Of a stretch of DNA of 64,000 bases, positions 1 to 64,000 are shown one piece after another. A program made the translations under genes and the position numbers. The stretch is taken from NCBI RefSeq assembly GCF_001645685.2, contig NZ_CP017080.1:3773051-3837050 (forward strand), read 5' to 3'. The stretch comes from Peribacillus muralis. Its GTDB lineage: Bacteria; Bacillota; Bacilli; Bacillales; DSM-1321. The notes below the pieces were generated by a model. The model was given only the letters and a program-made list of their open reading frames with translations. It ran no database searches and was not told the DNA's origin. The number at the start of each line of letters is the position of its first letter. Within the stretch, counting starts at the first letter, position 1.

Positions 1-390
1 GACACGAAGAAACTGCATCACTATGTAGCCAAACCCGGTCAGGTCGTCTTCATTCCAATGGCTTGGTGGCATTGGATCAGGCCCGTTTCACAAGAGCTGC
101 ACCTCCACCTCTTTTTTAATAATGATCAATTCGAAACGGCTGAAGGATCCGACATGCTGCGTCTGACGCCGCCAGAGGTGTTCCAGCTTTCCTACGGCGT
201 CGATGCCGAGAAAATCGCCGATTCATTGGCACCCATTAACGAGTCGGTCGTCATCGGTCCGCCTGGCAGCCATAAGAAAAACCACGCTCCGCACTATCCT
301 GATCGAAACGAACCGACATACATGGAAAGGCCGCATCGAAAAGGGGAAGGAATAACGATCAACATCAATGATAAACCGATTGATTACTAA
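1..390 (+). CDS. Cupin/JmjC-like protein, C-terminal part (5' truncated)
   Basis: The reading frame is open from the first base, so the gene begins outside the window; about 129 codons remain. The visible part carries the end of a double-stranded beta-helix: a segment reading GQVVFIPMAWWHWIRPV, with the His-Trp pattern typical of cupin_8/JmjC-like folds, where a late His often completes a metal site. The tail is hydrophilic and ends NDKPIDY. An ATG at 58 is internal and has no ribosome binding site, so it is not the true start. Substrate and role cannot be judged from this fragment. Family assignment rests on motif style only. Confidence 0.55.
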   Translation, partial: DTKKLHHYVAKPGQVVFIPMAWWHWIRPVSQELHLHLFFNNDQFETAEGSDMLRLTPPEVFQLSYGVDAEKIADSLAPINESVVIGPPGSHKKNHAPHYPDRNEPTYMERPHRKGEGITININDKPIDY

Positions 391-431
391 TGGAATATAT
401 TCGCTATGGCTGTTCAGGATTACAATCCACG

Positions 432-457
432 AAAAAAAAAGGCTGCCTCAGCAGCCC
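432..457 (-). terminator. Intrinsic terminator
   Basis: Stem GGCTGC-ctca-GCAGCC (441-456) followed on the minus strand by a nine-base T run. It faces a minus-strand transcript, which supports the small ORF at 473-673 being expressed. Confidence 0.6.
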
Positions 458-472
458 TCCACGTTTTGGCGA

Positions 473-673
473 TCACCTGTAACCTTTGATAAAAAGCAGC
501 ATGATCGCCAAGATGATCAAACCGATAAATAATAAAGGCCCGATGCCTGAACTAAACACGAAGTATACCGTAATATGGCGAAAGGCCATCACAACAAGGA
601 ATAAGAAAAGCAGGATGCACAAAAAAATGACCAGAGCGGTGTTTTTATTCCGATACAACGTAACCAGCCCCAA
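473..673 (-). CDS. Small putative membrane protein
   Basis: A 66-codon ORF with two strongly hydrophobic stretches (about residues 13-30 and 43-62), a short basic N-terminus and a basic end. It would start with TTG at 673; no convincing ribosome binding site precedes it, and the frame is open for several codons further upstream without an ATG. Support comes from the membrane-like composition and a correctly oriented intrinsic terminator 16 bp after the stop. I do not recognise a family. It could be a chance hydrophobic ORF. Confidence 0.35.
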   Translation of the reverse strand: MGLVTLYRNKNTALVIFLCILLFLFLVVMAFRHITVYFVFSSGIGPLLFIGLIILAIMLLFIKGYR

Positions 674-805
674 TTTACTAATCTTTAATTACAAGAAGAA
701 TACCAGCATCACTCTTTTAAGAAATGATATGCCGACACCATTTTGTACTATTCTGTAAAAAGTGAATGATATCCGCAACTCTTCGAAAAAAATCCTGCTT
801 TTCTG

Positions 806-836
806 CAAAAAGAAACGGGCTGCCGCAGCAACCCGT
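806..836 (-). terminator. Intrinsic terminator of the hen1-pnkp operon
   Basis: Stem ACGGGCTGC / GCAACCCGT (one mismatch), then a T-rich tract on the minus strand, ending 10 bp after the pnkp stop. Confidence 0.6.
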
Positions 837-845
837 GTTCATTCA

Positions 846-3437
846 TTACAATCGGGGATCTACAGGTTCTGACTCCATGGCCAGCGTCCCCAAGACACAT
901 TCATGCACGCGCTCGATCGATTCCCCTTTTACATATCGTCGGATGCCCTCGATTCCGAGGGAGAATTCCCTCAGAGCCAATTTTTGCTTTTTGCCCGTAC
1001 TCCTGTTTTTCAGCCTCTCCAGGTTTGCCGGAAGCAAATAGTCCATGCCATAAATGATGTTCAGATATTTTCTTCCCCTTACCTTAATCGCAGGCTGCAA
1101 AAGCTTGCCCTTATTTCTTGCAATGAAGAATTCAGGCTTGATGACAATCCCTTCATGGCCTTCACTGGTGATTTCCTCCCACCATGATATGACCTCTTCT
1201 TCACTCGCTTCATCCGTGATCACTTTGTATTCGGTTTCGACGAACAAGCTTGAATACTTTGCAAACTCCCGGTTTCTCTCCATATGCCAAGTATGGGGCT
1301 TATCGAAGAAGGCTTGTCCACTATGGGCGAGTACATGAAATGGTGCGATCTGAATCGAATCCATATCCTCGATGTCCCAGCAATACTTTTGAAAGACTTC
1401 TTTGAACGTATGGGCGTTTTCCAGCTTCAGCTCATACTCCTTCAGCCAGCCTTGGATATCGGCATTATCAAGAGCCGCCATCTCCAGTTTGTCCTTTAGC
1501 ATCGTTCGGTCAAGGATCGCATTTTCGGATACATGGGCATATTGACGGCTGATGAGCTCTTTTGCCTTTAAGTTCCATGGCATGATTTCAGCGTCGAGTA
1601 GGACATAATCCGTATCATACGTTTCAAAATAGCCGCTTTCACGTAAATCTTGGTTGATCCTCAAGACTAGTCGTTCCTCCGTCTCGACGTCGAAGAAACG
1701 TCTTCCCGTCCTTGTATGGATAACCCCCAATGATTCAAAGCCGGTATATGTTTTCGATGCTTCCATATCCCTGAATAGGAAAAGGATGGCACGACTGCCC
1801 ATATGCTTCTTTTCCGCAATCATGGTTTGGATCCCATTGCTTCTATAATAGTCGATCGCCTCTCTTGGATGTTCCAAAAAGTGGGCCGCTGAAGATGGAG
1901 TCGGTGTCGGGCTCATCGTTGGCGGAATATAGATTAATTGTTCAATTGGTATCGTATGATGGGATAGCTTATCGATGGCGGATTTCACGATGTCCTGCTG
2001 AACCTTGATCTCACCCATTTTTTCTGTCAAGACCGAAAAGCCGTTGATGAATGTCCCGATATTAGGCGGATTCAGCCGGTTTCTTTCCCATTCTTTCAAA
2101 GGGTTTTCGTCATCGCCGGAATGGTTTTGACTCGCTTTTACGGAAATGACTTGCCTTTCCGGATAGCGGAAGGCCGTCAATTCCCCGCCAAAGACGGCGC
2201 CTTGATCAATATTGATGGTATTGTTGATCAAAAGCGGCTGTGGCTTGGGATCATGTCCCCAGACGATAAGCGTGCTTTTCTTATGGGAAATATGCCAATC
2301 CTTGCGCACGGGTTTTCCTCTTTCATCGAAACCATCTGTATCGCCATAACGGCAAAAGTCGCTTACCGCGTCGGATTGTTTACCGATGAATGCGTCCCTG
2401 ATTCCAGCATGCACACAAATCACGGTCTGCACACCATTCTTGGTGAACACGTAATGCGAAGGAGCCTGCAAAAGGAATTCCTTAAGCGCCTGCTTCGCTT
2501 CTGCCGCTTTTTCGCTGCCATGCTCTTCTTCATACCTTTTGAAATCTTCTTCCACCTTTTCGTCGCCATGATTCAATGTTACATTTCTTCCATCCAGCCA
2601 CCTGGCAATCTTCCAGCCATGATTACTATCAATCATGTAGGCAGCGGCCTTTTGAACATGTTCATGGAAAAAGAGCATCGTTTTAAGCGACTCCGGCCCC
2701 TTGCTCATGACATCTCCCACTGAAACGAATTTCCGTCCTTCGGGATGCAGATAAAGACCTTCTTCATTTTTTTGATAGCCGAGCTTTTCAAGCAGAAGGA
2801 TCAACTCTTCATGGCAGCCATGAATATCTCCGATGATATCGATACCATGCCCGATGTCTTTTTCAAGAGGATTCGTATCCCTGCTGACCTCTAGGTTTTC
2901 TGCTTCCTTAATCGTGTAGACCGAGGAAAAGCCTTCTTTTTTCAGATTTCGCTTTTCTCTTTTGAACGTTTGGCATTGCTGCCTGATACGCCTTTTTCCC
3001 CTTGGATGCTCTCTTCCCTCATCCCTAGCAAGAAGTACTTCTTCAGGGGTATCGAGCACAATCGCCTGAATGGGTACATGATGCTTTTTGGCAATCGCGA
3101 TATATCGCTTCCTATCGTCTGGGTGAAGGTTGGTTGCATCGATCATGGTCAATTTATTCAAGCGGCATCTAGCCTCAATGACGGCATCCATCACGGAAAA
3201 GGCTTCCCCTGAAATCGCTTGATATTCGTCCATCAAACTGTCCGCCTCGTCCTTTGCCCGATCACGCCAATCAATGAATTCGATGTCACTGACCATAATC
3301 CTGAAATCATCCGAACCTATGACCTCCGAGGATACAATCTCTTCTTTTTCGATCATGCTTTTTAATAAAGTCGATTTACCGCTATTGGATGGACCAACCA
3401 ACAAGACAATCCCTGCATATGGCAATACGATAGACAT
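846..3437 (-). CDS. pnkp: Polynucleotide kinase-phosphatase-ligase (bacterial Pnkp)
   Basis: Three catalytic modules occur in the order known for bacterial Pnkp (Clostridium thermocellum type, about 870 aa; here 863). N-terminal 5'-OH kinase: P-loop GPSNSGKST at residues 15-23. Central calcineurin-type phosphatase: GDIHGCH near 203, then SVGDVMSKGP, a SNHGWK block, VHAGI and GHD. C-terminal nucleotidyltransferase: EKKHMGSRA (adenylation Lys), EGIVIKPE and KVRGRKYL. In characterised systems Pnkp heals 2',3'-cyclic phosphate and 5'-OH ends of cleaved RNA and, with Hen1, reseals them. The ATG shares one base with the hen1 stop (TAATG), so translation is coupled. The metal-site GNHE is written SNHG here, a difference worth checking. 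Confidence 0.95.
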   Translation of the reverse strand: MSIVLPYAGIVLLVGPSNSGKSTLLKSMIEKEEIVSSEVIGSDDFRIMVSDIEFIDWRDRAKDEADSLMDEYQAISGEAFSVMDAVIEARCRLNKLTMIDATNLHPDDRKRYIAIAKKHHVPIQAIVLDTPEEVLLARDEGREHPRGKRRIRQQCQTFKREKRNLKKEGFSSVYTIKEAENLEVSRDTNPLEKDIGHGIDIIGDIHGCHEELILLLEKLGYQKNEEGLYLHPEGRKFVSVGDVMSKGPESLKTMLFFHEHVQKAAAYMIDSNHGWKIARWLDGRNVTLNHGDEKVEEDFKRYEEEHGSEKAAEAKQALKEFLLQAPSHYVFTKNGVQTVICVHAGIRDAFIGKQSDAVSDFCRYGDTDGFDERGKPVRKDWHISHKKSTLIVWGHDPKPQPLLINNTINIDQGAVFGGELTAFRYPERQVISVKASQNHSGDDENPLKEWERNRLNPPNIGTFINGFSVLTEKMGEIKVQQDIVKSAIDKLSHHTIPIEQLIYIPPTMSPTPTPSSAAHFLEHPREAIDYYRSNGIQTMIAEKKHMGSRAILFLFRDMEASKTYTGFESLGVIHTRTGRRFFDVETEERLVLRINQDLRESGYFETYDTDYVLLDAEIMPWNLKAKELISRQYAHVSENAILDRTMLKDKLEMAALDNADIQGWLKEYELKLENAHTFKEVFQKYCWDIEDMDSIQIAPFHVLAHSGQAFFDKPHTWHMERNREFAKYSSLFVETEYKVITDEASEEEVISWWEEITSEGHEGIVIKPEFFIARNKGKLLQPAIKVRGRKYLNIIYGMDYLLPANLERLKNRSTGKKQKLALREFSLGIEGIRRYVKGESIERVHECVLGTLAMESEPVDPRL

Positions 3438-4786
3438 TATTCGTCCACCTTCCTTTCAAACACGCACATTTGTGTCGGACAGCCTTGCGTGGCATGCTCT
3501 TCACCAATTCCTTCGAAGCGAAGGTCGTAGTGGCCGCGATGATTCCGGGCTGCACACCACTGTTGAAATTCGGCCCTTGTCCACTCGAAACGATGATCCG
3601 CATGTCGAAGAACGTCATCCATATCGTAAACCTCGTTATATTCTTGGTTTGGCGTTGTAAGGATCAGGGCTTTCGGCTGATAATCGTGCAAGATCGTATC
3701 CATCACCTTCGGAAGGCGATGTTCGTCGATATGCTCGATGACCTCACATAAAATGATGGCATCCTTGTTCTTTAACCTGTCATCATAATAAAAAAGTGAG
3801 CCCCAAAGTGTCTCGGGCACGACGAATGTTTCTTTATCCTTCACTTTATCAAATCTTCCCAATGCTTTGAGAGAGGCGGATTGGGATGGCTCGACGGCCA
3901 GGATTTCCTTGATTCCCTCGACAAAACCGAGCCGTACGGAAAGCTTTCCTTCGCCTGAACCAAAATCGACCACGCTTCTTGCATTCATATCCCTTACCGC
4001 ATCAACGATTTTTTCATAGCGAAGGTCATTCAACCGAACCTTGCTTTCTTTTTCAGCCTTCATCTTTTCAGGCTTCTTATTCTCGACAATACTGTATACT
4101 TCCTTGAATCGAAGGGATTGGCGATAAATGAAATCACGCATGGGATGCTTCTCTAGCCAGCCCTCCCCATATCTTTCAAGTTTTTCGATTTCCTTTTCAT
4201 CAATGTAATAATGCTTATAATCGTCGATGACCGGAATCAGAACAAACAAATGCCTTAACCCTTCCTGTAACGTCTTCAGCCCCTTCAAGGAAATAAATCT
4301 TGCCGAACTCTTCTCCTTCATATCGAAGGAATATTGGATTTCGGGACGCGTAATGGTCACTTCATAGCCAATCGGCCCGAATAGATCACATAATTGCTTG
4401 TCCGATAGAGCGGAAACGACCGGGCCGAAGTCGAACTGGAACGCAAACGGATGTGTCACCCACTCTGCATAATCCTCCTTCGGCTGCCCATTCAACGCTG
4501 TCCCCAATGCAGACCTGATCAATGAGCAAAAAATGCTGCTAACCGCAAATTCGCGATCATTTATGTAGTGGGTAATATCATACGAATTAGCATCGCTTTT
4601 CACTAATTCCAAGGGGTCCGGGGTAACAAAGATGGTCGCCTCCAACTCCGTTTCCGAGCACTTACTATAAAAAAGGCGCACTAAATGCCCTTTATGATTT
4701 CTTTCATACAGGTTATTCGGGTTCTTCGACAATAAGTAAGAAATCGCCTTAACATTGTCCCCCGTCGCCATAATCGTCAGCTGCAT
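3437..4786 (-). CDS. hen1: 3'-terminal RNA ribose 2'-O-methyltransferase Hen1
   Basis: 449 aa. The N-terminal half starts MQLTIMATGDNV and matches the Hen1-L region that in bacteria is required for ligation with Pnkp. The C-terminal half is a SAM methyltransferase: motif I VVDFGSGEGKLS near residue 265, and the Hen1 metal signature EVIEHIDEH. The enzyme methylates the 2'-OH at a break before sealing, so the repaired RNA resists being cut again. Start at ATG 4786: AAAGGAG lies eight bases upstream, while the in-frame GTG at 4795 overlaps that site. Directly followed by pnkp. No dedicated ribotoxin gene is visible nearby. Confidence 0.94.
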   Translation of the reverse strand: MQLTIMATGDNVKAISYLLSKNPNNLYERNHKGHLVRLFYSKCSETELEATIFVTPDPLELVKSDANSYDITHYINDREFAVSSIFCSLIRSALGTALNGQPKEDYAEWVTHPFAFQFDFGPVVSALSDKQLCDLFGPIGYEVTITRPEIQYSFDMKEKSSARFISLKGLKTLQEGLRHLFVLIPVIDDYKHYYIDEKEIEKLERYGEGWLEKHPMRDFIYRQSLRFKEVYSIVENKKPEKMKAEKESKVRLNDLRYEKIVDAVRDMNARSVVDFGSGEGKLSVRLGFVEGIKEILAVEPSQSASLKALGRFDKVKDKETFVVPETLWGSLFYYDDRLKNKDAIILCEVIEHIDEHRLPKVMDTILHDYQPKALILTTPNQEYNEVYDMDDVLRHADHRFEWTRAEFQQWCAARNHRGHYDLRFEGIGEEHATQGCPTQMCVFERKVDE

Positions 4787-5215
4787 GTAAAACACTCCTT
4801 TCGAAAAAACAATTTCCAGTTAAAAAGGACTAGTAACCCTAATCTTACCACAAAATGAAAGAGCTTTTCCGATATGTTCGAGTTTTCGGTGCCTTAAATA
4901 TAGGACGACAAAACGTAAAGGAAAATGGTGAATTGTGGGTTTTTCCATACTCAGCTTCTCCAATCAACTAGTTCGTTTTAAAACAATATTCTTTTTGTTG
5001 ACAAAAAACTAGTTACTTTCCACTAAAATCCGTTCCATTCAAAAGAAAAATGCAGGTTCCTATAGCTTGTTATCAAAACTCTTGGCTAACACATTACAAT
5101 TGACAAGTGGTTAAGTACTTGCTAATCTAAAACGGACAGCTGTCCACTTTGTGTTTTGCAAGTGCAGGTATTTATGGTTTTAAAGTTAGCAAATAGAAAT
5201 AAGGGAGGTAATATG
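4787..5215. promoter_or_regulatory. Divergent intergenic region with palindromic operator candidates
   Basis: 429 bp between hen1 (minus) and the ABC exporter (plus). Visible elements: two identical AACTAGTT palindromes at 4966-4973 and 5007-5014, 41 bp apart, flanking a TTGACA at 4998-5003; a second TTGACA at 5100-5105 with TAATCT 17 bp later (5123-5128); and a perfect 12-bp palindrome GGACAGCTGTCC at 5134-5145 at the expected transcription start. The palindromes are plausible sites for the downstream TetR repressor (7257-7841). No ORF here looks real. Confidence 0.5.
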
Positions 5216-7168
5216 ATGAGTTATATTCAAGTTACTCATACTAATAAATCGTATAAGCTCGGCATGAAAGAGAAAGTACAGGTGTTGCACGATGTGAACA
5301 TATCCTTTCAAAAAGGGGAATTCGTATCCATTTTAGGAGAGTCTGGGAGTGGGAAATCCACTCTTATGAATATCATCGGTGGCATGGATCGTGATTTTGA
5401 AGGAGATGTTTCAGTAGATGGAAAGAAGCTTGGACAAATGAAAGAGAAGGAAATTGATGATTACCGCAAATTGAAAATTGGTTTCATCTTTCAAAGCTTC
5501 AACTTAATCAGTCACTTATCTGTGTTGGAGAATGTCATGATGACCATGCAAATGACGAATAGACCACGCAGTGAACAACTTGCGAAAGCTAAACAAATAT
5601 TGACAGAATTAGGATTGGAGAAACATCTAGACAAAAGGCCAAATCAGTTATCGGGAGGTCAAAAACAAAGAGTGGCAATTGCCAGGGCCTTGTCCAATGA
5701 TCCAGATATCATTTTGGCTGATGAGCCGACTGGAGCATTGGATAAGAAAAACAGTGCACAAATCATGGAGCTTCTGGATGGAATCGCAAAAAAGGGGAAA
5801 CTTGTCATCACCGTCACGCACTCCCAAAAAGTGGCTAATTACGGTTCGCGCATCATCACAATGGATGATGGAAGGGTTGTAAAAGATGAACAGTTAAAAG
5901 ATGCATATCCTGCCAATGAACGTACGGAGCAGACAAAGACAAAAAGTCTCGGCTTACCGGCGGCGATTAAAATGGCTGCAAAAAATGTGAGATTAAATAG
6001 TAAGCGAAATGTGTTGGTCTCTTTTGGCGGGGCGATCGGCATTTTGAGCGTCATCCTTATGCTTGGACTCGGAAGTGGCGTAACAAAATATATAAACGAT
6101 GAGATCAGTTCCAGTCTGAACCCGAACGTCATTCAAGCTACAAAAGCTCCGGAACAAGGAAAAGAAGAGTCAAAACAAACACCTTTGCCAAATCCTATCC
6201 AAGAAACCGAACCAATCACAGCAAAAGACTTAGAAAAAGCAAAACGCATAAAACATGTGAAGAGCGTAGATCAAGTTTTCACATTGACTTTAAGCAGTTC
6301 CATCAACTATAACAAAGGATCGGCTGATATTGTCAGCTTTCAAACGATGAATAGCGCTGTGAAAGAAAGTGATTTGATAGATGGGAAGCTGCCAAAAAAA
6401 GGCGAGATTCTATTATCTGATACGCTGGCTAAAAAATTGTCTGACTCTCCGAAAAGTTTGATTGGAAAGAAAGCGACTTTTTATGTGAAGACGAAGGATC
6501 AAAAAGATCGGCCTGTTGTTCTGGAAAAGGAAACGACTGTCTCCGGATTAATAAAAGGTCAGATGAATCAAGATACAGCCTACACCACCTATGATACGAT
6601 TGAGGATATGTATGAATCAAAGGAGTTGCAGGTGTCTGCGTCGCAGCTCGATGTGACTGTCGACGACGAGAAGAATGTAGATAATGTGCAGGCAACTATG
6701 GAAAAGAAAGGATTCACAAGCACAGGAGTCGGAAGTATTTTGAACCAGGTGACAACATACTTGAATCTGGCGACAGCTTTGCTTGCAGGAGTAGCTGGCA
6801 TTTCGTTGCTTGTATCGTCAATCATGATCATTGTTGTCCTTTACATTAGCGTGGTGGAGAGAACGAAGGAAATCGGGATTTTACGTGCGGTTGGCGCGAG
6901 AAAGAAAGATATCAAGCGCATCTTTTTTGCAGAAGCGGCAATTCTAGGTGCGGCAAGTGGATTGATTGGCGTTGTGATCGCCGCCCTTATCGGCTTCCTC
7001 GGCAACAATGTGATGGAGAGGATGTTTGACGCAAGAATCATCAATATCGGGGTAGGTTATATGGTTATTGGAGTCGTAATTGCTGTGGCCATCAGCATTA
7101 TTGCTGCTTTGTTTCCAGCAGCGAAAGCAGCGAAATTGGACCCGATGGAATCCCTGCGTTACGAGTAG
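5216..7168 (+). CDS. Fused ABC transporter ATPase-permease (MacB type)
   Basis: 650 aa. N-terminal ATPase: Walker A GESGSGKST near residue 40, signature LSGGQKQR, Walker B ILADEPTGALD and an H-loop in TVTHSQK. Then comes TM1 (about 275-295), a large extracellular domain, and three C-terminal helices in an FtsX-type permease ending DPMESLRYE. This is the MacB/type VII layout, which drives mechanotransmission-type export of peptides, macrolides or lipoproteins; the actual substrate is unknown. I take ATG 5216 because GGGAGG lies seven bases upstream; ATG 5213 is only four away and an upstream GTG-type start lacks a site. The TetR gene 88 bp downstream is the likely regulator. Confidence 0.88.
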   Translation: MSYIQVTHTNKSYKLGMKEKVQVLHDVNISFQKGEFVSILGESGSGKSTLMNIIGGMDRDFEGDVSVDGKKLGQMKEKEIDDYRKLKIGFIFQSFNLISHLSVLENVMMTMQMTNRPRSEQLAKAKQILTELGLEKHLDKRPNQLSGGQKQRVAIARALSNDPDIILADEPTGALDKKNSAQIMELLDGIAKKGKLVITVTHSQKVANYGSRIITMDDGRVVKDEQLKDAYPANERTEQTKTKSLGLPAAIKMAAKNVRLNSKRNVLVSFGGAIGILSVILMLGLGSGVTKYINDEISSSLNPNVIQATKAPEQGKEESKQTPLPNPIQETEPITAKDLEKAKRIKHVKSVDQVFTLTLSSSINYNKGSADIVSFQTMNSAVKESDLIDGKLPKKGEILLSDTLAKKLSDSPKSLIGKKATFYVKTKDQKDRPVVLEKETTVSGLIKGQMNQDTAYTTYDTIEDMYESKELQVSASQLDVTVDDEKNVDNVQATMEKKGFTSTGVGSILNQVTTYLNLATALLAGVAGISLLVSSIMIIVVLYISVVERTKEIGILRAVGARKKDIKRIFFAEAAILGAASGLIGVVIAALIGFLGNNVMERMFDARIINIGVGYMVIGVVIAVAISIIAALFPAAKAAKLDPMESLRYE

Positions 7169-7221
7169 AATAAATGTAGAGTGAAAGGCGTTTTGTCTAG
7201 TTCAGTTCCTTTGTTTACATG

Positions 7222-7234
7222 TATACTTAGTATA
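7222..7234. promoter_or_regulatory. Palindrome upstream of tetR
   Basis: TATACT-T-AGTATA, a perfect dyad 22 bp ahead of the TTG start of the TetR gene; its left arm also resembles a -10 box. Candidate autoregulatory operator. Confidence 0.4.
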
Positions 7235-7256
7235 AGAACTAAGGAGGGGTTTTCGT

Positions 7257-7841
7257 TTGTCTAGAGAGCAAAAAAAAAGTGAAATGACGAAAACAATTAT
7301 TGAAACAGCAAAACGTCTATTCAATATTCACGGGGTAGAGCAAGTGAGTATGCACATGATTGCGCAGGAAGTGGGGATCGGACAAGGTACAATGTACCGC
7401 AGGTTTTCCAATAAAGCGGAATTGTGCATGACTATTTTATCCACGGACTTTCAAGCATTGTTTCAAAGGATCGAACGTTATTTGCAAGAAAATGCCTCTT
7501 GCTCATCTTATGAAAAAGGAAAATATATGATTTTGGAAATGATCCGCATGAACGCGGAACACAGCAGTTGGATAGAGGTGATTTTTTCTCAAACAGACTT
7601 TAGAGAAATGCATCATAAAGAGAAATTTTCTAAAGTGCCAGCCCCGTTTATAGCTGTTCAGCATATGTTTGAGCCACTGTTTAAAAAAACAGATGGTATG
7701 GAGGATCCATTCTTCTGGAGCACAACCTTGGCTTGGAGCTTGAATCCAATTTTGATTCGGACATTTTCGGAAAAAGGATACACTGATGAACAAATAGCTG
7801 AACACTTTGCGCAAGTGTTTTTACGTGGGCACGATCGCTAG
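7257..7841 (+). CDS. TetR/AcrR family transcriptional regulator
   Basis: 194 aa. The N-terminal helix-turn-helix is typical of the family (IIETAKRLFNIHGVEQVSMHMIAQEVGIGQGTMYRRFSNKAEL, described in part: residues about 13-55). The C-terminal ligand domain is helical and not assignable to a ligand. Start is TTG at 7257 with AAGGAGGGG seven bases upstream. It follows the ABC exporter in the same direction and probably represses it, as is usual for exporter-TetR pairs (inference). A perfect 13-bp palindrome just upstream and several palindromes before the exporter are candidate operators. Confidence 0.88.
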   Translation: MSREQKKSEMTKTIIETAKRLFNIHGVEQVSMHMIAQEVGIGQGTMYRRFSNKAELCMTILSTDFQALFQRIERYLQENASCSSYEKGKYMILEMIRMNAEHSSWIEVIFSQTDFREMHHKEKFSKVPAPFIAVQHMFEPLFKKTDGMEDPFFWSTTLAWSLNPILIRTFSEKGYTDEQIAEHFAQVFLRGHDR

Positions 7842-7880
7842 TTGAGCTTAAATGAAGGGATCTCTGGATAAATGAAAGGG

Positions 7881-7918
7881 AAGCTATTCTTTTTGCAAAA
7901 AGAATAGCTTGTTTTTTT
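7881..7918 (+). terminator. Intrinsic terminator after tetR
   Basis: AAGCTATTCTTTTT-gc-AAAAAGAATAGCTT stem followed by GTTTTTTT; a long perfect hairpin ending the exporter-tetR unit. Confidence 0.85.
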
Positions 7919-8126
7919 GTAGCAAAAACTACTTAATTTGTACCGGAAAAATATTTTAAATCCAAATGTACTTTAGATATGGACCTTGGAATTCAAGCAT
8001 GTCTTAATTTCAATTAAAACCAATCTCCCTAAGCATGACCTCTAGAAGCTACATGCTAAAATTTTAATGGTTGCTTTAAAATATCGCACACCCCATCAAC
8101 TACAAAGATTGTGACTTTCAGGTCCG

Positions 8127-8582
8127 TTACATTCTCTTCACATCAATCAATTCAAACCGCTCACAAACGAGCAGCATATCTTCTTGAAAGGTGTGACCGA
8201 TTTTGTGCAGTTCTTCTTTAAAAAAATGTTCATGTGCATTCCACCAGTATGTATACGTTCCATCGCCTTCACCTTCTGCAATCGCGAACTCCTCGCTCAC
8301 TTCATTCATCGGCAATACTTCGACATTCACTGTTCTTATGATCGCTAAAGGAATATCCTCGCTGCTTAAGATAATGCTGTAATCGCCTACGGACGGCAAT
8401 GGCTCATTTTCCTCTCCATAAAAAACATGACCGGAGCACGTTGCCGTTTTTATCCCGTCGATCACCAACTGAGCCAACTGATCGGGATCAGCGCCGAATT
8501 GCCACGCACTGACTGACTTTGGCATTTCTGCGCCTTTCTTTTCCCAAAATTCATGCCAATATAATTCCGCTTTCTGATTCAT
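8127..8582 (-). CDS. ASCH domain protein
   Basis: 151 aa. The segment from residue about 45 (IDGIKTATCSGHVFYG) through GDYSIILSSEDIPLAIIRTVNVEVLP-type strands to EGDGTYTYWWNAHEHFF matches the ASCH fold, a PUA-like domain thought to bind RNA; related ASCH proteins can act as amidohydrolases on acylated cytidines. ATG 8582 is chosen because it lies after the stop of the preceding gene and has AAGGAGG eleven bases upstream; an upstream ATG at 8639 lies inside the VOC gene and lacks a site. Last gene of a GNAT-VOC-ASCH operon; no shared pathway is obvious. Confidence 0.8.
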   Translation of the reverse strand: MNQKAELYWHEFWEKKGAEMPKSVSAWQFGADPDQLAQLVIDGIKTATCSGHVFYGEENEPLPSVGDYSIILSSEDIPLAIIRTVNVEVLPMNEVSEEFAIAEGEGDGTYTYWWNAHEHFFKEELHKIGHTFQEDMLLVCERFELIDVKRM

Positions 8583-8614
8583 TTTATGAGCTTCCTCCTT
8601 GATTCGCATGGAAG

Positions 8615-9073
8615 TTATCCTTCCTGCATTTGTTCCCATTCACTTAAATACATGCGGGTCATGATCTTTTGACGGTTTTCCAGCTTGCAAATGAATTCCA
8701 AGCTATTGCCGTCCGGATCATTGAAGTGGATTTTTGCATGTGCATACTCTCCATGCGGCATTACAAAAGGTTCGACTGGTTCAAACCCAAAAGCCTCCCT
8801 CGGCTTAAATCCTTTGCCTTCCAGCCATGCGACGGATTTCTTTAAATCTTCCAAGGATACGTGAAAAGCTATGTGACGCAATGAGGGGTGATACTCGACC
8901 TCCACTTTCTCCGTTTCCCATAAACCGAGCCACCTTTTATCCTTTTCAATCCATAGGAAAGCCAAATTGTCCTCCACCTTGGGATCCAGCTGCAAGCCAA
9001 GCGCTTCATAAAATGCTATCGAACGAGTCAAATCACGCACGGGTAAATGCGCTTCATATAACCCTCTTATCAT
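8615..9073 (-). CDS. VOC family (glyoxalase/bleomycin-resistance fold) protein
   Basis: 152 aa with two paired beta-alpha-beta3 modules. The first has EAHLPVRDLTRSIAFYEALGL, the second RHIAFHVSLEDLKKSVAWLE and ends HFNDPDGNSLEFI, the usual VOC closing strand with the metal-ligand Glu. The family includes glyoxalases, dioxygenases and antibiotic-binding proteins; the substrate here is unknown. AAGGAGGTGA stands six bases before the ATG. It sits 12 bp after the GNAT gene and 32 bp before the ASCH gene, so all three are likely one transcript. Confidence 0.85.
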   Translation of the reverse strand: MIRGLYEAHLPVRDLTRSIAFYEALGLQLDPKVEDNLAFLWIEKDKRWLGLWETEKVEVEYHPSLRHIAFHVSLEDLKKSVAWLEGKGFKPREAFGFEPVEPFVMPHGEYAHAKIHFNDPDGNSLEFICKLENRQKIMTRMYLSEWEQMQEG

Positions 9074-9085
9074 GCAATCACCTCC

Positions 9086-9538
9086 TTAAAGCTTCATTTT
9101 CAGCCCTTCATGAGTGGCCGTGAATCCTAAGCGTTCATAAAAACGCAGCGAATCTTCCCGCTTTTTATCGGTCGTCAGCTGAATGATATGACATCCACGC
9201 GCTTTCGCACGGTCGATTGCATATTGAATCAACTTGCTTCCAATCCCCTTACCCCGTTCTGAAGCTGCCGTCCGTACTCCTTCGATCGTAGCTCGCCAAC
9301 CGCCTTGATGCGTAAGATAAGGCGTGAAGGTGATTTGTTGCACCCCAACGATTTGCCCATCGAGGCAGGCTACGATCAATTCATTGTTCCTATCAGCATC
9401 AATTGATTCAAAGGCATCGAAATAGCTATCTGGAAGCGGGTTTTCATATCGCTCCCGCTCCTGACCTAATACATCGTCGGCGAGCATTTGCACGATTTCG
9501 CATAAGTCCGTTGCCATAGCATTCCTGAATGTGACCAT
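9086..9538 (-). CDS. GNAT family N-acetyltransferase
   Basis: 150 aa. The acetyl-CoA binding signature is visible at about residues 88-108 (VRTAASERGKGIGSKLI), followed by the C-terminal motif B DSLRFYERLGFTATHEGLKMKL. The N-terminus MVTFRNAMATDLCEIVQML is a standard GNAT beginning. Such proteins acetylate small amines, antibiotics or protein N-termini; nothing here fixes the substrate. GGAGGG precedes the ATG by five bases. First gene of the three-gene minus-strand operon with VOC and ASCH proteins. Confidence 0.87.
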   Translation of the reverse strand: MVTFRNAMATDLCEIVQMLADDVLGQERERYENPLPDSYFDAFESIDADRNNELIVACLDGQIVGVQQITFTPYLTHQGGWRATIEGVRTAASERGKGIGSKLIQYAIDRAKARGCHIIQLTTDKKREDSLRFYERLGFTATHEGLKMKL

Positions 9539-9622
9539 ATGATCCCTCCGTTTATTCAGTTCCGTTCAATTATAAGTTCTGCTAATGATCCGCCGTTCCC
9601 TCTTTTTCCTCTAAGCTTCCAT

Positions 9623-9662
9623 AAAAAAAAGACCGCTGCAATTAGTGATTTGCAGAAGTCTT
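9623..9662 (-). terminator. Intrinsic terminator of the SDR gene
   Basis: Arms AAGACTTCTGCAAAT / ATTGCAGCGGTCTT (interrupted) then a run of eight T on the minus strand, 18 bp after the SDR stop. Confidence 0.65.
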
Positions 9663-9679
9663 AAGCATTTACCACTCGC

Positions 9680-10438
9680 TTAGTAGGCGCTCCACCCTGC
9701 ATCCGCTGTTATGACGGTGCCGTTGACGAAGCTCGAATCCTCTGAAGCAAGGAATAAAGCGATTTTCGCGATTTCCTCAGGTTTTCCATTGCGTGGATTG
9801 ATGGCCATTCCCAATTGCTGACGAGAAGCACCGAATCCATTGATATTCGTCATGCTTGAGCCGATATTCGTCTCAACTCCACCTGGCGCTATGGCATTGC
9901 AGCGTATGCCCTTGCCGGCGTACATGAATCCCGTATTTTTCGTGAAGCCCACGACTGCATGCTTCGAGGCCGTGTATGCCCCGCCAGCCCGAGCACCATA
10001 TAAACCGCCGGCGGAAGCGATATTGATGATGACGCCTTTTTGTTTTTCCAAAAAGATCGGCAGCACCTTTCTAGTCGAACGCATGACGCTTGTCGTATTG
10101 ATGGCAAAAATCCGCTCCCATTTAGCATCTTCAATATCTCCTGCCGGTTCCATGCCATCCATGATACCCGCGTTATTCACGAGAATATCCACCGTACCGT
10201 ACGAGCCGACCGCCGTATCGATCAAATGCTGAATATCTTCTTCCAATGCCACGTTCGTTTTAATCGCAAAGGCGGTGCCGCCAGCCGCTTTAATTTCTTC
10301 GGCCGTCTCATTCGCACCATCCAGATTCACATCCGATACGACGACTTTGGCACCTTCTCCAGCATATAGGATCGCAATTTGTTTCCCCATGCCTGATGCT
10401 GCACCTGTTACGACGGCAACCTTGTCCTGTAATTTCAT
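9680..10438 (-). CDS. Short-chain dehydrogenase/reductase (SDR)
   Basis: 252 aa, classical SDR. Cofactor motif TGAASGMGKQ at residues 11-20, acidic residue after beta2 (SDVN), NNAG at about 90, catalytic Ser in NIASAGG, and the YTASK active site (Tyr/Lys) near 157. The C-terminal AGWSAY is normal for the class. The Asp after beta2 suggests NAD over NADP. The substrate is not deducible. GGGGGAGAT lies before the ATG. The gene is divergent from a TetR regulator 190 bp away, which probably controls it through the palindrome between them. Confidence 0.88.
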   Translation of the reverse strand: MKLQDKVAVVTGAASGMGKQIAILYAGEGAKVVVSDVNLDGANETAEEIKAAGGTAFAIKTNVALEEDIQHLIDTAVGSYGTVDILVNNAGIMDGMEPAGDIEDAKWERIFAINTTSVMRSTRKVLPIFLEKQKGVIINIASAGGLYGARAGGAYTASKHAVVGFTKNTGFMYAGKGIRCNAIAPGGVETNIGSSMTNINGFGASRQQLGMAINPRNGKPEEIAKIALFLASEDSSFVNGTVITADAGWSAY

Positions 10439-10532
10439 CTAATCTCCCCCAGTTCATAAATGTTGTTGGTAAAAGTGAATCTTAGTGTACAGATGTTCAT
10501 TAACTACCTTCCTTTATAGTATAATTAGTTTC

Positions 10533-10544
10533 AATAACGTTATT
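10533..10544. promoter_or_regulatory. Palindromic operator candidate between SDR and tetR
   Basis: AATAACGTTATT, a perfect 12-bp palindrome, centred about 13 bp after a TATAAT (10520-10525) that can serve the plus-strand TetR gene. Its position over the start point is typical of TetR-family operators. Confidence 0.5.
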
Positions 10545-10627
10545 CAATCAGCAAATGCAGCCCTCGATGTTGAACAATGAACATTAAGGATGCATTTTGA
10601 TCATTAACGGAACAAGGAGTGTTGAAA

Positions 10628-11254
10628 ATGGCGAATTACAACACGGGGATTGATAGAAGAATCAGGAAATCCAAAAAAACTTTAAAGACTTCCCTCATAT
10701 CGTTGATGCAGAGTAAGGATTTCAGGGAAATATCCATCACTGACATCGTCGAACACGCTGACCTGAATCGCGGTACCTTCTATAAACATTATCAGTACAA
10801 GGAAGAGCTGCTTGAAGAAATGATGGAGGATGTCATCGCCGATTTGATCATATCTTACCGGGAGCCATACAAACATGTCGATGTATTCACCATCAATGAG
10901 TTAACGGCTTCAGTGATCAAAATATTTGAACATGTTGCTGCCCATGCCGACATTTATACACTCGTACTGAAGTCGAATGCATTGCCGACTTTACATGATA
11001 GAATTTGTGAGGAATTAAAGAAGCTCCCATTGGAGGACCTGGAGGATTATCGGCCGAACACCAAAATTAATAAAGCACTTGCCTCCAGCTACCAAGCCTA
11101 TGCCATTTTGGGCATGATCATCGAATGGGTCAACACCGGCTTTACCTATAGTGCGGACTATATGGCGGAACAATTACTTGAAATCATCACGAACAGACCA
11201 GTTGATGCTGTTTATAAAATAAGCAAAACGTTTAAAGAGGACGCACTGGAATAA
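10628..11254 (+). CDS. TetR/AcrR family regulator
   Basis: 208 aa. N-terminal HTH with RIRKSKKTLKTSLISLM and ITDIVEHADLNRGTFYKHYQ, the pattern of the DhaS-like TetR subgroup that lacks a recognisable small ligand pocket signature. ATG 10628 is taken because CAAGGAG lies nine bases upstream; GTG 10619 overlaps that site. Divergent from the SDR gene; a perfect palindrome sits in the shared region. The last 80 bp overlap an antisense ORF that I consider spurious. Confidence 0.88.
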   Translation: MANYNTGIDRRIRKSKKTLKTSLISLMQSKDFREISITDIVEHADLNRGTFYKHYQYKEELLEEMMEDVIADLIISYREPYKHVDVFTINELTASVIKIFEHVAAHADIYTLVLKSNALPTLHDRICEELKKLPLEDLEDYRPNTKINKALASSYQAYAILGMIIEWVNTGFTYSADYMAEQLLEIITNRPVDAVYKISKTFKEDALE

Positions 11255-11491
11255 GAGGAATGCACAGGCCCCCACTCTTGTTCCTTCCAATACTGGACAC
11301 GAACCTTTTTCCCGATCAAGAACGGCTGCTCCTTCAAAACCACGAATATGGACATAACCGATATAAAAGAGAATGAAGGCAGCCAAAATCGCCAGAATTC
11401 CTGGCAACATGTTTAATAAAAAGGGAAATCCTTTTTTATAAAGCCTTTCCCTCAGTGATGGCAGTCAACAAGAAATTTCCACATATTACAC

Positions 11492-12283
11492 CTACTGATT
11501 TTTCACAAAAATGGAGTAGCTACTAGGCTCGCGGAACCCCAAGCGATCCGCCAGCTTCCTTGACGCCAGGTTTTCGACGTTGCAATCCCAGCAAGGTATC
11601 ATTTCATTCTTTAAGCAATGATCAATAAAGGCTTGGGCCGCTTTCTTGGCCACACCCATTCCCCTATACTCGGCATCCACGTAAATATCGATTTCGGCAT
11701 ATACCTTACCCCTGAAAATCGACGTGCACTCTCCAGCCAGTGCCGTTTCCCCATCGATCACGGAATAGCCAAATCCCTTATCCAGGAAATGCCCTGCAGA
11801 CCCCCAAAATCGCTCATAGTACTCAAGATTGAACTCATGACTGCTCCTTATCGTTGCTTCATCCAGCCTGCTTACAGTGAAAGGTTCCTGCAACTGAACC
11901 TCTTTGACACCATACTCCTCGGGATGAAAGGTGAATGAATATCGGCTGCTTTGTTTCAGTTCTAACCTGAAGCAATCCGAAATAAGCCCGTCCCAACCAC
12001 CACTCCCTGAAAATAGCGTGAACCGCCTTCCTTCTTTCAGCTTGCTGCTGCAAAATTTCAAAAAATGCTTATTGAACGCAACGTTTGAAATTGGACCGCC
12101 AACAAAATATAAACCCGAATCCGTTCCCACAAAAATCGTTTTTGGCGAATTGAGATCATCGGCAAAAACAAATCCTGGAATGAACCGTTCCAGCACCGCG
12201 AAAACAAATGTCGGGCATCGCTCCTTCCTTTTATATAGATAAGGCAACAGCCTTTCGAACTCCTTTTTTTCTAACTCCTGCAA
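11492..12283 (-). CDS. GNAT acetyltransferase, two-domain type
   Basis: 263 aa, longer than a single GNAT domain. The N-terminal half (about 1-120) matches the style of the GNAT_acetyltran family (PF12746-like) with conserved FVFADD and FTLFSGSGGWD blocks. The C-terminal half holds the acetyl-CoA loop DAEYRGMGVAKKAAQAFI (about 205-222) and ends with motif B, NLASRKLADRLGF. Start is TTG at 12283; GGGAGG precedes it by seven to eight bases and no ATG competes. Substrate unknown. Confidence 0.82.
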   Translation of the reverse strand: MQELEKKEFERLLPYLYKRKERCPTFVFAVLERFIPGFVFADDLNSPKTIFVGTDSGLYFVGGPISNVAFNKHFLKFCSSKLKEGRRFTLFSGSGGWDGLISDCFRLELKQSSRYSFTFHPEEYGVKEVQLQEPFTVSRLDEATIRSSHEFNLEYYERFWGSAGHFLDKGFGYSVIDGETALAGECTSIFRGKVYAEIDIYVDAEYRGMGVAKKAAQAFIDHCLKNEMIPCWDCNVENLASRKLADRLGFREPSSYSIFVKNQ

Positions 12284-12351
12284 TTCCGCTCCCTCCCCTA
12301 AGCCTTACTTCTATTTATTTGGACCTGCCATGCATTTTCCGGGCATTTGTG

Positions 12352-12600
12352 TCATTTAATTCGGCCTTCTCACCATTTAATCCGCCCTACAGCCGATAAT
12401 TCGGCCTTTTCACCTCTTAATTCGTCCTTCCGACCATTAATTCGACCTTATCGCCAATTAATTCGACCTTTTCACCTGTTAATTCGGCCTTCCGACCATT
12501 AATTCGACCTTATCGCCATTTAATTCGGCCTTCTCACCTGTTAATCCTTCCTTCCGACCATTAATTCGTCCTACGACCTTTAATCCGTCCTTCCGACCAT
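12352..12600. repeat. Intergenic array of degenerate ~20-bp repeats (array 1)
   Basis: About a dozen imperfect tandem units fill the 317-bp gap between the GNAT and LysR genes. On the plus strand the core is TTAATTCG followed by RCCTTNYCGCCA-like sequence; spacing is about 20 bp, sometimes one or two longer. The array ends at the stop codon of the LysR gene. Units differ at several positions, so this is an old, diverging array. ORFs across it are repetitive and lack ribosome binding sites. See the finding on the five arrays. Confidence 0.85.
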
Positions 12601-13509
12601 TTATTCTTCCTTCTTTTTCAGCCTGGCTGTGTTGACGGCAGAGAAGTAGTCCATGACAAATGGGCGAAATTGTTCGGCTGCTGGTGTGAAGTAGCGTTTT
12701 TCCGACCAGGCTAGGCCAATTGTTCTCTGACACATAGGCTCGGTTATCCGGAGTTTATGTGAGGATGTTCCCGATTGGTGGAGCCAGGTCAATTCGGATA
12801 CGAAGGCGATGCCTAGTCCTTTTCTGACAAGGTCCGAGATGACAGCCGGTTCATCGCCTTCAAACGCGATGTGCTGGACAAATCCAGCCTCCAGGCAAAA
12901 TTGGTCCGTTAGACTGCGGAATCCAAAGCCTGTGTTCATGCTGATGAACGGTTCATCCTTCACTTCCTGGAGTTCAATGCTTTCCCTGCCTGCCAGCCGA
13001 TGATTCGGTGGCACGATCAAGTAAATTTCTTCGGTGATCAGCGGCTCCCACTTGATGTCGGCTCCTTCAATCGGGACGGAGGAAATGCAGTAATCGATTT
13101 CTCCTTCGATGAGCAGCTGCTTCATGGATGATATCGATTTCAGGAACTGCTGAAAGCGGACATCTGGATATTTAGTTAAAAAAGTGCCCAATAAATCTGG
13201 CAGGACCCTCGGTATGGTGACGGCCAGCGTGATGTTTTTTTGGTCGTGATCGGATAATTCCTCGATTTCACGCCTGCCTTCATTCAGTTCGGCAAAAGCC
13301 CGTTCGACCCTGTTCAAAAATTTTCTTCCAGCTGCATTGAGCCTGATTTTCCGATGTTCCCTATCGAATAATGTGACACCCAAATCCTCTTCAAGGCGAG
13401 ATATCGTTTTACTAAGTGAGGGCTGGGCTATTTGAAGCTTTTCGGCGGCCTTCGTCATATGTTCAAGATGTGCTACGGTTTGAAAATACTGAAGCTGCAA
13501 TAATTCCAC
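12601..13509 (-). CDS. LysR family transcriptional regulator
   Basis: 302 aa from the chosen start. Winged HTH at residues about 1-60 (ELLQLQYFQTVAHLEHMTKAAEKLQ), followed by a linker helix and a periplasmic-binding-like effector domain. I prefer GTG 13509, which gives the family-typical beginning MELLQLQYF. The upstream ATG at 13527 has no ribosome binding site and abuts a 16-bp palindrome. Divergent from the YhgE/Pip exporter, which it most likely controls. The co-inducer is unknown. A degenerate repeat array begins right after the stop. Confidence 0.87.
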   Translation of the reverse strand: MELLQLQYFQTVAHLEHMTKAAEKLQIAQPSLSKTISRLEEDLGVTLFDREHRKIRLNAAGRKFLNRVERAFAELNEGRREIEELSDHDQKNITLAVTIPRVLPDLLGTFLTKYPDVRFQQFLKSISSMKQLLIEGEIDYCISSVPIEGADIKWEPLITEEIYLIVPPNHRLAGRESIELQEVKDEPFISMNTGFGFRSLTDQFCLEAGFVQHIAFEGDEPAVISDLVRKGLGIAFVSELTWLHQSGTSSHKLRITEPMCQRTIGLAWSEKRYFTPAAEQFRPFVMDYFSAVNTARLKKKEE

Positions 13510-13527
13510 TTTCCCCACTCTTTTCAT

Positions 13528-13564
13528 ATAGATTTAAATCTATTATTACATAAACAATTATGTA
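13528..13564. promoter_or_regulatory. Two dyads between lysR and yhgE-like gene
   Basis: ATAGATTTAAATCTAT (13528-13543) is a perfect 16-bp palindrome; TACATAA-acaa-TTATGTA (13547-13564) is a second perfect dyad immediately next to it. Both lie in the divergent LysR/YhgE region and fit LysR-type binding (AT-rich dyads near the autoregulated start). Confidence 0.5.
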
Positions 13565-13632
13565 TTATACAGCATTAATAAAAGCCCTTATGATGAAATA
13601 ATCTCATTTAGTTGGAAAGGGCAGGCTCAATA

Positions 13633-15636
13633 ATGAAAGGTATGCAACTTGTATTACATGATATTAAAGCAATGTGGATGCACAAACATGGGAGAATCGC
13701 GCTGATTTTCCTTTTGGTCGTTCCTTTGATTTACGCAGGTTTCTTCCTGGCGGGCTATTGGAACCCATATGGACAGCTTGATCAGCTCCCAGTAGCTGTA
13801 GTCAACCAGGATAAAGGCGCACTAATGGACGAGAAGCCGATCGAAGCCGGTGAAGACTTCGTTAAGGAATTGAAAAAGCAAAAAGAATTGGATTTCCATT
13901 TCATCTCACAAAAAGAGGCTGATTCGGGCCTTAAAAAAGGCACCTATTATATGGTCGTGACGATTCCGAAGGATTTTTCCGAAAACGTCACGACATTAAT
14001 GGATGAAAAACCAAAAACGGCCAAGCTTTTATATACTGTCAATCCTGGCAAGAACTTCGTTGCCTCGCAAATTAGCACAACAGCGGTTGAAAAGATGACG
14101 ACGAAAATCAATGCAAGTATAACTAAAGTCTATTCAGAAGGCATCCTTTCAAAATTCCAGGATGTTTTAAAAGGCATGGCGGATGCGGGAAATGGAGCGG
14201 AAAGGCTGCATCAAGGAACGCTGGCTGCGAAAAACGGCAGCGCCAAGTTATCGGACGGCATTCAAGGTTTGCATGCGGGTGCCGAGAAGCTGCAATCAGG
14301 AAGCAACCAGCTTGTGGATGGCCAAAAAGCTTTGGCTGACGGGGCCGCCGGTATCACGGAAGGTTCCCGGAACTTGTATTCCGGGATGAAGCGGCTTTCG
14401 GATGGACATCAATCATTGGAAAATGGCATGAACAATCTTAACCAAGGGATTAAGAACTGGTCAGCCGGAAATGACAAATTAAGCCAAGGTCAAGATCAGG
14501 CAGCCGATACGGCGAATACGCTGAAAAAACAATTGGCTGAGTATGGCAAGAGTCATCCTGAAGCAATGCAGGATCAAGACTTCAAGCAGATTCTTGCCCT
14601 ATCGGAGGGAATATCCAAAGCAGCCACCACGATGCAGGCCGGTCAAAAGCAGCTGGGCGAAGGTGCCGCCAAAGTGACAGATGGCCAAGATGCCCTTCAG
14701 GCAGGGATGAAAACCTTCGGGGATAAAATGACATTAGCCTTATCTGGCGCCAAGCAATTAAACGACGGGTCCGTTGATTTTGCCGATGGATTTTCCAACT
14801 GGTCAAACGGCTTCTCCCGTTTTCAGGGCGGCATCGATTCACTTGCCAGCGGAAGCAGCAGGCTCGCAAATGGTTCGGCGGACCTTCAAAGCGGCTTGGC
14901 TTCATTGGAAACCGGATCGAATCAATTATCGACAAAGCTTAATGAAGCTGCGGACAAAACGGCCAGCCTACAGTATGATGATTCGAACACGACGATGTTC
15001 TCTGAACCTGTGGAATTGGTTCAATCGAACCTATCCGACGTTCCTAACTATGGAACCGGAATTGCCCCTTATTTTCTATCTTTAGCCTTTTATGTGGGCG
15101 GCATCATGGCTTCCAATATTCTGCCGCTCGGCCGCCGACAGAATCTTACGGTTAACGGAACGGTCCATTTTACGAATAAGCTGGGGCTTGTCTATGTAAT
15201 CGGCCTAATACAGGCATTGCTGGTGGATGCGGTTGTGCTTCTAGGCTTCCATTTGCAGGTCGCAAGCGTCCCTGTATTCATTTTATCAAGCATCATCGTT
15301 TCCTTTACCTTCATGACGTTCATTCTCATGCTGGTTACTGTATTCGGAGTGGTCGGGAAATTCGCGGCCGTCACGCTCCTCGTATTCCAACTGGCTACCT
15401 GCGGCGGAACCTTCCCTGGTGAACTGGGGATGTCATTATTGACGAAAATAGGTCAATTTTTACCGATGGCCCATTCCCTGCAGGAGCTTCAAGAAGTCAT
15501 CTCCTTAGGGGGCTGGGAAAACCTGCGGACACAGATATGGATTATGCTTGCCTATCTCGTTTCTGCCGCGGTCATCGGCTGGATAACCAGTCATATCCAG
15601 CATGCTAAAGTGGCTTCCGACGAAGTGATCACATGA
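13633..15636 (+). CDS. YhgE/Pip-family membrane protein (ABC-2-like)
   Basis: 667 aa. One N-terminal TM (about 22-42), then a long extracytoplasmic stretch rich in the repeating Leu-x-x-Gly heptad (for example KLSDGIQGLHAGAEKLQSGS, about residues 190-430), then five to six C-terminal TMs. This is the Pip/YhgE layout; relatives include phage-receptor Pip proteins and secretion-related ESX-type accessory proteins, so export or cell-surface assembly is the broad role. ATG 13633 is chosen; TTG 13612 lies within the ribosome binding region (GGAAAGGG). Divergent LysR regulator upstream. Confidence 0.88.
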   Translation: MKGMQLVLHDIKAMWMHKHGRIALIFLLVVPLIYAGFFLAGYWNPYGQLDQLPVAVVNQDKGALMDEKPIEAGEDFVKELKKQKELDFHFISQKEADSGLKKGTYYMVVTIPKDFSENVTTLMDEKPKTAKLLYTVNPGKNFVASQISTTAVEKMTTKINASITKVYSEGILSKFQDVLKGMADAGNGAERLHQGTLAAKNGSAKLSDGIQGLHAGAEKLQSGSNQLVDGQKALADGAAGITEGSRNLYSGMKRLSDGHQSLENGMNNLNQGIKNWSAGNDKLSQGQDQAADTANTLKKQLAEYGKSHPEAMQDQDFKQILALSEGISKAATTMQAGQKQLGEGAAKVTDGQDALQAGMKTFGDKMTLALSGAKQLNDGSVDFADGFSNWSNGFSRFQGGIDSLASGSSRLANGSADLQSGLASLETGSNQLSTKLNEAADKTASLQYDDSNTTMFSEPVELVQSNLSDVPNYGTGIAPYFLSLAFYVGGIMASNILPLGRRQNLTVNGTVHFTNKLGLVYVIGLIQALLVDAVVLLGFHLQVASVPVFILSSIIVSFTFMTFILMLVTVFGVVGKFAAVTLLVFQLATCGGTFPGELGMSLLTKIGQFLPMAHSLQELQEVISLGGWENLRTQIWIMLAYLVSAAVIGWITSHIQHAKVASDEVIT

Positions 15637-15641
15637 TTTAA

Positions 15642-15688
15642 GGAGCCGTGTCATTCTCATCGGAATGGCATGGCTCTTCGCTTTTTTG
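15642..15688 (+). terminator. Intrinsic terminator
   Basis: GAGCC(G)TG..CATTC / GAATG..CATGGCTC stem followed by CTTTTTT, just after the YhgE/Pip stop. Confidence 0.8.
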
Positions 15689-15726
15689 TATAATGGTCAT
15701 AAAGTCCAGATGGAGGGCGATTGGAG

Positions 15727-16395
15727 ATGCTTGAACAGCTATATGAAGTGAAATCATTGAATATGGGAAAAACCGAAACCTACCATTTCGGAAAAAAGGT
15801 GTACCGATCCGCGATTAAAAAGAGCCCAGTGGACGGTCCTGTATTTTTAAGCAAGGTAGGATTGGCTGGTGATGAACAGGCCTATGAACATCACGGCGGG
15901 GAAAATAAAGCTTTATGTTTATACCCGTTCGACCATTATGAACACTGGAGACCTGCTTTTCAAAATATGGTCGATACCGCCCTTTTTGGCGAAAATCTCA
16001 CGGTCACTGGTCTGACGGAGGATAAAGCCCATATCGGGGATATCTTTTCGCTTGGCGAGGCCATTATCCAAGTATCCGAGCCGCGTAATCCTTGTTATAA
16101 ACTTGCAGCCAAATATGAGGTGCCAAGCTTGATCGTCCAAGTTCGAAATACAGGATACACAGGGTTCCTGCTAAGAGTGTTGAAGGAAGGAATGATTTCC
16201 CCCAATGACCCGATGCAATTGATCGAGCCCCACCCACAAAAGGTTTCGGTTGCATTAGTCAATGATGTTAAATTCCATGACCGTTTCAACCGTGATAAAG
16301 TGGATCAGGTTTTACAAGTCAAAGAATTATCCGAGAGCCTGCATCTTGCCATTAAAGAACAGTTCGATTCCGGACGAAAAAATGGCTGGGGCTGA
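15727..16395 (+). CDS. MOSC domain protein (YiiM-like)
   Basis: 222 aa. The N-terminal part has KSPVDGPVFLSKVGLAGDEQAYEHHGGENKALCLYP-type sequence (about 35-70), the hallmark of YiiM-like MOSC proteins, and a later Cys in EPRNPCYKLA that is the conserved MOSC cysteine. MOSC domains bind pyranopterin-type cofactors or sulfur; YiiM-like proteins take part in reduction of N-hydroxylated compounds in other bacteria. ATG 15727 with GGAGGG nine bases upstream; TTG 15721 is too close to that site. Confidence 0.85.
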   Translation: MLEQLYEVKSLNMGKTETYHFGKKVYRSAIKKSPVDGPVFLSKVGLAGDEQAYEHHGGENKALCLYPFDHYEHWRPAFQNMVDTALFGENLTVTGLTEDKAHIGDIFSLGEAIIQVSEPRNPCYKLAAKYEVPSLIVQVRNTGYTGFLLRVLKEGMISPNDPMQLIEPHPQKVSVALVNDVKFHDRFNRDKVDQVLQVKELSESLHLAIKEQFDSGRKNGWG

Positions 16396-16417
16396 TGGTA
16401 GATCGGAATGACAAAAT

Positions 16418-16459
16418 AAGCCCCCATACGGCTGCCGAGGCAGACCATATAGGGGCTTT
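16418..16459. terminator. Bidirectional terminator between convergent genes
   Basis: AAGCCCC(C)ATA / TATAGGGGCTT arms with A/T-rich flanks on both sides; serves the MOSC gene and the DHA2 pump gene. Confidence 0.7.
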
Positions 16460-16470
16460 CCTTGTGTCTT

Positions 16471-17976
16471 TTACGCGGTTTGCTTTTTCTTCTCGACTGG
16501 TTTTTCTTCAGCCGGCCATGCGCGTTTGATGAATACCGTTAAAATAAGCGCCACGGCTGCAATGAAGGTCGAGACGAGGAATGAGAAGTTGATTCCATCC
16601 AGCATGGCCTGCGTCCCGATTTGGGCTTTCATTTGTCCCATCATCTCAGCGGTGGGCTGACTTGTTAATTTGCTCATCGCTTTCGTCATTAACTCTTCAG
16701 CAGATGAAGCGGCACGGTTTGACATGACCGTAACAAGCAAGGCTGTACCGATAGCACCCGAAATTTGGTTCAAAGTGTTATTCATTGCCGTACCGTGCGG
16801 GTTCATACGGGCTGGCAGCGAGTTCAATCCATTTGTCATGATTGGCATCATCGACATGGACATTCCGAATGAACGAATGGAAAACAGGATTATAATATGG
16901 GTATAAGTGGTTTCCATTGATAACTTACTTAAGTAATACGTAGTCACCACGGTGATAAGCAAACCGATTGAAGCAAGAATGCGGGCACCGAACTTATCGA
17001 AGAGCTTACCGGTGACAGGTGACATGAAGGCCATTAATAACGCACCCGGCAGCATCAGTAATCCAGAATCGAATGGTGAAATGCCACGGACTGTTTGTGT
17101 GTACATCGGAATTAAAATCATCCCCGAGAACATCGCCATATTCAGCACGATTGAAATCGTTGCTGAAAGTGCGAACATCGGGTGCTGGAAAATCTTGAAT
17201 TCAAGCATTGGCGTTTCCATTTTAAGCTGGCGTGTAATGAAAAGGACCAGGGAAATGGCACCGACGAATAGTGTTCCGTATACCCAAGGGCTATCCCAGC
17301 CTTTGCTGCCCGCCGAACTGAATCCGTAAAGCAAACCGCCGAAGCCTAAGCTTGAAAGGATGACCGATATTTTATCGATGTGGATATCGACTTTTTCCTT
17401 GTGGTCCCGAAGTTTAAAGAAACCGAAAACAAGAACGAGTAACGCAAGCGGCGTAATGAAATGGAAGAGCATTCTCCAATCATAATGTTCAATGATCCAG
17501 CCTGACAGCGTCGGCCCGATTGCAGGGGCGAACATCATGACTAAACCGAATAATCCCATTGCCGATCCCCGTTTTTCGACAGGGAAAGAAGTTAATAGCA
17601 CATTCATCAAAAGCGGCATCATGATCGCAGAACCTGCAGCCTGAACCATCCGTGCCCCTAATAGTAGCGGGAAAACTTCTGCTACTCCTGCAATGATCGT
17701 CCCGATGGAGAACAGCAGCATCGCTGTCAGGAAGAGATTTCGTACCGAATATTTCCTTATTAAAAAGGCAGTTGTCGGAATCATGATCCCGTTCACAAGC
17801 ATGTAGCCTGTTGTCAGCCATTGGACTGTGGAGGTTTCTATCCCTAAATCTTTTGTAATCGATGGCAGTGCAATATTTAAAAGGGTCGAATTAAGTATCG
17901 CTATGAACGCACCGACCATCAGTATGATCAATATGCCATAAGAGCCCTTTTTTTCCATTGTTTGTGCAGTACTCAC
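16471..17976 (-). CDS. DHA2-family MFS multidrug efflux pump (EmrB/LmrB type)
   Basis: 501 aa with about 14 predicted TMs. Motif C-like sequence GLFGLVMMFAPAIGPTLSGW (TM5) and the early Asp-free helix LNSTLLNIALPSI are DHA2 marks; B. subtilis LmrB is the nearest type I recognise. It would export hydrophobic drugs with proton antiport. Start GTG 17976: GGAGG stands twelve bases upstream, somewhat far, but no better start exists. Divergent from a TetR gene, a usual LmrA/LmrB-like arrangement, so induction by substrate is likely. Confidence 0.88.
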   Translation of the reverse strand: MSTAQTMEKKGSYGILIILMVGAFIAILNSTLLNIALPSITKDLGIETSTVQWLTTGYMLVNGIMIPTTAFLIRKYSVRNLFLTAMLLFSIGTIIAGVAEVFPLLLGARMVQAAGSAIMMPLLMNVLLTSFPVEKRGSAMGLFGLVMMFAPAIGPTLSGWIIEHYDWRMLFHFITPLALLVLVFGFFKLRDHKEKVDIHIDKISVILSSLGFGGLLYGFSSAGSKGWDSPWVYGTLFVGAISLVLFITRQLKMETPMLEFKIFQHPMFALSATISIVLNMAMFSGMILIPMYTQTVRGISPFDSGLLMLPGALLMAFMSPVTGKLFDKFGARILASIGLLITVVTTYYLSKLSMETTYTHIIILFSIRSFGMSMSMMPIMTNGLNSLPARMNPHGTAMNNTLNQISGAIGTALLVTVMSNRAASSAEELMTKAMSKLTSQPTAEMMGQMKAQIGTQAMLDGINFSFLVSTFIAAVALILTVFIKRAWPAEEKPVEKKKQTA

Positions 17977-18017
17977 TTTTTATCTATTCCTCCATTCAAA
18001 CTATTGGTTCATTATAT

Positions 18018-18032
18018 TGTACGATAGGTACA
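18018..18032. promoter_or_regulatory. Dyad between DHA2 pump and tetR
   Basis: TGTAC-GATAG-GTACA perfect dyad 42 bp ahead of the pump start; TGGTTCATT also appears twice nearby (about 18005 and 18063). Candidate operator for the divergent TetR. Confidence 0.4.
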
Positions 18033-18177
18033 CCCCAACCTCATAAAATCAATAATATACCCATGGTTCATTTTTTGCAATAGAAATTTTAACGGTTTAA
18101 ATAAGGGTTTGTGCTGTGATGAAAAATAGAGTACGATTACATTTATACAAGCAGTATAATGAAAATAAGGTGATACG

Positions 18178-19074
18178 ATGAAGAATCGAAGGCAGAATGT
18201 CATTGATACGGCTCATAAGCTTTTTATTGAAAAGGGCTACCAAGCCACGTCCATCCAGGACATTTTAGACGGCAGCGGCATTTCCAAAGGTACATTTTAT
18301 AATTATTTCCCTTCGAAGGGAGAATTATTTATTGCCATTTTCCGTTCCTTTTACAAAAGGATCCGCCATGATCGGGAAAAATTGCTGGAAGGTCAAGATG
18401 CAGCTAATATTGAAATTTTCATACAGCAGCTCGAACTGCAAATGATGGGCAACAAACAGAGCAAGCTGCTGATTCTGATTGAAGAAGTCCGCGTTTCCAA
18501 CGATGAAGAATTAAAACAATTCATCAATCAAACCCTGTTGTTGAGCTTACGCTGGATGCATGGCCGCTTTCTCGATATATTCGGGGAAAGTACAAAACCG
18601 TATCTTTTGGATTGCGTGATTATTTTTCACTCGATGATGACCCATATGAATCATTTCAATCATCGTGCGAATGCTATCCCGAAGCCGGAAATACAAATTA
18701 TCCGCTACTGCATGAATCGAATGATCCAAACTGTCGATGAGGTGGCAAAAAGCAAGGAACAAATTCTTGATCCGGAGCTATTGGACACGTGGTTTCCGCA
18801 GTTTGAAAACCATCTTTACCCATGCCACAATAACTTGGCAAACGCGACCACGGAATTAAAAAAGGCGATACACACAGTCCTTCCCTGCGGAGAAAATCAA
18901 ACAAGGGCAATCGAACTCATCGACTTCATCCAAGATGAGCTAATGCAGTCCGACACCCCAAGGCAATTTTTAATAGAAAGCTTGCTGCTCTCTTTAAAAA
19001 ACCAATATTCGGAGCATGTTCAAGCCTATATGGAAGATTTTGAGGAAAGCATAAACGCGTGCCTCGTTCAATGA
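18178..19074 (+). CDS. TetR/AcrR family regulator (long C-terminal domain)
   Basis: 298 aa, about 100 residues longer than most TetR proteins. HTH at 1-50 (NVIDTAHKLFIEKGYQATS, then DILDGSGISKGTFYNYF). The long C-terminal part resembles regulators found next to DHA2 pumps in Bacillus. AAGGTGATAC precedes the ATG. Divergent from the DHA2 pump gene, which it most likely represses. Ends in a shared terminator with the permease operon. Confidence 0.88.
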   Translation: MKNRRQNVIDTAHKLFIEKGYQATSIQDILDGSGISKGTFYNYFPSKGELFIAIFRSFYKRIRHDREKLLEGQDAANIEIFIQQLELQMMGNKQSKLLILIEEVRVSNDEELKQFINQTLLLSLRWMHGRFLDIFGESTKPYLLDCVIIFHSMMTHMNHFNHRANAIPKPEIQIIRYCMNRMIQTVDEVAKSKEQILDPELLDTWFPQFENHLYPCHNNLANATTELKKAIHTVLPCGENQTRAIELIDFIQDELMQSDTPRQFLIESLLLSLKNQYSEHVQAYMEDFEESINACLVQ

Positions 19075-19076
19075 AT

Positions 19077-19107
19077 AAGAAGGCAGCCCATTCGGCTGCC
19101 TTCTTTT
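19077..19107. terminator. Bidirectional terminator
   Basis: AAGAAGGCAGCC-cattc-GGCTGCCTTCTT, a perfect 12-bp stem with T-rich tail, between the convergent TetR and permease genes. Confidence 0.85.
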
Positions 19108-19118
19108 AACGCCGTCAA

Positions 19119-20534
19119 TCAATCCAGCTCCGATTTACTCGCTTTAGCTGCCATCGCCTTATTTTTGTTCCAAACCTTGAACTTCATGAAAATGGCTGCA
19201 AGGCCTATTATCACCACGAATATCAGGCTTATTAAGAATCCCGGGCGGATCTCCTTTTCAAGCAATGTCCCACTGACCGCAACAAATATCAATAGCATGC
19301 CAAAAACCCCTGTGGCCTTGCTCCACGCTTTGTTTTCCAAAATCTTGAAGGAAGAAAGAATGATGAAGGACCAGTTATATAAAAGTAAAATACCGGCAGC
19401 AGTAGTGATGTATTCATAAATCTTCCCTGGCAGGAGCAAGGCTGTGATGATGGAAGCTAAAAGCCCCAAGGCCCCAAGACATAGTGACGGGAGTGGCAGA
19501 TTCTTGAATTTCTTGATTTTTTGCATGAATAATGATGGCGCATTGCCATCGTCGGCAATCGTAACCAATAAATTGGTGACACCGAATAAGGAAGCCGTCA
19601 TCGCCGAAAAACCGGCCACGATAATGGCTCCGTTAAAAACATGCGGAAAAAAAGTAAGATGATAACTATCCAGTGCGGTCACGAAAGGGCTTTCCTTCTC
19701 ACTGAATGCCCCTAGAGAAACCATCGTGACAGCTAACCCCAATGAGATGACATAGATGATCGTCAGTCCCATGAGCATGATCGTCCCTGCCTTTGGTGCG
19801 TCTTCTTTCTTTTTAAGCTGCATCGCCATCAGTCCGATCACTTCAATGCCGCCAAACGCATAAAAAGCATAAATGAGCGATGTCCAAAATCCTTTCAGCC
19901 CTTTTGGAAATAATTCATTATACGTATTGGGAAATGACGGCGGCTTTTCTCCATCAAGTCCAAACCAATCTAGAACGGCACATACTGCGATAATGATAAA
20001 CATCACGATAGCAGCTGTCTTTATGATGGCAAGGAGGTTTTCAATCCTGTCGAAGCCTTTCGTTCCCAGCAATACCACAACGATTGAAACAATAGCGAAT
20101 CCCGCGGAAAACAACCATAGCGGAACACTCGGGAACCAAAATTGCGATAATAGCGACAGTGCCGTCAACTGACTGCCCATAATCAAAATATTGGAGCACC
20201 AATAATTCCAGCCACAGCTAAAGCCAGCCCATCGGCCAAATGCTTTATTGGCATAATAACAAAATGAACCTTCCTGGGGATCTTCTGCCGTCATTTTGGC
20301 AAGCAGGTTATAAACGATATACGTACCGAGGGCAGCCAATACAAAGGCAAACACAATGGATGGACCGGTCGTGATGATCCCGATCGTCGACCCAACGAAA
20401 TATCCTGTGCCGATCGTGCAGCCTACACCGACCATAGACAGCTGCCACCACTTCATATCGCCTTGTTGCCCGCCTGAATCAGAGGCATCCATGCTCTTGT
20501 TTCCTTTTGCTGAACTGCAATTGGCTTTTACCAT
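19119..20534 (-). CDS. APC-family amino-acid permease
   Basis: 471 aa, about 12 TMs. The first helix carries the APC signature VGVGCTIGTGYFVGS, and the region AEDPQEGSFCYYANKAFGRWAGF is typical for the amino acid transporter family (AAT-like; B. subtilis YdgF/YtnA type). It would import or exchange an amino acid with proton coupling; which one is not visible. ATG 20534 chosen: GGAGG lies seven bases upstream, while the ATG one codon earlier is too close and a further ATG at 20552 precedes the site. Starts 25 bp after an MFS gene, so the two are co-transcribed. Confidence 0.87.
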   Translation of the reverse strand: MVKANCSSAKGNKSMDASDSGGQQGDMKWWQLSMVGVGCTIGTGYFVGSTIGIITTGPSIVFAFVLAALGTYIVYNLLAKMTAEDPQEGSFCYYANKAFGRWAGFSCGWNYWCSNILIMGSQLTALSLLSQFWFPSVPLWLFSAGFAIVSIVVVLLGTKGFDRIENLLAIIKTAAIVMFIIIAVCAVLDWFGLDGEKPPSFPNTYNELFPKGLKGFWTSLIYAFYAFGGIEVIGLMAMQLKKKEDAPKAGTIMLMGLTIIYVISLGLAVTMVSLGAFSEKESPFVTALDSYHLTFFPHVFNGAIIVAGFSAMTASLFGVTNLLVTIADDGNAPSLFMQKIKKFKNLPLPSLCLGALGLLASIITALLLPGKIYEYITTAAGILLLYNWSFIILSSFKILENKAWSKATGVFGMLLIFVAVSGTLLEKEIRPGFLISLIFVVIIGLAAIFMKFKVWNKNKAMAAKASKSELD

Positions 20535-20559
20535 CATACTTCCTCCTTCCATAAAGGGG

Positions 20560-21786
20560 TTAATGGGCCGCTTCTTTTTTATCCGAACTAATGAACTTCA
20601 TCACTAGCAATACAATGCAAATACCCATGATTCCAGAGATGATATAGCTCATATTAAGATAGTCCTTCATGACAAGCGACATGACCGGAGGGCCCGCTGC
20701 GACTCCGATGAACCTTGAGGACATATAAAAGGAGGTTATCGTCCCCCTCTGTTCCTTTTCAATATTTTGGGTGATGATGGCATCAAGCGTCGGCAATAAG
20801 GCGCCAATCGCGATGCCCACCAAGCTCGTGACGAGCAGGAGCAGAAAGACCTTCTCCTTAGTAAATCCAACAAAGACCAAGCTGATCGACAGGACTGCTA
20901 AACTGATCATGATGATTTTTTTCATGACCGGCAACTCCCCTTTGATCTTTTTTCCTGCGATATAGGAGGATACACAAAGAAAAAATAGGGGAATCGCAAT
21001 GACAAAGCCCTTCTTGACTCCATGCAGATGATGTATTTTCTCCAGGTTTTCCGACAAAAAGAAAAGGACCCCGAACAAAACCAGCATGACAAATACACCA
21101 ATCAGGAAAACGCTATACAGCCATTTTCCTTCCTTCTTGAAGATTTGTTTCGTATCATGCCAAAATTCCTTTAGTTTCTTCGGTTCGTCCTTTTCCTTTG
21201 GTACCTTAATAAAGTAAAAAACCAAGACTATAGATATCAAGCTGAAGAAGGAAATCGAGAAAAAGGGTAAAAACCATATAAATGCGGCAAAAAGGGAACC
21301 TAATATCGGGCTCAGCACTTTTCCAAATGTATTCGATGTTTCGATGATGCCCAAGCACGAACTCGTTTTTTCATCATCATCCTTGTATAAATCCCCGACT
21401 AGAGGCAGTATGATCGGCGAGGCGCCAGAAGCACCGATCCCTTGCAGTACTCTCCCAATGATGATCCAGGTATATGGATCATCAATCTTCCAAGATGCAT
21501 ATCCTGCAACCAATCCGCCAATCAAGGCAAGAACCAAGCTTGGCAAAATGACCATTTTCCTTCCGAACCGATCGGAAAGATAACCTGCGATAGGGATTAA
21601 AAAAATTGAAGCTACGGAATAACTTGTAATGACCATGCTTGATTGAAATGAAGATATCCCCACCTTCTCCTCAAAAATGGGCAATACCGGAATAAGCATT
21701 GAATTTCCAAGTGTCATAACTAATGGGATTGACGCCATACTGATCAAGCACCATATGCTGACATTATTTTTCTCATGACCTTCCAT
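20560..21786 (-). CDS. MFS transporter (DHA1-like)
   Basis: 408 aa, 12 TMs. MFS motif A between TM2 and TM3 reads GYLSDRFGRKMVI; TM4-5 hold GRVLQGIGASGASPII. DHA1-like drug/metabolite efflux is the best class fit. ATG 21786 is used because GAGGAG lies seven to eight bases upstream; ATG 21801 has no site. The APC permease follows after 25 bp; the pairing may mean one takes up and the other exports a related compound (inference). Confidence 0.85.
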   Translation of the reverse strand: MEGHEKNNVSIWCLISMASIPLVMTLGNSMLIPVLPIFEEKVGISSFQSSMVITSYSVASIFLIPIAGYLSDRFGRKMVILPSLVLALIGGLVAGYASWKIDDPYTWIIIGRVLQGIGASGASPIILPLVGDLYKDDDEKTSSCLGIIETSNTFGKVLSPILGSLFAAFIWFLPFFSISFFSLISIVLVFYFIKVPKEKDEPKKLKEFWHDTKQIFKKEGKWLYSVFLIGVFVMLVLFGVLFFLSENLEKIHHLHGVKKGFVIAIPLFFLCVSSYIAGKKIKGELPVMKKIIMISLAVLSISLVFVGFTKEKVFLLLLVTSLVGIAIGALLPTLDAIITQNIEKEQRGTITSFYMSSRFIGVAAGPPVMSLVMKDYLNMSYIISGIMGICIVLLVMKFISSDKKEAAH

Positions 21787-22030
21787 ACCTACACTCCTCA
21801 TCCATTATAAACACGACTTTCAGCATACAAAGGCAAAAAAAAATTGACGACTCAATCGTCCTTCATTGAATTTTGATGTCTTTAATTAATATGTTGTTGG
21901 GCGGAAGGATTTATTCAGCGCATACCCATGATAATGAATGGCTTCTTTTCCAAAACAAAAAGTGGTACAAGTCCTTTTTCGTGAATACATTCAATTAAGC
22001 AAATGTTTTTCATGAGGAGGTGATGAAGTA

Positions 22031-22657
22031 TTGGGCGTTTTTTTAAGCTATGTATTGCTGGGGCTATCCCTAGCTGCTCCTATCGGTCCCATTAACGCCG
22101 GCCAATTGGACAAAGGAATCAAGAAAGGCTTTTGGCACGCCTGGATTTTCGGCTGTGGTGCCATTTTAGCGGATGCTGTCTATTTAGTCCTTGTCTATTA
22201 CGGAGTCAGCCGCTTTCTGGATAACTCCTTCATACAAACCTTTTTATGGCTATTTGGCTTTTTTGTCCTGACCTATACAGGTATCGAAAGCCTTTCAAGT
22301 GCAGGTAAAATAGAAGTGAATGCACGGAATGCGAAAGAATCCCACTTTTCTTCCTTTGCATCAGGATTCATCATGGCCCTCTCCAACCCTTTATCCATCC
22401 TGTTTTGGCTCGGTATTTATGGCTCGATTCTTGCAAACACCACAACCAAATACGACTTTCATCATATAATTCTATACAGCTCAGGCATCCTTCTCGGCCT
22501 CTTAGCCTGGGATACCACAATGGCCATCATCTCCAGCAGCTTCAGGCGCTTTTTATCCAAACCCATCCTTATTGGCATATCCGTCATCTCCGGCCTATCT
22601 CTTATAGGAATTGGCATATACTTTGCCATACAAGCCGCAAAGGCTCTAATTACATAA
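22031..22657 (+). CDS. LysE/RhtB-family exporter
   Basis: 208 aa, six TMs. The N-terminal LSYVLLGLSLAAPIGPINA region with PIGP and the conserved Gly-rich ALSNPLSILFW in TM4 identify the LysE superfamily, which exports amino acids or homoserine lactone-like solutes. Start is TTG 22031, with AGGAGGTGA seven bases upstream; the ATG at 22023 is in another frame and stops after seven codons. Stands alone, ends in a strong terminator. Confidence 0.87.
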   Translation: MGVFLSYVLLGLSLAAPIGPINAGQLDKGIKKGFWHAWIFGCGAILADAVYLVLVYYGVSRFLDNSFIQTFLWLFGFFVLTYTGIESLSSAGKIEVNARNAKESHFSSFASGFIMALSNPLSILFWLGIYGSILANTTTKYDFHHIILYSSGILLGLLAWDTTMAIISSSFRRFLSKPILIGISVISGLSLIGIGIYFAIQAAKALIT

Positions 22658-22680
22658 ACGAAACATCTCCATAACGTTAA

Positions 22681-22708
22681 AAAAAAGCCTCCAAGCAGAG
22701 GCTTTTTT
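22681..22708. terminator. Bidirectional terminator
   Basis: AAAAAAGCCTC-caagca-GAGGCTTTTTTT after the LysE-type gene. Confidence 0.85.
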
Positions 22709-22724
22709 TGCGGGTTTCGCGCTT

Positions 22725-22899
22725 TTTCTCAAAAGTTTGGGTGCTTTTCCCGCGAGTTTGGTGCTTTTCTCGCCAATTGGGGTGGTTTACTCGCCAATTG
22801 GGGGTTTTTCTCGCTAATTGGGTGTTTTACCGTCAATTTGGGCGCTTTTCTCGCCATTTCGATGCTTTTTCTCGCCAATCATCGGTGCAGGCCCGCGAG
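22725..22899. repeat. Intergenic array of degenerate ~21-bp repeats (array 2)
   Basis: About eight imperfect units between the convergent LysE-type and thrS genes. On the minus strand the unit is TTGGCGAGAAAAGC followed by ACCCAAA; the same unit family as array 5 at 53.0-53.2 kb. It runs up to the thrS stop codon. Confidence 0.85.
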
Positions 22900-24819
22900 T
22901 TAGTTGCTGCGGGACTTTATTTGTAGAAGCAGTTTATGGATGAATGCCTCTATTGAATTTGATTTATTTGTTTGCTCACCGTATTTCCGGACGTTGACTT
23001 CATTTTCCTGCTCTTCTTTATCGCCAAGGACGAGCATATATGGGATTTTTTCCATCTGGGCTGCCCGGATCTTATATCCGAGCTTTTCATTTCGTTCGTC
23101 TGTTTTGACCCTTATGCCGAAACTTTTCAGTTGTTTTTGAAGCTTTTGGCAATAAGGAATATGAACAGTCGAGACAGGGATGATTTGGACCTGTACCGGG
23201 GCAAGCCATAGCGGGAAAGCTCCGGCATAATGCTCGATCAGGATACCAAAAAAACGATCGATCGAGCCATAAATCGCCCGATGGATGACGACCGGTCGGA
23301 CTTTATCATTTTGTTCATCAATGTAAGTCAAATCGAATTTTTCCGGCATTTGAAAATCAAGTTGAATCGTTGCGCATTGGTGGCTGCGGTTTAATGCATC
23401 CTTAATATGAAAATCAATTTTCGGACCGTAAAATGCTCCATCTCCTTCATTTAATTGATAAGGTAGGCCGATATGGTCGAGCACATTTTTCAAGGCTGCT
23501 TCAGAAGCTTCCCAAAGGGAGTCCTCTCCCAATGAATCCTCTGGTCGAGTCGAGAGCTCCACGGAGTATTCGAATCCAAATGTACGATACACTTCGTCAA
23601 TCAGTTGAAACACCTGCTTGATCTCCCCTTCGATTTGATCCTGCCGGACGAATAGGTGGGCATCATCCTGGCAAAATGTCCGGACCCTCAGCATGCCGTT
23701 CAATGCTCCGCTATACTCATGACGATGGACTTGACCGAACTCAGCCATCCTGATCGGTAAATCCCTATAGGAGTAACGATTATTTTTGAAAATGAGCATA
23801 TGACCTGGACAGTTCATCGGCTTCATCGCGAATTTCGTATCATCCACCTCAGTAAAGTACATATTCTCATGATAGTGATCCCAGTGGCCCGATTGTTCCC
23901 ATAACCGCTGATTCATCAAGGACGGCGTGCGAACCTCATCGTAATGGCCCTCGCCTTGGAGCTCACGCGAGAATTTTTCCAATTCATTCCTGATAATTTG
24001 TCCTTTCGGTAAATAAAATGGCATGCCTGGCGCTTCCTCGGAAAACATGAATAGCTCGAGCTGCTTCCCTAATTTCCGATGATCACGTTTGGCTGCCTCT
24101 TCCATGAAATTCACGTGATTTTGTAAATTTTTTTTGCTACTGAAGGCCACGCCATATATCCGTTGAAGCACTTCATTCCGTTTGTCTCCCCTCCAATAGG
24201 CACCTGAAACACGAGTCAGCTTGAATGCTTTTATATAGGATGTCGCCGGAAGGTGCGGCCCGCGGCAGAGATCGATAAATTCACCTTGTTGATAAAGCGT
24301 TAGTTTTTCACCGTTCGGGATGTTCTTCACTATATCCAGCTTGAATGACTCCCCTCGATTCTGGAAAAGCTTCACTGCTTCTTCATAGGAAACCTCAATC
24401 CTTTTTATTTCCAGATTTTCGTTTATGATTTTTTCCATTTCATTTTCAATGGCTTGCAGACTCTCTAAGCTCAAAGGATGAGCCAGCTTAAAATCATAGT
24501 AAAAGCCATCCTCGTTGACCGGGCCCATGCCCAATTCAGCTGTGCCTTGAAGTCTCTTCACCGCTTGTGCCATAATATGCGCCGATGTATGCCGCATAAC
24601 CTGCAGCCCTTCTTCCGAATCAAGTGTTATTATCGAAAGTTCAGCACCTTCATTCAACTGGAAACTTAAATCAACCAGTTGCTTATCAAGCTTTCCTGCT
24701 GCTGCCTTTTTCCTTAAGCTTGAGCTGACGGAGGCTGCCACGCTCCCCACTGTCGTTCCCTTCGGATATTCCTTCTGCTTCCCATCCGGGAATCGAATGT
24801 TGATCATTTTTTCATCCAT
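22900..24819 (-). CDS. thrS: Threonyl-tRNA synthetase
   Basis: 639 aa. TGS domain (about 1-65), editing domain with HTSAH near 75-79 and CRGPH near 180, then the class II core: MNCPGH (zinc Cys), motif 2 RVRTFCQDDAHLF, and motif 3 HRAIYGSIDRFFG, followed by the anticodon-binding domain. All zinc ligands (Cys, His, His) and both editing-site pairs are present, so the enzyme should charge tRNA-Thr and clear Ser-tRNA. Start is ambiguous: ATG 24819 (AAAGGAG ten bases upstream) or GTG 24822 (seven bases). Controlled by two tandem T-boxes, a layout like B. subtilis thrZ (which has three) rather than a single-leader housekeeping gene. Confidence 0.95.
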   Translation of the reverse strand: MDEKMINIRFPDGKQKEYPKGTTVGSVAASVSSSLRKKAAAGKLDKQLVDLSFQLNEGAELSIITLDSEEGLQVMRHTSAHIMAQAVKRLQGTAELGMGPVNEDGFYYDFKLAHPLSLESLQAIENEMEKIINENLEIKRIEVSYEEAVKLFQNRGESFKLDIVKNIPNGEKLTLYQQGEFIDLCRGPHLPATSYIKAFKLTRVSGAYWRGDKRNEVLQRIYGVAFSSKKNLQNHVNFMEEAAKRDHRKLGKQLELFMFSEEAPGMPFYLPKGQIIRNELEKFSRELQGEGHYDEVRTPSLMNQRLWEQSGHWDHYHENMYFTEVDDTKFAMKPMNCPGHMLIFKNNRYSYRDLPIRMAEFGQVHRHEYSGALNGMLRVRTFCQDDAHLFVRQDQIEGEIKQVFQLIDEVYRTFGFEYSVELSTRPEDSLGEDSLWEASEAALKNVLDHIGLPYQLNEGDGAFYGPKIDFHIKDALNRSHQCATIQLDFQMPEKFDLTYIDEQNDKVRPVVIHRAIYGSIDRFFGILIEHYAGAFPLWLAPVQVQIIPVSTVHIPYCQKLQKQLKSFGIRVKTDERNEKLGYKIRAAQMEKIPYMLVLGDKEEQENEVNVRKYGEQTNKSNSIEAFIHKLLLQIKSRSN

Positions 24820-24841
24820 CACATGCACACTCCTTTAGAAT

Positions 24842-25080
24842 AATAAAAAAACGCACTCATCCCTAAGCAAGGGACGAGTGCGTTTACTCGTGGTTCCACC
24901 CAATTTCCCATAAGCAAGAAAACACTCATGGCTCTGGAGCTTGTAACGCAGCTTAGACGATATCAATTACTCTCGTTCACTGATATAGCTCAAAGGCGGT
25001 AAATCCTTTTCCTAAGCCAGGAAGTTTGCAGCTGCCCTTCCCTCTCTTGAGACCGTAAAAATGATTATTGTCCTTTTCAT
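24842..25080 (-). promoter_or_regulatory. T-box riboswitch, gene-proximal copy
   Basis: Reading on the minus strand: stem I with AGAGAG and AGCTGC elements, specifier region GGATTTACCGCCTTTGAGC holding a Thr codon ACC, the T-box core GGGTGGAACCACG (24889-24901), and a terminator AAACGCACTCGTCCCT / AGGGATGAGTGCGTTT plus T run (24843-24884). The variable base of UGGN is A, which pairs with a U discriminator as expected for tRNA-Thr. Confidence 0.93.
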
Positions 25081-25097
25081 CGCAATATTTTTATAAA

Positions 25098-25335
25098 CAA
25101 AAAACGCACCCATCCCTAATATAAGGGACGAGTGCGTTTACCCGTGATTCCACCCAATTTCCCATAAGTACGATCACCTATGGCTCTGGAGCTGTAACGT
25201 AGCTTAGTCGATATCGGTTACTATCCTTCACCGATAAAAGCTCAAAGGCGGTAAATCCTTTTCCTAAGCCAGGAAGTTCGCAGCTGCCCTTCCCTCTCTT
25301 AAGACCGTAAAAAAGATTGTTGTCCTCATCATGGC
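25098..25335 (-). promoter_or_regulatory. T-box riboswitch, promoter-proximal copy
   Basis: Same order of elements as the proximal copy and the same ACC specifier context. The T-box core reads GGGTGGAATCACG (about 25143-25155), with T where the other copy has C. Own terminator AAACGCACTCGTCCCT / AGGGATGGGTGCGTTT plus T run (25099-25139). Both copies must be read through before thrS is reached. Confidence 0.92.
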
Positions 25336-25357
25336 TTCTAATTTTATATTGTTATAC

Positions 25358-25386
25358 ATATTACATTCAATCCCTGAAAGTTACAA
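25358..25386 (-). promoter_or_regulatory. Sigma-A promoter of the thrS leader
   Basis: TTGTAA, 17-bp spacer, TAATAT on the minus strand. A start near 25351 leaves about 530 nt of leader, enough for both T-boxes. Confidence 0.6.
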
Positions 25387-25479
25387 CATTTTATTCCAAA
25401 AAATATTTATTTTAACAAATAAACAAATCCTATCCTAGTATTCTGCCGATTGGTATAATTGGTAAACAAGGAGGTTCAC

Positions 25480-25752
25480 ATGAAAAATTCAAGCAGGTGG
25501 TCGATCGTATTTGCGGTGATGGGTGCCGCGGCATTTGGCAGTTCTTTCATCAGTAAAGCAGCCTTCGATTTTTTAATGATCTTCGGATTCGCAGCATCAT
25601 CACTTGGCATGCTATTAAGCTTCGGCGCCATGTACAAAAATGAAAGAGGAAAAACGAAATTTATGGCTGTCGCCGCGTTTTTTTTAGGCTTCATCCTGGT
25701 TTGGAATGAACCATTTCAGGTCATCCGGCTTTTAACTTGGCTGAGAAATTAA
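25480..25752 (+). CDS. Small membrane protein, unknown function
   Basis: 90 aa with three hydrophobic helices (about residues 8-25, 30-48 and 62-78). I recognise no family. ATG 25480 has AAGGAGG six bases upstream, and TATAAT at 25454-25459 is a plausible -10. The next gene, a peptidase E homologue, starts 16 bp after its stop, so they are likely one transcript. No motif indicates a role. Confidence 0.75.
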   Translation: MKNSSRWSIVFAVMGAAAFGSSFISKAAFDFLMIFGFAASSLGMLLSFGAMYKNERGKTKFMAVAAFFLGFILVWNEPFQVIRLLTWLRN

Positions 25753-25768
25753 AGGGGGCCATACACAT

Positions 25769-26455
25769 ATGAATATTTGTTTCATTGGCGGCGGCAATCA
25801 CGCGAACAGTGAATTGGATGAAGTGTACCAGGAGCTTGCAAATATATTGAAGCGTGATGCCAAAATTTTAATAATCCCGTTTGCAACGGACCATTCCAGG
25901 TATGAAGGATGGCTGGCAACCATCAAACAAGCTTTTTCCATCATGGAACATGCACGTGTTAACGTATTGAACGAAAACCTTTCAGAAAAAGAAATGAAAC
26001 AAGCTATAAACGAACATGATGCTCTTTATTTCATTGGCGGCAGGCCAGAAAGATTGATCACTGTAATGGAGGAAAAAGGACTTACACCGATCTTAAGAAG
26101 CTTTAAAGGCTTGATCATTGGTTATAGTGCTGGCTCATTAGCCTTCTGCACTGATTGCATAATGACGAAAGATAAAGACTATCCAGAAACGATTGTGGTC
26201 GATGGCTTGGCATTCGTTCCGTTTAGCGTTGAAGTTCATTACGAAGATAAGATCGATGGAGAATTACTTCCCCTTTCAGCCGGACGAGAGGTATATGCAA
26301 TTCCAAATGGAAGCGCCCTTTTCACGAAGAACGGCGAACTCTATAAAGTGGTTCATGATATTTACTTCTTTCAAAATATGGACAAGGGAAAGGTACATGC
26401 TTTGATTCAAAGCACTATCAGCTCTTTGCATGCTTCAGACGAAACCATAGGATAA
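25769..26455 (+). CDS. Peptidase E-like (family S51) protein
   Basis: 228 aa. The nucleophile elbow GYSAGSLAF (about 118-126) with a downstream EVHYED-type His and the N-terminal CFIGGGNHA match the S51 family of alpha-aspartyl dipeptidases and cyanophycinase relatives. Ser at about 120 is the nucleophile. The family is cytoplasmic. AAAGGGGG precedes the ATG. Its 3' end overlaps the convergent membrane-protein gene by 38 bp. Exact peptide substrate is unknown. Confidence 0.85.
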   Translation: MNICFIGGGNHANSELDEVYQELANILKRDAKILIIPFATDHSRYEGWLATIKQAFSIMEHARVNVLNENLSEKEMKQAINEHDALYFIGGRPERLITVMEEKGLTPILRSFKGLIIGYSAGSLAFCTDCIMTKDKDYPETIVVDGLAFVPFSVEVHYEDKIDGELLPLSAGREVYAIPNGSALFTKNGELYKVVHDIYFFQNMDKGKVHALIQSTISSLHASDETIG

Positions 26456-26996
26456 GTCCAGTGGTCCAAAGGGTTATCGCACAGCCAAAGCCGAGCAGTG
26501 ATAGTTTTGCCCTAATTTGTTGATCACCAAGCAGGATGGTGCTTGGTGCGACCAGTAAAGTGATAAGTGCCAATAAGCAGAGCATGATTCCCGTTACATA
26601 GTATAGTTTGATTCGAAAAAGCGATGCCAGAGGTAAAAAATGTATGCCCACGATAATCGCGATGACGGCCGGTATAAGCTCGGTTTGTTTAATCGCGTTA
26701 CAGATGGCAATGGCAGCCCCAATCAGCAATCCTTCGGCGATGAAGACGATGTTGAACCAAAAACGGATACGCTGAAAATGGCTTGTAGTTCGTTCGGGCA
26801 TTTTTTGTGCCTGATGTAGTAATGAAATGCCTCCAATAAGCAATAAGAGTCCAACTAACATGGAGGCGAGTTCCACGTATGGAAACCCCCATTCCTGCAA
26901 GCCCATTACACCGATCCCCGCCCAAAGCGTACCGAAGAACGCCATGAAAATGACTCCCATTCCAGTACCGCGATATGCTTCTTTCGTTTGCATCAT
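26418..26996 (-). CDS. Multi-pass membrane protein, unknown function
   Basis: 192 aa with five to six TMs (about residues 12-28, 35-55, 75-92, 100-118, 125-145 and 165-185). I recognise no family. Start at ATG 26996 (or the adjacent 26993): AAAGGA lies five to eight bases upstream, unlike the distal ATG at 27056. Convergent with and overlapping the peptidase E gene by 38 bp, so transcription from each side must cross the other's end. Confidence 0.75.
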   Translation of the reverse strand: MMQTKEAYRGTGMGVIFMAFFGTLWAGIGVMGLQEWGFPYVELASMLVGLLLLIGGISLLHQAQKMPERTTSHFQRIRFWFNIVFIAEGLLIGAAIAICNAIKQTELIPAVIAIIVGIHFLPLASLFRIKLYYVTGIMLCLLALITLLVAPSTILLGDQQIRAKLSLLGFGCAITLWTTGLILWFRLKHAKS

Positions 26997-27065
26997 CCAG
27001 ATCCTTTCCTCTTCCGTACTATCATACATAATCATAATACTGCGGATATTCACCAATTATTCATG

Positions 27066-27190
27066 ACCGGTTCTCATTTTCGGAGATATAACTGCTGATT
27101 TCGTCGATATATTTCGTTTTTCGGAGATATAACTGCCGATTACGTCGATATATTTCGTTTTTCGCAGATAAATTCTTATTTTCGCAAATA
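27066..27190. repeat. Intergenic array of degenerate ~21-bp repeats (array 3)
   Basis: On the plus strand TTCGGAGATATAACTGC and GATTACGTCGATATATTTCG units alternate, so the ~21-bp unit also shows a 41-42-bp higher-order period. It sits just 3' of the yodQ gene terminator. Confidence 0.85.
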
Positions 27191-27197
27191 TAGTTAA

Positions 27198-27237
27198 AAG
27201 CGGATAGCCTGCCACCGAGGCAGGCTATCCGTTTTAT
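27198..27237. terminator. Intrinsic terminator of the kamA-yod operon
   Basis: GGATAGCCTGCC-accga-GGCAGGCTATCC, a perfect 12-bp stem, seven bases after the yodQ stop, with T-rich sequence on both sides. Confidence 0.85.
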
Positions 27238-27243
27238 TGCCGC

Positions 27244-28554
27244 TTACTTTCTATTTGCAATCTTTTCCTGATGGGTTTCTTCCTGTCCGACCTCCAGCCC
27301 GCACCACTGAACGAGGGTCAGGGCGATGATTTCCGCTGTGGAGAATACGTTGTCCAGCAGGATATATTCATTCGGGTAGTGGGCAACCTCGGTTGCTCCC
27401 GGTCCGAAAACGATGGCGGGTGTTTCACCGACATGTGTCAGCAATCCACCGTCCGTTCCCCATGGCGAGGCTTCAATGACGGGGTCTTCTCCGGCCACTT
27501 GCCTGTATTGGTGAATGAGCGCATTCATGAGTTCATGCTCTGCATCAATGGCTCCGGGAACCCAGCGTGCCCCGAACCATTCCAAGATGGGCGGATGTTC
27601 CTTGAACCAATCGTCTCTTTCTTCCAGCTGCACTAACCAGTCCGCCATTTCTTGCTTTGCCTGCTCCATCGTTTCCTCCGGGGCAACGCCCATCCTCCCT
27701 TCGACCTTGACAAGGTCGGGAACGGACGAAGGCCAGTTGCCGCCTTCGATGACACCTAGATTGATTGGGATGGGAATGGGTGTGTTTGCATAAAGCGGAT
27801 CAGTGATTCGTGCATTTCGCTGTTCTTCCAACGTACGTATATGATTGATCACGATCATGCTTTTTTCAATGGCGCTGACGCCTTCATACCTTGTTCCCCC
27901 GTGAGCTGAGCGCCCTTTCACAGAGATCCGGAACCACATCGAGCCTTGCTGTTTCGGAAAAATCTTCATATTTGTCGGTTCAGGGATAAGGGCAGCATCG
28001 GCACCATATCCCCTCAGGACAGCCGCTAGCGTTCCTGCCCCGCCGCTTTCTTCTTCGATGACACTTTGAAAGATGACATCTCCTTTTAATGAAAGGCCGC
28101 TTTCCTTCAATGCTTGCATGGCCAGGATCAGGGACACATTGCCACCTTTCATATCGGTTACGCCGCGCCCAAACATTTTTCCATCCTTGATCGCCCCACT
28201 ATATGGGTCATCATCCCACTGATTGCGATCACCGTCCGGAACGACATCGATATGTCCGTTCAAGATAATCGAACGGCCGCCACCCGTTCCTTTCATGATT
28301 CCGACTACATTAGGACTGTTGGAAAAGTCACTGCGTGGGGAATAAAAATAGTCATGCTTTTTCAGATCAGCGCCATCAGGTTCCCAAATATCGACCTGCA
28401 AACCCATTTCCTTCAGTTTTTCGGCGACGATGGCCTGTGCACCAGCTTCATTGCCCTGCGTACTCGGGGCTTGTACCATTCTTTGCAATAAATCCGTTCC
28501 TTCTTCACGGTGTTCCTTGATCCATTCGTTAATCCGCCTTTTTATTTCTGTCAC
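27244..28554 (-). CDS. yodQ: M20-family deacetylase (YodQ)
   Basis: 436 aa, ArgE/DapE-type metallohydrolase. Metal-binding NGHIDVVP (about 100-107), the catalytic Glu in EEESGG, and the dimerisation domain start SVKGRSAHGG are all visible; the final ligand His lies in EVAHYPNEYI. The family removes N-acyl groups; in this operon it could deacetylate an N-acetyl-beta-lysine pathway intermediate (inference from context). Start GTG 28554 with AGGAGGGG upstream. Last gene of the kamA operon; same cluster as B. subtilis kamA-yodPQRST. Confidence 0.9.
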   Translation of the reverse strand: MTEIKRRINEWIKEHREEGTDLLQRMVQAPSTQGNEAGAQAIVAEKLKEMGLQVDIWEPDGADLKKHDYFYSPRSDFSNSPNVVGIMKGTGGGRSIILNGHIDVVPDGDRNQWDDDPYSGAIKDGKMFGRGVTDMKGGNVSLILAMQALKESGLSLKGDVIFQSVIEEESGGAGTLAAVLRGYGADAALIPEPTNMKIFPKQQGSMWFRISVKGRSAHGGTRYEGVSAIEKSMIVINHIRTLEEQRNARITDPLYANTPIPIPINLGVIEGGNWPSSVPDLVKVEGRMGVAPEETMEQAKQEMADWLVQLEERDDWFKEHPPILEWFGARWVPGAIDAEHELMNALIHQYRQVAGEDPVIEASPWGTDGGLLTHVGETPAIVFGPGATEVAHYPNEYILLDNVFSTAEIIALTLVQWCGLEVGQEETHQEKIANRK

Positions 28555-28590
28555 GGTTTCCCCTCCTGTTTTTGCGTTTAATGAGCGATA

Positions 28591-29253
28591 CTATTCAATG
28601 ATGCTGACAGCAGCATGTATTTTCAGTTTTGCTTCGGTATTCACAATCACATCATTCACGGTATAAGGGGCCATGACCTCCTTCAGCACCAGCCCTTCAT
28701 CCGTAACTTCCATGACAGCCATCTCGGTAATGATCAAGTCCACACTGTTTCTGGCAGTCAATGGAAGTGTGCATGTTTTCAAGATTTTCGATTGACCATG
28801 CTTATTCACATGATTCATCAATACAATCACCTTTTTCGCTTTTTGGGCCAGCTCCATTGCCCCCCCCATGCCGGGGACCCTTTTGCCTGGAACGATCCAG
28901 TTGGCCAGATCCCCCGTTTCACTAACCTCCAGGGCACCCAGTATCGTCATGTCGATATACCCTTTCCGGATCATTCCAAATGCCGTTGCACTGTCGAAGT
29001 ATGAAGCACCTCGCACGGTCGTGATCGGGTACCCTCCAGCGTTACAAAGAGCGGAATCCTCCTGCCCGGGATCAGGCAGCGGACCAGTACCGAGGACTCC
29101 GTTTTCCGCATGAAACAATACATGGAAATCGTCTGGTATATGATCGGCGACCAATGTAGGGATGCCGATTCCCAAATTGACGATCAGCCCATCTTCGATT
29201 TCCTTGGCTGCGCGTTTGGCAATCCGATTTCGTACATCTACTGCCATGCCCAT
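28591..29253 (-). CDS. yodR: CoA-transferase subunit B (YodR)
   Basis: 220 aa, family I CoA-transferase beta subunit. The catalytic Glu lies in HAENGVLGTGP (about residue 50), followed by GGAMELAQKAKKVIVLMNHV. It should work with YodS to move CoA between an acetoacetate-like acid and a beta-lysine-derived acid. ATG 29253 is chosen (AAGGGAG ten bases upstream); it overlaps the yodS stop by 16 bp, so translation is coupled. The upstream ATG-like start at 29316 lies deep inside yodS. Confidence 0.9.
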   Translation of the reverse strand: MGMAVDVRNRIAKRAAKEIEDGLIVNLGIGIPTLVADHIPDDFHVLFHAENGVLGTGPLPDPGQEDSALCNAGGYPITTVRGASYFDSATAFGMIRKGYIDMTILGALEVSETGDLANWIVPGKRVPGMGGAMELAQKAKKVIVLMNHVNKHGQSKILKTCTLPLTARNSVDLIITEMAVMEVTDEGLVLKEVMAPYTVNDVIVNTEAKLKIHAAVSIIE

Positions 29254-29930
29254 TTCCAATTCACTCCCTTTGTCAGGATCACCATATCTACAAAAATGCC
29301 AGGTGTGACGATGCACTCCGGATCAAGCTCTCCTGCCGGAACGATTTCCTCCACTTCCGCAATCGTGAAGGATCCAGCCATCGCCACCAGCGGATTGAAG
29401 TTACGTGCCGTCTTGTCATACACTAAATTCCCTTGCGTATCTGCCTTTTTGGCATAAACAATGCTGACCTCCGAGGTCAAGGCGGTTTCCACCAAATATT
29501 CCTTTCCGCAAATCATCAGCTTTTCCTTCCCATCTTCGGCTATCGTGCCCCCTCCGACATCGACAAAAATACCGCCTAGCCCAACACCGCCGGCACGAAT
29601 CCGTTCGGCTAAAGTCCCTTGCGGTGAAAATTCGACTTGCAGCTTTCCTTCCGTCATGAGACTGCCGGCATTTGGGTTGGAGCCGATATGCGAAGCGATG
29701 ACCTTCTTTGCCCTTTTTGCCGTCACAAGCCGGCCGATTCCGATATCAGGAAACCCAGTATCGTTACCGATCAAGGTCAGTTCCTTGACTCCCTTATCAA
29801 GGATGCCCTGAATGAGAGTTGGCGGAGTTCCCACTCCCCCAAAGCCTCCGTACATGAGCGTGCAGCCATCGTTTATATGCTCCAATGCTTCTTCACTGGT
29901 CGCCAGTTTGTTTTTTTTGACCTGCTTCAT
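29238..29930 (-). CDS. yodS: CoA-transferase subunit A (YodS)
   Basis: 230 aa. The signature GGFGGVGTPPTLI near residue 30 and ERIRAGGVGLGGIFVDVG (about 108-125) are the alpha-subunit marks of family I CoA-transferases. Pairs with YodR just downstream (16-bp overlap) and follows yodT by 11 bp. Scarce tree information is needed to separate it from ScoA, which is also in this window at 39.0-39.7 kb. Confidence 0.9.
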   Translation of the reverse strand: MKQVKKNKLATSEEALEHINDGCTLMYGGFGGVGTPPTLIQGILDKGVKELTLIGNDTGFPDIGIGRLVTAKRAKKVIASHIGSNPNAGSLMTEGKLQVEFSPQGTLAERIRAGGVGLGGIFVDVGGGTIAEDGKEKLMICGKEYLVETALTSEVSIVYAKKADTQGNLVYDKTARNFNPLVAMAGSFTIAEVEEIVPAGELDPECIVTPGIFVDMVILTKGVNWKWAWQ

Positions 29931-29941
29931 ACCCGTACCTC

Positions 29942-31309
29942 CTACATAGCCTGCATGTTCCCCATCAAGCCTTCTCTGTACAATTCCTGCTGCAATTCTT
30001 CAAGTGAGGCTCCCAGGATTTCAACGAGGCGCCCGATTTCTTCTTTTGTAATCACGAGCGGCGGTGAGACAATGACCGCATCACCCGCTATTCCTTCGAT
30101 CGCACCAGAGGCAGGATAAATCAATAATCCTTTTTCAAAGGCTTTAGTCACAAGCCTTGAGGTTATGCCGCTTTGCTGCTCGAAGGGCCTTTTGGAGGCG
30201 CGGTTGGAGACGAACTCAAGTCCCAGGAGCAGTCCCTTTCCCCTTACATCACCAATGATCTCGAATTGCCGAGCGAGCATCTGCAATTTTTGCAGCAGAT
30301 AGTCGCCTTTCTCCTTCGCTGCCAAAACAAGCTCATTTCGCTCCAAGTAGGTAAGCACTTCCAATGAAATCGCAGCAGATAGTGGGTTTGCACTATATGT
30401 GTGTCCGGCCATGATTGACTTCGAGCCTGTTAAAATCGGCTCCATGACACGGTCGCTGATCATCGTGGCTGCCATCGGGGTATATCCGGCACTCATCCCT
30501 TTGCCCAATGCGATGATATCGGGGATGACCCCCCAATGTTCCATCGCGAACATTTTTCCTGTCCGGCCCATTCCCGTCATGACCTCATCGGCAATGAAGA
30601 GAATGTCGTATCGTTCGCAGATTTCCTTAATTCTTGGATAATATCCTAAAGGAGGGGTTACCGCACCAGCTGAGGCCCCGATGATCGGTTCGGCGATGAA
30701 GGCCGCGACATTCTCGGAGCCGATCCTTTGAATGGCCGTCTCCAACTCATTGGCACACTGCAGCTGGCAGCTTGCAGCTTCAACATTATACGGACAGCGA
30801 TAACAGTACGGAGCGGGTATGGTCGGGAAATCCTCCAAGAGCGGAACAAATCGTTTTCTTCTCGGGACATGGCCCGACATCGAGAGGGCGCCCATCGTAA
30901 TCCCGTGATAGCTCGTCCATCTGGAGATGATTCGGTTTTTTCGTTCGAATCCTTTTTCCTGCCAATGTTGAATGGCGATTTTCATGGCTGTTTCGGTCGC
31001 TTCCGAGCCGCTATTCACAAAAAATGACCAATTCAAATCCCCTGGTGCCAAGTCGCTTAGTTTTTTGGCCAATGCCTCTGCGGCGTCACTCGTAAAATGG
31101 GAACGATATGCAAAGGAAATCTTGCCGGCCTGCTCCGTCATCGCCTCGACAACCTCCGATACACCATGGCCGATACTCGCAGTAACCGCACCAGACGAGC
31201 CGTCTATATACGGATTGCCATCCGTATCATAAAGGTACACTCCAATCCCATGAGAGATAGTGGGATAGTGCTGGCCCAGAGTCGGCTTAATTAAATGATT
31301 GCGTTTCAT
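29942..31309 (-). CDS. yodT: Class III aminotransferase (YodT)
   Basis: 455 aa, PLP fold type I. SGSEATETAMKIA (PLP phosphate), DEVMTGMGRTG (Asp contacting the pyridine N) and the Schiff-base Lys in IALGKGMSAGY are all present. A Cys-rich CYRCPYNVEAASCQLQC segment (about 187-203) is unusual for most class III enzymes but typical for the YodT subgroup. Likely transaminates a beta-lysine derivative (context inference). ATG 31309 has AAGGAG seven bases upstream; the earlier ATG-like start at 31336 does not. Confidence 0.9.
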   Translation of the reverse strand: MKRNHLIKPTLGQHYPTISHGIGVYLYDTDGNPYIDGSSGAVTASIGHGVSEVVEAMTEQAGKISFAYRSHFTSDAAEALAKKLSDLAPGDLNWSFFVNSGSEATETAMKIAIQHWQEKGFERKNRIISRWTSYHGITMGALSMSGHVPRRKRFVPLLEDFPTIPAPYCYRCPYNVEAASCQLQCANELETAIQRIGSENVAAFIAEPIIGASAGAVTPPLGYYPRIKEICERYDILFIADEVMTGMGRTGKMFAMEHWGVIPDIIALGKGMSAGYTPMAATMISDRVMEPILTGSKSIMAGHTYSANPLSAAISLEVLTYLERNELVLAAKEKGDYLLQKLQMLARQFEIIGDVRGKGLLLGLEFVSNRASKRPFEQQSGITSRLVTKAFEKGLLIYPASGAIEGIAGDAVIVSPPLVITKEEIGRLVEILGASLEELQQELYREGLMGNMQAM

Positions 31310-31339
31310 TTCATCTCTCCTTTCACGTTCGCCCACACA

Positions 31340-32203
31340 TCATTTAGCAGATAAATCCTTGCCCCAAACATTCATGTCCTCATACTTATCCCAAATGTTG
31401 CAATTCTTCGTAAGCCGGCCGCCATATTGATAGCCGAGCTGATAAAAAACGGCGTTCATGCCCATGGACAAAGATCGTGCCAATGAATAGGAACAGAATA
31501 TGCTTTTCCTGATCAGTTCTTCTTCCAATGCCGTTAGGAGCACCTTCATGAACCCATGCTTCCGGTGATGCGCAATCGTTGCACAGTCTGTCAATTCCGC
31601 GTTGTGATACCTCTCATTCACTTCCGCGGAGGCAGCACTCACGATCGAACCCCCATATTGGATGATGCTGAAAACCGTCCCCTCCTCGATCACCTTTTCG
31701 ATATATCGCTCATCGTTCATCGGTGTAGGGTAGGTTTCAAAAACGGTACGATAAAGCTTTGCCAGCTCGCGTGCGTCCTCACCTGTAGCAAACCGAAGGA
31801 CATAATCCTCAGGAATTGGCTGTTTTTCCTTCAATCGAGGAACCGCGCATGCAGCTTCGATGATTTTATCCTCCTTAATCCAAAAGTCGCTCGTTCGTCT
31901 TTCATCCGTTAAATAAAAGGCCATGCAATAAGCGTCATTCCCCTTAAAATATTTGCTCATGATCCCTTCCAGCATGAAACCTTGTGCCAAAGCCGCAGAT
32001 AGATCCTCCTGTCTCGCTTTAAGGATCACTTTCGTGAAATTCTGCTCCTTTGCGATGGCAAGTGCACGCTTCACCGCCGCTTGGAAATGACCGCGATAAT
32101 CATCCAGGCGCAGCCGCTGATTGACATGATCATGATAGAGCTCCATCACAAAACAATCCCCAGTTTCCACTTGGCTGAAAAAAGGCAGCTTTTGAACAGT
32201 CAT
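31340..32203 (-). CDS. ablB: Putative beta-lysine N-acetyltransferase (AblB/YodP)
   Basis: 287 aa with a C-terminal GNAT domain: DYVLRFATGEDARELAKLYRTVF begins it, and a modified acetyl-CoA loop CATIAHHRKHGFMKVLL lies near 225. AblB acts after lysine 2,3-aminomutase to make N-epsilon-acetyl-beta-lysine, a compatible solute in archaea and some bacteria; the B. subtilis counterpart is YodP. AAAGGAGG precedes the ATG. Lies between yokU and yodT. Confidence 0.9.
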   Translation of the reverse strand: MTVQKLPFFSQVETGDCFVMELYHDHVNQRLRLDDYRGHFQAAVKRALAIAKEQNFTKVILKARQEDLSAALAQGFMLEGIMSKYFKGNDAYCMAFYLTDERRTSDFWIKEDKIIEAACAVPRLKEKQPIPEDYVLRFATGEDARELAKLYRTVFETYPTPMNDERYIEKVIEEGTVFSIIQYGGSIVSAASAEVNERYHNAELTDCATIAHHRKHGFMKVLLTALEEELIRKSIFCSYSLARSLSMGMNAVFYQLGYQYGGRLTKNCNIWDKYEDMNVWGKDLSAK

Positions 32204-32267
32204 CTTGTTCCTCCTTTCTTAAATGGTCCGGGAGAAGCGAAGTCTGCCACCCACTTCTCCCGCGACC

Positions 32268-32534
32268 TTATTTCCAATTGAATAGTTGCTTGACAGGCGC
32301 CAGCAGAAGCTGATCATAGGTGAACTCATCAGGATATTCACTCAGATCATGAATGGATAAAGCTTCATCGACCTTCTGATTCATGTGATCGGACACATAA
32401 ACCCCACATCCCGGGCAATTCAGGGCGGGAACCTGCAGGAGCTTTATCGATCGCTTTCCATCAGGCATGATCCAGTAGCAGTCCTTCTTTTCACTTTCTT
32501 CAACGTCAGGGGCATTGCACCACAAGCACTCCAT
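32268..32534 (-). CDS. yokU: YokU-family zinc-finger protein
   Basis: 88 aa. Two Cys pairs, CLWC at the N-terminus and CPGC near residue 40, form a likely zinc ribbon. The family is almost always next to kamA, though its role is unknown. ATG 32534 is used because AAGGAGG lies seven bases upstream; ATG 32540 is only one base from that site. It starts two bases after the kamA stop. Confidence 0.85.
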   Translation of the reverse strand: MECLWCNAPDVEESEKKDCYWIMPDGKRSIKLLQVPALNCPGCGVYVSDHMNQKVDEALSIHDLSEYPDEFTYDQLLLAPVKQLFNWK

Positions 32535-32536
32535 CT

Positions 32537-33988
32537 TCATTCCTCCTTGCCTTCCGGCTTCACCGGTACACTTTTTGCCAGGGCATTCTTTTTTTCCTGC
32601 GCTTTTCGCAATTTCTCCTTCATCTCATCCCGTTTATCGCGACGATCCTTCAAGGAGGCATGCTCTGCCGCATTTTCATAGGCCTTTCGCTTATCGAGAC
32701 GTCGCAACCCCTCTGGCACCAAATTGAATTTTTCGTCCGTCATGAGCGCGGAGATTCCCACAGCTGCTTTTCGTTCTTCGGTACCGTACACTTCATCAAA
32801 GTACGCGTCCGCACTGCCGGAAACATAATTCTTCGGCTCCGGATAGCTGGTGATGACTCCTTCAAAATTCCGCAATACAACCTTATCCGGGCTTTGGGAT
32901 AGAAGGTAATTCGGAGTCAAGGCTATCTTTCCGCCGCCGCCAGGAGCATCCACCACAAAAGTCGGCACCGCATAGCCCGATGTATGGCCACGCAGCGCTT
33001 CAATGATTTCCAGTCCTTTTGAAACCGGCGCCCGGAAATGGCCGATCCCTTCAGATAAATCACATTGATAAATGTAGTACGGTCTTACTCTCGCCATGAC
33101 ACAGTCATGCATCAGTTTTTTCATGATATGGACGCTATCATTGATGCCAGCAAGGATGACCGCTTGATTGCCGAGCGGGACACCTGCCATCGACAGCATA
33201 TCGCAAGCCTTCTTCGCTTCATCGGTCAATTCAAGCGAATGATTGAAATGGGTGTTTAACCAAATTGGATGATATTTTTTCAGAATATTGCATAAATTTT
33301 CCGTAATCCGCTGCGGGAACACGACCGGCGCCCTCGTGCCGATCCGGATGATCTCCACATGCGGGATGGCGCGTAAGTTGCTCAATACGTATTCAAGGAT
33401 CTTGTCATTGATCAGCAAGCCGTCCCCGCCGGAAATCAGCACGTCCCTCACTTCCGGAGTATTTCTTATATATTCGATCGCCCCGTCCAGTTGCTTCTTC
33501 GGCACGCCCATGCCGACCTGGCCGGAAAAACGGCGGCGCGTGCAATACCGGCAGTACATCGAGCACTGGTTCGTGACGAGGAATAGCACCCTGTCCGGAT
33601 AACGATGCGTCAAGCCTGGAACTGGTGAATCCTCATCCTCATGCAGCGGATCCTCCAAATCATATCTCGTCTTGTTCATTTCTGCCGAGAGCGGTACGGA
33701 CTGTAACCGAATCGGACAACGAGGATCATCAGGATTCATCAAGGACGCATAATAAGGCGTTATATTCAAAGGAATCGTTTGCGTCGAGATCCGGACTCCT
33801 TCCTCTTCCTCCGGTGTCAGATTGACGACCTTTTTCAAATCATCCAAGGTTTTGATCGTATTGGTCAATTGCCAAATCCAATCGTTCCACTGCTCTTCCT
33901 TGACGTCCTTCCAAAGCTCGATCTCATTATAGTGCCTGCGTCCACCAAGGTATTCTTTATGTTTTATTTCCATTCCCATCATGTTCAT
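32537..33988 (-). CDS. kamA: Lysine 2,3-aminomutase
   Basis: 483 aa. Radical-SAM cluster motif CSMYCRYC at about 143-150, GGDGLL (SAM-binding GGE-like), and a C-terminal GGGGKI segment holding the PLP Lys. Very similar in style to B. subtilis KamA, converting L-alpha-lysine to L-beta-lysine. First gene of the operon. Start ATG 33988 with AGGGG about ten bases upstream; several in-frame ATGs follow. A sigma-54 promoter matches consensus 45 bp upstream. The B. subtilis operon is known to be sporulation (sigma-E) linked, so the control here differs. Confidence 0.96.
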   Translation of the reverse strand: MNMMGMEIKHKEYLGGRRHYNEIELWKDVKEEQWNDWIWQLTNTIKTLDDLKKVVNLTPEEEEGVRISTQTIPLNITPYYASLMNPDDPRCPIRLQSVPLSAEMNKTRYDLEDPLHEDEDSPVPGLTHRYPDRVLFLVTNQCSMYCRYCTRRRFSGQVGMGVPKKQLDGAIEYIRNTPEVRDVLISGGDGLLINDKILEYVLSNLRAIPHVEIIRIGTRAPVVFPQRITENLCNILKKYHPIWLNTHFNHSLELTDEAKKACDMLSMAGVPLGNQAVILAGINDSVHIMKKLMHDCVMARVRPYYIYQCDLSEGIGHFRAPVSKGLEIIEALRGHTSGYAVPTFVVDAPGGGGKIALTPNYLLSQSPDKVVLRNFEGVITSYPEPKNYVSGSADAYFDEVYGTEERKAAVGISALMTDEKFNLVPEGLRRLDKRKAYENAAEHASLKDRRDKRDEMKEKLRKAQEKKNALAKSVPVKPEGKEE

Positions 33989-34035
33989 GTTAAAAATTCC
34001 CCTCCCCTTATTCTAAAAAACTTATCAGTATACAC

Positions 34036-34053
34036 TCGCAAGAATGATGCCAA
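34036..34053 (-). promoter_or_regulatory. Sigma-54 promoter of the kamA operon
   Basis: On the minus strand TTGGCATC-ATTC-TTGCGA: the -24 GG and -12 GC have the exact sigma-54 spacing. The start would be near 34026, giving a 38-nt leader to kamA. Confidence 0.85.
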
Positions 34054-34139
34054 CAGCCAAGATAAGGAAATATCAGTCTAAGAGGGAAAGCTGTCCTTCC
34101 AGGCCGCAAAATCCCTTTCTAAACGCCCAATATTTTGCA

Positions 34140-34153
34140 GCAAGATTTCTTGC
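34140..34153. promoter_or_regulatory. Candidate activator (UAS) site for kamA operon
   Basis: GCAAGA-TT-TCTTGC perfect dyad about 90-110 bp upstream of the sigma-54 promoter, the usual distance for an enhancer-binding protein site. Confidence 0.55.
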
Positions 34154-34254
34154 ACTCCAAAAGGAATTAACATTCACAGCCTCTACGCAAGGCTCCTATG
34201 ATAAACTCGTATTATCTGTATTTTCTAAATAATGACTTCAAGGGGGAGTAAGAT

Positions 34255-34824
34255 TTGTTGATACATAGAATTGATGAAGAAGTTTCTTTACGGTTGTTTA
34301 CTATAGATGATGCTGAAGAATTTTATACGTTAACGATTCGTTCAAAAGCATATTTAAAAGAATGGCTCGGTTGGCTCGATTACGTAGAAAGTGTACAAGA
34401 TACGGCTGAAAATATTAAATTAAGACTAACGGAATTAGTTGAAAATGGGGGATATCCAAAGTCATTCGCCATTATCCATAAGGGGAAAATGGCAGGGACA
34501 ATCGGATTCAATGACATAAATAAGCTGAATAAAATAGGGGTCGTCGGGTATTGGCTAGGTGAAGAATTTCAAGGGAAGGGCATCATGACCAAAGCATTTA
34601 AAAGGTTAATTGAATACGGTTTTAAAGACCTTGGACTTAATAGGATAGAAGTTAGAGTGGCTGTTGAAAATATGAACAGCAGAGCGCTTCCTGAGCGATT
34701 AGGGTTTAGGAAAGAAGGGGAATTAAGGAAAGCGGAGTGGTTATATGACCATTATGTCGATCATGTTATATATGGACTCCTGGCTGAAGAATGGAACATA
34801 TTATCCCCAAAAAGGAACTCCTAA
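34255..34824 (+). CDS. RimJ/RimL-type GNAT acetyltransferase
   Basis: 189 aa. RLFTIDDAEEFYTLTIRSKAYLKEWLGW at the N-terminus and GYWLGEEFQGKGIMTKAFKRLI (acetyl-CoA loop) with NMNSRALPERLGF are typical of ribosomal-protein Ser/Ala acetyltransferase relatives such as B. subtilis YdaF. Start TTG at 34255 or the next TTG at 34258, with AGGGGGAG six to nine bases upstream. Lies between the kamA operon and its presumed activator but on the opposite strand. Confidence 0.87.
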   Translation: MLIHRIDEEVSLRLFTIDDAEEFYTLTIRSKAYLKEWLGWLDYVESVQDTAENIKLRLTELVENGGYPKSFAIIHKGKMAGTIGFNDINKLNKIGVVGYWLGEEFQGKGIMTKAFKRLIEYGFKDLGLNRIEVRVAVENMNSRALPERLGFRKEGELRKAEWLYDHYVDHVIYGLLAEEWNILSPKRNS

Positions 34825-34846
34825 ATAAATAGGAGTTTCCTTTTTT
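34811..34846. terminator. Bidirectional terminator
   Basis: AAAGGAACTCCT-aaataaat-AGGAGTTTCCTTT with T6; the GNAT stop codon is inside the stem. Shared with the activator gene ending at 34846. Confidence 0.75.
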
Positions 34847-36300
34847 CATGATTCTCTCGTTTCAGCCGTATACACCTTTTCAATTCTGTACTTGCTTAAC
34901 TTATATTGTAATCCTTGTCTCGTAATATTGAGGGCCTCCGCCGTTTTGCTGATATTCCCGTTATACTTCTGGAACATATTGATGATCATTTCCTTTTCCA
35001 GTTCTTCAAGGACGACAGGTAAATCAATACTTTCCGTTAATGTTGGTGCCAGGCTGTGTGCATTGGTGGGAGTGTATTTGCCTGAAGGAAAAAGGTAGGC
35101 CGGAAGGTGATGTTCATCAATCCTATCCTCCCCGGCATCCATGACGTTAAATGCCAATTCGATGGCATGACCCAGCTCACGAATGTTGCCTGGCCAAGAA
35201 TACTGAAGAAGCCGATTCATCGCTTTTTGACTGATTCCGCGAACATCCGAGAAAAATGATTTGTTGAACTTCTGAATAAAATGATTGGCGATTTCCACTA
35301 TATCCGTTTTACGTTCCAGCAGAGACGGCATGGCGATCGTCACGACATTCAGACGAAAAAATAAATCGGAACGAATGATTCCCCTCTCTAAAGCCTCATC
35401 GGGGGAAATGTTCATCGCGGCAATGATCTTCACATTAATTTTTTGCTCCTTCGCCCCTCCGACGCGGCGGACCTCACCCTCCTGCAGTACCCGCAGCAAT
35501 TTCGCCTGCAATCCAAGGTCGAGGCTATTCAATTCATCAAGAAACAGCGTACCGCCATTGGCTTGTTCAAAAATCCCAAGCCGATCCACCGCCCCGGTGA
35601 AGGCCCCTTTCGTCGTGCCAAACAACAGCCCCTCCATCAACTCCTTTGGAACTGCGGCACAGTTTTGTGCAATGAACGGTTGATGGCGATGAGCACTTAC
35701 ATTATGTATACTTTGCGCGACCAATTCCTTCCCTGTTCCCGTCGGTCCATAAATCATGACCGGGGAATGGGTACGGGCCGCTTTTTTTGCCAATGCTATC
35801 GCTTCTTGAAAGGCGGGGCTGCTCCCAATCAAATCACTGAAATGATACGTCGCCGTCCCTTCAAAAAACTTATTTTTCTTATAGGTTTCAGCAAGCTGCG
35901 AGCGTAAATCCACTATTTGATCATACATGTTCATGACCTTGGTAATGTCCTTGGCAATCTCCACTGCCCCGATGATCTCTCCATCCTCATACAAAGGATA
36001 CGTGCTATTGATCGACGTAATTTTTTTCTCCTTTACATTGACATATGTTTGAATCGATTCATTCGTTTCAATGCCTTTGTCCAAGGCCGCCTGCAGCGTA
36101 CTCGATTCATCGGTCAAGGATGGGTAAAGCTGAAAGATATTCTCCCCGAGCACCTGTTCACGTACCAGCCCATCGATATGTGCCATCATTTCATTGTAAA
36201 AAACCGTATCTCCATCTTTATTCACGATATGGACACCCACATTGATCACATTCAATATCCATTCAAATTGAGTGGAAAACTGATTGACTGAAGATTTCAT
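34846..36300 (-). CDS. Sigma-54-dependent activator with PAS domain
   Basis: 484 aa. N-terminal PAS domain (about 20-125), AAA+ core with Walker A GPTGTGKE, intact sigma-54 contact loop GAFTGA, Walker B TLFLDE and WPGNIREL, then a Fis-type HTH (KTAEALNITRQGLQYKL). Same layout as RocR/BkdR. ATG 36300 (GGAG eight bases upstream) is better supported than ATG 36324. It ends close to the kamA region and is the natural activator of the kamA sigma-54 promoter, perhaps sensing lysine or a product through PAS (inference). Confidence 0.9.
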   Translation of the reverse strand: MKSSVNQFSTQFEWILNVINVGVHIVNKDGDTVFYNEMMAHIDGLVREQVLGENIFQLYPSLTDESSTLQAALDKGIETNESIQTYVNVKEKKITSINSTYPLYEDGEIIGAVEIAKDITKVMNMYDQIVDLRSQLAETYKKNKFFEGTATYHFSDLIGSSPAFQEAIALAKKAARTHSPVMIYGPTGTGKELVAQSIHNVSAHRHQPFIAQNCAAVPKELMEGLLFGTTKGAFTGAVDRLGIFEQANGGTLFLDELNSLDLGLQAKLLRVLQEGEVRRVGGAKEQKINVKIIAAMNISPDEALERGIIRSDLFFRLNVVTIAMPSLLERKTDIVEIANHFIQKFNKSFFSDVRGISQKAMNRLLQYSWPGNIRELGHAIELAFNVMDAGEDRIDEHHLPAYLFPSGKYTPTNAHSLAPTLTESIDLPVVLEELEKEMIINMFQKYNGNISKTAEALNITRQGLQYKLSKYRIEKVYTAETRES

Positions 36301-36356
36301 TTCTTCATCTCCGTTCTCTGTCATTCGATAGAATTACCTGTAAATTATATCATTTA

Positions 36357-36968
36357 ATGGTAAATGGATTCATGGAAATGACAAAGCTTCAGAAAGGAAT
36401 TTCCCTTTCAGGAGGGAAATATATATATAAGGGGGCGATTGGGATTACAAAACGAACAGACGAAATCAATTTGGAAATTAAGGCTTGGGAAGAAAAGGAC
36501 CTTGATTTACTTATCCAACTAAATGAACCGAAAATGATGGAGTATCTTGGAGGTCCAGAGAGTGCAGAACAGATCGAAAGACGCCACAAACGTTACCTTG
36601 AGATTGGAAGCAAAGGAAGCATGTTCAGCATCAATCTACCGGGAGCTGAAGCCATTGGCTCCGTCGGCTACTGGCAGACCGCCTGGAACGATGAAAGTGT
36701 GTATGAAGTCGGTTGGAGTGTCCTTTCTTCTTTTCAAGGAAAAGGTTTAGCATCTCAAGCCGTGAAGGCCGTTATCGCCAAAATCAAGGACGAACGCAAA
36801 TACCATTGCATTCACGCATTTCCGTCCGTCCATAATGCAGCGTCCAATGCCATTTGCCGCAAGCTGGGATTCCACCTCATCACCGAATGCGAATTCGAAT
36901 ATCCCCCAGGCAGCTTCATGACATGCAACGATTGGTGCTTAAACTTGAATGAAACACTAGATCGATAG
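36357..36968 (+). CDS. GNAT family acetyltransferase
   Basis: 203 aa as drawn. The fold begins at INLEIKAWEEKDLDLLIQLNEPKMM (about 36-60), the acetyl-CoA loop is VGWSVLSSFQGKGLASQAVKA, and motif B is NAASNAICRKLGF. The first ~35 residues do not look like a GNAT and none of the ATGs (36357, 36372, 36378) has a good ribosome binding site; AGGAGG at 36410-36415 and GGGGG at 36431-36435 instead point to a start further in, perhaps a rare ATT. Divergent from the activator gene with only 56 bp between. Confidence 0.75.
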   Translation: MVNGFMEMTKLQKGISLSGGKYIYKGAIGITKRTDEINLEIKAWEEKDLDLLIQLNEPKMMEYLGGPESAEQIERRHKRYLEIGSKGSMFSINLPGAEAIGSVGYWQTAWNDESVYEVGWSVLSSFQGKGLASQAVKAVIAKIKDERKYHCIHAFPSVHNAASNAICRKLGFHLITECEFEYPPGSFMTCNDWCLNLNETLDR

Positions 36969-37124
36969 CCAATTTTTGTGTAGAAAATGCTTTTCCGGGA
37001 AAAGTCGAATGTTGTTGGTTTTAGGTGATTTATTTCCCGGGAAAGTCGGAATATTGCTTGGGGAGGCGGAACATTGTTTGAGAGTGATGGGATTTTTCAC
37101 GTGTAGGTCGGATTATAATTTAGG

Positions 37125-37225
37125 TTGGACGGATTAGTGGTTGATTGGGACGGATTATCACCTGATTGGGACGAATTATCCTTCGATTCGGACGAATTAT
37201 CACTTAATTGGGACGGATTTTCCTT
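37125..37225. repeat. Intergenic array of degenerate ~21-bp repeats (array 4)
   Basis: Four to five units with core GGGACGAATTATC followed by RCTTGATT-like sequence, between convergent GNAT and peptidase genes. Unit spacing is 20-21 bp. Confidence 0.8.
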
Positions 37226-37270
37226 TTCACAGGATGATTGACAGCCTGCTATCCATCAAATTTGACTCTT

Positions 37271-38179
37271 TCAAGCTAGTAATTGATTCCATGTTTCTTG
37301 ACCTGCTAGCTTATCTGCAGAAAGGTTGCTTGCTTTTTGAAATTTGGATAGTGCCGCTTCGGTTTTGCTGCCGAATCGTGCGTCAAGTGGCCCGGGATCG
37401 AATCCTTTCATATAAAGGGCGGCTTGCAGGATCCATGTGATAGGGCCCGCAGCTCCTATTTTCAAGATGATCATCGCAGCCTTGGTTTTTGGCCCCCATT
37501 TCCCATCGACCGCAAGTCTATGATTATATTGCCTATTAAGCTCCGTTTGTATTCCTTTTAAAAGCGCGGTTCTAGTTTTAGGGCCGAAAAATCCATCGAC
37601 TGCTAGATTCGTTTTATATCGGCTGTTTACTGTTTTCTGGATGGACATGATTTGGCCATCTCCTTTACTGGCCTTTGTTGTTTTGAATAGGTTGGTAAGT
37701 TGCGGTTTCTTCCCTGCTTGTAACTGTGTATAAGTTAAACCGCCCGTCATTTCCAAGTGGGGGTAATCCTTGAATGCCCGCCAATCTCCGCCCCAATCGA
37801 ATCCCAACTTTTTGCCTATCGCAGCTACATGCTTCCACCTTGAATCCACCGTCCAGATTGCCTTCCTGCCATCATCACTCACCAGGAAGAAATCGATGGC
37901 CAGTCCAAAATTATGATAAGATTGGCCCGGCTTAGCGTCCGTTACAACAGGCTTACCCGGATCACTATAATTTTTTCCATTGTAGCTGTAGACTCGTCCT
38001 TGACCATAAAGCGCGGCTTGCTCTTCCAAAGAGCGATAACCTGCGCTTATCTGTACAGCGATCCCTTCTGTATAAGCCCGTTCGATCATCTCCAAAGCTG
38101 ATGCCTTCACTACTGCATCCACCCCTTTGCCCATCTTCTTCACTGATCGCTCCACTAATGTTCGTAATTCCACTTTCAA
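37271..38179 (-). CDS. M15-type peptidoglycan endopeptidase with binding repeats
   Basis: 302 aa. The N-terminal ~155 residues match LAS/M15C peptidases (CwlK/Ply500 type): ISAGYRSLEEQAALYGQGR, then SYHNFGLAIDFF with the zinc His/Asp, and PHLEMT with the final His. Two or three C-terminal peptidoglycan-binding repeats follow (VDGFFGPKTRTAL, VDGKWGPKTKAAM and a third weaker DARFGSKTEAAL). Cuts L-Ala-D-Glu links in wall peptides. No signal peptide is visible, as in phage-like endolysins. TTG 38179 start, AGGAGGG seven bases upstream. Confidence 0.87.
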   Translation of the reverse strand: MKVELRTLVERSVKKMGKGVDAVVKASALEMIERAYTEGIAVQISAGYRSLEEQAALYGQGRVYSYNGKNYSDPGKPVVTDAKPGQSYHNFGLAIDFFLVSDDGRKAIWTVDSRWKHVAAIGKKLGFDWGGDWRAFKDYPHLEMTGGLTYTQLQAGKKPQLTNLFKTTKASKGDGQIMSIQKTVNSRYKTNLAVDGFFGPKTRTALLKGIQTELNRQYNHRLAVDGKWGPKTKAAMIILKIGAAGPITWILQAALYMKGFDPGPLDARFGSKTEAALSKFQKASNLSADKLAGQETWNQLLA

Positions 38180-38261
38180 GGTGATCCCTCCTTTTACATC
38201 CCTAGCACCCTTTATAAAAGGCTTTTCAACGAAAAAGTAGCACCTGAATCATGAAACCCCC

Positions 38262-38312
38262 AAAAAAAAATAGACCACTTCCATTCGCTTGTTTGCGAAT
38301 GGAAGTGGTCTA
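38262..38312 (-). terminator. Intrinsic terminator of gntP-scoAB
   Basis: A perfect 18-bp stem (38271-38288 with 38295-38312, loop of six) preceded by nine A on the plus strand, i.e. a T run on the minus strand. Confidence 0.92.
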
Positions 38313-38334
38313 ATGGCAGCTTAACTTATTAATT

Positions 38335-38982
38335 TTATGCCTTAATTTCAATAGAAGGGCTTATGGTGAAATCAGCCTCTGTTTTACTCTTCACTTCATC
38401 AAGCGTTACGCCATTTTGCAATTCAATCAGTTCCATGCCCACTTCGGAAAAATGGAAAACAGCCAATTCGGTAATGAGGCAATGGACGACCTTTTCTCCT
38501 GTCAACGGCAGTGTACAGCTCTTTTTCACTTTGGATTCCCCATGCTTGTTCACATGGTCCATTATGACAACGATGCGTTTAGCTCCCTGGACGAGGTCCA
38601 TCGCACCTCCCATTCCTTTTACCATCTTCCCTGGAATCATCCAGTTGGCCAAGTCCCCCGCTTCGGAAACCTCCATCCCGCCTAAAATGGCAAGGTCGAT
38701 GTGGCCGCCGCGAATCATTGCAAACGATTCAGCGCTATCAAAAAATGATGCCCCGGCTTTGGCCGTTACCGTTTCTTTCCCTGCGTTGATCAAATCCGGA
38801 TCGACTTCATCCTTTTGTGGATAAGGTCCGATACCAAGTAAGCCATTTTCCGATTGAAGCATGACATTAAAGTCATTGGGAATCATGTTGGCAATCAAGG
38901 TCGGCATCCCGATTCCTAAATTCACACACATACCATCTTGGATTTCTTTCACGGCCCGTTCTAAAATCAGTTGTCTAGTCAT
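38335..38982 (-). CDS. scoB: Succinyl-CoA:acetoacetate CoA-transferase subunit B
   Basis: 215 aa. Catalytic Glu in SENGLLGIGPYPQ (about residue 47), then GGAMDLVQGAKRIVVIMDHV. Together with ScoA it transfers CoA from succinyl-CoA to acetoacetate, the entry step into thiolysis. Same order as B. subtilis yxjC-scoA-scoB. AAGGAGG precedes the ATG. Paralogous to YodR at 28.6-29.3 kb, but placed with ketone-body genes, hence the name. Confidence 0.9.
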   Translation of the reverse strand: MTRQLILERAVKEIQDGMCVNLGIGMPTLIANMIPNDFNVMLQSENGLLGIGPYPQKDEVDPDLINAGKETVTAKAGASFFDSAESFAMIRGGHIDLAILGGMEVSEAGDLANWMIPGKMVKGMGGAMDLVQGAKRIVVIMDHVNKHGESKVKKSCTLPLTGEKVVHCLITELAVFHFSEVGMELIELQNGVTLDEVKSKTEADFTISPSIEIKA

Positions 38983-38999
38983 TCGAATACTCCTCCTTT

Positions 39000-39695
39000 T
39001 TATGCGTTAGCAGTTGTAAGTTTTTCAATTCGTTTTACATAGTCATTTCCTACAAGCACTTTTTGTACATAAACTCCTGAAGTATGAATTTCATCCGGAT
39101 CAAGCTCCCCTGTGCCTACAAGCTCCTCCACTTCGACCAATGTCACTTTTCCGGCTGTCGCAACGACAGGGTTGAAATTCCTTGCTGTTTTCCGATATAC
39201 GAGATTACCGAAATGATCCGCTTTCCAAGCTTTGACAAAGGCAAAATCCCCGACTATCCCTTTTTCCATAATGTATGTGCGGCCATCGAACTCTTTATGC
39301 TCTTTCCCTTCAGCGACCTCCGTACCCACTCCCGTAGCTGTATAAAAGGCAGGAATGCCCGCTCCGCCCGCTCGTAAACGTTCAGCAAGCGTGCCTTGGG
39401 GAACTAGCTCGACCTCCAGCTCTCCGCTTAAAAACTGCTGCTCGAATAACTTGTTTTCCCCGACATAAGAGGCGATCATTTTTTTGATTTGTTTATTTTC
39501 AAGCAAAAGTCCCAGACCCCAATCATCGACTCCGCAATTGTTGCTGACGACCGTCAAATCCTTCACACCTTTGTTACGCAAAGCAATGATTAGTTTTTCT
39601 GGAATTCCGCTTAATCCGAACCCGCCAACGATAATGGTTGCACCATCCTCGATTTGTTCAATAGCGCTTTCAAAAGATGATAATAATTTACTCAT
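39000..39695 (-). CDS. scoA: Succinyl-CoA:acetoacetate CoA-transferase subunit A
   Basis: 231 aa. [13 protein letters not shown] (about 24-36) and the [18 protein letters not shown] stretch identify the alpha subunit of family I CoA-transferases. 17 bp before scoB, 29 bp after the permease gene; one operon. GGAG precedes the ATG by about eight bases. Confidence 0.9.
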
Positions 39696-39724
39696 TCTCC
39701 CATCTCCATTCCTAATCTATTCTT

Positions 39725-41110
39725 TTAAATAAACAATGATGTTCCAAAAGCAATGATGAACACGGTCACTGTTTTCAAGACCGTAATCGCAAAGATATCC
39801 TTGTATGATTGGCGATGTGTCAGTCCCGTAATGGCAAGCAAGGTGATGACGGCACCATTATGCGGCAGCGTATCCATCCCGCCAGATGCCATGGATGCAA
39901 TTCGATGAAGCATTTCCGGGGTGATCCCGACACTTTCGGCCACCTGCAAATAGTGATTTCCCATTACTTCTAACGCAATCGAAAGACCGCCGGATGCAGA
40001 TCCGGTGATCCCTGCCAGGACATTGACGGCAACAGCTTCGGATACGAGGGGATTGCCGCTTGCGTTGAACACCCAGTTTTGAATGACGGAAAATCCAGGA
40101 AGCGTTTTTACTACATTCCCAAAACCGACTTCAGATGCGGTATTGAATATCGCAAGCAAAGACCCCATGGCAGCAGCCGTCAATCCACTTGCCAATTTGA
40201 CTTTGATTCGTCCTACATTCAGGAGCATCGCTGCAATAATACCGATTGCAAGTGCAACGATCAAAGACCAGGATGAAGTGACTGTACTTACATCGGCAAT
40301 GTTGAACGTTTCCTTCAGCATCGATCCGTCATACCAGTGCTTTACTGAAATGGCACTGCGGCTGAAAGCGAAGTTGAATGCGACGACAAGGATGAGCGGT
40401 ACGAGGGACAGCCAAAAGTTAGGCAGGTTTTGCTGTTCTGCACTTTCTGGTTCATTAATATGTCCATCCCCGTACCCTTCCCCATTTGCCACCGCTTGTT
40501 TACGACGGCGTTCCAGCCAGAGCATTCCTCCAGTGAATACAATGATCGCGCCTATGATCCCCATGATCGGAGCTGCATAAGTATCCGTTCCGAAATAATT
40601 CGTCGGAATGATATTTTGGATTTGAGGTGTTCCTGGAAGAGCATCCATCGTATAAGTGAAGGCACCTAAGGCAATCGTTCCTGGCAACAATCTTTTTGGA
40701 ATGTCGGCTTCTTTGAAGATGGCCGCTGCAAATGGATAAACGGCGAATGCCACGACAAACAGTGAAACCCCGCCATAAGTCAGCGCCGAACAGGCAAGCA
40801 CAACAGCAAGAATGGCCTGCTTCGAGCCTAGTGATTTTACGATGGTCTTGGCAATGGATGCAGCTGCACCGCTCATCTCCATCACCTTTCCGAATACGGC
40901 CCCCAATAAGAATATCGGAAAAAATGCTTTAATATAGTTAGCGGCAAACGTCATGTATGTCTCTGTATAACTCGGCAGCAAATGACCGCCGGATAAGATG
41001 ACCGCCAATAAAGTAACAATCGGCGCTATGATGATGACCGGATAGCCCCGGTAGGCTAAAAAGATTAAAAGTCCCAGCGCCACGACAATGGCTAAAATTT
41101 GAATCACCAA
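39725..41110 (-). CDS. GntP-family permease (3-hydroxybutyrate/acetoacetate candidate)
   Basis: 461 aa, about 12 TMs, with the GntP landmarks PGTPQIQNIIPT (about 158-169), TGSASGGLSIALE and MDTLPHNGAVITLLAITGLTH near the end. In B. subtilis the homologue yxjC is upstream of scoAB, and the same order holds here. Takes up a small organic acid, most likely 3-hydroxybutyrate or acetoacetate (context inference). Start TTG 41110 (GGGGG seven bases upstream) or GTG 41107. Preceded by a ~250-nt leader containing a cre site. Confidence 0.88.
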   Translation of the reverse strand: MVIQILAIVVALGLLIFLAYRGYPVIIIAPIVTLLAVILSGGHLLPSYTETYMTFAANYIKAFFPIFLLGAVFGKVMEMSGAAASIAKTIVKSLGSKQAILAVVLACSALTYGGVSLFVVAFAVYPFAAAIFKEADIPKRLLPGTIALGAFTYTMDALPGTPQIQNIIPTNYFGTDTYAAPIMGIIGAIIVFTGGMLWLERRRKQAVANGEGYGDGHINEPESAEQQNLPNFWLSLVPLILVVAFNFAFSRSAISVKHWYDGSMLKETFNIADVSTVTSSWSLIVALAIGIIAAMLLNVGRIKVKLASGLTAAAMGSLLAIFNTASEVGFGNVVKTLPGFSVIQNWVFNASGNPLVSEAVAVNVLAGITGSASGGLSIALEVMGNHYLQVAESVGITPEMLHRIASMASGGMDTLPHNGAVITLLAITGLTHRQSYKDIFAITVLKTVTVFIIAFGTSLFI

Positions 41111-41278
41111 CTCAATTCCCCCTTTTCTTTCTCCCCTTGCCCCAAAGTGACTCCTGAAGCCATTTAGTAGAAATATGAATCTCCCTAAATTCCATATTTT
41201 TAATATTTTCCCCTTTTTCCACTCAAGCCTGCCTTCCCCAAGTCAAGCTGAGTGATCCACTAAGTGCTTCCTAATCAC

Positions 41279-41292
41279 TGATAACGCTTTCA
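41279..41292 (-). promoter_or_regulatory. Catabolite-responsive element (cre)
   Basis: TGAAAGCGTTATCA on the minus strand matches the Bacillus cre consensus TGWNANCGNTNWCA at every fixed position. It lies about 75-90 nt downstream of the sigma-54 start, so CcpA could block elongation. Confidence 0.75.
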
Positions 41293-41376
41293 ACAATCTG
41301 TTGAACTACGAAATCCCTTTCCATTTTACGTTGAATCACGATATAAAATGACTTATAGGCCATTCACTGAAGTAAT

Positions 41377-41394
41377 ATGCAATTAACGTGCCAA
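41377..41394 (-). promoter_or_regulatory. Sigma-54 promoter of gntP-scoAB
   Basis: TTGGCACG-TTAA-TTGCAT on the minus strand, a full match to the sigma-54 -24/-12 consensus. Predicted start near 41367. Confidence 0.92.
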
Positions 41395-41468
41395 CTTAAT
41401 ATCAAGCACTTTTCATTGGATTTTTAGTTAGTGGACAAGCAAAAATCCCTTGTACGTGTCAGGGTTTC

Positions 41469-41503
41469 CTTACACATAAGCATATTCGGCTAAAAAGTGT
41501 AAG
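41469..41503. promoter_or_regulatory. Candidate activator site upstream of gntP-scoAB
   Basis: CTTACAC ... GTGTAAG perfect 7-bp arms, centred about 92 bp upstream of the -24 element. A further near-perfect dyad GTGCGGA-tt-TCCGTAC lies at 41539-41555. The 41.1-41.7 kb gap holds no credible gene. Confidence 0.45.
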
Positions 41504-41683
41504 CCTTTTCATACAACATTTAAAATCCCCTTCGTTTTATGTGCGGATTTCCGTACAAACGCACTATAGTCCACTTCAGGGATTCGCCTTTGAGCGGGCA
41601 ATCTGCCTCTGCGCCTCCCTTGAACGTGGATGTTATTCCCATTATTTCGACATGTAGATTGACAATAAACTATTTTCCTATCA

Positions 41684-43351
41684 TCATAAACCATATTTAT
41701 TCATTTTTTCATAAAGCGTCGTTCGACTGACCCCGAGTTTCTTTGCCGTTTCAGATTTATTGCCGGAAGTCATTTCCAGGCATGAAAGGATGGCAGCCCG
41801 TTCGGTCTCATCCATCACCTCGGCCAGAGGGCGGATCGTGACCGTTTCCTTCTGTCCCGTGATTTCTTTCGGAAGGTGCTCGGAACGGATCACTTCCCCT
41901 TCTTCAACAATATTCATGGCCCGTTCAATGATATTCTCCAGCTCCCGAATATTACCCGGCCATCTGTAATGGCGCAGCAGCCGTAATGCTTGATCACTCA
42001 TCCCGATTACTCGTTTTTTCATGAGGTTCTGGTACTTTTCGATAAAATGATTGACCAGGATTTCAATGTCCTCCGGCCGCTCCCTTAAGGAAGGAACCTG
42101 GAATTGCATGACCTTTAACCGGTAATACATATCAAGCCGGAATTCCCCTTTCGATACCATATCCTCCAGATTGCGGTTCGTTGCAGCGATTACCCGTACA
42201 TCAATCGGAATGCTTCCCGTCGAACCAACCCTCTCGATTTCTTTTTCCTGGAGCACACGAAGCAGCTTCACCTGCATATGCAGCGGCAGCTCGCCGATTT
42301 CATCGAGAAAAATCGTTCCTCCCTCAGCCGCTTCGAACTTCCCTGCTTTTCCGCCTTTTTTCGCACCAGTGAAAGAACCCTCTTCATAGCCAAACAGCTC
42401 GGACTCCAGCAGCTCTGCCGGAATGGCGGCACAGTTCACCTTGACGAACACGCCCATCGCCCGTCTGCTATCATTGTGGATGGAATGGGCAAACAGCTCC
42501 TTACCCGTTCCGCTTTCGCCCAAGATCAATACATTCGAATCGCTTTTGGCGGCAATTTTGGCCTGACCTTTCACTTCCATGAAAGCAGGACTTCTTCCCA
42601 TCAAATGATCAAACGTATAGGAGGCCTTATTTCTCTCGCGAAAATCGCCTTTGTACTTTTTCAGCTCTACTTCAAGTGAATTTATCCGCTTGGAGAGAGC
42701 AGTGAATTGCCCGACATTCTTAAACAAAATCTTCCCGACAGCTCCGATCAATTTACCTTGTTTCCGTATGGGGGAGCGTGTCGCAATGATATAATTATCT
42801 TTTATTTTCTGTAATTCGGCGACCTCTTGCTTGCCTGTTTTGGAGACCACATGCATACGTGTATTTTCGATGACCTCCGTAACATGTTTCCCTATGGAGC
42901 TTTCCTGATCGACCCCTAGAAAATCCGCATAAGCGTGGCTAAGCATTTGGACATATCCTTCCGTATCGACCATCACCAGCCCGTCATAGGCAAATTCGAT
43001 GATATCCTTGAACAGAATTTCTTCATGATTATCGACATTGAGAAAATCGCTTTTATTATTGGCAAACAATAGAAGATAAATCTGATACTGCTCATCACCG
43101 ATTTGAATGTTGGTTTTTCTGACAATCCCATTATGATCGTTCAAACGGATGGGCGTATTTACAGCTGGTTCAAGTTTTTTTTCCATAAGCACTTTTATTT
43201 GCTGATCAAATTGTTTCTCAGCGATAATTTCTGATAATAGGCGATTGCATAAATTGATTTCTCTACCGTTTTTCGTGACCAAAACACCCACAGGCAATTC
43301 TTCCAATATCGCCTTCACTAATTCCAATTGAACCGTTTCAATATCGGCCAT
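41684..43351 (-). CDS. Sigma-54-dependent activator with PAS domain(s)
   Basis: 555 aa. The N-terminal part contains one or two PAS-like domains (about 10-230), then AAA+ with Walker A GESGTGKE, sigma-54 loop GSFTGA, TIFLDEIGELP and WPGNIRELENI, then a Fis HTH (SETAKKLGVSRTTLYEKM). GSFTGA differs from GAFTGA at one position but keeps the contact residues. ATG 43351 with AAGGAG seven bases upstream; the longer form to 43429 overlaps the thiolase and is rejected. Third gene of the dehydrogenase-thiolase operon, so it likely controls its own operon plus gntP-scoAB. Confidence 0.9.
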   Translation of the reverse strand: MADIETVQLELVKAILEELPVGVLVTKNGREINLCNRLLSEIIAEKQFDQQIKVLMEKKLEPAVNTPIRLNDHNGIVRKTNIQIGDEQYQIYLLLFANNKSDFLNVDNHEEILFKDIIEFAYDGLVMVDTEGYVQMLSHAYADFLGVDQESSIGKHVTEVIENTRMHVVSKTGKQEVAELQKIKDNYIIATRSPIRKQGKLIGAVGKILFKNVGQFTALSKRINSLEVELKKYKGDFRERNKASYTFDHLMGRSPAFMEVKGQAKIAAKSDSNVLILGESGTGKELFAHSIHNDSRRAMGVFVKVNCAAIPAELLESELFGYEEGSFTGAKKGGKAGKFEAAEGGTIFLDEIGELPLHMQVKLLRVLQEKEIERVGSTGSIPIDVRVIAATNRNLEDMVSKGEFRLDMYYRLKVMQFQVPSLRERPEDIEILVNHFIEKYQNLMKKRVIGMSDQALRLLRHYRWPGNIRELENIIERAMNIVEEGEVIRSEHLPKEITGQKETVTIRPLAEVMDETERAAILSCLEMTSGNKSETAKKLGVSRTTLYEKMNKYGL

Positions 43352-43415
43352 CCTTATTCTCCTTAACCGGTCTGAATTTTCCCTCATTATATCATAGGAG
43401 AAGGAGGTCAAGGCA

Positions 43416-44591
43416 TTACCGCTCCACAATCAGCGCCGTTCCTTGTCCGCCGCCGATACATAAGGTGGCAAGGCCGGTTTTTGCTTCCCTGCGCTTCATT
43501 TCATACAATAAAGTCACTAATATGCGTGCACCAGATGCACCTACCGGATGCCCCAAGGCAATCGCCCCGCCATTCACATTCACTTTCTCCGAATTCAGAT
43601 CAAGATCATTAAGCACGGCGAGTGACTGCGCCGCAAAGGCTTCATTCACTTCCAGCAAATCGATCTCATCGATTGTCATTCCCGCTTTCGCTAAAGCTTT
43701 TTTTGTCGCAGGAACTGGACCGTAGCCCATGATTTTCGGATCGAGCGCGGCGTTTGCATACGACTTGATCGTTGCCAGCGTTTCCAGCCCCAGCTCGTCT
43801 GCTTTTTCTTTAGACATCAGGACCAGCATCGCTCCCCCATCATTGATTCCCGATGCATTGCCCGCCGTCACCGTTCCGTTTTCCTTAAATGCAGGACGCA
43901 GCTTCGTTAGCTGATCGATCGTCAGCCCATGACGTGGATGTTCATCCTGGTCCACCAAGACCGTCTTTCCACGGCGTTTATATTCAACAGGTGCGATTTC
44001 TTCTGCAAACCGCCCTTCCAGCTGGGCCTTTTCAGCCTTCATTTGGCTATTCAAAGCGAATTCATCTTGCTTTTCCCGGCTGATTTCCCACTGCTCGGCA
44101 ATATTCTCCGCAGTCACGCCCATATGATATTGATTGAAGACATCCGTTAAGGCGTCATACGTCATGGAATCCACGGCTTGTGCATTCCCCATTTTCTGGC
44201 CAAAACGATAATTGGGAAGTAAATACGGGGCATTGCTCATGCTCTCTATCCCCCCTGCCAGGATCACATCCGCATCTCCGAGGGCAATGAATTGCGCTCC
44301 CATTATGACTGTACGGAGGCCGGACCCACAAAGTTTATTAACGGCCATTGCCGGCGTCGTTTCCGGAATGCCTGCATGAATCGCAACCTGACGTGCCACA
44401 TTTTGCCCTAATCCCGCAGATAAAATATTTCCTACCAACACCTCATCGATCAGGTCAGCCGGAATTTTTGCCCGCTTGATCGCTTCCTTCGCTGCCACAA
44501 CTCCCAATTCAACCGCCGAAACATTGGCAAGACTTCCTCCAAACGTACCAACCGGTGTCCTCGCTGCCCCAACTATCACTACTTCTCTCAT
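43416..44591 (-). CDS. Acetyl-CoA C-acetyltransferase (thiolase)
   Basis: 391 aa. Acylated Cys in [11 protein letters not shown] (about 88), His in [14 protein letters not shown] (about 349), and second Cys in CIGGGQGTA (about 378), all present. Splits acetoacetyl-CoA to two acetyl-CoA, or the reverse. Its start overlaps the preceding stop by four bases (ATGA), with GGAGG ahead. Supplies the last step of 3-hydroxybutyrate breakdown. Confidence 0.93.
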
Positions 44592-45535
44592 ACTATTTCC
44601 TCCTTCTCCCTCTTTAGTTTTGCTAATTTAACGAAATGACGGTCCCTCTCACTGATTTTCCGGGAAGCGGCAGATCCTTCATACGTAAAAATCCCTTCTC
44701 CCGACTTCGCCCCAAACTTCCCTTCCTCCACCAGATCACGAATCAACACAGGGGCTTCCTTACTCTGATCCAGCAAGGGCGACACATTATCAAACACCCG
44801 CTGCCATGTATCCAATCCGCCTAAATCAGCAATCTCGATCGGCCCGGTAAATGCCCACCGAAAGCCTGGTCCGGCCGTTATCGCTGTATCGATATCCTCC
44901 GCATCGGCAACACCCTCTTTTAATAGATGAAAGGCTTCCCGCATCAAGGCAGTCTGGAGGCGATTGGCAATGAAACCTGCTATTTCTTTTTTCAAGAGAA
45001 TCGGAGACTTGCCGATTTTGCGCATCAAAGCAAGCGTTGTCTCGACGATTTCCAGCCTTGTTTCGTCATGCTGAACAATTTCAACCAATGGAACCAAGTG
45101 CCCGGGATTGAAGAAATGCGTGATGACCATCCTGTCCGCGAACGAAGCCTTCGCCATCAATTGGGATATCGGAAAAGTCGATGTATTGGAAGCTACAATT
45201 GCATCCGGTTTGATGATTTTCTCCATTTGCTCATATAGACTCAACTTCAACTCGATGACTTCCGGAATCGCCTCAATGATAAAGTCGGCATCCCTTAAGG
45301 CTGCTTCCAAATCTACACTATAGGAAATATTCGCCAAGGCTCCTTGCTTTTCCTGATCTGTCAGTACCTCTTCCTCAATCAGCAATGATAGATTCTCGGA
45401 AATTCGTTTTTCGGCAAGTATTAAGAGCTCCTCCTCGATATCGTTGATCGTGACAGCATACCCGCTTGATGCAAATGACTGAGCGATTCCACTCCCCATG
45501 ACGCCTGACCCGATGATCGCTATTTTGTTAATCAT
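44588..45535 (-). CDS. 3-hydroxyacyl-CoA (3-hydroxybutyryl-CoA) dehydrogenase
   Basis: 315 aa. Rossmann motif [19 protein letters not shown] at the N-terminus, SNTSTFPIS and [15 protein letters not shown] with the catalytic His, then the C-terminal helical domain starting with [12 protein letters not shown]. Oxidises L-3-hydroxyacyl-CoA to 3-ketoacyl-CoA with NAD. ATG 45535 (AAAGGGG upstream) is used; the ORF track-like extension to 45577 runs into the sigma-54 promoter. First gene of a three-gene operon with thiolase and activator. Confidence 0.9.
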
Positions 45536-45575
45536 CTCAATTCCCCTTTCCGTTTTATGTCCTCCCCTTTTATAC

Positions 45576-45593
45576 ATGCAATATCCGTGCCAC
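45576..45593 (-). promoter_or_regulatory. Sigma-54 promoter of the dehydrogenase-thiolase-activator operon
   Basis: GTGGCACG-GATA-TTGCAT on the minus strand; only the first base departs from TTGGCACG-N4-TTGCAT. Start near 45567, 32 nt before the ATG. Confidence 0.88.
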
Positions 45594-45765
45594 CGTTAAA
45601 GGTAGAATAAAATTCTTTTGTTATGTTGAAAACCATGATAGACTCTTACTCATTAACCTAACCCATATTTTTATACCTTCCCTTTTTATTCCCACCATCA
45701 CTTGCACTTTTTACGATATAAAACGACAAAACTGGACCATTACATTTTTATTGGAGGAATGTAAG

Positions 45766-46542
45766 ATGGTTAAAGATAAAGTGGCGATCATTACCGGATC
45801 TGCTAGAGGAATTGGCTTTGAGATTGGAAAGATTTTTGCGGAAAATGGCGCGAAGGTCGTGTTGTCCGATCTTGATCGAAACACAGTCGAAAAAGCTGCC
45901 TTAGATTTACGGAACAAAGGCTTGGACGTCATCGGCTTGAAGGCGGATGTGACAAGTGAAGGTGATATCATCCAACTGATCAAGCAAGCTAAAGAGAAAT
46001 ATGGACGAATCGATATTTTCATCAATAACGCCGGCCTTCAGCATGTTGCGCCGATCGAAGAGTTTCCAACCGAAAAATTCGAACTGATGATCAAAATCAT
46101 GCTGACCGCTCCATTCATTGCGATCAAAAACGTTCTGCCCATCATGAAAGAACAAGGCTTCGGCCGAATCATCAACATCTCGTCCATCAATGGCCTGATT
46201 GGCTTTGCCAACAAAGCCGCCTACAATAGCGCCAAACATGGGGTCATCGGATTAACGAAGGTCGCTGCCCTGGAAAGCGCCACTTTCGGCATAACCGTCA
46301 ATGCCCTATGCCCAGGGTATGTCGACACACCGCTCGTACGGGGACAAATGGCAGACCTGGCGAAAACACGCAATGTCCCGCTTGAGGATGTATTGGCAGA
46401 AGTCCTTCTTCCGTTAGTGCCTCAAAAACGTCTCTTGGACGTAAGTGAAATTGCCGACTATGCCATCTTCCTCGCAAGCGACAAAGCACGCGGCGTCACA
46501 GGCCAGGCAGTTGTATTGGATGGCGGATATACTGCTCAATAA
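45766..46542 (+). CDS. D-3-hydroxybutyrate dehydrogenase (copy 1)
   Basis: 258 aa SDR. TGSARGIGFEIG at the N-terminus, NNAGLQHVAPIEEFP (the LQHV element is typical of 3-hydroxybutyrate dehydrogenases), catalytic Ser in SSINGL, YNSAKHG, and the NALCPGYVDTPLV loop, ending in DGGYTAQ. Oxidises D-3-hydroxybutyrate to acetoacetate with NAD. ATG 45766; the TTG 45751 overlaps GGAGG. Divergent from the thiolase operon. About 85% identical by eye to the copy at 54.8-55.6 kb, with a near-identical stretch (see findings). Confidence 0.92.
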   Translation: MVKDKVAIITGSARGIGFEIGKIFAENGAKVVLSDLDRNTVEKAALDLRNKGLDVIGLKADVTSEGDIIQLIKQAKEKYGRIDIFINNAGLQHVAPIEEFPTEKFELMIKIMLTAPFIAIKNVLPIMKEQGFGRIINISSINGLIGFANKAAYNSAKHGVIGLTKVAALESATFGITVNALCPGYVDTPLVRGQMADLAKTRNVPLEDVLAEVLLPLVPQKRLLDVSEIADYAIFLASDKARGVTGQAVVLDGGYTAQ

Positions 46543-46558
46543 AAAATTCATACGTAAA

Positions 46559-46598
46559 ATGCCCGACTGAACGACACCAAAAAGGTGCTCTTCATTCG
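46559..46598 (+). terminator. Intrinsic terminator
   Basis: GCCCGA..GA..CACC-aaaaa-GGTG..TC..TTCGGGC stem then TTTTTT, after dehydrogenase copy 1. Confidence 0.8.
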
Positions 46599-46729
46599 GG
46601 CTTTTTTGTATTGAAGGGATCGTTAGACAGGCGTTTTTAGCAGAAATGACCTGGAAGAAAATGGTGGAATAAAGAATTCCCTCATGTTACAGTAATATAG
46701 GGATACCACCCTTAAAAGGAGGCTTCGTC

Positions 46730-46759
46730 ATGATTATCAAGTGGGTTAGACTGCGATAA
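46730..46759 (+). CDS. Nine-codon leader ORF (possible)
   Basis: ATG-MIIKWVRLR-TAA with AAAGGAGG seven bases upstream, 70 bp before the alpha/beta hydrolase gene. It may be a short leader peptide or the start of a lost gene. The only support is the strong ribosome binding site. Confidence 0.2.
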   Translation: MIIKWVRLR

Positions 46760-46828
46760 ATAAAAGGGCATGCTCCGGAAAGAATGTATTGATTTACGCA
46801 ATAGAATCTTTAATACGGAGGTTAAAAT

Positions 46829-47671
46829 ATGAGTGAACAAATTCTGAAAATAAATAGTGTCGATATATGTACGGAAAGTTTCGGAAACGCCAAAGACCCT
46901 GCTGTGCTTTTGATCATGGGGGCGATGTCTTCTTTAGATTGGTGGGATGAGGACTTTTGCATTCGCCTCGCCGACCAGGGGAGGTTTGTCATTCGGTACG
47001 ATCATCGGGATTTGGGACGATCGACCGTTTATGAACCCGGTACTTCCAACTATACGATAACCGACATGGCTGACGATGCCGCAGGTGTCCTTGACGCTTA
47101 TTCCATCGAGCAAGCTCATATCGTCGGCATGTCCTTAGGCGGACTAATCGGCCAAATCCTTGCTTTAAGATATCCGGAGCGCGTCACTACGCTTACGCTG
47201 ATTGCATCAAGCGTGTTCGGGACTGTCATGGAAGAACTGCCGCCAATGGACCAACGCATATTGGATCACCACGCGAAAAGCGCTTCCGTAGATTGGGCAA
47301 ACAAGGAGTCTGTCATCGCCTTTCTTGCGGATGGCTGGAAAACGCTGGCCGGGTCCAAACCTTATGAGCAGGAAAGAATGTATAAACTGGCTAAAAGAGA
47401 AGCGGAGCGCGCCAAACAGCTGCCGAGCAGATTCAATCATGCCATGCTTGCTGGCGGAGACGAATATTACGATAGAATGTGTGAGATCTCCGTACCTGTC
47501 CTCATCATCCATGGCACGGAAGATCCAGCCTTGCCATACGAGCATGGGCTTGCTCTTAGGAAAGCCATCCCTCAAGCTACATTGGTGACCCTTGATGGAT
47601 CAGGGCATGAAATTCACCGTGAAGACTGGGATGAAATCATCGATTCCGTTAGAAGGCTTACATCACGATAG
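46829..47671 (+). CDS. Alpha/beta hydrolase
   Basis: 280 aa. Nucleophile elbow VGMSLGGLI (about 95-103), Asp in IHGTEDPALP, and catalytic His in SGHEIHREDW. The N-terminus with LLIMGAMSSLDWWDED and YDHRDLGRST is like proline iminopeptidase/epoxide-type hydrolases and AKR-like carboxylesterases. Substrate unknown. CGGAGG lies seven bases before the ATG. Follows a possible 9-codon leader ORF. Confidence 0.87.
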   Translation: MSEQILKINSVDICTESFGNAKDPAVLLIMGAMSSLDWWDEDFCIRLADQGRFVIRYDHRDLGRSTVYEPGTSNYTITDMADDAAGVLDAYSIEQAHIVGMSLGGLIGQILALRYPERVTTLTLIASSVFGTVMEELPPMDQRILDHHAKSASVDWANKESVIAFLADGWKTLAGSKPYEQERMYKLAKREAERAKQLPSRFNHAMLAGGDEYYDRMCEISVPVLIIHGTEDPALPYEHGLALRKAIPQATLVTLDGSGHEIHREDWDEIIDSVRRLTSR

Positions 47672-47681
47672 AGGTAAAACA

Positions 47682-47717
47682 TAAAAGGAGCCGACCAGTA
47701 AAAGGTCGGCTTTTCTT
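47682..47717. terminator. Bidirectional terminator
   Basis: AGCCGACC-agtaaa-GGTCGGCT, flanked by A on the left and T on the right. Confidence 0.85.
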
Positions 47718-47725
47718 AATACTTT

Positions 47726-47911
47726 TTAGCAGTAACCGCCATATCCCTGAACGTTGCCATAGCCGCCACCGTTATCTCCACCGCCGCCGAAGCAAGCCGC
47801 TCCGACAATGATTAGAAGGATGAACAATACGACTATAAAAGCGAAACCTCCACCAAAACCTCCAACACCGTTATCACAACCGCAATTTGATTCATGACCA
47901 CAATTAGACAA
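47726..47911 (-). CDS. YjcZ-family sporulation peptide
   Basis: 61 aa. Hydrophobic segment GGFAFIVVLFILLIIVGAA is the hallmark of the YjcZ-type family, found in spores or sporulating cells of Bacillus; the rest is Gly/Cys/Asn-rich. I choose TTG 47911, giving MSNCGHES, with AAGGAG nine bases upstream. The upstream ATG at 47920 overlaps the ribosome binding site and is unlikely. The protein likely associates with membrane. Confidence 0.85.
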   Translation of the reverse strand: MSNCGHESNCGCDNGVGGFGGGFAFIVVLFILLIIVGAACFGGGGDNGGGYGNVQGYGGYC

Positions 47912-48161
47912 TAGAAACATCTCCTTATTTGTTTTAGAACTGGAATAACTAAATGGGTTAATTCACTTTATGTTCCAATTAGGATAATGACACAATAATA
48001 AGTTGAAACTTTTTGGGAACCGCACTACATACGAAAGACTTCGCGTTTGCCATTCCCTTTTTACTGGCGGAAACAGCCAGCTTCAGCTTATGTACCATGA
48101 CCGAGTATATACTTCGTCATGCCAGCCCAATTTGCAGTGTGTCAAAATGAAAAGGACAAAT

Positions 48162-48611
48162 TTATAAAGTAATTACCCATAACTCTAAATCTTCTAGGAC
48201 GATATCATAACGGTCCTTAATATCCATCCAGCGAATGGTTCGTTTTTTGGAAATGGCAGAATCCTCTTTTCCACTCAAACAGGTAAAATATTCGATTACA
48301 CCACTAGCAATAAGAGCTTCATTTAAATAATGATATAGGATTGTTAAGCATTTACCTTCTTCCGCTGTTCCTGTAAATCCAAAACCTAGAGGGATGTGAT
48401 TTGAGAAGACTGCTACTTGGTAATCGAATGAGAAGTGCGGGCTATATGAAAACTTTCGTTTCAATCTGCTATCATAATTATTTTCAAAATATAAATCCGT
48501 GAAATCCAATTCATTTAGAAAGACATTTGGCTGTTCCAAAGACAACGGTTTCGATCCGAATGAACCATTTGGCAATCTCATTGATGAAGCTATATACATG
48601 CACTGCGTCAT
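48162..48611 (-). CDS. Unknown 149-aa protein
   Basis: Starts MTQCMYIASS with AAGGAGGAGG six bases upstream, so it is a real gene. The MxxCMYIASS beginning, a central HFSFDYQVAVFSNH and the acidic C-terminus do not match a family I can name. No TM and no signal peptide. Stands alone. The 120 bp upstream and 440 bp downstream hold no obvious regulatory site. Confidence 0.7.
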   Translation of the reverse strand: MTQCMYIASSMRLPNGSFGSKPLSLEQPNVFLNELDFTDLYFENNYDSRLKRKFSYSPHFSFDYQVAVFSNHIPLGFGFTGTAEEGKCLTILYHYLNEALIASGVIEYFTCLSGKEDSAISKKRTIRWMDIKDRYDIVLEDLELWVITL

Positions 48612-49093
48612 AGTCCTCCTCCTTTTAACTCCGATGCGCCCGTCAGGCGTAATTAGACTTCTTCTAGGATTGGCATATGGTATAAAGTAAACATAAAATG
48701 TAATAATTTTCAACTAATTACTGGAACATTCGTTCTATTTGTGTTATTCTAATATCAAACAATAAAAGATCGGATCGCTGCCTAACGATTTGATCGTAAC
48801 GATACACGATACGTACAGGTCGGTTGTATCCGCGGGCCTAAAACAAGGTTGTACCGCTGAGCCGAGCCACTTGCCAACAACAAGGGTGCTGGTTAAAAAA
48901 CAGCTTCGATCTTCAGCTAACGCACCTGTTTGTTCTTTAGGAAGTACTTCCATTATCATTTTGAAGAGTATCATTGCATTGCAAAGATGCTCTATAAGCA
49001 TTCTTGAGATTCCTACGTTTTCGCTTTACCGAAACGGGTAATGTATGATAGAAGCATGAGTTTGATAAACGTCTCTCTATAGGAGGAATGTTC

Positions 49094-49486
49094 ATGAATC
49101 CGGTGATTTTGTTTGATGGGGAATGCAACTTTTGTGATTCGAGCGTGCAGTTCATCATAAAGCGGGATCCGAAGGGCCTTTTTCATTATGCTTCGCTCCA
49201 AAGCGAGGCAGGGCAGGAGCTCTTGAAAAAATACGATGTTCCTGCAGACTTGGATAGCATGGTGCTGATCGAGAAGGACCAAGCCCATTATAAATCGTCT
49301 GCAGCCTTGAGGATTGCCCGCAGGTTACAAGGGGCATGGAAACTGTGTTACGGCTTCATCATCGTCCCAAGCTTCATCAGGAATTCGGTTTATGACTTCA
49401 TTGCCAAGAACCGGTACAAATGGTTCGGGAAGAAGGAAGAAAGCTGTATGCTGCCATCGCCTAGTGTTCGGAAGCGCTTTTTATAA
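49094..49486 (+). CDS. DCC-family thiol-disulfide oxidoreductase-like protein (DUF393)
   Basis: 130 aa. Thioredoxin-like start with DGECNFCDSSV (DxxCNxC motif at about residues 9-19) is diagnostic of the DCC/YuxK family. Function is not settled; the two Cys could form a redox pair. ATG 49094 is used (AGGAGG seven to eight bases upstream); ATG 49088 is too near that site. Followed by a shared terminator with a convergent gene. Confidence 0.85.
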   Translation: MNPVILFDGECNFCDSSVQFIIKRDPKGLFHYASLQSEAGQELLKKYDVPADLDSMVLIEKDQAHYKSSAALRIARRLQGAWKLCYGFIIVPSFIRNSVYDFIAKNRYKWFGKKEESCMLPSPSVRKRFL

Positions 49487-49528
49487 AAAAAGGACGATGA
49501 GCCATCAGCCGCTCGTCGTCCTTTTCAT
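49484..49528. terminator. Bidirectional terminator
   Basis: AAAAGGACGA / TCGTCCTTTT arms with TGAGC/GCTCG-like inner pairs between convergent genes. Confidence 0.8.
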
Positions 49529-50868
49529 TGTGTAAAAGTGGAGAATCTCCATAAATGATTGGCCGTTGGGCGGGCCATCATTTCAAGGCCTTTGCTTTTC
49601 GCTTGATGCAGGGGCTGCCACTCTGTGTCATCTGCCTCCTTTAAATAAACTTCGTGATGGGGTGCCTGGTCATGATAGCCGGCAATATTGATTTCGCCAT
49701 TTCGGTAAAAGGTCCCGATCACTTTATAATCCACGGCAGGAGAAAGGATGATTGGATTGCCGACAGAGTGTGTCAGTTGAATCGTCGTTTTCTCTTTATT
49801 GGATAATATATGTTTCACCACAATGTCTTCGTCGGATGCCACACCTTCTTCAAGAAAAACGCCAGCCTTGTCGTAGGCCTCACTTTTTCCGACCGCTTTA
49901 GAAAAATCTATTTCTGCATCCTTCTCCGTTTCCCGAATCATCATATCGACCCTGGTCCTATAGCGGGAAGATTCAGGATCGAACCCTCGGCCGTCGCCTT
50001 TAAAATAAGGAACCTTGGAAGCAAGATTGGGATTCTTCAGCCACTCCTCCGGTAAAAAGGTGGTATAGCGGAGTTGCCAATTTCTTTGGTTCATGCGATC
50101 GACCAGGCTTTCATCAATGGACTGCAATAGCTGTTGCACGTGTCCTATCCTTTTGGTGTTCGTTATTTCCTCTATCGCTGCTTGTTCTTGGGACGAGCCT
50201 TTTTTAAAAGCCCCGACTATACTCGCCAAAAACGATTTTACGGCATATGTTTCTTGCTCGGAACGCGGGAGGGGGCGCCTCGCTTTGATCGTATATGTGT
50301 ATTCTTGGTTCTCGCTTATACTCCGGTCACTGAAGGAACATCCATTCACCAGCCCCACCTTCATGCCGTTCCTGTAAATGATATATCTCTCTATCCCTTT
50401 AATGGGTTCCCATTCCAAGCTAATTTGACCCTTTGCGACAATCGTGGTGAAGACAAGATCCAAAAGGATATTATCCTCTTTCTTATTTTCGGCTGTCGTA
50501 GATGTCTGTATTTTCATCCTGTTCAAGACGTGCCTCGCCTCATCCATACTCTCGATCGTATACGTATAGATGGTTCCTGCTGTCAGACCTTCTTCCGCCA
50601 CATAAGGCTCCGGTCCGCTATAAATTGTCTGCACACCTCTAAAAACCCGGTAGAATTGCGCTTCATTTGGCCAGACAAGCTTTATGGCATCCTCTTTCCG
50701 CTCGATTTTACACATTAAGGACGTCGTCTTGATTACGGCCCTATGCAGCCTCTTATGCGAAACGAGATAAGCGAGGCCAGCAATCCCGAAAGCGAGCAAG
50801 GAATGCCGGGTGGTGATTTTAACTCCAATTTGTTTTAAGCGTGGAAATGAAAAATGAGTCATCAGCAT
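49525..50868 (-). CDS. DUF3238 / fibronectin type III-like protein
   Basis: 447 aa. One TM-like helix near 20-40, then two fibronectin-III-like domains (residues about 50-125 and 135-205; FYRVFRGVQTIYSGP, EYTYTIKARR), followed by a C-terminal DUF3238-type domain. The DUF3238 region has YKVIGTFYRNGEINIAGYHDQAPHHEVYLK, a beta-rich segment. Role unknown, probably envelope-associated. ATG 50868 follows GAGGTG by six bases; the GTG at 50877 lies within it. Confidence 0.8.
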   Translation of the reverse strand: MLMTHFSFPRLKQIGVKITTRHSLLAFGIAGLAYLVSHKRLHRAVIKTTSLMCKIERKEDAIKLVWPNEAQFYRVFRGVQTIYSGPEPYVAEEGLTAGTIYTYTIESMDEARHVLNRMKIQTSTTAENKKEDNILLDLVFTTIVAKGQISLEWEPIKGIERYIIYRNGMKVGLVNGCSFSDRSISENQEYTYTIKARRPLPRSEQETYAVKSFLASIVGAFKKGSSQEQAAIEEITNTKRIGHVQQLLQSIDESLVDRMNQRNWQLRYTTFLPEEWLKNPNLASKVPYFKGDGRGFDPESSRYRTRVDMMIRETEKDAEIDFSKAVGKSEAYDKAGVFLEEGVASDEDIVVKHILSNKEKTTIQLTHSVGNPIILSPAVDYKVIGTFYRNGEINIAGYHDQAPHHEVYLKEADDTEWQPLHQAKSKGLEMMARPTANHLWRFSTFTQ

Positions 50869-51110
50869 CTTCAACACCTCTTCCTTTGATAGGTGTATCT
50901 TTCCTTATTTCTTTACCCAGTTTAAACTCCGTGCACACTTTGCGATGTGCTGAGAGGAGAGGGCCTTTCTAAAAAAACAATGCAATCACCACTTCCCTCG
51001 GTCATCTGTGAGTTTCTCTGATTTTTCCTGTCATATTAAACGGCGGCTTTTTTATTTCCCATGGACTAGCTACAGGTTTATGTGATTATTTTTCTTTTCA
51101 TTAGAAAGAA

Positions 51111-51134
51111 GAGCATCATGAATTCATGATGCTC
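51111..51134. other. 24-bp perfect palindrome (probable terminator)
   Basis: A 12-bp inverted repeat with no spacer (GAGCATCATGAA and its complement) followed on the minus strand by a T-rich tract TTCTTTCTAATG. It ends 11 bp after the YvrJ stop and is probably that operon's terminator. Confidence 0.6.
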
Positions 51135-51145
51135 CCCGCTTATCC

Positions 51146-51301
51146 TTAACCTGACTTGGGAATCCCTTCTCTCAGGCGATTTGGCAGCTCTACAAGCGTT
51201 TCGTTCAAGGTATCCAGTTTCGTTTCAATTCGATGAAGCAAATAAAGGGTAACGATGATCGGAAACCCAATATCACTGACAAATGGCAGGATTTGATCCA
51301 C
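51146..51301 (-). CDS. YvrJ-family protein (51 aa)
   Basis: Too short for usual ORF lists. Starts GTG-DQILPFVSDIGFP and continues IIVTLYLLHRIETKLDTLNETLVEL, the YvrJ pattern: one N-terminal TM and an amphipathic coil. GAGGTGA lies five bases upstream; an in-frame GTG at 51310 also exists. Lies next to DUF2922 and DUF1659 genes, the standard partners of YvrJ in Bacilli. Role unknown. Confidence 0.8.
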   Translation of the reverse strand: MDQILPFVSDIGFPIIVTLYLLHRIETKLDTLNETLVELPNRLREGIPKSG

Positions 51302-51352
51302 TTTCTTCACCTCACCTTCCACGGTGAACGGTCAAGGATGCCTTGCTATCAG

Positions 51353-51571
51353 CTAGCTAAGCTCCAATTCCTCGACATTCCGCTCAACAAGTCTTGCCCC
51401 CTTCACGCTGACGAATCCCCCTGAGCCCGAAACGAAGACACTCTCTGCAATCACTTGTTCCATTGCCAGTTTAACTGTATTTACATTGACTGGATTCTTC
51501 GGATTTTCAACGGCAATTGTAGCTGACTTCCCTTCCTCGGTCTCGAATATCATTTCCAACACCTTAGCCAT
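51353..51571 (-). CDS. DUF2922 protein
   Basis: 72 aa, MAKVLEMIFETEEGKSATIAVENPKNPV start, small all-beta/coil protein typical of DUF2922. ATG 51571 with GGAGGTGA seven bases upstream; the ATG at 51592 lies before that site. No catalytic residues. Middle gene of a DUF1659-DUF2922-YvrJ set that is common in Bacillaceae and thought to go together, with unknown role. Confidence 0.85.
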   Translation of the reverse strand: MAKVLEMIFETEEGKSATIAVENPKNPVNVNTVKLAMEQVIAESVFVSGSGGFVSVKGARLVERNVEELELS

Positions 51572-51609
51572 TCGAACATCACCTCCCTCCATTCCGTTTC
51601 TGTCACCAA

Positions 51610-51828
51610 TCAGCCAATCAACGAATACGTATCGACCCTCGTCACTTCGCTCATTGGATAATTCTGCACGCTTGATATGGCAACAGCTGTAGAAAACAAC
51701 TGTTCAGCCGTCGCCTCTGTCTTGATGTTCGTGAACGATCTGCGTTTGAATGCGATGTCTCCTTTTTCGGTTAGCCCCGTTTCAAAATCGATCCGGAGCG
51801 TACTGGATACTGGAATCTGGTCGGCCAT
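51610..51828 (-). CDS. DUF1659 protein
   Basis: 72 aa, ADQIPVSSTLRIDFETGLTEKG, matches the DUF1659 style (small beta protein). ATG 51828 has AAAGGGGGTGA upstream; the ORF start at 51882 has none. First gene of the three small genes. Confidence 0.85.
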   Translation of the reverse strand: MADQIPVSSTLRIDFETGLTEKGDIAFKRRSFTNIKTEATAEQLFSTAVAISSVQNYPMSEVTRVDTYSLIG

Positions 51829-51994
51829 GACTCTCACCCCCTTTCGCCCTGTATATAAACAATGACGAGCGGAAAGTAGCATGTGAAAAATATATATATG
51901 ACAACCATGTTCATTATTGGCATTTGGCTTTAACTGGAACGATATCTTCCCCTTTTAATGGGAAATAATAATGGGGAAAGGAAGTGGATCAGTC

Positions 51995-52624
51995 ATGTCA
52001 TTAGAATGGTTCGACAGAATAGGCGGAGAATTGCAAGATCATCTTATTTCGATTTGCGATGAATACGACCGCAAAGGCAGCATGGTCGTGGAGCGCGGAT
52101 CCAAGCATCCACGAATCGAATTTTATACAGAGGCGGATGAACATGAGCGAGATTATTTTGCTTCGGTGTTTTTCGATCCGCATAATGAAGAATTTTACCT
52201 CGAAACCTTCGATCCGGAATTAGGGCAGGTCAACAAGGTGGTTTTAGCTGATATTGAAGATATCGTAGATGCTGTCCATGAAAGCTTGCATGACTACATG
52301 AAAGAAAACGACACCGAATATGAATATGATCTTGATGACGATGTCTTGGAAGAAAATGATGGTGCCGAGATTTACGAAATCGATGTCGATTGGGAAACAC
52401 CCGAAGTAACCGCCTATATGAAGGAAAATGAAGTGGAGGTTACCTATCAATTCGGAATCGTCCAGGAAACCGGTGATGGCGTCCTAAAGCGGATCAATCG
52501 GATCCGAACAGCGAATGATGATCTGTTGAAGGACGAAACCAACTTTATATTCAGCAAAGAAGAAGCAAGCACCATCATCGCCATGATCGCAAGCCACATG
52601 GATAAACTGAGCGAAATGGAATAA
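51995..52624 (+). CDS. Acidic protein, unknown function
   Basis: 209 aa, strongly acidic in the middle (Asp/Glu-rich 105-145). No TM. I do not recognise a family. ATG 51995 has GGA about six bases upstream within AAAGGAAGTGGA; a competing ATG at 51971 has none. It ends in a strong terminator. Confidence 0.75.
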   Translation: MSLEWFDRIGGELQDHLISICDEYDRKGSMVVERGSKHPRIEFYTEADEHERDYFASVFFDPHNEEFYLETFDPELGQVNKVVLADIEDIVDAVHESLHDYMKENDTEYEYDLDDDVLEENDGAEIYEIDVDWETPEVTAYMKENEVEVTYQFGIVQETGDGVLKRINRIRTANDDLLKDETNFIFSKEEASTIIAMIASHMDKLSEME

Positions 52625-52626
52625 TG

Positions 52627-52665
52627 AAAAAACCCTTGTCCATGCTGCATGGACAAGGGTTTTTC
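52627..52665. terminator. Bidirectional terminator
   Basis: AAAAACCCTTGTCCATG-ctg-CATGGACAAGGGTTTTT, a near-perfect 17-bp stem. Shared with csgA. Confidence 0.92.
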
Positions 52666-52918
52666 ACATCAAAATCAGTTCATATACCTCCGATAATTGA
52701 GTGACCCGTTCCGTATCGCTAGCCTCCTTTGCATGCTTGATTTCCTGAGGTAGGATATGGTTAAGGAAACTGGCCTCTTTACCAGTAAGCTCATTGATCA
52801 GCTCTTCTTCTGAACGAAGCTGCCCATCCTTGATTTTTAGATATATTTTCTGTGCTGCAGGATATTGATCCGTATAGTTTGACAAAATCTCACGTAAATA
52901 ACCGAGTGTACGATCCAT
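52664..52918 (-). CDS. csgA: Spore protein CsgA family
   Basis: 84 aa. MDRTLGYLREILSN at the start and SFLNHILPQEIKHAKEASDTERVTQLSEVYELIL at the end match the sigma-G-dependent acid-soluble spore protein CsgA of B. subtilis in order and length (about 82 aa). ATG 52918 with GGAGAGGG upstream; ATG 52954 is not preceded by a site. Supports a spore-former host. Confidence 0.8.
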   Translation of the reverse strand: MDRTLGYLREILSNYTDQYPAAQKIYLKIKDGQLRSEEELINELTGKEASFLNHILPQEIKHAKEASDTERVTQLSEVYELILM

Positions 52919-53009
52919 TCTACATCCCTCTCCACTATTAGGCATAAGGCTCATCTATACCTTCCCCCATTTTGCCCGGATGCATTCCTTGCTTTCTTCC
53001 AAGAAGCTT

Positions 53010-53215
53010 TTTATAAAAAAAGGGCTTTTCTTGGGCGTTCGGGTGCTGTTCTCGTGAGTTTGGGCGCTTTTCTTGGGAGTTCGGTGCTGTTCTCGTGAGT
53101 TTGGGCGCTTTTCTCGCCAATTCGGGTGCTGTTCTCGTGAGTTTGGGCGCTTTACTCGCCAATTTGAGCACTTTACTCGCCAATTTGGGCACTTTACTCG
53201 CCAGTTCGTGCTGGT
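53010..53215. repeat. Intergenic array of degenerate ~21-bp repeats (array 5)
   Basis: About nine units; on the minus strand GGCGAGTAAAGTGC followed by CCAAATT, alternating with ACGAGAACAGC-type variants (a second-order ~42-bp period is visible). Same unit family as array 2, 30 kb away. It ends seven bases before the stop of the gntP copy 3 gene. Confidence 0.87.
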
Positions 53216-53221
53216 CCATCC

Positions 53222-54649
53222 TTACACAAGGCCAAACCAGGTGTAGAGGGCGATGATGACGAAGACAGCGAGTGATTTGATGACGGTGATCATGAAGATG
53301 CTGCCGTATGATTGTCGATGCGTTAGTCCGGTGACGGCAAGCAGGGTGATGACGGCTCCGTTATGCGGAAGGGTATCCATACCGCCTGATGCCATGGCGA
53401 CGACACGGTGCATCACTTCGGGTGAGATGTTTGCCGCGGCGATTGCCTGATTGTATTTGTCGGCCATGGCGCTTAGTGCTATTCCCATTCCTCCTGAGGC
53501 GGAGCCCGTGATGCCTGCGAGTGCACTGGTGGAGACTGCACCATTGACAAGCGGGTTGGAGAATACGCCGGATATGCTGTCGCTGATTTTTGCGAATCCT
53601 GGGAGGGCGGCAATGACTCCGCCGAAGCCGTATTCAGAGCCTGTGTTCATGACGGCGAGCAGAGAGCCGCCAATACTGGTGTTCAGGCCTTCTTTCATGT
53701 TTTTCGTCACTCGTTTCCAATCATAGGCAAGGGCCGTGATGATGCCGACGACCAAGGCGATTTCCACCGCCCAGATGGCAGCGGTGGCGGCTACATCGAC
53801 AGAATAGGTATCAAGCCCGATCGCCGAGAAATCAAATCCATCCGGGTACCATTTCGGTATCGCTTTGGACAGATAATTATTCATGAGTGCCACTAATCCG
53901 AGAGGTACGAAGGCTAAAATTTGCCGAAATGCCGTTTGATTGGTTTGTAAATCCGGAGCCGGCTCGCCTGTTTCCGATTCAGCGGCCGCCTTCTTTTCCT
54001 CCGGAGTGCCATAGTAGCCTTCTCCCGCTTTCTTGGCGCGTCTCTTGCTGCTTTCCAAGTAAGTCAGTCCAACTGATAGAACAAAAATGGCTCCTATGAT
54101 GCCAAGGATGGGAGCGGCATAAATGTCCGTACCAAAGAAGGCCGTCGGGATGACGTTCTGGATTTGCGGTGTGCCGGGTAAAGCATCCATCGTGAACGTG
54201 AAGGCACCAAGTGCGATGGTGGCCGGCATCAGCCTTTTTGGAATATCGGCTTGCTTGAACAATTGAACGGCAAAAGGATAAATCGCGAACACTGCAACAA
54301 ACAAGCTCACTCCGCTATAGGTTAAGATCGCGCCTAAAAGGACAATCGTCAGCATCGCTTGTTTGGCCCCGATCAACTTCACGATCGTCTTCGCAATCGA
54401 TTCGGCGATCCCCGACATTTCAATGATTTTCCCGAAAATGGCTCCTAATAAGAAGACCGGAAAATAATTTTTAATGAAAATGACCATCTTTTCCATGAAT
54501 ACACCCGAATAGAACGGCAAGATATTACTCGGATCGATGAAAAAAACCGGTAAAAGTGCAAAGATGGGTGCAAATAAAATAACGGAATAACCGCGATAGG
54601 CTGCAAACATGAGCAGTCCCAGCGACAGTAGAATAATCAGTAAGTCCAC
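53222..54649 (-). CDS. GntP-family permease, copy 3
   Basis: 475 aa with about 12 TMs and GntP landmarks (GTPQIQNVIPTAFFGTD; ITGSASGGMGIALS; MDTLPHNGAVITLLAVTGLTH). Start GTG 54649 with AAAGGGGG upstream. Separated from the upstream dehydrogenase by a terminator, but has TTGACA-19-TATATT at 54725-54700, so it may have its own promoter. Confidence 0.87.
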   Translation of the reverse strand: MDLLIILLSLGLLMFAAYRGYSVILFAPIFALLPVFFIDPSNILPFYSGVFMEKMVIFIKNYFPVFLLGAIFGKIIEMSGIAESIAKTIVKLIGAKQAMLTIVLLGAILTYSGVSLFVAVFAIYPFAVQLFKQADIPKRLMPATIALGAFTFTMDALPGTPQIQNVIPTAFFGTDIYAAPILGIIGAIFVLSVGLTYLESSKRRAKKAGEGYYGTPEEKKAAAESETGEPAPDLQTNQTAFRQILAFVPLGLVALMNNYLSKAIPKWYPDGFDFSAIGLDTYSVDVAATAAIWAVEIALVVGIITALAYDWKRVTKNMKEGLNTSIGGSLLAVMNTGSEYGFGGVIAALPGFAKISDSISGVFSNPLVNGAVSTSALAGITGSASGGMGIALSAMADKYNQAIAAANISPEVMHRVVAMASGGMDTLPHNGAVITLLAVTGLTHRQSYGSIFMITVIKSLAVFVIIALYTWFGLV

Positions 54650-54706
54650 GTAAATCCCCCTTTAATCCAACTTTGAAAAATTCCCCCAAATGAGTCAAAT
54701 ATACGC

Positions 54707-54753
54707 CAAAAGTGAACCCCTCTGTCAATTTCATTTTTGACAGAAAGGTTCAC
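54707..54753 (-). terminator. Intrinsic terminator after dehydrogenase copy 2
   Basis: GTGAACC..TCTGTCAA / TTGACAGA..GGTTCAC on the minus strand, followed by TTTT. It ends the gntP-2/dehydrogenase operon. Confidence 0.75.
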
Positions 54754-54781
54754 CTTCAATTTTGTTATAAATTATTTGATA

Positions 54782-55558
54782 TTATTGAGCTGTGTAGCCA
54801 CCATCGATGATAACAGCTTGTCCTGTCACACTTTTCGCTTTATCGCTAGCTAAGAACAATGCATAATCAGCAATTTCACTAACATCCAGTAAGCGTTTTT
54901 GAGGCACTAATGGAAGAAGGACTTCTGCCAATACATCCTCAAGCGGAACATTGCGTGTTTTTGCCAAGTCTGCCATTTGTCCGCGAACAAGTGGTGTATC
55001 CACATATCCTGGGCATAATGCATTGACAGTGATTCCGTGCTCTGCACCTTCTAATGCAGCCACCTTCGTTAAACCGATCACTCCGTGTTTCGCACTGTTG
55101 TAAGCCGCTTTACCTGCAAAGCCGATGACTCCGTTAATGGAAGAAACGTTGATGATACGGCCGAAGCCTTGTTCCTTCATGATCGGGAATACGGCTTTCG
55201 TTAACATGAACGGTGCTGTCAGCATGATTTTGATCATCAATTCGTATTTAGCAGTCGGGAATTCCTCGATTGGTGATACATGCTGTAACCCGGCATTGTT
55301 GATGACGATGTCTACCGAACCGAATGTTTCTTTCGCTTCCTTCACCATATTGACGATATCTTCTTCTTTCGTTACATCAGCTTTGATACCGATCGATTCG
55401 AAGCCTTCCGCTTTAAGCGACGCTGCCGCTTCCTTTACCATTTCTTCATTGATGTCGGAAAGAACCACTTTCGCTCCGCTTTGAGCGAAATGTTTCCCGA
55501 TTTCAAATCCAATACCGCGAGCAGAACCTGTAATGATGACGACTTTATTTTCAACCAT
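54782..55558 (-). CDS. D-3-hydroxybutyrate dehydrogenase (copy 2)
   Basis: 258 aa SDR like copy 1: TGSARGIGFEIG, NNAGLQHVSPIEEFP, SSINGV, YNSAKHG and DGGYTAQ. AGGAGG precedes the ATG. It follows the gntP copy 2 gene by 28 bp, so uptake and oxidation are coupled. NAD-dependent oxidation of D-3-hydroxybutyrate to acetoacetate. Confidence 0.92.
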   Translation of the reverse strand: MVENKVVIITGSARGIGFEIGKHFAQSGAKVVLSDINEEMVKEAAASLKAEGFESIGIKADVTKEEDIVNMVKEAKETFGSVDIVINNAGLQHVSPIEEFPTAKYELMIKIMLTAPFMLTKAVFPIMKEQGFGRIINVSSINGVIGFAGKAAYNSAKHGVIGLTKVAALEGAEHGITVNALCPGYVDTPLVRGQMADLAKTRNVPLEDVLAEVLLPLVPQKRLLDVSEIADYALFLASDKAKSVTGQAVIIDGGYTAQ

Positions 55559-55586
55559 AATGAATTCCTCCTATTAGTACATTTTA

Positions 55587-56870
55587 TTAGACGATGCCAA
55601 TCGCACCCATGATAATACCAACGATCATGGCAATTGTCGGAATGATGAAGGCTACCATGAAAACATCTTTATATGTTTCTTTATGTGTCAAACCTGTAAC
55701 CGCTAAAAGGGTTAATAGAGCGCCATTGTTCGGGAATATGGATGCACCTGAGGCAACTGCGGCCATTCGGTGGAATACATCCGGGCTGATTCCCGTCGAT
55801 TGGGACAAGCTGTAGAACGTGTCGCCAAGGGCATTAAGCGCAATGCCCATACCGCCTGAAGCAGAACCCGTAATGATTGCCATGATCTGGACGGCAAGGG
55901 ATTCGGCAACGAGCGGATTGCTGGAAATATTAAGCAGCCAGGAAGTGATGTTGTCGAATGCAGGTATAACCGCAATGACAGCGCCAAATCCAACGGCAGC
56001 ACTTGTATTCAGAATCGCCATAACCGATCCTTTTGCTCCCTCGTTCACAGAGAATATGAACTTCTTATAATCCCTGATATTAATGAGCATGATGCTTAGA
56101 ACCCCTAATAATAAAGCATAAATGGGTTCTAATTTTACAACGTTAAGTAAGACGACAACGATGAGAAGCGGAACCAATGACAAGATCCAGTTCGGGATTT
56201 TTTCGTCCTCGGCTGAAGCCGTTACTGAATCGTCCGTTGCGATGAAGCCTTCTCCTTTTGCGGAAAGTGATTTTTCCCTGTATGATAACCAGAAGTACCC
56301 GCCAACTGCCATGATTAAAGATGTGACGATCCCGATGATCATCCCCGAAGTAGGGGTCGTGTGAAAATACTCCATCGGTATCAAGTTTTGAATTTGCGGT
56401 GTACCCGGTATCGCTGTCATCGTGAACGTGAATGCTCCAAGTGCAAAAGTCGGAACAAGCAGCCTCCTCGTAACATTGGCTTCTTTAAATAGTGCCAACG
56501 CAATTGGATAAACCGCAAACACGACTACAAATAAGCTAACGCCGCCATATGTCAATAAAGCCGAAGCGATCAATACTCCAAGAATCGCCCTCTTTTTACC
56601 GATGATTTGCGTAACCTTCTTGGCAACGGATTTCGCTGCGCCCGTTTCTTCCATCAACTTCCCGAATATCGCTCCGAGTAGGAAGATCGGGAACCATTTC
56701 TGTACGAAACCGACCAATCCGGTCATATACGTGCCCGTATACGTATCAAATACATTCAATCCACTCATTAATGCGACTACTCCAGCAACCAATGGAGCTA
56801 CCCAAATGATGGACCATCCCAAATAGGCTAAAGCCATCAGCAATACTAAGCCAACAATGATACTTAACAC
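55587..56870 (-). CDS. GntP-family permease, copy 2
   Basis: 427 aa, about 11-12 TMs; AIPGTPQIQNLIP, ITGSASGGMGIALNALGD and FPNNGALLTLLAVTGLTHKE. Shorter than the other two because part of the mid loop is missing. Start GTG 56870 with GGAGG nine bases upstream. Heads the dehydrogenase operon; a LysR gene diverges 400 bp away. Confidence 0.88.
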   Translation of the reverse strand: MLSIIVGLVLLMALAYLGWSIIWVAPLVAGVVALMSGLNVFDTYTGTYMTGLVGFVQKWFPIFLLGAIFGKLMEETGAAKSVAKKVTQIIGKKRAILGVLIASALLTYGGVSLFVVVFAVYPIALALFKEANVTRRLLVPTFALGAFTFTMTAIPGTPQIQNLIPMEYFHTTPTSGMIIGIVTSLIMAVGGYFWLSYREKSLSAKGEGFIATDDSVTASAEDEKIPNWILSLVPLLIVVVLLNVVKLEPIYALLLGVLSIMLINIRDYKKFIFSVNEGAKGSVMAILNTSAAVGFGAVIAVIPAFDNITSWLLNISSNPLVAESLAVQIMAIITGSASGGMGIALNALGDTFYSLSQSTGISPDVFHRMAAVASGASIFPNNGALLTLLAVTGLTHKETYKDVFMVAFIIPTIAMIVGIIMGAIGIV

Positions 56871-57278
56871 TCGGAACCACCTCCATTCATGGTGATATCA
56901 TTCGTTTTGCTTTCCATCCCAGTTCCCCCTTGATGTGTAGATCTCTCTCGGCCGGATCAGCCTCTACCCCTGAACAAAAAAATGTGAAAATGCTAAAATC
57001 AGAACATTCTCCTTTATTATGCCAAGATAATTTACCTTCATCCCATGACCATACTCCATAAATGAATAAGCCAAGCGATAAGTAAGGAATATATTTATTA
57101 ACAAAGGATGCGACCTTCTATTTCATCCTTGTAGCAAAGAGAATGTTTTTTTTGATATAGGGTAATATATACTTGCTTTTTTTATCTTCATATAGTTTAC
57201 ATCCACTTAATTTATAAGTAAAATGAATAAAAAGAATAGATTCCATGCAAATATCGAATAAATAGGAGCGAGAATTAT
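56871..57278. promoter_or_regulatory. Divergent region gntP-2 / lysR
   Basis: 408 bp, AT-rich. ACTTA-attta-TAAGT (57205-57219) is a dyad with the T-N11-A spacing of LysR sites, about 60 bp before the LysR start. No sigma-54 promoter is visible. No gene seen in the gap. Confidence 0.45.
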
Positions 57279-58202
57279 ATGGAGTTCCGAGACTTAAAAT
57301 CCTTCATGGAGGTAGCCCTTCATAAAAGCTTTACAACTGCCGCGGCGAATTCCTACTTAACACAGCCATCCTTGAGTAAAGCCGTCAAAAAACTAGAGGA
57401 AGAGCTGCGTGTGGAGCTGTTCGACCGCTCTACGAGACACTTGCGCCTAACCGATGCGGGGCGAATCGTCTATCAGCAAAGCCAAAAAGCCTTCGCCGCC
57501 TTATCGGAATTGAACGTGCTCCTCGATGATCTGAGGGACATTACGACAGGCGAGGTGAAAATTGGCATTCCGCCGCTGATTGGCACCTTATTCTTCCCGG
57601 AAATTGCTCGCAGCTTCCAGGAACGTTATCCGAAGGTTTCGCTTCAATTGGTGGAGCTTGGGGCCAAGCTGATCGGCAAGCTAGTCGAAGAGGGTGAAAT
57701 CGATCTCGGCATCGTCGTATTGCCAGCAAGTGATGCAACCTTCAATATCTCCCCGTTCATTGAAGACGAATTCGTGTTATTCCTTCATGAAGAACACAAA
57801 CTTGCCCAGCAAGCCGCTGTCTCCTTAGCCGAATTGAAGGATGAGAAATTCATCCTTTTTTCAGAGGATTTCACCTTGCATGACTACATCATTCAGGCAT
57901 GTGAAAAGGACGGGTTCACGCCGGACATCTCCTACCAAAGCTCTCAATGGGACTTAATCATCGAGCTCGTCTCATCCAAGCTGGGCATCACCCTTTTGCC
58001 CAGATCGATTTATCGTAAGCAAAACAATGAAAATGTGAAGATCAAACCGCTAAAACACTCGCAGCTATACTGGAAGCTCGGAATCATCACCAAAAAAGAC
58101 GCCTACCAATCCTACGCCTTGAAAGAATTATTGAAGATGCTGGAGGAAGGGATTCATTTCGTGCAGTGCGACAATCATCAAAACGAAAAGGAAAAGCAGT
58201 AA
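57279..58202 (+). CDS. LysR family regulator
   Basis: 307 aa. HTH at 1-60 (ELRDLKSFMEVALHKSFTTAAANSYLTQPSLSKAVKKLEEEL in part: residues 2-44), then a periplasmic-binding-like sensor domain (about 90-295). AGGAGCGAG precedes the ATG. Divergent from the gntP-2/dehydrogenase operon; the likely activator of it in the presence of a ketone-body metabolite (inference). Confidence 0.88.
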   Translation: MEFRDLKSFMEVALHKSFTTAAANSYLTQPSLSKAVKKLEEELRVELFDRSTRHLRLTDAGRIVYQQSQKAFAALSELNVLLDDLRDITTGEVKIGIPPLIGTLFFPEIARSFQERYPKVSLQLVELGAKLIGKLVEEGEIDLGIVVLPASDATFNISPFIEDEFVLFLHEEHKLAQQAAVSLAELKDEKFILFSEDFTLHDYIIQACEKDGFTPDISYQSSQWDLIIELVSSKLGITLLPRSIYRKQNNENVKIKPLKHSQLYWKLGIITKKDAYQSYALKELLKMLEEGIHFVQCDNHQNEKEKQ

Positions 58203-58281
58203 AAGTCACTGCTTTTTTGCATGTATGGTGGCTTCCATCATAAGATGAACAGATTGATTCGATTCCTAAGGCGACTGGCTT

Positions 58282-58842
58282 ATGAAGGCAATGGTATGCA
58301 CCAAATACGGTTCACCCGATGTACTGGAGCTCAAGGAGGTGGCAAAACCCACTCCGAAGGACAATGAAATCCTCGTAAAGATCCATGGGACATAAGAGTC
58401 CGCCGTTTCCATAGTCCTTTCTTGCTTTGGCTTCCGATGCGGATCTTCCTCGGACTTACAAGGCCGCGCAAAGCCATCCTGGGCATGGAGCTGGCCGGGG
58501 AAGTGGTTGAAACGGGAGCGAAGGTGAAAAAATTCAAAAACGGGTACGCGATTTTTACGATGACAGGCATGAATTTTGGCGCTTATGCCGAATACACATG
58601 CTTGCCTGAGGATAGGGCCGTGGCCATGAAACCAGCCAATCTTTCCTATCAGGAGGCGGCCGCCCTCTCATTTGGAGGAACGACAGCGCTGCATTTTTTT
58701 CGAAAAGGAAATATCGAGGCTGGGCAAAAGGTGATCATCTACGGGGCTTCCGGAGCTGTAGGGACTTCGGCGGTACAGTTTGCGAAATGCTTTGGGACAG
58801 AGGTTACCGGCGTATGCAGTGCCGCTAATTTTGAATTGGTTA
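58282..58842 (+). pseudogene. Zinc-independent alcohol dehydrogenase/quinone reductase, decayed
   Basis: Starts [20 protein letters not shown] and runs to a TAA after KIHGT (58393); the matching continuation ([22 protein letters not shown]) is in the next frame from about 58392, with some seven residues missing, so a small deletion caused a frameshift. The reading frame then follows the family through [15 protein letters not shown] and stops matching at FELV near 58840. The C-terminal catalytic half is absent. Confidence 0.8.
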
Positions 58843-59061
58843 CTGAATTCCATTATAATGAACGACTGCCAAGCACTCTTTTACCTTCACCTCAAGGCCC
58901 AATTCTTCAAAGGCTTCCCTTTTTGCAGCGGTTTCAGGTGTTTCACCTTTTTCGATGCCTCCGCCCGGGAAGACATAGTATTCAGTCCCTTCTCTATTTC
59001 TTCTGATCAAGGCCACTTTATCTTTTTCCATGAAGATCATGGCCCCTCTATTCCTCACCAT
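58840..59061 (-). pseudogene. NUDIX hydrolase, 3'-truncated
   Basis: 73 aa remain. Complete Nudix box [21 protein letters not shown] (described by ends: GGIE...EEL), but the protein stops after HYNGIQ where the family usually continues for about 60 residues. The truncation point falls exactly at the break of the facing dehydrogenase pseudogene, so one deletion likely joined both. Start ATG 59061; no strong ribosome binding site. Confidence 0.8.
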
Positions 59062-59122
59062 TATAAATACCCACTTTCTCTCGAAAATTTAGCTGGTTTT
59101 CGAAAAAATACGACACTAGATA

Positions 59123-59156
59123 CGAACATTATATAATAATTATTATTGAATGTTCA
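59123..59156. promoter_or_regulatory. Candidate PurR operator (PurBox pair) and -10
   Basis: CGAACATT (59123-59130) and inverted AATGTTCA (59149-59156), 18 bp apart, resemble the paired Bacillus PurBoxes (AWWWCCGAACWWT, 16-17 bp apart). The second is weak (TGAAC for CGAAC). TATAAT (59132-59137) lies between them. Confidence 0.5.
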
Positions 59157-59220
59157 CTTTTTTGTTGATTTCCTATCCATCCTTTGTTATATTAGCCAAG
59201 TAATAATCGTACATATCATT

Positions 59221-59292
59221 ACTCGTATAAGCTTGGAAATATGGTCCGAGCGTTTCTACCTGGTTCCCATCCGAAAGAACTGGACTACGAGT
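59221..59292 (+). ncRNA. Purine riboswitch (guanine type)
   Basis: P1 ACTCGTA / TACGAGT; P2 GCTTGGA / TCCGAGC with loop AATATGG; J2/3 GTTTCTAC; P3 CTGGTTC / GAACTGG with loop containing CCGAAA; J3/1 ACTAC. This is the purine-aptamer consensus (compare GATATGG, TTTCTACC, CCGTAAA and GACTAYG). The C at the position equivalent to C74 (59285) predicts guanine or hypoxanthine binding, not adenine. P3's loop is a little longer than usual. Confidence 0.9.
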
Positions 59293-59414
59293 TAAAGTAT
59301 CCTCCTGCTCGTCTAATTTGAGCAGGTGATGATTTAGCATTTGCTTTATTATCGATGCTTTGACTTTCACAGCTCCAGGAGGCAGGATGATTCTGCCATT
59401 CTGGGGCTTTTTTT
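59289..59414 (+). terminator. Riboswitch expression platform
   Basis: Terminator AGCTCCAG-ga-GGCAG-gatgatt-CTGCC-att-CTGGGGCT plus T7 (59371-59415). An antiterminator can form between GAGTTAAAGTA (59289-59299, overlapping the P1 3' strand) and TGCTTTGACTT (59356-59366). Ligand binding should thus close P1 and allow termination. Confidence 0.75.
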
Positions 59415-59458
59415 CAGGCCACACCTGCTCTTGCATCAAATATAAAGGAGAGATTACT

Positions 59459-60325
59459 ATGAAAAAGTACTCGATATTAGGAATCATGGCCTTACTTTTC
59501 GTCATGATGGTTACAGCTTGCAGCTCGCCCTCCAACAATGAAGTGACAGAAAAAAAGACGCAAAGGCCCATCTTGGTTCAAGGTCCGATGCCGATCGAAG
59601 CTGAACATTTCGCCGAAAGATTGGAAAATGTGAAAGAAGAAAAATCAGGGGATTTTGTTTTTTACATCGGGACGTTAGCCGATTACCCGGTCATCGTGGC
59701 GAAAACAGGTAAAGGGATGGAAAATACCGCTGCCGCTACAGCCGTGGCGATTGAAAGATATAACCCCATCGCCATCATCAATCAAGGGACATCTGGCGGT
59801 CATGATCCAAGCTTAAACGTTTTTGATATCGTTTTAGGAAAAAGGACGGTAAACCTGGGTTCATTAAAAACCGCAGATAAAGCCGAAAACGAAGGCATTG
59901 ATCCAACTATATGGAAGCCGATGGACCTAATGGCTTCTGAAGGAAGTGCCGGGGAGGACCCGAATGCTGAAAAGCCACGCTTCTATGAAGGAGATCAGGC
60001 TTTGCTTGCAGCCGCACATGCCGTTAAGGATACGTACACAAAAGGAAAGGTTGTCGATGGCACGATCGGTTCCGCGGATGTCTGGAATAATGAAGTCGAT
60101 CGGATTAAATGGTTCCATACGAAATATGATACTTCTGTAGAAGAGATGGAAGGCGCCGCCGCTGCCCAAATCGCCAAAGCATACGAAGTTCCCTTCTTGG
60201 GAATACGGGTACTATCGAACAATAAAGTGAATGGCGGTAAATATAACCCGAATACAGCTTCCGCCAATCAAGAATACGTGTATGAAGTGGTCAAACAATA
60301 TATCTCTACGGCTACAAGCAAATAA
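59459..60325 (+). CDS. Lipoprotein of the nucleoside phosphorylase/nucleosidase superfamily
   Basis: 288 aa. Signal peptide MKKYSILGIMALLFVMM with lipobox VTAC (Cys near residue 21). The mature part fits the PNP/MTAN fold: PVIVAKTGKGMENTAAATAV, INQGTSGG, and the substrate loop EEMEGAAAAQIAKAYEVPFLGIRVLSNN. Acts outside the membrane, probably to release a purine base from nucleosides. ATG 59459 with AAAGGAG eight bases upstream. Preceded by a guanine riboswitch and a possible PurR operator, which fits a purine salvage role. Confidence 0.85.
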   Translation: MKKYSILGIMALLFVMMVTACSSPSNNEVTEKKTQRPILVQGPMPIEAEHFAERLENVKEEKSGDFVFYIGTLADYPVIVAKTGKGMENTAAATAVAIERYNPIAIINQGTSGGHDPSLNVFDIVLGKRTVNLGSLKTADKAENEGIDPTIWKPMDLMASEGSAGEDPNAEKPRFYEGDQALLAAAHAVKDTYTKGKVVDGTIGSADVWNNEVDRIKWFHTKYDTSVEEMEGAAAAQIAKAYEVPFLGIRVLSNNKVNGGKYNPNTASANQEYVYEVVKQYISTATSK

Positions 60326-60337
60326 GCTCGACCTTGT

Positions 60338-60371
60338 AAAAGAGGCGCAGACTACTATCTGCGCCTTTTTT
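60338..60371. terminator. Intrinsic terminator
   Basis: AGGCGCAGA-ctacta-TCTGCGCCT then T6; between convergent genes. Confidence 0.9.
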
Positions 60372-60373
60372 CG

Positions 60374-60736
60374 TCATTCCTGATCGCAAAAAATCAGGCT
60401 GAGGCTGTTCAACGTATGTAATCTGGCGGTGAAAATGAATAAATCATCGTAATGATTTCCTACGTATTCTTCAATGATGATATAGCCTTTTCTGAATCTA
60501 TCAACCAATAAATGCGTGTAGTTTTCGTCCCAGGTGAATCGATTGATCCTTTTAAGCTCATCTGCCCATACTTGAAACTTGAACTCTTCGACAAGCAGCT
60601 TCAGTTGATACAATTTATCTATATGTAAACAAAAGATATTGTTCTTATCTTGATGGTGTTTGTGGACGAATTCAATAAAACCCTTGATTTGATCAGCCAG
60701 CATATTCGCTATTTGCATCTCGAAGTTCATCTCCAT
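60374..60736 (-). CDS. Unknown 120-aa protein
   Basis: Helical, charged, no TM and no signal. I recognise no family. GGGGAGATGAG precedes the ATG at 60736 by four to seven bases. Ends at a terminator it shares with the lipoprotein gene. Role unknown. Confidence 0.7.
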   Translation of the reverse strand: MEMNFEMQIANMLADQIKGFIEFVHKHHQDKNNIFCLHIDKLYQLKLLVEEFKFQVWADELKRINRFTWDENYTHLLVDRFRKGYIIIEEYVGNHYDDLFIFTARLHTLNSLSLIFCDQE

Positions 60737-60890
60737 CTCATCTCCCCAATGACTAAAATCCGATACATCGCATTAATTGAGTATATGTTTTGATAGGCTA
60801 TTTTAACACTAGGATTTATTCTTTGCAGATAGATTCGACGATGATAGATTCATCACATCAAGGCATGCATGGTGATGAACTTCCGGCACA

Positions 60891-60923
60891 CAAAAAGCCC
60901 CCTTTCCTTTGCAAGGGGACTTC
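60891..60923 (-). terminator. Intrinsic terminator of zip gene
   Basis: AAGTCCCCTT-gcaaagga-AAGGGGGCTT then TTT on the minus strand. Confidence 0.7.
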
Positions 60924-60935
60924 GAACCATTCGTA

Positions 60936-61661
60936 TCACATCGAATCAAGAATCAAGGAAATTAGCAAACCGGCCGCGGTGAATATCCCGGTGATCGGTC
61001 CTCCCTCTTCGAATGCTTCCGGCATCATCGTTGACGCAATCATGGCAATGATCCCTCCGCCTGCAAAAGCTGCCATCGCTGCCATCGCATAATCCGGGGC
61101 ATGGTCGAGGAATAAATAGCCGCCCATCGAGGATAGAGACGATATGACCAGTACGGAAAACCATAACAGCATGATTCTCTTTTTGGAATAGTTACTATTG
61201 AGCAAGCCTGTCGTACTCGATAGCCCCTCGGGAATATTACTGATGAAGATGGCAATGACCAACAGCCAGCTTACCGAGCCGCCGCTTAACAGGCTGGCGC
61301 CAATCATGATCGACTCGGGGATGGCATCCATCACCGTCCCGATGAAAATCGCCAGGCCCGCTTCCTTCGTAGAGCTATTATTCGATCGTTTCCGTTGATC
61401 GGCACCTTTTTTGGAAACAAGGAAATCCAAGCCCGTAAACACGATCGCCCCAGCGATAAACCCAATCGCCGTTGCCCAAATGCCTCCATCCTCCACCGAA
61501 TCGGCAAGCAGCTCATACGCAGCCGCCCCGATCAATACCCCGGTTCCGAATGCCATGATGTAGCCAATGACGTTTTTCTTGATTGGAATGAAAATGGCCG
61601 CAAGTGCACCAAGCAGGACAGCAGAACCTGAAACGCCTCCCCAAAAGACCGCATTCCACAT
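60936..61661 (-). CDS. ZIP-family metal transporter
   Basis: 241 aa, eight TMs. The metal-binding helix reads MDAIPESIMIG (about 112-122), the next SNIPEGLSS, and MPEAFEEGG in a later helix, all ZIP marks with His/Glu ligands partly replaced. Takes up Zn, Fe or Mn (metal not set). ATG 61661 (or 61664) after GAGGG. Stands alone. Confidence 0.85.
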   Translation of the reverse strand: MWNAVFWGGVSGSAVLLGALAAIFIPIKKNVIGYIMAFGTGVLIGAAAYELLADSVEDGGIWATAIGFIAGAIVFTGLDFLVSKKGADQRKRSNNSSTKEAGLAIFIGTVMDAIPESIMIGASLLSGGSVSWLLVIAIFISNIPEGLSSTTGLLNSNYSKKRIMLLWFSVLVISSLSSMGGYLFLDHAPDYAMAAMAAFAGGGIIAMIASTMMPEAFEEGGPITGIFTAAGLLISLILDSM

Positions 61662-61763
61662 CATATACCCTCTTTTCCTTTTTTATTGCATGATACCCAT
61701 GTTGGTGCCGTATGTAAACAAGGACAGGGGGAAATGCGGGCAGGGGATATTCATGCAGCGTTC

Positions 61764-62072
61764 TCAGCTGCCGGATGCCTGCGGTTTTCCTTCCTCTATA
61801 CCACTAACCTTCGCGATTTTATCCACGAACATGTGGAAAACCTTCCTCTTTTCGTTCAGCTTCTGTTCAAACGGTTTATGGTACATCTCACGGATATTGC
61901 GGATAATTTCATCATTGATCGTCGATTGGACAACCTGCTTGGTGATATTGAATTTGTAGGAATAAACCTGAAGCTCACGTTTCACGTCCTCATATTCCTT
62001 TTCAATCCCCTTCAGCACGTCACTGATTTCTTCATTCCATTCCACCAAGGCCTTTTTCACATGCTCCTCCAC
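61764..62072 (-). CDS. Unknown coiled protein (102 aa)
   Basis: Charged, mostly helical ([21 protein letters not shown]), probably a coiled coil. GTG 62072 has GGGGG about seven bases upstream; the internal ATGs are less well placed. No family recognised. Confidence 0.65.
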
Positions 62073-62266
62073 CCTTAATCCCCCTCATTCACTGTCGAAT
62101 CCGACTCGATAAAGTACACATTGTATCAAACATTCATGTCTGTTTCTTTTCTGCTTATTTACTGAACATATACGTTTCATTAAAAACAGATAACAAACCT
62201 CACGAAACACTTTTTATCCTTCACATACTATATACGGTGACGAAGATAACCGATGGAGGTGATAAG

Positions 62267-62761
62267 ATGATTCATACAGTCAAGTCAGGGGAAACGCTGG
62301 GGCAAATATCCAGAGACTACCGTACGCCAATGGAATCGATCATCCTGGCTAACCCGTCCATAAACCCTAACGTCATTTATCCGGGGCAAGCCATCATCAT
62401 ACCCGGCTTTCCTCCTCCTGATTCCCTTCCGTACCAGATTGATGTATCGATAAACAACCGAACGCTAAGGCTTCTGAAGGATGGCGTCCTGCAAAAACAA
62501 TACCCGATCGCCGTTGGCAGGATATTGTTCACAACCCCGGTAGGTCAGTTCATCATCGTCAATAAAGAACCCAACCCTGGCGGCCCATTCGGTACGATGT
62601 GGATGAGTTTATCCAAGGAGCATTACGGGATTCATGGAACGAATGACCCCAGCTCGATCGGGAAAGCCGTATCCAAGGGCTGCATTCGCATGCACAACCG
62701 GGATGTCGAGGAATTATCTAAAATCGTTCCAATCGGGACATCGGTGACGATTCATCCGTAA
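62267..62761 (+). CDS. LysM-L,D-transpeptidase
   Basis: 164 aa. LysM repeat at residues 1-46 ([18 protein letters not shown], ends PGQAIIIPG), then a YkuD domain with [10 protein letters not shown] and the active-site SKGCIRMHN (Cys). Cross-links peptidoglycan via 3-3 links, as the B. subtilis YkuD. No signal peptide is visible, as in YkuD, which reaches the spore. GGAGGTGATAAG stands before ATG 62267; the upstream ATG at 62237 has none. Confidence 0.92.
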
Positions 62762-62768
62762 ACGAAAA

Positions 62769-62803
62769 TGAGCCGACGAGATTATCCCATCGGCTTTTTT
62801 TAG
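62769..62803 (+). terminator. Intrinsic terminator
   Basis: AGCCGA-cgagattatccca-TCGGCT then T7; short stem but a clear U tract. Confidence 0.7.
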
Positions 62804-62854
62804 CTATTCACTTAAGAAATTACACGTGAAGGAATGTCCCCCTGAAGCTCGGCT

Positions 62855-63136
62855 TTATAGCCGAACCTTAACCTCGGTACCGTCCTTGGCCTTGACATCC
62901 ACTAAGACGAGCCCTTTGTAATTTTTCAATTCCTCGATGAACGGCTTTAGCGTTTTTTTGTCTAATAGAGGAAAGGTAAAGTCCACTTTTTTTCTTTCGA
63001 AGTGCTCTTTTGTCCACTTGTTTACAAGTTGATGAACCAATTTGGAAAACAAAATGGAAATCACCATGTTTAAAAGAGCATACGGAACCGGGATGGAAAA
63101 TCGAACGTCTTTTGCTTTCACTTTTACATGCATCAT
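62855..63136 (-). CDS. Small protein of a DUF2089-linked operon
   Basis: 93 aa with a hydrophobic N-terminal stretch (about 15-35) and basic C-terminus ending in DGTEVKVRL. I recognise no family; its position after the SHOCT-like gene (nine bp) shows it is part of the operon. AGGATGTACGG precedes ATG 63136. Confidence 0.65.
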   Translation of the reverse strand: MMHVKVKAKDVRFSIPVPYALLNMVISILFSKLVHQLVNKWTKEHFERKKVDFTFPLLDKKTLKPFIEELKNYKGLVLVDVKAKDGTEVKVRL

Positions 63137-63145
63137 CCGTACATC

Positions 63146-63535
63146 CTAATCGATGAAGACGGAAACGGTATCCCCGTTTGCCGATTTAATATCAACGATT
63201 TGGCCGTCCAATTCGTTTTCGATTGCCTCAATAACAAGGTTTATGTCGATATCCTTCATGTATTTTTCCGATTGGGGGATACTCGCTGCGATGCTATGTC
63301 CAGCCATTAACACTACTTTGACCAGTTTTATCGGCAAATTGACCGTGACGTTATCCTCTTCGGCTGATACCACACGAATTTTCAATGTTTTATCTAAGTA
63401 TTTATTCGATTTTTCAACAGGCTTCTTACTTGTTTCTTCTTTCTCCTTTAATACTTGAATCAGCTCTGCTCCCTTATCCGCGTCAATCTTCCCTTCTTGA
63501 ACCATGGTCAACACTCTTGTAATTTCCTCTTTCAT
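63146..63535 (-). CDS. SHOCT-like domain protein
   Basis: 129 aa. The N-terminal helix-loop (EITRVLTMVQEGKIDADKGAELIQVL) fits the SHOCT-like domain that often accompanies DUF2089 regulators and YvlB-like proteins. Downstream beta-rich part unknown. GGAGG lies ten bases upstream of the ATG. Middle gene of three. Confidence 0.75.
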   Translation of the reverse strand: MKEEITRVLTMVQEGKIDADKGAELIQVLKEKEETSKKPVEKSNKYLDKTLKIRVVSAEEDNVTVNLPIKLVKVVLMAGHSIAASIPQSEKYMKDIDINLVIEAIENELDGQIVDIKSANGDTVSVFID

Positions 63536-63550
63536 CTGATCATTTCCTCC

Positions 63551-63916
63551 CTATTCATCTTTTAAGAGCTTAATGGCTTCTTCTGGTGTGATCTCGCCAT
63601 TTTCCAGCATGGTGACAACTTTTTTCTCGTCCACTTCATTTTTCTTCTTCTGCACATATCCAAGGGATGAAATGATGTCCGTTAGCTTGCCCCGAACCGT
63701 TGGATACGAAATCCCCAGTTCCTTTTCCACTTCCTTGATGTTCCCTCTGCATGTTAGAAATACTTCCACAAAATGAAGCTGATCCTTCGATAAGGATGCC
63801 AGCTTAGACAACTCAAACTCATTTTCAATCGTAGTCTGACAATGAGAGCACGACAGCTTTGTAATGTTCAATGTATTACTGCAAACAGGACAATTAGTGA
63901 TTAATTTATACGCCAT
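63551..63916 (-). CDS. DUF2089-family regulator
   Basis: 121 aa. N-terminal zinc ribbon CPVC and CSHC (residues about 9-30), then an HTH (NIKEVEKELGISYPTVRGKL), and a short SHOCT-type tail ENGEITPEEAIKLL. Likely DNA-binding and probably autoregulatory. AGGAAGGG precedes the ATG. TATAAT on the minus strand at 63951-63946 with no good -35. First gene of the operon. Confidence 0.85.
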   Translation of the reverse strand: MAYKLITNCPVCSNTLNITKLSCSHCQTTIENEFELSKLASLSKDQLHFVEVFLTCRGNIKEVEKELGISYPTVRGKLTDIISSLGYVQKKKNEVDEKKVVTMLENGEITPEEAIKLLKDE

Positions 63917-64000
63917 AATAAAATCCCTTCCTCTTCGTTAATGCGATTATAAACCAACTAATTAAAAAAATAAATGATAAAATTAAATTTTTAAATAAAT

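What the first reader, a model, noticed from the sequence alone, without database searches (positions are those of the whole stretch)
59123..60325. Guanine riboswitch and possible PurR site on a secreted nucleosidase-like lipoprotein
All aptamer parts match the purine class, with C at the ligand-defining position, and a full terminator follows. A PurBox-like pair surrounds the -10. The gene makes a membrane-anchored PNP/MTAN-type protein, a different type from the usual xpt/pbuX/pur targets. Together this suggests an extracellular purine-scavenging enzyme under double purine control, an uncommon arrangement.
Basis: partly seen in the sequence, partly recalled or inferred. Interest (0 to 1): 0.8.

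Follow-up and report, generated by a model that had tools for sequence, protein, structure and literature searches.

The report
Guanine-riboswitch-controlled secreted purine nucleosidase lipoprotein
A Bacillus-like bacterium controls a surface-anchored, nucleoside-cutting enzyme with the same two purine switches that control its purine synthesis and import genes, which suggests that the enzyme frees guanine and hypoxanthine outside the cell and may be wrongly labelled in databases.

Summary
Window 59203-59307 is a guanine-type purine riboswitch (RF00167, 74.7 bits), followed by an intrinsic terminator and a 288-aa PNP-fold lipoprotein gene (59459-60325). It is one of six purine riboswitches in the genome; the others precede xpt-pbuX, pbuG, guaA, purE and a nucleoside-transporter gene. 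The leader is conserved: 101 of 103 ortholog loci (two partly overlapping sets) carry the riboswitch. PurBox pairs spaced as at this genome's purE and xpt occur in 80 of 87 distinct promoter regions, 2 expected from shuffles; PurR is encoded. Relatives are annotated as MTA/SAH nucleosidases, but the base-selecting Asp is Asn in 90 of 90 distinct orthologs, as in 20 of 20 futalosine hydrolases and this genome's PunA. I predict a surface 6-oxopurine (guanosine/inosine) nucleosidase switched off by its own product. Substrate and activity are inferred; a periplasmic relative with the same Asn is published as an MTA/SAH nucleosidase. I found no paper describing this in the library searched.

The parts
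59118..59130 (+). PurBox 1 (AGATACGAACATT)
   Evidence: 11/13 to the PurBox consensus (recalled); same spacing and place in relatives
59149..59161 (+). PurBox 2 (inverted, AATGTTCACTTTT)
   Evidence: 11/13; spacing of 18 as in own purE and xpt; 80 of 87 distinct promoter regions have a pair
59165..59193 (+). Promoter: -35 TTGATT 59165-59170, 17 nt, -10 TATATT 59188-59193
   Evidence: 9/12 with TG before the -10; best match begins 3 or 4 nt after box 2 in 60 of 80 promoter regions
59203..59307 (+). Guanine riboswitch aptamer (RF00167); C at 59285 sets specificity
   Evidence: 74.7 bits, E 2e-11; the equivalent base is C in 101 of 101 loci with the aptamer
59371..59414 (+). Intrinsic terminator; its 5' arm can pair with aptamer strands (antiterminator)
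   Evidence: -25.6 kcal/mol plus T run; 5' arm pairing with upstream 0.24 with P1 formed, 0.70 without (row L007)
59444..59450 (+). Ribosome-binding site AAAGGAG
   Evidence: read from the sequence
59459..60325 (+). Secreted PNP-fold nucleosidase lipoprotein, 288 aa (P0001)
   Evidence: PNP_UDP_1 136 bits; nearest solved 5b7g, E 3e-60; E47, E231, N254 invariant in 90 of 90 distinct orthologs
59459..59521 (+). Signal peptide and lipobox VTA-C21
   Evidence: translation; lipobox-like in 66 of 90 distinct orthologs by a loose pattern
60218..60220 (+). Codon of Asn254, the residue that replaces the base-selecting Asp of MTA/SAH nucleosidases
   Evidence: Asn in 90 of 90 distinct orthologs; Asp in own MtnN and DeoD, Asn in own PunA
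60338..60371 (+). Terminator after the gene: probably a single-gene transcript
   Evidence: -20.6 kcal/mol hairpin with T run

Best explanation
This is a single-gene member of the cell's purine-starvation regulon. PurR bound to the PurBox pair just upstream of the -35 blocks initiation when purines suffice. If transcription starts, the guanine-class aptamer reads free guanine (probably also hypoxanthine). Bound aptamer lets the terminator form and transcription stops (OFF). Unbound, the terminator's 5' arm pairs with the P3 3' strand, J3/1 and P1 3' strand of the aptamer, and the gene is read (ON). The product is a lipoprotein on the outer face of the membrane with an MTA/SAH-nucleosidase-like fold. 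It hydrolyses purine nucleosides outside the cell, most likely the 6-oxopurine nucleosides guanosine and inosine. The freed guanine and hypoxanthine enter through permeases of the same regulon (pbuG, pbuX), and guanine then shuts the gene off. Shown by computation: aptamer class, terminator, conserved PurBox geometry, PurR gene, fold, signal peptide, Asn at the base-selecting site. Inferred: OFF logic, PurR binding, surface location, hydrolase activity, substrate.
For: Aptamer, in 101 of 103 ortholog loci, with the guanine C in 101 of 101. Regulon mates xpt-pbuX, pbuG, guaA, purE and a Na+-type nucleoside transporter. PurBox pair at spacing 18-19 in 80 of 87 distinct promoter regions, 2.0 expected from shuffles, at a fixed place; PurR 388 bits against a cut-off of 258.7. 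Antiterminator: in 60 of 83 leaders the 5' arm pairs more with upstream sequence (by over 0.15) when P1 is blocked; its duplex with P3 3'/J3-1/P1 3' is matched by at most 10 of 200 shuffles in 68 of 84. Asn254 in 90 of 90 distinct orthologs, Asp in own MtnN and DeoD, Asn in own PunA, Asn in 20 of 20 futalosine hydrolase loci, Asp in 8 of 8 MtnN loci. Published mutants support the Asn = 6-oxopurine rule in PNPs (PMC5074518, passages). Solved MTAN Asp-to-Asn mutants are listed with MTA or SAH bound (1z5o, 4p54, 4oy3; titles only).
Against: The best-matching solved relative (A. hydrophila periplasmic enzyme, about 40% identity), which also has Asn there, was published as an MTA/SAH nucleosidase with functional analysis (title and a citing review only); if it really cleaves MTA, Asn does not exclude that. 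TIGR01704 (MTA/SAH nucleosidase) just passes its cut-off: 75.6 against 73.8. In the 25-protein database alignment E231 and R250 are only nearly invariant. Antiterminator: in 11 of 83 leaders the computed pairing goes the other way, and a covariation test failed: the 5' arm holds the exact reverse complement of its own locus's P3 3'/J3-1 hexamer in only 2 of 84 leaders and does not follow its variants. 24 of 90 distinct orthologs have no lipobox Cys. The Asn rule is established for phosphorylases; for hydrolases I rest on sequence patterns.
Confidence: 0.62

Rival explanations
1. It is what databases say: an MTA/SAH nucleosidase, secreted, that scavenges adenine (and methylthioribose) from extracellular MTA or SAH; the purine switches simply tie it to purine need.
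For: Such a name in the named rows I saw among the 120 listed of 2223 homologs; TIGR01704 just above its cut-off; nearest structures are MTANs and the closest, periplasmic one was published under that name.
Against: Base-selecting Asp replaced by Asn in 90 of 90 distinct orthologs; the stretch from about residue 129 to 180 is about 20 residues longer than in own MtnN and aligns poorly with it; the genome already has a normal MtnN; control by guanine rather than adenine or SAM fits adenine release less well.
Confidence: 0.24
2. It removes inosine or guanosine near the cell for signalling reasons (for example to avoid nucleoside-triggered spore germination) rather than for nutrition.
For: Surface location and predicted substrate; inosine is a germinant in some Bacillus species (recalled).
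Against: PurR and guanine control put it in the purine-supply regulon with biosynthesis and import genes.
Confidence: 0.06
3. A surface nucleoside-binding protein with little catalysis, feeding a transporter.
For: Lipoprotein form, usual for solute-binding proteins (recalled); Asn at the catalytic Asp position; E231 and R250 only nearly invariant in the 25-protein alignment.
Against: E47, M230, E231 and R250, equivalents of MTAN active-site residues, are invariant in the 90 distinct orthologs from loci; no neighbour family of any kind in more than 11 of the 84 loci examined.
Confidence: 0.06
4. The riboswitch and boxes are chance or decayed remnants without function.
For: Little: the nearest upstream reading frames look like gene fragments.
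Against: Conservation in 101 of 103 loci with 74 distinct aptamers; PurBox geometry.
Confidence: 0.02

Closest known systems
Guanine (guanine-I) riboswitch, RF00167, as on xpt-pbuX, pbuG and purE
   Same: Aptamer architecture, conserved core and C at the ligand-pairing position; terminator downstream whose 5' side overlaps the complement of P3 3'/J3-1/P1 3', as seen by eye also at own pbuG
   Different: L3 loop 10 nt in the window instead of 7; controls a secreted enzyme rather than a cytoplasmic purine enzyme or a permease
2'-dG-III variant riboswitch on purine nucleoside hydrolase genes (PMC9295807, section 8 read)
   Same: A guanine-riboswitch relative next to a purine-nucleoside-cleaving enzyme gene in Bacillus
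   Different: That variant deviates in all three joining regions and is predicted ON; the window keeps the guanine core and is predicted OFF. Among relatives a few deviate at single core bases (for example L024/L051, L022/L046, L053, L092)
B. thuringiensis nupR leader (PMC9430930, passages read)
   Same: PurR plus guanine riboswitch with guanine-triggered termination, shown experimentally
   Different: Controls a GntR-type regulator, not an enzyme
Aeromonas hydrophila periplasmic MTA/SAH nucleosidase (5b7g/5b7p/5b7q, 5b7n)
   Same: About 40% identical, exported, Asn at the base site
   Different: Gram-negative; called an MTA/SAH nucleosidase by its paper (title only seen); its regulation was not examined here
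Futalosine hydrolase (TIGR03664)
   Same: PNP-fold hydrolase with a similar MEG...SN pattern; releases hypoxanthine (recalled)
   Different: The window's protein is below the family cut-off, 69.7 against 124.7 bits, and is exported

Membership tests
Guanine riboswitch (RF00167, guanine-I) | Score above the curated gathering cut-off | tested here: met
   74.7 against 37 bits
Guanine riboswitch (RF00167, guanine-I) | C (not U) at the ligand-pairing position of J3/1 | tested here: met
   C at 59285; 101 of 101 loci with the aptamer
Guanine riboswitch (RF00167, guanine-I) | Binds guanine and controls expression | not testable with these tools
   needs in-line probing and a reporter
2'-dG-III variant | Deviation from the guanine consensus in all three joining regions | tested here: not met
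   In the window J1/2, J2/3 (GUUUCUACC) and J3/1 match the RF00167 consensus in the printed alignment
PurR regulon (B. subtilis type) | Two inverted PurBoxes with a 16-17 bp spacer (14-bp boxes), just upstream of the -35 | tested here: met
   13-mers spaced 18-19, which I equate with 16-17 for 14-mers; same as own purE and xpt
PurR regulon (B. subtilis type) | PurR protein binds the site | not testable with these tools
   purR gene present, 388 bits
MTA/SAH nucleosidase (MtnN, TIGR01704) | Equivalog cut-off | tested here: met
   75.6 against 73.8, barely, in two stretches (best one residues 40-128); fails PRK05584, 96.5 against 169
MTA/SAH nucleosidase (MtnN, TIGR01704) | Base-protonating Asp (E. 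coli Asp197; role recalled) | tested here: not met
   Asn254 in 90 of 90 distinct orthologs; Asp in own MtnN and in 8 of 8 MtnN loci, own included
Futalosine hydrolase (TIGR03664) | Family cut-off | tested here: not met
   69.7 against 124.7 bits
Purine nucleoside phosphorylase (DeoD or PunA) | Family cut-off | tested here: not met
   DeoD models far below cut-off, 38.6 against 230 and 21.2 against 232.25; no PunA-type model among the 17 families listed up to E 1
Lipoprotein | Lipobox cysteine after a hydrophobic stretch | tested here: met
   VTA-C21; 66 of 90 distinct orthologs lipobox-like by a loose pattern

The most novel reading that the evidence does not exclude
A subfamily of exported PNP-fold hydrolases, annotated in every named row I saw as MTA/SAH-type nucleosidases, are in fact extracellular 6-oxopurine (guanosine/inosine) nucleosidases. 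In part of the Bacillales they were recruited into the purine regulon by gaining a PurBox pair and a guanine riboswitch, giving a surface enzyme that is shut off by its own product. The terminator's 5' arm in many relatives (not in the window) is complementary also to the ligand-binding strand J2/3, so the antiterminator would take apart the binding pocket itself.
Probability: 0.45. Interest if true: 0.6.

Novelty: new member of a known kind. Interest (0 to 1): 0.45.

Why it matters
Guanine riboswitches and PurR are textbook controls of cytoplasmic purine synthesis, salvage and import. Finding them together on a secreted nucleosidase in many Bacillales genera extends the regulon to the cell surface. 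It also gives a regulatory clue to the substrate of a protein family whose database name (MTA/SAH nucleosidase) conflicts with its active site. One simple assay with guanosine, inosine, adenosine, MTA and SAH would settle the substrate. If confirmed, many entries would need renaming, and quorum-sensing (AI-2) inferences drawn from them would lose their basis.

Tried and rejected
Alternative antiterminator CCUCCUG (59301) with CAGGAGG (59376): exactly complementary in the window (coordinates; complementarity read by eye), but I did not test it for conservation. Covariation of the antiterminator by exact hexamers gave nothing: 2 of 84 leaders. The J2/3 complement found in 53 of 88 distinct leaders (3 of 88 in reversed strings) has no exact match in the window's own leader or in the five other purine leaders of this genome, so I do not claim it for the window. 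A first PurBox count, anchored on TTTCTAC (54 of 60 distinct regions), lost 32 of 103 loci for lack of the anchor and was replaced, which uses the Rfam coordinates. Leader counts differ (83, 84, 87, 88) because duplicates and leaders without a terminator or a needed motif were dropped script by script. Gene neighbourhood: no neighbour family in more than 11 of the 84 loci examined, so there was no operon clue. The structural model (mean pLDDT 76.8; under 50 at 149-156, 158-164 and 209-212, among others) is too weak around the active-site loop for docking and was used only for the fold. Literature: of ten searches five aimed at a purine riboswitch with such a gene; judged from listings and the passages read, none describes it. 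Subscription papers, including the A. hydrophila paper, could not be read. In the VIA table (50 entries shown) I saw no trimeric PNP; that says nothing either way.

Full report
WHAT IS THERE. Rfam RF00167 matches window 59203-59307 (+) at 74.7 bits, twice the gathering score. The core is that of guanine-class aptamers, with C at 59285. A hairpin with a 7-T run ends at 59414. The gene runs from ATG 59459 to 60325: 288 aa, a hydrophobic N-terminus ending in VTA-C, then one PNP_UDP_1 domain. A terminator follows the gene, and neighbours are not conserved (no family in more than 11 of the 84 loci examined), so it is most likely a single-gene transcript. The protein is 89% identical to one from a Peribacillus sp., and several of its closest named loci are titled Peribacillus, so the window probably comes from that genus.

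REGULON. The genome has six purine riboswitches. From the downstream genes, five precede a phosphoribosyltransferase with a permease (xpt-pbuX), a permease (pbuG), GMP synthase (guaA), AIR carboxylase (purE) and a Na+-type nucleoside transporter. The sixth is this lipoprotein. Gene names are mine, from the domains and recalled B. subtilis counterparts.

CONSERVATION OF THE RIBOSWITCH. Of 61 genomes (own included), 23 encode a clear ortholog (70% identity or more); in the rest only weaker matches were found, mostly of the MtnN kind. All 23 loci have RF00167. Of 80 named loci (the best 80 of 155), 78 have it; L056 (a second copy in Peribacillus cavernae) and L099 (Niallia endozanthoxylica) do not. 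The two sets overlap in part (some are the same contigs): the 101 positive loci give 74 distinct aptamers. Fourteen further stretches were fetched. The 9 at about 39-50% identity do not have it. Three of those nine (L144, L151, L152) have less than 600 nt of upstream sequence. Eight of the nine show the S-N motif described below; L149 did not match the pattern. The riboswitch thus marks a clade within a wider family. In an order sample 44 of 249 genomes (16 of 105 genera) have a hit at E 1e-25 or better, and in a phylum sample 9 of 299, own genome included in both.

PURR. The PurBox consensus I used is recalled. PMC8789054 (passages read) states that 14-bp boxes with a CGAA core are separated by 16 or 17 bp and lie, at the pur operon, just upstream of the -35. 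In this genome the best pairs at purE and xpt are 13-mers spaced 18, starting 75 and 96 nt before the aptamer match; the window's pair has the same spacing and starts 85 nt before it. pbuG, guaA and the transporter locus gave nothing above 19 of 26. Over 101 loci there are 87 distinct promoter regions, of which 80 score 20 of 26 or better at spacing 18-19; dinucleotide shuffles predict 2.0. Tested singly, spacing 18 gives 70 and the other spacings from 12 to 25 give 0-21. The seven low regions (L026/L103, L075, L093, L100, L112, L117, L118) are listed. The regions are related by descent, so the shuffle figure is not a strict probability; however, the spacers differ widely while the boxes stay. 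The best -35/-10 match starts 3 or 4 nt after box 2 in 60 of the 80. PurR itself is encoded (388 bits).

SWITCH LOGIC. 98 of 101 leaders have a hairpin below -12 kcal/mol followed by a T run. In partition-function runs on transcripts ending before the 3' arm, the terminator's 5' arm pairs with upstream sequence with mean probability 0.40 when P1 is forced and 0.72 when P1's 5' strand is blocked; 60 of 83 leaders rise by more than 0.15 and 11 fall by as much (window 0.24 to 0.70). The duplex of the 5' arm with P3 3'/J3-1/P1 3' is matched by at most 10 of 200 shuffles in 68 of 84 leaders (window: 9 of 200). This is the usual competition of an OFF switch. Against it: an exact-hexamer covariation test in the same call failed (2 of 84 leaders, and no tracking of variants); many arms carry an extra base there, so the test was severe, but it gives no support. 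P1-forced runs do not hold P2 and P3 in place, so they understate the bound state.

ENZYME. NCBIfam scores are ambiguous: just over the TIGR01704 cut-off and below the cut-offs of the others listed. Aligned with this genome's own MtnN, DeoD and PunA, the ortholog set (90 distinct proteins from 103 loci) keeps E47, M230, E231, R250 and S253 without exception, but has Asn254 where MtnN and DeoD have Asp; PunA has Asn. In a separate 25-protein alignment from the database search N254 is invariant, but E231 and R250 only nearly so. A pattern scan of the 121 proteins held (the query and its 120 listed homologs) gave Asn in 119 and no pattern match in 2. Eight MtnN loci all have Asp. Twenty futalosine hydrolase loci (the 20 returned; 26 of 101 genomes were over the cut-off) all have Asn. 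PMC5074518 (passages read) reports that Asn at this place goes with 6-oxopurine specificity in trimeric PNPs and that changing it to Asp admits adenosine. PDB titles show MTAN Asp-to-Asn mutants crystallised with MTA or SAH (1z5o, 4p54, 4oy3). On this I base a 6-oxopurine preference. Against it: the closest solved relative, the A. hydrophila periplasmic enzyme, also has Asn and is published as an MTA/SAH nucleosidase (5b7 series, titles, cited in PMC6302742, passages). I could not read that paper. A search for 5'-nucleotidase C-terminal domains finds four matches in the genome, two of them in frames of the same length close together, so a source of extracellular nucleosides is plausible but untested.

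LOCATION. 66 of 90 distinct orthologs have a lipobox-like motif by a loose pattern; the other 24 keep a hydrophobic N-terminus without the motif. Export is thus the likely common feature, lipid anchoring the majority state. No signal-peptide program was run.

LITERATURE. I found no paper on this gene under a purine riboswitch in the held library (searches; listings). PMC3766115 and PMC2258182 hold no occurrence of 'nucleosidase' in the main text. PMC11477304 (passages) lists a C. difficile MTA/SAH nucleosidase gene in a table, but names guaA, xpt and two transport genes as the purine-riboswitch targets. PMC9295807 (section 8 and passages) describes the 2'-dG-III variant on purine nucleoside hydrolase genes; the window's aptamer is not of that type. 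PMC9430930 (passages) shows PurR plus guanine-riboswitch control for nupR.

VERDICT. The interest lies in the target and its likely misnaming.

Noticed in passing
window 24867-25341 (-): Two T-box leaders in tandem, 107.5 and 96.6 bits, 31 nt apart.
   Followed up: no
window 58240-58830 and 58840-59061: A reading frame resembling a zinc-type quinone oxidoreductase that looks broken (a longer intact frame lies upstream in relatives such as L043; no family search was run on it), and a 73-aa NUDIX ORF matching only positions 5-71 of 134 of the profile.
   Followed up: no
G022:C1:3744156-3744251 and G008:C16:44219-44287: Short remnants (84% and 78% identical) of a second copy of the nucleosidase close upstream of the intact gene in two relatives; Peribacillus cavernae has a second copy without riboswitch (L056).
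   Followed up: partly
window 59267-59276: The L3 loop of the aptamer is 10 nt instead of 7, with enlarged loops in most relatives (by eye).
   Followed up: no
L041-L120, leaders: Complement of the ligand-binding strand J2/3 in 53 of 88 distinct leaders downstream of the aptamer (3 of 88 reversed), absent in the window and in the genome's other purine leaders.
   Followed up: partly
L060 (titled Paenibacillus sp. FJAT-29882) and L103 (Peribacillus loiseleuriae): Their N-terminal sequences agree over the 34 residues printed, and the L060 contig has the length of G009:C12, a genome listed as same genus as the window: the Paenibacillus title may be a misnaming.
   Followed up: no
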